Part shown: positions 1 to 14,223 of the stretch, piece by piece | Layout of the letters: each line of letters begins with the position of its first letter | How positions within the stretch are numbered: the first letter of the stretch is position 1 | Assembly: GCA_030628225.1 (NCBI GenBank) | Contig: DAOVRJ010000035.1 | Location: forward strand, 1 to 14,223 | Direction of reading: 5' to 3' | From: Candidatus Zixiibacteriota bacterium | GTDB taxonomy: Bacteria > SM23-81 | Length of the DNA stretch: 14,223 nt | Notes under the pieces: model-generated | The model's database searches: none | Told to the model about the DNA's origin: nothing | Seen by the model: the letters and a program-made list of their open reading frames with translations, nothing else | Made by a program: the position numbers and the translations under genes

Positions 1-411
1 ACCAGGCTATTTGATGTGATTTCTGCGCTTCAATCCGCTGTTGATGATGCTGATCCAGATGTGAGTGCCTCCGCTGAATATGCCCTCACTCAAATTGCTC
101 CTATTTCAGTAGAAGAGGAATCAGCTTCACAGCCAAGCTTTGCTTTGTATCAAAACTATCCCAACCCTTTTAACCTCACCACAACAATTCCATATCAACT
201 TGATAAGCCAGCGAAAGTGAGAATACTGATATACAACATCATGGGGCAGCAAATCAGATATCTAGTGAATGAATATCAAGATTCAGGATACTATGCTGTA
301 TCATGGAATGGAGAGAATCAGTTTGGCAACGCGGTTGCTAGTGGGATATATTTCTGTCGGATAAAGGTTGGCAGCAGTACGAAAACGATGAGAATGTTGC
401 TCTTAAAGTAA
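1..411 (+). CDS. C-terminal end of a secreted HEAT-repeat protein with type IX-style sorting domain (5' partial)
   Basis: The frame is open from base 1, so the gene starts upstream; 136 residues are visible before the TAA. Visible residues 3-32 (LFDVISAL, then DDADPDVSASAEYALTQI) resemble one HEAT/PBS-lyase-like helical repeat. About 90 residues follow that match the Por secretion system C-terminal sorting domain: the FALYQNYPNPFN opening, KVRILIYNIMGQ, a SWNGENQFGNAVASGIYF core and a basic terminal strand ending RMLLLK. In this family the tail directs export through the type IX system and surface attachment or release. The usual NPFNP is NPFNL here. A GTG at 16 could mimic a start, but the HEAT similarity continues upstream of it and no Shine-Dalgarno sequence precedes it. 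The rest of the protein lies outside the window, so its function is unknown. Confidence 0.85.
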   Translation, partial: TRLFDVISALQSAVDDADPDVSASAEYALTQIAPISVEEESASQPSFALYQNYPNPFNLTTTIPYQLDKPAKVRILIYNIMGQQIRYLVNEYQDSGYYAVSWNGENQFGNAVASGIYFCRIKVGSSTKTMRMLLLK

Positions 412-458
412 GGAGATTCTTTATTTTGTCTAATCTGTAAATAGATAATATGTTATGC

Positions 459-477
459 GCCTAACCTGCGCGTTAGC
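459..477. repeat. Small inverted repeat, CTAAC/GTTAG
   Basis: CTAAC (461-465) and GTTAG (472-476) form a 5-bp inverted repeat around CTGCGC, between the sorting-domain gene and the lipoprotein gene. No T-run follows, so it is not a convincing intrinsic terminator. The left arm read as GCCTAAC fits the integron core-site pattern RYYYAAC, but the right arm (GTTAGCT) breaks GTTRRRY, and the spacing is far too short for a full attC site. Function unknown. Confidence 0.3.
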
Positions 478-504
478 TACTTCTGAAGAAGCTGAAGGAA
501 AATT

Positions 505-1509
505 ATGAAACCAATCTATCTCGTATGCGCGATTCCCGTTCTGGCGTCGCTGGCGTGTTCAGATACGGAGCTGGGTCCGCAGGGCGTCAACCCCGAGAAG
601 CCTCCCATTTATGTTTCCATCGTTACCCATAACGAGGAGCCTCTGTCCGGTCTTTATCCCGATTTCGTTGCTGACGAAGCCGCCTTCTGGCAGCACCGCG
701 CCAAGGTAGTTGAATTTGCCCGCATGCTCTGCGAAGAGGGAGTTGAGTTTAACTATCAGTCTGATTGGAACTTCCTGCTTGCCGCTGCTATGTACGACAC
801 TGGGACCGTGTCCACAAACGAGAAAAACTTTCTCCGTTTCCTTAAAGATGACCTGGGATTCGGAATCGACCCCCACGCCCACGAAAGTAGTTACAACATG
901 GCTGACGTAGCGTATCTTATAGATAGCCTGGGGGTCGAGACCTCCAACATCGTGGGAGGTTTCATCTGCTTTCCTCCCATTTCCTCCAAGCTGGAGTACT
1001 TAAGAGACACCCTTCACGGCTGGGAGTACGAATTTGACTGGAAAGCTGAACTCTTGTGGGGCGGCGCGACGATCCTGCATCAAAATGAGGATAGCTTGTG
1101 GATTTCCGGGATATGGAAACCCCAGGACAACTTCCACTTCCTGTCCCACGACAACCAAGCCCCATTGCCTTACATCGGAGGCTTCAAGCCTCGTTGGGAA
1201 GGCCTGGACAGCCTCCTGAGCCGGCAAGCTGCTGGAGAGCTGAACGAGGGCCAAATATACACTCAGACCATCATGATCACCCAGATCAACTTGGTCTCCA
1301 ATCCTGGAAGTGTTGACCAGTATCGTCAGAAGATAATCGATTATGCCCCATATACAGACTCAGGTCTCATCCAATGGGTCCAACTGGGTGAGGTTATCGA
1401 TATCTGGCACGCCGAATACGGCTCGCGGCCTGCTCTGTATTCCTGGATAGAAGGCGACATCACCCCTGAGACAGGCACGCCCGGCGGTTTCGCTGTGCCG
1501 GAGCTATAG
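505..1509 (+). CDS. Lipoprotein of unknown function, possible NodB/deacetylase-like fold
   Basis: This is a 334-residue protein. The start at 505 is preceded by GAAGGAAAA at good spacing. The N-terminus is a short lipoprotein signal (hydrophobic IYLVCAIPVLASLA, then Cys18), which fits the permissive lipobox pattern. Ser at +2 would predict outer-membrane placement by the E. coli rule, which may not hold in this lineage. The mature part begins with a strand ending VTHNEE (His42) and later has DPHAHES (His124, His126, Glu127). Together with the alternating strand/helix pattern this recalls the metal sites of polysaccharide deacetylase-like (beta/alpha) barrels. That is inference; I do not recognise a named family. 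Codon use is more GC-rich than in the operon starting at 2039. No partner gene is obvious. Confidence 0.8.
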   Translation: MKPIYLVCAIPVLASLACSDTELGPQGVNPEKPPIYVSIVTHNEEPLSGLYPDFVADEAAFWQHRAKVVEFARMLCEEGVEFNYQSDWNFLLAAAMYDTGTVSTNEKNFLRFLKDDLGFGIDPHAHESSYNMADVAYLIDSLGVETSNIVGGFICFPPISSKLEYLRDTLHGWEYEFDWKAELLWGGATILHQNEDSLWISGIWKPQDNFHFLSHDNQAPLPYIGGFKPRWEGLDSLLSRQAAGELNEGQIYTQTIMITQINLVSNPGSVDQYRQKIIDYAPYTDSGLIQWVQLGEVIDIWHAEYGSRPALYSWIEGDITPETGTPGGFAVPEL

Positions 1510-2038
1510 GTCTGGACCCAACCCGGCGAGAGGTCTGGTGAGCTTCAGCCTATCCTTTGCTTTGGACGCAAGCGAACTTGGCGGGTTTGTCTCAGAGAGA
1601 TCGAAAATCGCAACAATGACAGGCAATCACATCAGGGACAAACTGAAGCAAAACCATAGCCTGGAGCGTATTTTCACTTGGCTGCTAAGAATGGTACGCC
1701 TTACCTCAAGCCAAATTTTGTCTTGACAATAAAGGTGCGTTTAAAGATATTATATTTTCTATGTCACCTACTATGATGGGGGAACATAGGGACATCCACA
1801 TCTACGTTCTAATAGAAAAGGGGCTGTTCCATCCTTTGTTTGCAATATTGCACTGGACATAGTTTATGGTGAGGTAAATATCATTTACGACATTGGGAAA
1901 GCGAACATTGTTGCAGAAAGAAATTGATAGATAAGTCCTTCGTAAATAAATGAACTCACTAGAGAAGAACGGAAAACGATTAAAATATGGGTGCCTTGGT
2001 GCGTTTCTCAGGAGGCCATATTTGAGAAAGGAGAGGAA
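1510..2038. other. Non-coding stretch upstream of the ACP operon
   Basis: About 530 bases with no convincing gene. Short open frames here (for example 1538-1726 on plus, 1802-2062 on minus) lack ribosome-binding sites, domain-like sequence and plausible amino-acid composition. The stretch changes from fairly GC-rich (to about 1660) to AT-rich, marking the compositional boundary of the following operon. The only functional signals I can support are a promoter-like element at 1723-1753 and the Shine-Dalgarno of the ACP gene. No terminator hairpin with a T-run was seen after the lipoprotein gene. Confidence 0.6.
1723..1753 (+). promoter_or_regulatory. Putative sigma70 promoter for the ACP-NagB-ACD-GlmU operon
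   Basis: A perfect TTGACA -35 box lies at 1723-1728. The best -10 is TATTAT (1748-1753, five of six matches) at 19 bp, which is slightly long; with 17-bp spacing the hexamer is the weaker GATATT. If used, it leaves a leader of about 280 nt before the ACP start at 2039. The position, just where the sequence turns AT-rich, fits an operon promoter, but no upstream element was confirmed. Confidence 0.45.
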
Positions 2039-2314
2039 ATGATAGGCCGGGAAGATGTTCAAAAACGGGTGATAAAAGTAACCTCGCAGGTGCTGAGAAT
2101 TGATCAGTCTGAAATTGGGCCCGAATTGAATTTTGTATTTGACCTTGGGGCAGAGTCAATAGACAGCATCACTTTAGTCACTGGTTTTGAAAAAGAGTTT
2201 GATATCGAAATGGATGAGGACTCTGCTTTCGAAGTGCAAACAATAGACAAAGCTGTAGATTACATTATTGATTACTTAGAGAAGAAAAAAAATACGGGGG
2301 GGGATTCTAAATGA
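2039..2314 (+). CDS. Acyl carrier protein
   Basis: This is a 91-residue acidic four-helix carrier protein, typical in size for a stand-alone ACP. Ser40 within LGAESIDSITL is the expected 4'-phosphopantetheine attachment site; canonical ACPs have DSL where this one has ESI. Helix II (residues 40-54) and the following acidic segment (IEMDEDSAF) match the family. It should hold acyl intermediates as thioesters after modification by a phosphopantetheinyl transferase, which is not in the window. The ATG at 2039 is preceded by AAAGGAG five bases upstream. An in-frame earlier ATG (1991) has no ribosome-binding site and would add 16 residues unlike any ACP. The stop overlaps the next start (ATGA), implying translational coupling to the NagB-like gene. 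A dedicated ACP heading a sugar-enzyme operon suggests an acylated product rather than fatty-acid synthesis. Confidence 0.92.
   Translation: MIGREDVQKRVIKVTSQVLRIDQSEIGPELNFVFDLGAESIDSITLVTGFEKEFDIEMDEDSAFEVQTIDKAVDYIIDYLEKKKNTGGDSK
2285..2303 (+). repeat. Adjacent homopolymer tracts A8 and G8 at the ACP/NagB junction
   Basis: Eight A (2285-2292), then TAC, then eight G (2296-2303), inside the last codons of the ACP gene and just before the coupled ATGA. Such tracts are prone to slippage. A one-base change would alter the last few ACP residues and separate the ACP stop from the NagB start. The G tract also sits where a Shine-Dalgarno sequence for the NagB-like gene would be expected. Confidence 0.6.
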
Positions 2315-3099
2315 GAATTATTATTACGAAAGATTACGATGAAATGAGCAGACGAGCTGCATCAATTATTTTCGAGCAAATTTGCAATAAACCTCACTTT
2401 GTTCTGGGGCTGGATGTATCTGATACTGTAATAGGAACGTACAAGGAACTGATCAAACTGAACAAAGAAGAGCGTTTGGATTTTTCAAGGGTGGTGACGT
2501 TTAACCTGGATGAATATTTGGGACTAACATCAACCCATCGTTATAGTTGCCGCTACTTTATGGACACGAACCTGTTTAATCATATCAATATTGATAAACG
2601 AAATATATACTTCCCGAATGGTTTAACCAAAGATCCGCAAATTCTTTGTCAGCAATATGAAAAACTGATTAAAGAAGTTGCCGGGATTGATCTTCAGGTT
2701 TTAGGAATCGGCAGGAATGGTCATATCGGAGTCAATGAACCCGGTTCATCTCTTAATTCTCGTACCAGAATAAAAACTCTGCCAGAGGAAACTGTTCAGA
2801 ATATAACTAAGGTTTTTGAGAAACCCGGAGATGTCCCCAGATTCGCTATAACCATGGGCTTAGGAACCATAATGGAAGCGCGCATGTGCATGTTGTTAGC
2901 CAGTGGAAAGAGAAAAACAGAAGTTCTTGTCAAAGCTATCGAAGGTCCGGTCAGTTCAAGTGTTCCGACCTCAATGCTACAGCTTCATCCAAATGCTATT
3001 ATTATTGCTGATGAAGAAGCAGCTGCCGACCTGAAGCAGAAGAATTATTACCTTTATGCTGAAAAAATGACCCAACAATTGGGATGTGCTCAAATATAA
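2311..3099 (+). CDS. nagB: NagB-family glucosamine-6-phosphate deaminase/isomerase homologue with altered phosphate loop
   Basis: At 262 residues this is close to E. coli NagB (266). The family interconverts glucosamine 6-phosphate and fructose 6-phosphate plus ammonia. Conserved: FNLDEYLGL (Asp67, matching the base Asp72), GIGRNGHIGVNEPGSS (His138 and Glu143, matching His143 and Glu148), SRTRIKTL, the lid/phosphate Lys in SGKRK, and LQLHP. Asn136 replaces Asp141 of E. coli, as I recall for several Gram-positive NagBs. Unusual: the loop TGGTP/TGSTP that grips the substrate phosphate reads V36-S37-D38-T39-V40 (GLDVSDTVIGTY), so both glycines are gone and an Asp would face the phosphate; the Arg172 equivalent appears to be Lys. 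The fold and chemistry are likely kept, but the substrate may not be a normal 6-phosphosugar. It overlaps the ACP stop by 4 nt and lacks a clear Shine-Dalgarno sequence. Alternatives are a biosynthetic (reverse) deaminase or a pseudo-enzyme. Confidence 0.85.
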   Translation: MRIIITKDYDEMSRRAASIIFEQICNKPHFVLGLDVSDTVIGTYKELIKLNKEERLDFSRVVTFNLDEYLGLTSTHRYSCRYFMDTNLFNHINIDKRNIYFPNGLTKDPQILCQQYEKLIKEVAGIDLQVLGIGRNGHIGVNEPGSSLNSRTRIKTLPEETVQNITKVFEKPGDVPRFAITMGLGTIMEARMCMLLASGKRKTEVLVKAIEGPVSSSVPTSMLQLHPNAIIIADEEAAADLKQKNYYLYAEKMTQQLGCAQI

Positions 3100-3101
3100 A
3101 T

Positions 3102-5213
3102 ATGAAAACTAAAAACTTTGAACAAATCTTTTATCCAACGTCGATTGCTGTTGTTGGTGCAACGAATACTCCGGGGACAGTCCCCAATGATATATTCACT
3201 AATATTATGCGAAGTGGATACCCCGGATCAATTTACCCGGTAAGTCCTGGTCACGCCACGATCTCAGGGGCCAAGGCGTATAAATATGTGGTTGATATTC
3301 CCTATCCGGTCGATTTAGCAGTTATAGTTTTCCCAAGTAGCGTCTGTGCTTTGGCGCTCGAGCAATGTGGACAGAAGCGAATCAAAGCCGCAATTGTTAT
3401 ATCAGCTGGATTTAAAGAAATTGGACCAAAAGGTAAAGAACTGGAAGACCAATTAAAAGCGATCGCTGATAAATATGACATATCGATCATTGGACCAAAT
3501 TGTCTCGGTGTGATCAACGCCGACAGCGCCATACAATTAAACGCGAGTTTCGCCCGTAAAATGCCTGAAGAGGGAGCAATAGGATTTTTGTCTCAAAGTG
3601 GAGCACTCTGCACAGCCGTGTTAGATTATGCCTTAAACAAACACATAGGCTTTTCAAAATTTGTGAGTTTTGGTAACAAAGTAGATATCAATGAGGTCGA
3701 TCTATTACAGTATTTACTCAGTGATAAAAAAACAAAGACTATTTTATTATACCTCGAAGAAATAGGTTTAGGAAAAAATTTAATCCAATTGCTGAAGGGA
3801 AATCCTAACAAGAAACCTATATTGGCATTAAAAGCCGGACGAACTTCAGATGGAATTGCTGCTGCTCAGTCTCACACCGGTTCACTGAGTGGGTCAGATG
3901 AAGTTTGCGATGCTGCTTTCAAACAGCTGGGCATCATTCGTGCAAAGAACATCGAAGAGATGTTCAATCATGCAATAGCCTTAACTTACCAGCCTGTCCC
4001 GAAATCAAATAGAATAGCCATTGTTACGAATGCTGGTGGCCCAGGAGTAATGGCCACTGATGCATCCATTGAGAATGGTTTAGAGTTAGCTAAATTTAGT
4101 CCGGATACAAATAAGATACTTAAGAAATCATTGCCCCGAATGGCTAATACTAAGAATCCAGTGGATCTAATTGGAGACGCTCGAGCTGACCGTTACGATG
4201 CGGCCCTGACCAGTATTTCTCGAGATGATAATGTAGACGGTGCCTTGTGTATCCTGACACCGCAATCAATGACTGATATAGAAGCAATTGCTCATTTGAT
4301 CTGCAGAGTTGAAAAAGAAATGACCAAGCCTCTGCTCTGTTCCTTTATGGGCGGAAGTGATGTGTTGAATGGAATTGAGATATTGCAAAAAAGACATATA
4401 CCACACTATGCGTTACCTGAATCAGCCTGTCAATCTTTTGCAGCAACTGTTCGACACAAAAGGTGGCTTTCCCGTCCGCAGAGTAAGGTGAGAAATTTTA
4501 AAGTGAATCGCTCGCGGGCGAAAGAAATAATAGAAAAGTACCTTGGCCGCGGCCAAAGCTACCTGTCCGAGCCGGATGCCTTGGAGATTTTGGACAGTTA
4601 TGGGTTCCCAATTTTGAACTACAAAATAGCTAAAACAGCCAAGCAAGCTGCGAGTTTTAGCGAAGAAATCGGTTTCCCGGTGGCTTTAAAGATCAGTTCT
4701 TCAAGTGTGTTGCATAAATCAGATATTGGCGGTGTACGTATAAACTTAAAAAATAAAAAAGAAGTTACACAAGGATTCAAGCAAATAATCGATAATGTCC
4801 AAGCCCAAAAACGAGATGCTCAGATTCTTGGAGTTATCGTGGAAGAAATGGCTCTTCCGGGCAAGGAAGTAATTATGGGTATTAAGAGAGATCCAAGTTT
4901 TGGGCCAGTAGTTATGTTTGGTTCAGGTGGAGTCTATGTAGAATTAATTCGGGATATCGCTTTCAGAGTCGCTCCGATAACTGAACTGGATGTCCAGGAA
5001 ATGATGAAGGAAACCAGATCATACGTTTTGCTGTCGGGTATCAGAGGCGATAGGCCTGCAGATATTGTATTAGTTGAAGAATGCTTGGAACGTCTTTCTC
5101 AATTAGCTATGGATTTCCCTCAGATCAACGAACTGGATATCAATCCATTGGTTATTTATGCAAAAGGCAAAGGCGCTAATATAATAGATGCAAAAATTAT
5201 GCTTAAAATTTAG
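3102..5213 (+). CDS. ADP-forming acyl-CoA synthetase, alpha-beta fusion
   Basis: This is a 703-residue fused NDP-forming acyl-CoA synthetase (acid + CoA + ATP to acyl-CoA + ADP + Pi, reversible). From the N-terminus: CoA-binding Rossmann domain (SIAVVGATNTPG, residues 14-25), the succinyl-CoA-ligase-like domains (IIGPNCLGVIN, GFLSQSGALC), the phosphohistidine loop SHTGSLSGSDE with His258, and an ATP-grasp domain from about residue 485 with the second His538 in LHKSDIGGV and ELDINPL near the end. Both phosphorylated histidines of the ACD family are present, so it should be active. There is no GNAT domain, so it is not a Pat-type protein acetyltransferase. The ATG at 3102 leaves 2 nt after the NagB stop; an upstream ATG (3084) would overlap NagB. 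Neither has a strong ribosome-binding site. The acyl substrate cannot be read from sequence; it may feed the acyltransferase downstream or load the ACP indirectly. Confidence 0.92.
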   Translation: MKTKNFEQIFYPTSIAVVGATNTPGTVPNDIFTNIMRSGYPGSIYPVSPGHATISGAKAYKYVVDIPYPVDLAVIVFPSSVCALALEQCGQKRIKAAIVISAGFKEIGPKGKELEDQLKAIADKYDISIIGPNCLGVINADSAIQLNASFARKMPEEGAIGFLSQSGALCTAVLDYALNKHIGFSKFVSFGNKVDINEVDLLQYLLSDKKTKTILLYLEEIGLGKNLIQLLKGNPNKKPILALKAGRTSDGIAAAQSHTGSLSGSDEVCDAAFKQLGIIRAKNIEEMFNHAIALTYQPVPKSNRIAIVTNAGGPGVMATDASIENGLELAKFSPDTNKILKKSLPRMANTKNPVDLIGDARADRYDAALTSISRDDNVDGALCILTPQSMTDIEAIAHLICRVEKEMTKPLLCSFMGGSDVLNGIEILQKRHIPHYALPESACQSFAATVRHKRWLSRPQSKVRNFKVNRSRAKEIIEKYLGRGQSYLSEPDALEILDSYGFPILNYKIAKTAKQAASFSEEIGFPVALKISSSSVLHKSDIGGVRINLKNKKEVTQGFKQIIDNVQAQKRDAQILGVIVEEMALPGKEVIMGIKRDPSFGPVVMFGSGGVYVELIRDIAFRVAPITELDVQEMMKETRSYVLLSGIRGDRPADIVLVEECLERLSQLAMDFPQINELDINPLVIYAKGKGANIIDAKIMLKI

Positions 5214-5245
5214 CTGACAAGACGCAACAACAAAGGAGTCATTCA

Positions 5246-6517
5246 ATGCAATTAGTTGTCTTTGAAGATGAAAAGTATGAACAACTATATCCCCTTTCCC
5301 TAACAAGAGCGGTTTTTGAACTAAAATGCGGGATGACCAGTTTGATTGAGAAAATTAGAAGAATGTACCCTACTAATGAAATTTGTTATTTTGTTCGAGA
5401 TTATATTGTACCGACGTTTAAAAAACGTTTCCCATCTGATTCGGTGAATGATATCCGAAGTCTCCTCGACACCGATATTCTGATCATTAATGGGCGATGT
5501 TTATTCATAGATACCCCCTCTGATTTTTTACGCGAAGAAGGATGGGTGGGAGAAAACAACCATGTAGTCCTTGCAAAAATACGAAGAGAAACTTTGGGCG
5601 AGTTTCACGGAGATAATTTGGAGGCATTCCTTAATTATATAAAATCAAAAACAAAAAAAGTGCACATAGACTATAAAATGATCAGTTACCCCTGGGATCT
5701 GATTAATTATAATTCCGAAGCGATTCTTGATGATTTCAAGAACATGAAAAAGGCAGGCATTGAAGGGTTAATAGCAAAAGAAACAGCCATTTATGGCCCA
5801 AAAGAACACGTCTATATCGCAAAAAAAGCAGAGGTACACTCTTTTGTATGTATCGATACGAACAATGGACCCGTGTTTATCGATGAAGGAGCGGAAATCC
5901 ACCCTTTTTCTCGTATTGAGGGCCCTTGTTATATCGGTAAAAATAGTATTATTTTAGGGGCTAAAATTCGCGAAGGATGCTCAATTGGACCTGTATGCCG
6001 GATAGGTGGCGAAGTTGAAGAGAGCATATTTCATGGTTATTCAAATAAATTTCATGATGGATTTATAGGACATAGTTATATCGGGGAGTGGGTTAACCTC
6101 GGGGCACTTACCACGAATAGCGACCTGAAAAATGACTATAGTACTATTAGTGTTATTATAAAAGGAAAACCTGTTGACACGGGAAGTACTAAGCTAGGAT
6201 CATTCATTGGCGACCATACGAAGACGAGCATCGGCACTTATATGAATACTGGAGCTCATATTGGTGCTTTATGTATCATTGTATCTTCTGGAGAAGTTTT
6301 ACCGAAATATATCCCCTCGGGTAGCTGGTTTATCAACAATTACGCAACGAAAGGTTTCGGCTTGAAAAAAATGCTTCAAACAGCTGAAACGGTTATGGCA
6401 AGAAGAAAAGTACAGTATACCGAAGAAGATGCCGAGCTATTGAAAAAAGTATACGAAATTGCTAAACCAGACAGGGATTTGTTAATAAAGAAAACACACT
6501 ATGGTAAAACCTTATGA
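5246..6517 (+). CDS. Alternative GlmU-type sugar nucleotidyltransferase / LbetaH N-acyltransferase
   Basis: This 423-residue protein resembles the alternative bacterial GlmU family (UDP-GlcNAc diphosphorylase / glucosamine-1-phosphate acetyltransferase) found in Bacteroidetes and relatives. The N-terminal region (about 1-175) starts VFEDEKYEQLYPLSLTRAVF and has INGR at 81-84; it lacks the canonical GxGTRM nucleotide loop, as expected for this branch. Residues about 180-370 are a left-handed beta-helix of hexapeptide repeats (FIDEGAEIHP, YIGKNSII, SIGPVCRIGG). The signature NKFHDGFIGHSYIGEWVNLGA carries His270, which lies close to the GlmU catalytic His when aligned by eye. A helical tail of about 50 residues follows. 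AAAGGAG (5232-5238) precedes the ATG by 7 nt. It is the last gene of the operon, 32 nt after the acyl-CoA synthetase, which could provide its acyl donor; related LbetaH enzymes such as LpxA and LpxD use acyl-ACP, so the operon's ACP could serve instead. Confidence 0.87.
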   Translation: MQLVVFEDEKYEQLYPLSLTRAVFELKCGMTSLIEKIRRMYPTNEICYFVRDYIVPTFKKRFPSDSVNDIRSLLDTDILIINGRCLFIDTPSDFLREEGWVGENNHVVLAKIRRETLGEFHGDNLEAFLNYIKSKTKKVHIDYKMISYPWDLINYNSEAILDDFKNMKKAGIEGLIAKETAIYGPKEHVYIAKKAEVHSFVCIDTNNGPVFIDEGAEIHPFSRIEGPCYIGKNSIILGAKIREGCSIGPVCRIGGEVEESIFHGYSNKFHDGFIGHSYIGEWVNLGALTTNSDLKNDYSTISVIIKGKPVDTGSTKLGSFIGDHTKTSIGTYMNTGAHIGALCIIVSSGEVLPKYIPSGSWFINNYATKGFGLKKMLQTAETVMARRKVQYTEEDAELLKKVYEIAKPDRDLLIKKTHYGKTL

Positions 6518-6871
6518 GTCGCAGTAAGCAGCAGGCAGTCGCTCCTCCATCCACCCCAGCGAGATGGCCGCGTTGTCATTGCCAGCGAAGCGAAGCAGTC
6601 TCGCTTTTCCTCTCCCAACAGAAGAGAGCTCGGTGATCCGCTATTCTTGGGGCTTGAGATTGCAGCTCAAAGATTGCTTTTTCCGAACTCTTCGATCAGT
6701 TATAAGAAATCGATTCTATCCCCTTTACAACTCTCTCCTGACAAATTTCTGCATTTGTGATAAAGTGAAGCTACTGATTTTGTTGCTCCTGAATTCAATA
6801 AGAATCGAGCGACTCTCAGTTCAATGTCTTTCTGCGCTGTCCCGAACCCCGATCCCCTTTGTTCATAAAAG
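6518..6871. other. Non-coding convergent intergenic region
   Basis: About 350 bases between the end of the plus-strand operon and the shared terminator. Apart from the two repeat arms (6573-6604 and 6649-6663) and a small TTGAG/CTCAA hairpin (6653-6671), I see no gene, RNA or promoter I can support. Lying between convergent genes, it needs no promoter. Confidence 0.6.
6573..6604 (+). repeat. Degenerate copy of the 'attgcgagcgaagcgaagcaatct' interspersed repeat, left arm
   Basis: TCATTGCCAGCGAAGCGAAG, continuing CAGTCTCGC, closely matches a short repeat common between genes in many bacterial genomes (usual core GCGAGCGAAGCGAAGCAATC). An imperfect inverted arm lies at 6649-6663 (GGGCTTGAGATTGC, complementary to the GCAATCTCAAGC form). 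Together they look like a worn palindromic element downstream of the GlmU-like gene. A 113-codon open frame across 6564-6905 is an artefact of this repeat and the terminator, not a gene. Confidence 0.6.
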
Positions 6872-6901
6872 AAAGCCGCCGATAATACATCGGCGGCTTT
6901 T
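6872..6901. terminator. Bidirectional intrinsic terminator
   Basis: A perfect 9-bp GC-rich stem, GCCGCCGAT (6875-6883) with ATCGGCGGC (6889-6897), encloses a 5-nt loop AATAC. AAA on the left and TTTT on the right make it work in both directions. It lies between the converging GlmU-like and pmbA genes and probably ends both transcripts; the pmbA stop is about 25 nt away. Confidence 0.93.
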
Positions 6902-6925
6902 CTAGCGCCATATTGTCATCAAACC

Positions 6926-8266
6926 CTACGTCCCACTCACCATCATCTCGGCCACGCGGAACGTCGGACACACGGTACGCCGGTCGAAGATCAGGTCCTT
7001 GCCCACGGCATCGATGTTCTTGAGCATGTCCAGCATATTAGCGGCGATGGTCACCCTGGCCACGGGCTGGGCCGGCTCGCCGTCTGTGATCCACACGCCG
7101 GTGGCCCCCACAGAGAAATCGCCGGTGACCACGTTGGCGGCCTGGCCGATGGTGCTCATGACATAAAAGCCGTTCTTGACGCTGCTGATGATCTCCTTGG
7201 GGGATATCTGGCCCTTCTGCAAATAGAAGTTGGACGTCCCGATGCCCGGGCGGCGCTCATAGGACCCCCGCCGGGCGCTCCCCGTGGAGACGGTCCCGGC
7301 CTTCTTGGCCGTGGAGGTGTCGTACAGATAGCCCTTGAGCACCCCCTTGTCCACGATAACCTTGGTCTGTGACGGCACCCCCTCATCGTCCACCGACGCG
7401 CTGCCCAACCCCTTGTTTAGCAGACCGTCGTCCAGGATGGTCACCAGGTCGGAGCCGATCTTCTGGTCCACCATATCCACCAGGAAAGATGACTTTTTGT
7501 AAACCGTGTCGCCGTTGATAGCCCCGGCAATGCCCCGCAGGAAGGTTACTCCCGCCCGGGAATCGAAGACCACCGGGGCCGCCTGGGTGGACACCGGCTT
7601 GGCGCCCAGCACGGCCACGGCCCGTTTGACGGCCGTATCGGCCAGCTCCCCAAGGCCGGGCAGGTCCTTGAAGGACCGGGCGTACGAGTACCCCCAGCCG
7701 CTGCGCTGGTCGTTATTGCCCTCGGCCACCACACCAATCCCGAAATCACACCAGGAGTCCTTGTAGGAATGGACCAATCCGTGGCTGTTGGCAATAGTCG
7801 TCTCCCCCACTACGTTGGTGATCCAGGAATTGTCTATCTTGACCACCAGCGGGTGCTTGGCCAGAGCTACTCGCTCTATCTCCTGGATGAGGTGGATCCG
7901 CTCCTCCATGGACATGTCGAACATCTCCGGGTCGTAGATATGCAGGTCGCGGAGCTCCATCTGGCTGGGTTGTGGAAAGACATTGAACTCGTCCGCGGTG
8001 GCCTCGGCGGCCAGGGCCACGCCCTTTTTGACCAGAGTGTCCAGTGCCGCCGCGGAGAAATCCGTGGAGCAGACGAAGGACATCTTCCCATCGATGACGA
8101 TGCGCAGGCCAACGCCCTTGGATGTGGCCTGGTTCATGATCTCCACCTTTAGGTCGCGATTCTCCACATACAGCTCCTGGCCGGTGCTGACGAAGGCCTC
8201 CGCAGCCGTAGCCCCGGCCTTCAGGGCCTTTTCCACTGTTTTTTGCGCCAAATCCTCGTATGCCAT
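6926..8266 (-). CDS. pmbA: PmbA/TldE-like subunit of the TldD-TldE peptidase
   Basis: This 446-residue protein has the TldD/PmbA fold but no HEXXXH motif, which marks it as the PmbA (TldE) partner. Known TldD-TldE heterodimers are cytoplasmic proteases that finish maturation of modified peptides (for example microcin B17) and degrade unfolded peptides entering their cavity. Family features seen: the N-terminal ALKAGATAAEAFVS helix, KGVGLRIVIDGKMSFV, IGSDLVTILDDG, SVDDEGVPSQ, and the C-terminal VTGDFSVGATGVWITDGEP. ATG 8266 has AGGTGGAGA (8271-8279) upstream. It begins directly in the domain with no signal peptide, and the 58-nt gap to the tldD stop leaves no room for one. It is the second gene after tldD and ends at the bidirectional terminator. 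The GC-rich codon use matches the rest of the right half. Confidence 0.93.
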   Translation of the reverse strand: MAYEDLAQKTVEKALKAGATAAEAFVSTGQELYVENRDLKVEIMNQATSKGVGLRIVIDGKMSFVCSTDFSAAALDTLVKKGVALAAEATADEFNVFPQPSQMELRDLHIYDPEMFDMSMEERIHLIQEIERVALAKHPLVVKIDNSWITNVVGETTIANSHGLVHSYKDSWCDFGIGVVAEGNNDQRSGWGYSYARSFKDLPGLGELADTAVKRAVAVLGAKPVSTQAAPVVFDSRAGVTFLRGIAGAINGDTVYKKSSFLVDMVDQKIGSDLVTILDDGLLNKGLGSASVDDEGVPSQTKVIVDKGVLKGYLYDTSTAKKAGTVSTGSARRGSYERRPGIGTSNFYLQKGQISPKEIISSVKNGFYVMSTIGQAANVVTGDFSVGATGVWITDGEPAQPVARVTIAANMLDMLKNIDAVGKDLIFDRRTVCPTFRVAEMMVSGT

Positions 8267-8324
8267 TTTATCTCCACCTGACTGATTGACGTTGGCTTAA
8301 TCTCCTTATAGACTCGGCCCGAAC

Positions 8325-9872
8325 CTAGACCTTCGTGCCTCCCACGGTTATGGCCGAGATGCGGAATTCCGGTGCCCCCTCGGTCACGGCGGCTGTCTGG
8401 CCGGCCTTGCCGCAGAATCCCAGGGTGAAGTCCAGGTTGGGGCCCACCCGGTCGATCTTCTGCATCACCTCCGGCCCGTTGCCGATGAGGATGGCGTCGC
8501 GCACGGGATAGGTGACCTTGCCCTTCTCGATCCGGTAACCCTCGCTGACCCGGAAGACGAACTCCCCGGTCATGGTGTGCACCTGCCCCCCGCTGATACC
8601 TTTGACCAGCAAACCGCTGTCCACTGTGTGGATCATCTCCTGGGGGTCGTCATGGCCAGGGGCCAAAAAGGTGTTGGTCATCCGCGGGATGGGCATATCC
8701 CGGAAACTCTCCCGACGGCCGTTTCCGGTGGATTCGACCTTCAACTGCATGGCGCTGAGGTTGTCGTGCATGAACCTCTTGAGAATGCCCTTCTCGATGA
8801 GCACTTTCCGCTGACCGGGCGTTCCCTCATCGTCTATGGTCAGGCTGCCCCGCTTGCCCATCAGGGTGGCGTCGTCCAGCACGGTGATCAGATCAGAGCC
8901 CACCCGCTGACCCAGCTTGTCGGAGTAGTGGGAGAGCTTCTTGAAGATCCCGTCGCCCTCCAGGCCATGGCCGATGGACTCGTGGAACATGGTTCCGCCC
9001 CTGCCGGCGGCGAGGACCACGGGCATCTGTCCCGAGGGAGCCTCCCTGGCGGCCAGCATGTCCACAGCCTGGCGGGCCGCTTCCCTGGCCATGTCCTCGG
9101 GCGTGTTCTCGGCGAAGAAATCATATCCCACGCGTCCGCCCATAGACTTGAAACCTCTCTGACGGATGCCCCCCTCCTGGGCCACCACGCTGGCCATCAT
9201 CCAGCACTGCGGGGAGCGATCCTGGGCCCATAGCCCTCGGGAATTGGCCACCACGATGTCCCGAAACTGGTCGTAATACACGATGCGCACCTGGGCCACC
9301 CGGGAGTCGTAATCCCGGGCCGTCCTGTTGGCCCGCCAGGCCAAAGCTGCCTTCTGGCTCTCGGGCACACCATCCAGCGGCTCTCGGGTCCGCCAGTATT
9401 TATCCGGCCTGTCCCCGGACCTGAGATCCTTGCGGGCCGGTCCGGCGGTGCCGGAGGCGATATAGGCGGCCACTGCGGCTGTTTCTTTCAGCTTCTCCAT
9501 GCTCAGATCGTCGGAATGGGCGTAACCGCTTTTACCGTCGGCGATGACCCGGATGCCCACTCCCTGCCGGATCTTATACTCGATATTCTTCAGCTTATCC
9601 TCTTCCAGATTCACCCGGGTGTACACCCTGCGTTCGGCGAAGATCTCAGCGTAATCTCCCCCGCGATTCAGGGCCATCTCCAGCAATTGCTCCAGATCTC
9701 TCCGGCCCAGATCGCGAATTGACATAACCTCACCCCCGGAGGCCTCGGCCACAGACCCCAATACTCCCCTCAGGATCATGGGCGAGGCAACCAGGATAAC
9801 ACCGCCCTGAGCGCCCTTTTTGAGGAATTCCCGGCGGGGGATTTTTTTGCCCTGAAGACGCTTTTTTCGCAT
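8325..9872 (-). CDS. tldD: TldD-like zinc metallopeptidase with Tat signal peptide
   Basis: A 515-residue TldD with the zinc motif HESIGH (His297, Glu298, His302) and Cys487 in GFCGKAGQ, matching the HEXXXH plus distant Cys ligand of E. coli TldD; IDDEGTPGQ is also typical. The N-terminus IPRREFLKKG with Arg13-Arg14, a hydrophobic stretch (VILVASPMIL) and an Ala-rich end is a twin-arginine signal, so the folded enzyme should be exported, unlike E. coli TldD. The ATG at 9872 is chosen because AAAGGAG (9879-9885) lies 6 nt upstream and the Tat motif then sits near the N-terminus; the frame stays open to 10010, but that extension is unrelated sequence without a ribosome-binding site. Without the signal the length is about 475, normal for the family. 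It is co-oriented with pmbA and probably forms an operon with it. Confidence 0.93.
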   Translation of the reverse strand: MRKKRLQGKKIPRREFLKKGAQGGVILVASPMILRGVLGSVAEASGGEVMSIRDLGRRDLEQLLEMALNRGGDYAEIFAERRVYTRVNLEEDKLKNIEYKIRQGVGIRVIADGKSGYAHSDDLSMEKLKETAAVAAYIASGTAGPARKDLRSGDRPDKYWRTREPLDGVPESQKAALAWRANRTARDYDSRVAQVRIVYYDQFRDIVVANSRGLWAQDRSPQCWMMASVVAQEGGIRQRGFKSMGGRVGYDFFAENTPEDMAREAARQAVDMLAAREAPSGQMPVVLAAGRGGTMFHESIGHGLEGDGIFKKLSHYSDKLGQRVGSDLITVLDDATLMGKRGSLTIDDEGTPGQRKVLIEKGILKRFMHDNLSAMQLKVESTGNGRRESFRDMPIPRMTNTFLAPGHDDPQEMIHTVDSGLLVKGISGGQVHTMTGEFVFRVSEGYRIEKGKVTYPVRDAILIGNGPEVMQKIDRVGPNLDFTLGFCGKAGQTAAVTEGAPEFRISAITVGGTKV

Positions 9873-10014
9873 ATGAGACTCCTTTACAATGCATCCACCA
9901 CTCTTTTTAAGATGGCGATGCTCATCATGTATCACATATCGATGCTCGAGGCTCGTATTGAGACCGGATGCTGGCGAAAAGCAGACGGTTCGCCCATCCT
10001 TCATGGTCACGATA

Positions 10015-10048
10015 ATTCAGATCTGAATACCTTTCATAAAAGAAAGGT
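10015..10048 (-). promoter_or_regulatory. Perfect 14-bp palindrome next to a 7-bp inverted repeat upstream of tldD
   Basis: ATTCAGATCTGAAT (10015-10028) is a perfect palindrome. It abuts ACCTTTC (10029-10035) / GAAAGGT (10042-10048), a perfect inverted repeat with a 6-nt loop. The pair lies between the lamin-tail gene terminator and tldD, about 140 nt before the tldD start. It may be an operator for a dimeric regulator or part of a leader hairpin. I could not identify a convincing -35/-10 pair around it. Confidence 0.4.
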
Positions 10049-10067
10049 CGAGCCATCCCAAGAATAC

Positions 10068-10100
10068 AAAAAAACCGCAGAGAAACACACCTCTCTGCGG
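10068..10100 (-). terminator. Intrinsic terminator of the lamin-tail gene
   Basis: Read on the minus strand, a 9-bp stem (CCGCAGAGA with TCTCTGCGG, 10075-10083 and 10092-10100) and 8-nt loop are followed directly by seven T (10068-10074). It begins about 30 nt after the stop at 10131 and should separate this gene from tldD. Confidence 0.92.
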
Positions 10101-10130
10101 CTCAATTTTCTCGATCTTACATGCCTTTCC

Positions 10131-10790
10131 TCAACGGAACAACAGCTTGATCTTGCTCCAGGTTGACCTTTGAGTCACCGGCGCACTCTGATTGGAAGCC
10201 CCTGGAGTGGGATGGGCGAACTGAATGAAATCGGTTGCCGGATCGTCCGTGTCGTGCCCGTTGGGATTTCGACCCAGGCTGTACCCCTGTGGGACACCGG
10301 GCGCTGCCCCACTCCCTATCTCCCCACCATCTCCGTACCACATAACGTCCACATCTTTCTGTCCATCCGCCGACAGGTGAAGATCATCCCCTTCCTGGCC
10401 CAGGCTCAACTGGGGATAATCCTGGCCATAGTCCAAAACCTGGACCCCTGCGGGCACTGTCCAATGGCCGGCAAAATACTCCCCGTCGTGATCCTTGCTG
10501 TCGTCCAGATCGTTGACCAGCAGCAGATATCCGCCGGCAGGAACGATGGTCCCCTCTGGAAAGATCAGATCGCGGCTTTTGGAAAAACCCATCAGGGGAT
10601 GGTTGGCCAAAATCCAGCCGCCGATGTCTATGTCCTCAACACCTGGATTATACAGCTCAATCCACTGCAGGTCGTCATCGCCATCAGCACTCGGATGATA
10701 CATGATTTCGTTGATGACCACATCAGCGCCGCAGATACCGACGGTGAAGACTAAGCTGGTTATGACAAACAGTGACAGCAGTCTTCTCAT
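10131..10790 (-). CDS. Secreted lamin-tail-domain (LTD) protein
   Basis: This 219-residue protein has a Sec signal peptide (MRRLLSLFVITSLVF..., likely cut after Ala22). The rest is mostly one lamin-tail domain: VVINEIMYHPSADGDDDLQWIELYNPG opens it (residues 24-50), IDIGGWIL and GGYLLLVND follow, and the typical closing TPGASN lies near 200. Bacterial LTDs are secreted beta-sandwich modules, often on surface proteins or extracellular nucleases; here it stands almost alone, with only a short basic tail (STWSKIKLLFR) and no sorting domain. The ATG at 10790 is preferred over one at 10814 because GGGAGGTGA lies 8 nt upstream of it. It has its own consensus promoter (10852-10880) and terminator, so it is monocistronic. 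Role unknown; binding or adhesion is a guess from the fold. Confidence 0.88.
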   Translation of the reverse strand: MRRLLSLFVITSLVFTVGICGADVVINEIMYHPSADGDDDLQWIELYNPGVEDIDIGGWILANHPLMGFSKSRDLIFPEGTIVPAGGYLLLVNDLDDSKDHDGEYFAGHWTVPAGVQVLDYGQDYPQLSLGQEGDDLHLSADGQKDVDVMWYGDGGEIGSGAAPGVPQGYSLGRNPNGHDTDDPATDFIQFAHPTPGASNQSAPVTQRSTWSKIKLLFR

Positions 10791-10848
10791 GACGCTGTTC
10801 ACCTCCCGGGGCATTCTTTTTCCGGTGGCTTCATGGTTTCAGAATCGT

Positions 10849-10980
10849 TCAAATATACCCATGGGATGTGTGGATGTCAAGGGTTTTTGTGAGGTTTTTA
10901 GAAGTTCGGGATTCGGCGATCGCCTCGGCCAGCTTTTTGGTGTTTCCCGTGCGCGAATAATACATCACCAGTACTTGCAT
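10849..10980 (-). pseudogene. Truncated 5' end of a flavodoxin gene
   Basis: The open frame is 43 codons. The first 23 residues, MQVLVMYYSRTGNTKKLAEA then IAE, are a good flavodoxin N-terminus: beta-strand 1, the FMN phosphate loop S9-R-T-G-N-T14 and the start of helix 1. Similarity then stops near 10911, and the rest of the frame runs through the next gene's promoter to a TGA. A whole flavodoxin needs about 140-160 residues, and the remainder is not in the 100 nt before the lamin-tail gene. A proper Shine-Dalgarno AGAGGTGA (10987-10994) still precedes the ATG. The likeliest reading is a deletion remnant; a translated small leader peptide is a less likely alternative. Confidence 0.7.
10852..10880 (-). 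promoter_or_regulatory. Strong sigma70-type promoter of the lamin-tail gene
   Basis: TTGACA (10880-10875), exactly 17 nt, then TATATT (10857-10852, one mismatch to TATAAT), pointing at the gene starting at 10790. Initiation near 10845 would give a leader of roughly 55 nt. The boxes lie within the out-of-place 3' part of the flavodoxin remnant. Confidence 0.8.
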
Positions 10981-11050
10981 GGCTTTTCACCTCTATTTTT
11001 GTGTCATCGAGTACGAGATCTCTGACGCAAAGTCCTTCCAGAAAAGGAGA

Positions 11051-11075
11051 AGCCCGATCTCTCACAAACCGGGCT
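11051..11075 (-). terminator. Second, weaker terminator-like hairpin
   Basis: AGCCCG (11051-11056) pairs with CGGGCT (11070-11075) around a 13-nt loop. On the minus strand it is followed by TCTCCTTTT, an interrupted T-tract. It sits just downstream of the main terminator of the nucleotidase gene and may act as a back-up. Confidence 0.5.
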
Positions 11076-11083
11076 CATCATGC

Positions 11084-11114
11084 AAAAAAAGACAGCGGCC
11101 AGGGAGACCGCTGT
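11084..11114 (-). terminator. Intrinsic terminator of the envelope operon
   Basis: ACAGCGG (11092-11098) and CCGCTGT (11108-11114) form a 7-bp stem with a 9-nt loop, followed on the minus strand by C and seven T (11084-11090). It begins about 20 nt after the nucleotidase stop at 11133. A partial T-run on the other side (TTCTTTT) could give some activity on the plus strand. Confidence 0.9.
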
Positions 11115-11132
11115 TCTTTTCCGCAAATTATT

Positions 11133-12818
11133 TCACGAGCTGCCCAGGGCTCGCCGGAGATCCGGGTCCATCTCGGCGGTGTTGTCCTCCGTCCAGCGCT
11201 GATCAATGCGCGGGCTGATCGGGCTGTGCTCCTTGATATAGACAGCCACCATATCCCTGGTCATAGTGCCAGTGTAATAGATATCCTCCTGAGGCACGGT
11301 CTTCAAAATACTGAGGCCGATATTGCCCTGGGCGATATAATCAGAAGTGGCCACCCGATAGATCTTATTCGGATCCAGAGTCTGACCTCCGACCTCGAAG
11401 GTGGTGATCCGGTCCATATCGGGCCTGCGGCGGCTGAAAACGATCCTGGCCCCGGACATGATCACTCCCGCGCGCCGGCCCTTGACCCGAATCTCCATGA
11501 TCTTTTTCAAAAACTCCCCGGTCATGCTGATCACCACCACTCGATTGCCGAAGGGCAACACGTTGAAGATATCCCGGGGGGTGATCTCCCCCTCGGTGAT
11601 CTCGGCGCGGATCCCGCCCAGGTTGGTGAAGGCGAAATCGGCTTTGGTTCTCTCCCTCACGGCATCCATCGTTAACAAACCCATTATGTTGGTGGCTGCA
11701 TCTCCCCGGTGCAAGGTCACCAGGGTCCGGCCGATGGGCTCATCCATCCCCTTCTCGGCATCGGCGATGAGAGAATCGACCTTCACGCACACATCGGCCA
11801 GGGGACAGAACTCATCTTCAAACAGGGTGATCAGACCACCATCCACGCAGGGAAGAGAGTATCCGGAGATGGTTCTGGTCTGCGAATCTATCTCCAGGGT
11901 CACCTGCCCCAAACCGGTGAGGTGACCATAGTTCTGAAAGAGGAGGGTATGATGAGCGGGATGCTCCCAGGGCTCCCGGTAGCCCTTCTCGATGTGTCCG
12001 CAGAACATCAGGTCGATCCCCGGCACCTGATGGGCCAGCTCCATGGCATTCAACCGCCAGGTCTTTTTCTCACCGCGGGCCTCACGATTCATGATCTCCG
12101 CCCACCCCTCATCAGCATAATAGGGAATGCCCACGTGAACCACGGCGATAACCAGATCGGCCCCCTTATCCCGCACCTCCTTGACGTATTTTTCCATCAC
12201 CGGAGCAACCGGCAGAAACTTTACTCCCTCGACGTTCTCAGGAAAGCTATAGGCCGGGGTGTCGGCGGTGGTGACCCCGATGATGGCCACCTTCAATCCG
12301 CACACCTCCTTGATAATGTACGGCTTGGCGTAATCGATCTGCTTTCCGGTCTTGGCATCCAGGGTGTTGGCACTGAGCATGGGGAAGTTGGCCAGCTTGC
12401 TCAGCCGGCGCAGATTCTCCACCCCCTCGTCATACTCGTGATTGCCGATGGCCATGGCATCGTAGCCCAACAGGTTCATGGCCTCTATGACCGCCTTGCC
12501 CTTTGTTAAAGTACCCACCGGGGTCCCCTGAAAGCAATCTCCGGCATCCAGAAGCAGAAAACCGTGGTTCTTTCTCTCGGCCTGATCGCGGACACAGTGG
12601 ATGTAGCAAGCAGCCGTGGCTACCCCGCCGACGATGGGCGGAAACTCTCTGTTCATAAAGGTGGCTTCCGTCGTGCCTATACCGCCACCGATGTCGTTGG
12701 TATAAACGATGTCGATTCTGATGGGCTCCGGCTCCTCGGCCATGGCCATCCCAAAAGTACAGAAGAGCAAACCGGTAAGCAGAAGCCTCTGTAGATGATT
12801 CCGCATCGTGTTTTTCAT
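11133..12818 (-). CDS. Periplasmic 5'-nucleotidase/UshA-family metallophosphatase with altered metal ligands
   Basis: 561 residues with a Sec signal peptide (LLLTGLLFCTFGMAMA, cut near Ala27). The calcineurin-like domain (about 33-300) shows YTNDIGG (Asp42), LDAGDCFQGTP (Asp94), GNHEYD (Asn126, His127, Asp130), VVHVG (His228) and CGHIEKG (His275). The C-terminal 5'-nucleotidase domain has TNLGGIR (Asn399-Arg404) and LPFGN. In UshA the metal ligands are Asp41, His43, Asp84, Asn116, His217, His252 and Gln254. Here the His43 position is Gly44, and the Gln254 position (His in many relatives) is Glu277, so one metal site is remodelled while the catalytic His-Asp pair remains. The 'GGDG' segment of the C-terminal domain is also changed (QGNIGLS). 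It may be active on another phosphoester or use a different metal. Start 12818 has GTGAGGA upstream, and only 19 nt separate it from the barrel gene before it. Confidence 0.88.
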   Translation of the reverse strand: MKNTMRNHLQRLLLTGLLFCTFGMAMAEEPEPIRIDIVYTNDIGGGIGTTEATFMNREFPPIVGGVATAACYIHCVRDQAERKNHGFLLLDAGDCFQGTPVGTLTKGKAVIEAMNLLGYDAMAIGNHEYDEGVENLRRLSKLANFPMLSANTLDAKTGKQIDYAKPYIIKEVCGLKVAIIGVTTADTPAYSFPENVEGVKFLPVAPVMEKYVKEVRDKGADLVIAVVHVGIPYYADEGWAEIMNREARGEKKTWRLNAMELAHQVPGIDLMFCGHIEKGYREPWEHPAHHTLLFQNYGHLTGLGQVTLEIDSQTRTISGYSLPCVDGGLITLFEDEFCPLADVCVKVDSLIADAEKGMDEPIGRTLVTLHRGDAATNIMGLLTMDAVRERTKADFAFTNLGGIRAEITEGEITPRDIFNVLPFGNRVVVISMTGEFLKKIMEIRVKGRRAGVIMSGARIVFSRRRPDMDRITTFEVGGQTLDPNKIYRVATSDYIAQGNIGLSILKTVPQEDIYYTGTMTRDMVAVYIKEHSPISPRIDQRWTEDNTAEMDPDLRRALGSS

Positions 12819-12837
12819 CTGACAAAATCCTCACAGG

Positions 12838-14091
12838 CTATATTTGATACCCGATGCTGACCATGGCACGCAGCAGAGATTCCTTAACCCTGTCCTTGTC
12901 CGCCCGCTCCACACCACCGTAGTAACCCTCGGGAAACAGATCCTCCTGCCTCCAGGTACTGGTTCCCACCTCTCCACCAAAGTCGATCTGAAACCCCTGA
13001 TAGGAGAAGCCGGTGCCGAAGCTCACTGCCGTGGTGATAATCTCTTTGTCCTGGTAACTCGGCTGATAACGAAAGCCAAAGCGGAAGGGTACACCGACGA
13101 AAAACTTGTGCTCCACACCCGCGGCAAATTGCCAGACATCGTCGAAATCAACAGCCTGGCAAATCTTATCTTCGAATTTAGACCACTGGGTGAACTTAAT
13201 GTCAAAGTTCAGGCGCGTGGTCAGATCGTTGCGCGGCCTAAATTCCACGCCAAAGGCAATGCTGTAAGGATAGGTCAGCTCCAGTGGACGGGAGGAGTCC
13301 GGGGAGGCGATCCCCTTGCCGGAAAACTTGGCCGTACCCTCCAGGTTCGCCTGCGACCGGTACATCAAGCCAAGGCGGACTCTCCTGGACACCTGCGCCG
13401 CTGCCCCCAGGTTGAAGTTCAAGCCATCGCAGTCCAGATCCTGGCGGTCCAGCACTATGATGGTATCTCCGAAAGATCTGCGCTCGAATTGCCCGTCTCC
13501 ATTCAGGAAGTTGAGCGATACCCCTAAGTCCAGCCAGGGTATGACCCGCTCTGCCAGACCAACGGAGACGGCATAGACCCCCTTGCTGTTCTCTATAACG
13601 TTTTTGCCGATGAGCAGATCGCTCTCGTCGCGCACCTCCTCAAAGTAGTCGTAATTCCAGTCGTACAGAGGATAAGCAGCTATGCTCAGAGATGGCATGT
13701 GAGGTTTCTTGAAGGCCTTGACAACCCCGATGGCGTACTTGCTGTATACGTTGGAATTCATGGCGTAAGTGTTGTAGCCCACAAACCCATCGAACGAGTC
13801 ATGGTAGGGAAATGCCCGGTCCTCGTCGGCCTTAACCAGCTGAATGGAGCAAGCGGCTCCAAAGCTCTTGATCTCGGCCAGGCATGCCGGATTGGTGCTC
13901 AGGGCAAGGGCGTTACCCTGGAAGGCCACCCCGGTCCCTCCCATGCCCAGGGATCGGGCGTCCAGGGCACCAGCCTTTTCACCGTAGGGATAGCTAAGGT
14001 AGGTGAAGGCCGCGCCCTCATGGGAAAGAAAACACAGGACCAAAAGCGGGAGCACAAACAGAACCAATCGCCCCTTGAGATGGATCATCAT
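12838..14091 (-). CDS. Outer-membrane beta-barrel protein, PorV/OmpP1-FadL-like
   Basis: This 417-residue protein has a signal peptide (GRLVLFVLPLLVLCFLSHEGAA). The first mature segment, ARSLGMGGTGVAFQGNALAL then STNPACLAEI, is the hallmark N-terminus of PorV/FadL-type barrels in FCB bacteria. The rest is rich in alternating aromatic/polar strands (LGLMYRSQANLEG, SIAFGVEFRPRND, FRFGFRYQP) and ends on a strand, VSIGYQI. Such proteins are transport barrels or shuttle components of surface secretion; which applies here is unclear. I place the start at 14091 because GGAGGT (14098-14103) touches the earlier ATG at 14097 but is 6 nt from this one. It sits 27 nt after another barrel gene's stop and 19 nt before the nucleotidase, so the three probably share a transcript. 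Confidence 0.83.
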   Translation of the reverse strand: MMIHLKGRLVLFVLPLLVLCFLSHEGAAFTYLSYPYGEKAGALDARSLGMGGTGVAFQGNALALSTNPACLAEIKSFGAACSIQLVKADEDRAFPYHDSFDGFVGYNTYAMNSNVYSKYAIGVVKAFKKPHMPSLSIAAYPLYDWNYDYFEEVRDESDLLIGKNVIENSKGVYAVSVGLAERVIPWLDLGVSLNFLNGDGQFERRSFGDTIIVLDRQDLDCDGLNFNLGAAAQVSRRVRLGLMYRSQANLEGTAKFSGKGIASPDSSRPLELTYPYSIAFGVEFRPRNDLTTRLNFDIKFTQWSKFEDKICQAVDFDDVWQFAAGVEHKFFVGVPFRFGFRYQPSYQDKEIITTAVSFGTGFSYQGFQIDFGGEVGTSTWRQEDLFPEGYYGGVERADKDRVKESLLRAMVSIGYQI

Positions 14092-14118
14092 CCTCATACC
14101 TCCAGATTCACTGTATCA

Positions 14119-14223
14119 TTACCATCCGTAATCTATCTGCAGTCGAAATGCCCGATTATCTTCCCTTACGTTAGACCCTTCCGGGTCTGGGCCACTGGCC
14201 TGGTTAAAATACCGTGCGTCGAT
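14119..14223 (-). CDS. C-terminal tail of an outer-membrane beta-barrel protein (5' partial)
   Basis: The minus-strand frame is open from the window edge for 34 codons to a TAA. It ends AFRLQIDYGW, an amphipathic strand with a terminal aromatic residue, the classic BAM-recognised C-terminus of outer-membrane barrels; the preceding IDARYF and the Asp/Gly/Asn-rich loop fit a final hairpin. It is followed 27 nt later by the PorV/FadL-like gene in the same direction. The fragment is short, so the family is not identified. Confidence 0.65.
   Translation of the reverse strand: MDARYFNQASGPDPEGSNVREDNRAFRLQIDYGW

Follow-up and report, generated by a model that had tools for sequence, protein, structure and literature searches.

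An AT-rich operon of Candidatus Zixiibacteriota as a probable horizontally gained member of a conserved gene set that links acetate activation and an acyl carrier protein to an alternative GlmU

Genes and signals of the operon

The DNA analysed, here called the window, constitutes positions 1 to 14,223 of contig DAOVRJ010000035.1 from a Candidatus Zixiibacteriota bacterium (assembly GCA_030628225.1, genome G000). Four CDSs on the forward strand encode an acyl carrier protein (ACP) of 91 aa (2039–2314), a 262 aa homologue of NagB of the glucosamine-6-phosphate deaminase family (2311–3099), an ADP-forming acyl-CoA synthetase of the acetate/4-hydroxybutyrate type with 703 aa (3102–5213), and a 423 aa alternative GlmU (TIGR03991; 5246–6517). 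The first two genes overlap by 4 nt and the following gaps are 2 and 32 nt, so that genes, order and spacing are exactly as given in the initial annotation, and its family assignments for all four products were borne out by the family-profile scores. Shine-Dalgarno-like sequences are found upstream of the ACP and GlmU start codons. A single promoter and terminator had been proposed for the operon. The promoter-like site upstream of the ACP gene (TTGACA-17-GATATT, 1723–1751, forward strand) is weak with 10 of 12 matching positions, and the window holds 23 such sites compared to 16 ± 3.6 in shuffled sequences, which is not clearly above. A strong hairpin of 13 pairs (6872–6900) is located 355 nt downstream of the GlmU gene between the convergent operon and TldE genes, and as a possible bidirectional terminator it could serve both.

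The GC content of the operon is 38–41% (34–39% at third codon positions), compared to 53–61% in nearly all flanking genes and 54–59% in the other contigs of the genome, and neither NagB nor the operon was found in the closest relatives of the window genome that were searched. The AT-rich composition together with this absence indicates that the operon was probably gained horizontally, the simplest reading being a recent gain from an AT-rich donor. Mis-assembly of the contig may explain the contrast instead, and would leave the conserved gene set described below untouched. Purifying selection acts on all four genes, with dN of about 0.08–0.18 and dS from 0.66 to saturated.

Distribution of the gene set

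Alternative GlmU genes were searched for first in 60 genomes, giving a second, canonical copy in the window genome and copies elsewhere, and then with the subfamily alignment in about 85,000 species genomes, giving 31 loci to which phylum-wide searches and wider regions were added. The four-gene order of the window is also present in one Elusimicrobium (L053/L224), the only one of 294 Elusimicrobiota genomes with a GlmU score at the level of this gene set, hereafter the module, and in genome G074 a contig break divides the same operon between L229 and L201. These three genomes constitute the synthetase type. In the wider module, found in Desantisbacteria, Omnitrophota, Aerophobetes, a Bathyarchaeon and one more phylum, Pta and AckA are encoded instead of the synthetase, and in the closest relatives of the window GlmU the ACP and NagB genes adjoin that of GlmU with Pta and AckA at the synthetase position. 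The order is NagB-Pta-GlmU-ACP-AckA in most genomes of one phylum (with a GlmU match in 29 of 35), Pta-AckA-GlmU-ACP, NagB being present or absent, in Desantisbacteria, Omnitrophota and Aerophobetes, and Pta-AckA-GlmU-ACP-AcpS in Bathyarchaeota B24. At L059 the order is ACP-Pta-AckA-GlmU, flanked by the RACo and formate-tetrahydrofolate ligase genes of a Wood-Ljungdahl cluster. At L230 it is Pta-GlmU-ACP-GlmM, with WecB (UDP-GlcNAc 2-epimerase) preceding Pta and GlmM directly downstream of the ACP, and at L040 it is GlmM-NagB-GlmU. The ACP is missing from a few module loci (L054, L193).

A tree of 81 GlmU sequences separates a module clade of 42 rows (support 97/80) from 39 rows of other alternative GlmUs. 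In the module clade an ACP gene adjoins that of GlmU at 36 of 42 loci, an acetate-activating gene (Pta, AckA or synthetase) is present at 40 and NagB at 27, whereas an ACP is near only three of the other 39, two of these being fatty-acid clusters and one lying beside a module (Fisher p 3e-13, relatedness ignored). A GlmS neighbour is found at four of the 39 non-module rows. The Ignavibacteria NagB-GlmU and Aerophobetes GlmS-GlmU pairs belong to the same TIGR03991 family and like the module adjoin an enzyme of amino-sugar phosphates, but they lack ACP and acetate activation and fall in other clades. The three synthetase-type GlmUs form one clade (100/100) nested among the Pta-AckA types (enclosing fork 93/99).

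The neighbourhood search suggested in the initial annotation thus found the four families together across phyla, in differing orders, and the prospect raised there that the genes might not be kept together in relatives did not materialize. Its remark that no pathway with this set had been described agrees with the open-access literature searched, in which no description of the gene set was found, and the module is a conserved and apparently undescribed gene set.

The carrier protein, the NagB homologue and the alternative GlmU

The window ACP scores 47 bits against PF00550 (PP-binding, cut-off 20.8) and has the phosphopantetheine attachment serine, Ser40 (codon 2156–2158), which is invariant across the module ACP alignment. 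Against the fatty-acid ACP equivalog TIGR00517 it reaches 60.6 bits, below the cut-off of 70.45. Family profiles, alignment and tree place it in a module subtype (helix II GAES-[IV]-[QD]-S...F-E), and the module ACPs are split from the fatty-acid ACPs by a 97/94 branch, with a helix II of GAES-[VI]-Q-S-[LI]-ELVAAFE in the former and GADSLDTVELVMALEE in the latter. Most module bacteria carry both kinds. In the window genome, which is 92% complete, the window ACP is the sole PP-binding match, so that it might have a role in fatty-acid synthesis as well. In the archaeal class of genome G063 an ACP is present in the two near-identical module genomes only and in none of five others, and in the archaeal module genomes a holo-ACP synthase is encoded directly downstream of the ACP, which is evidence that the ACP works for the module.

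The NagB homologue scores 284 bits against TIGR00502 (equivalog cut-off 236.9), is modelled with a pLDDT of 90.1 and keeps Asp67, His138, Glu143 and Lys202. Its phosphate-binding loop (2413–2436) reads DVSDTVIG in place of the canonical ATGSTPxG. The rebuilt loop, DVS[DN]T[VI]IG, is common to the three synthetase-type copies, with DVSDT in the window and Elusimicrobium and DVSNT in G074, and departs from the canonical form in having Asp or Asn for Ser, while Thr39 and Lys202 are kept. In NagB of S. mutans the loop Ser and Thr together with Lys194 hold the phosphate (PMC8369159). The altered loop means that the window protein may not make glucosamine-6-phosphate, and a change of substrate is possible; the protein is therefore named here as a NagB homologue, and deaminase activity is not claimed. 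A canonical NagB is encoded elsewhere in each of the three synthetase-type genomes. That NagB stands in for a missing GlmS was rejected as a general reason for its presence, since GlmS is found above the cut-off in 9 of the 14 genomes searched, including that of the window.

The window GlmU scores 381 bits against TIGR03991 (cut-off 225.3), with residues 1–403 aligned to positions 1–394 of 394, and consists of an NTP-transferase-like N-domain, an LbetaH domain and C-terminal helices. The best fold match of its predicted structure (pLDDT 89.0) is ST0452 of Sulfolobus tokodaii, a bifunctional sugar-1-phosphate nucleotidylyltransferase/acetyltransferase, over both domains (Z 33.1, rmsd 2.9, 319 residues). 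The two are about 28% identical, and ST0452 differs in having the standard nucleotidyltransferase motifs; to our knowledge no ACP has been linked to it. The acetyltransferase histidine is kept, as His270 (codon 6053–6055) corresponds to His308 of ST0452 in a profile alignment with the PDB sequence and is invariant in the GlmU alignment. The N-domain fold matches nucleotidyltransferases, but the glycine-rich NTP loop of true GlmU N-domains is not visible across the alternative family, which makes uridylyl transfer by the module GlmU uncertain, and a profile comparison with the true N-domains aligned 26 repeat columns only. Both the window genome (C41) and G074, in the latter directly behind the module, encode separate GlmU N-domains that have the glycine-rich loop, and these may thus take part in uridylyl transfer.

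The window genome also encodes GlmS (834 bits), an adjacent GlmM, a second alternative GlmU and the lone GlmU N-domain, indicating that basal UDP-GlcNAc can be made without the module. The window GlmU is thus not the only UDP-GlcNAc enzyme of the genome; its being so, together with use of acetyl-CoA alone, was a case that the initial annotation had named as speaking against its reading.

LpxA and LpxD, like GlmU, are LbetaH trimers with C-terminal helices, but act on UDP-sugars with hydroxyacyl-ACP. LpxA aligns along the LbetaH domain and C-terminal helices of the window GlmU to residue 417, and by sequence the two Lpx proteins show weak repeat-level matches to the module GlmU without family membership. 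The C-terminal helix bundle of LpxD is an ACP recognition domain (PMC6820557). GlmUs of the module clade have a longer, more basic C-terminal tail (p 3e-9, without correction for relatedness). For the LbetaH part as a whole, net positive charge, considered as a signal for ACP docking, does not differ (p 0.29).

Acetate activation and the route to amino sugars

The synthetase contains PF13607, PF13549 and CoA-binding domains, corresponding to CoA-binding, ligase-CoA and ATP-grasp parts, and a SHTGS motif in which His258 (codon 3873–3875) is presumably the phosphohistidine. The nearest NCBIfam model, NF045493 (713 bits, equivalog cut-off 1300), is that of a 4-hydroxybutyrate-CoA ligase and not a pure acetate model, and the score against the ADP-forming acetate-CoA ligase equivalog domain TIGR02717 is 548.6 bits with a cut-off of 567.15. 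As the protein falls below the cut-offs of all substrate-specific models, its substrate is not fixed by family. AckA is absent from all three synthetase-type genomes, but is encoded inside the module in 18 of the 20 other module genomes and is the sole AckA in 16 of these. With the synthetase clade nested in the Pta-AckA clade and no AckA in its three genomes, the synthetase is a functional replacement of Pta-AckA. The Pta and AckA of the module pass the cut-offs of TIGR00651 and TIGR00016 respectively, and a butyrate-type Ptb-Buk identity was rejected, with scores far under the cut-offs of the butyrate models. Since most relatives thus have acetate-family enzymes, the acid is most likely acetate and an exotic acyl sugar is unneeded; we infer acetate also for the window-type synthetase. 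In other systems Pta-AckA and ADP-forming acetyl-CoA synthetases likewise interconvert acetate and acetyl-CoA in net terms and are usually read as energy-yielding, but here they are linked to GlmU and an ACP.

The reading that we prefer, with a probability of about one half, takes the operon as one variant, acquired by horizontal transfer, of a conserved module in which acetate is carried to amino-sugar nucleotides, most likely UDP-GlcNAc, by way of a dedicated acetyl carrier protein. The synthetase, or Pta and AckA in most relatives, would convert acetate, ATP and CoA to acetyl-CoA, and the acetyl group would be loaded onto the holo-ACP of the operon either directly by the activating enzymes or by a transacylase encoded elsewhere; alternatively AcpS could install acetyl-phosphopantetheine on the ACP. 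The LbetaH domain of GlmU would then transfer the acetyl group from acetyl-ACP to glucosamine-1-phosphate. NagB would work in the aminating direction, forming glucosamine-6-phosphate from fructose-6-phosphate and ammonia, with GlmM acting next, before GlmU. We infer acetyl-ACP as the donor, and likewise the direction of NagB and the final product. The GlmM and WecB neighbours at L230 and L040 fit with synthesis. Against the scheme, Pta and the synthetase are CoA enzymes, which is a difficulty for the loading of the ACP, and the other UDP-GlcNAc enzymes and single ACP match of the window genome, the altered NagB loop, the missing glycine-rich loop of GlmU, the module loci that lack an ACP and the below-cut-off scores of the synthetase also count against it.

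A precedent is found in E. coli, where GlmU binds ACP and favours its acetylated form, the apparent KM being 20 μM for acetyl-ACP versus 400 μM for acetyl-CoA (Whaley et al. 2021, PMC8666670), and where acetyl-ACP also feeds FabB/F (PMC8666670). This preference overturns the premise of the initial annotation that an ACP would be superfluous in a plain UDP-GlcNAc route. The proposed module is similar in that an ACP would be the preferred acetyl donor for glucosamine-1-phosphate in UDP-GlcNAc synthesis. It differs in that E. coli employs the general fatty-acid ACP, acetylated through the malonyl-ACP decarboxylase MadA/MadB, and a GlmU of the TIGR01173 family, whereas the module has its own ACP gene beside that of an alternative GlmU, with acetate activation as the linked source. 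Use of acetyl-ACP by GlmU outside the Proteobacteria was left open by Whaley et al., because the known source, Mad, is confined to that group (PMC8666670).

A bolder version of this scheme is unlikely: the module would be a new ACP-dependent pathway of deep-branching bacteria and archaea, in which the acetate enzymes charge the ACP directly and so feed GlmU, and in which the synthetase-type NagB is re-tooled towards a new amino-sugar nucleotide.

It is unlikely, although the best of the competing explanations, that the acid is something other than acetate, the acyl group on the ACP being longer or modified, and that a new N-acyl amino-sugar nucleotide is formed by the LbetaH domain. LpxA and LpxD are users of acyl-ACP with the same fold, the window synthetase is nearest to a 4-hydroxybutyrate-CoA ligase model and NagB is altered in all three synthetase-type genomes, but the activating enzymes of most relatives are of the acetate family, no Fab genes for making acyl-ACP are part of the module at the loci examined, and the E. 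coli precedent uses acetyl (PMC8666670). Of the initial pathway proposal, the idea of acyl transfer holds in outline, and the ACP and the GlmU-like LbetaH transferase do belong with an enzyme that activates an acid.

The genes might also share no pathway, Pta-AckA being the main acetate-energy operon with the ACP and GlmU as growth-linked neighbours, or with the ACP as a regulator. In Firmicutes, Pta-AckA genes are often clustered with acp near plsX, and the flanks at L214–L220 include plsC-, ispH- and rpsA-like housekeeping ORFs. This account is less probable still, as several phyla have kept the set, in varying orders and between unrelated flanks, Pta-AckA has been swapped for a functional equivalent, the ACP lineage is distinct, and the GC contrast suggests that the set moved into the window genome as a unit. 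Lower in our ranking stands a catabolic or energy module, in which NagB deaminates amino sugars, Pta-AckA or the synthetase makes ATP from acetate or acetyl-CoA, and GlmU and the ACP recycle amino sugars. NagB is usually catabolic, the module AckA is the sole one in most module genomes and L059 lies inside a Wood-Ljungdahl cluster. Formation of ATP from an acetyl amide is, however, energetically poor, no NagA, transporter or sugar-kinase genes were recognised as recurrent members at the module loci, GlmM and WecB point to synthesis, and the ACP is left unexplained. That acetylation of the ACP primes fatty-acid synthesis in place of FabH initiation, with GlmU at most a second user, is very improbable despite the entry of acetyl-ACP at FabB/F in E. 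coli noted above and the single ACP match of the window genome, as module ACPs are unlike the fatty-acid ACPs of the same genomes and the module archaea have no other ACP, this fatty-acid system not being expected in archaea.

Returning to the preferred reading of an acetyl carrier route, the gene set suggests that in microbes with the module acetate reaches amino sugars on a carrier protein dedicated to it and not on CoA alone. It provides a genomic case for the acetyl-ACP/GlmU question, with a carrier protein of its own, in an archaeon and in phyla other than Proteobacteria, and the question is directly testable here with four small proteins. Pta-AckA in metagenome-assembled genomes, often with the sole AckA, need not mean fermentation or acetogenesis, as it is found here within an amino-sugar operon, and the module may explain why the archaeon has kept an ACP and a holo-ACP synthase.

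NagB and the genes outside the operon

The NagB gene of the window (2311–3099) differs from its copy in G074, another genome with the synthetase-type module, by a synonymous divergence (dS) of 2.2, whereas the ACP, synthetase and GlmU genes show values of 0.7–1.0, and this far higher dS may point to recombination in NagB or to a history apart from that of the other three genes. The region 5' of the operon contains a lipoprotein-like ORF of 334 aa (505–1509) with no match in Pfam or NCBIfam, and the window starts with a C-terminal sorting-like domain (SFALYQNYPNPFN..., 1–411), of a kind typical of type IX secretion cargo, where the DNA is AT-rich, as is the operon. Two neighbouring PmbA/TldD-family metallopeptidase genes are located on the minus strand (6926–10010), the longer member having a twin-arginine-like leader.

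Surroundings of the G074 module

At G074 locus L229, a DUF4954 (PF16314) protein (6249–8141) is flanked by canonical NagB and ACP, and may belong to the synthetase-type module. At L201, the module GlmU is immediately followed by a GlmU N-domain-like protein of 507 aa with hexapeptide repeats (3739–5262); a similar protein adjoins an alternative GlmU at locus L042.

Aerophobetes and Bathyarchaeon B24

In Aerophobetes, a distant alternative GlmU comes immediately after GlmS (L210, 119–3135), and the two are likely a housekeeping UDP-GlcNAc pair; such pairs are also present in loci L160–L162. Bathyarchaeon B24 carries Pta-AckA-GlmU-ACP-AcpS as a single gene run (L056, 5716–9981), and its Pta-AckA may have a role other than acetogenesis.
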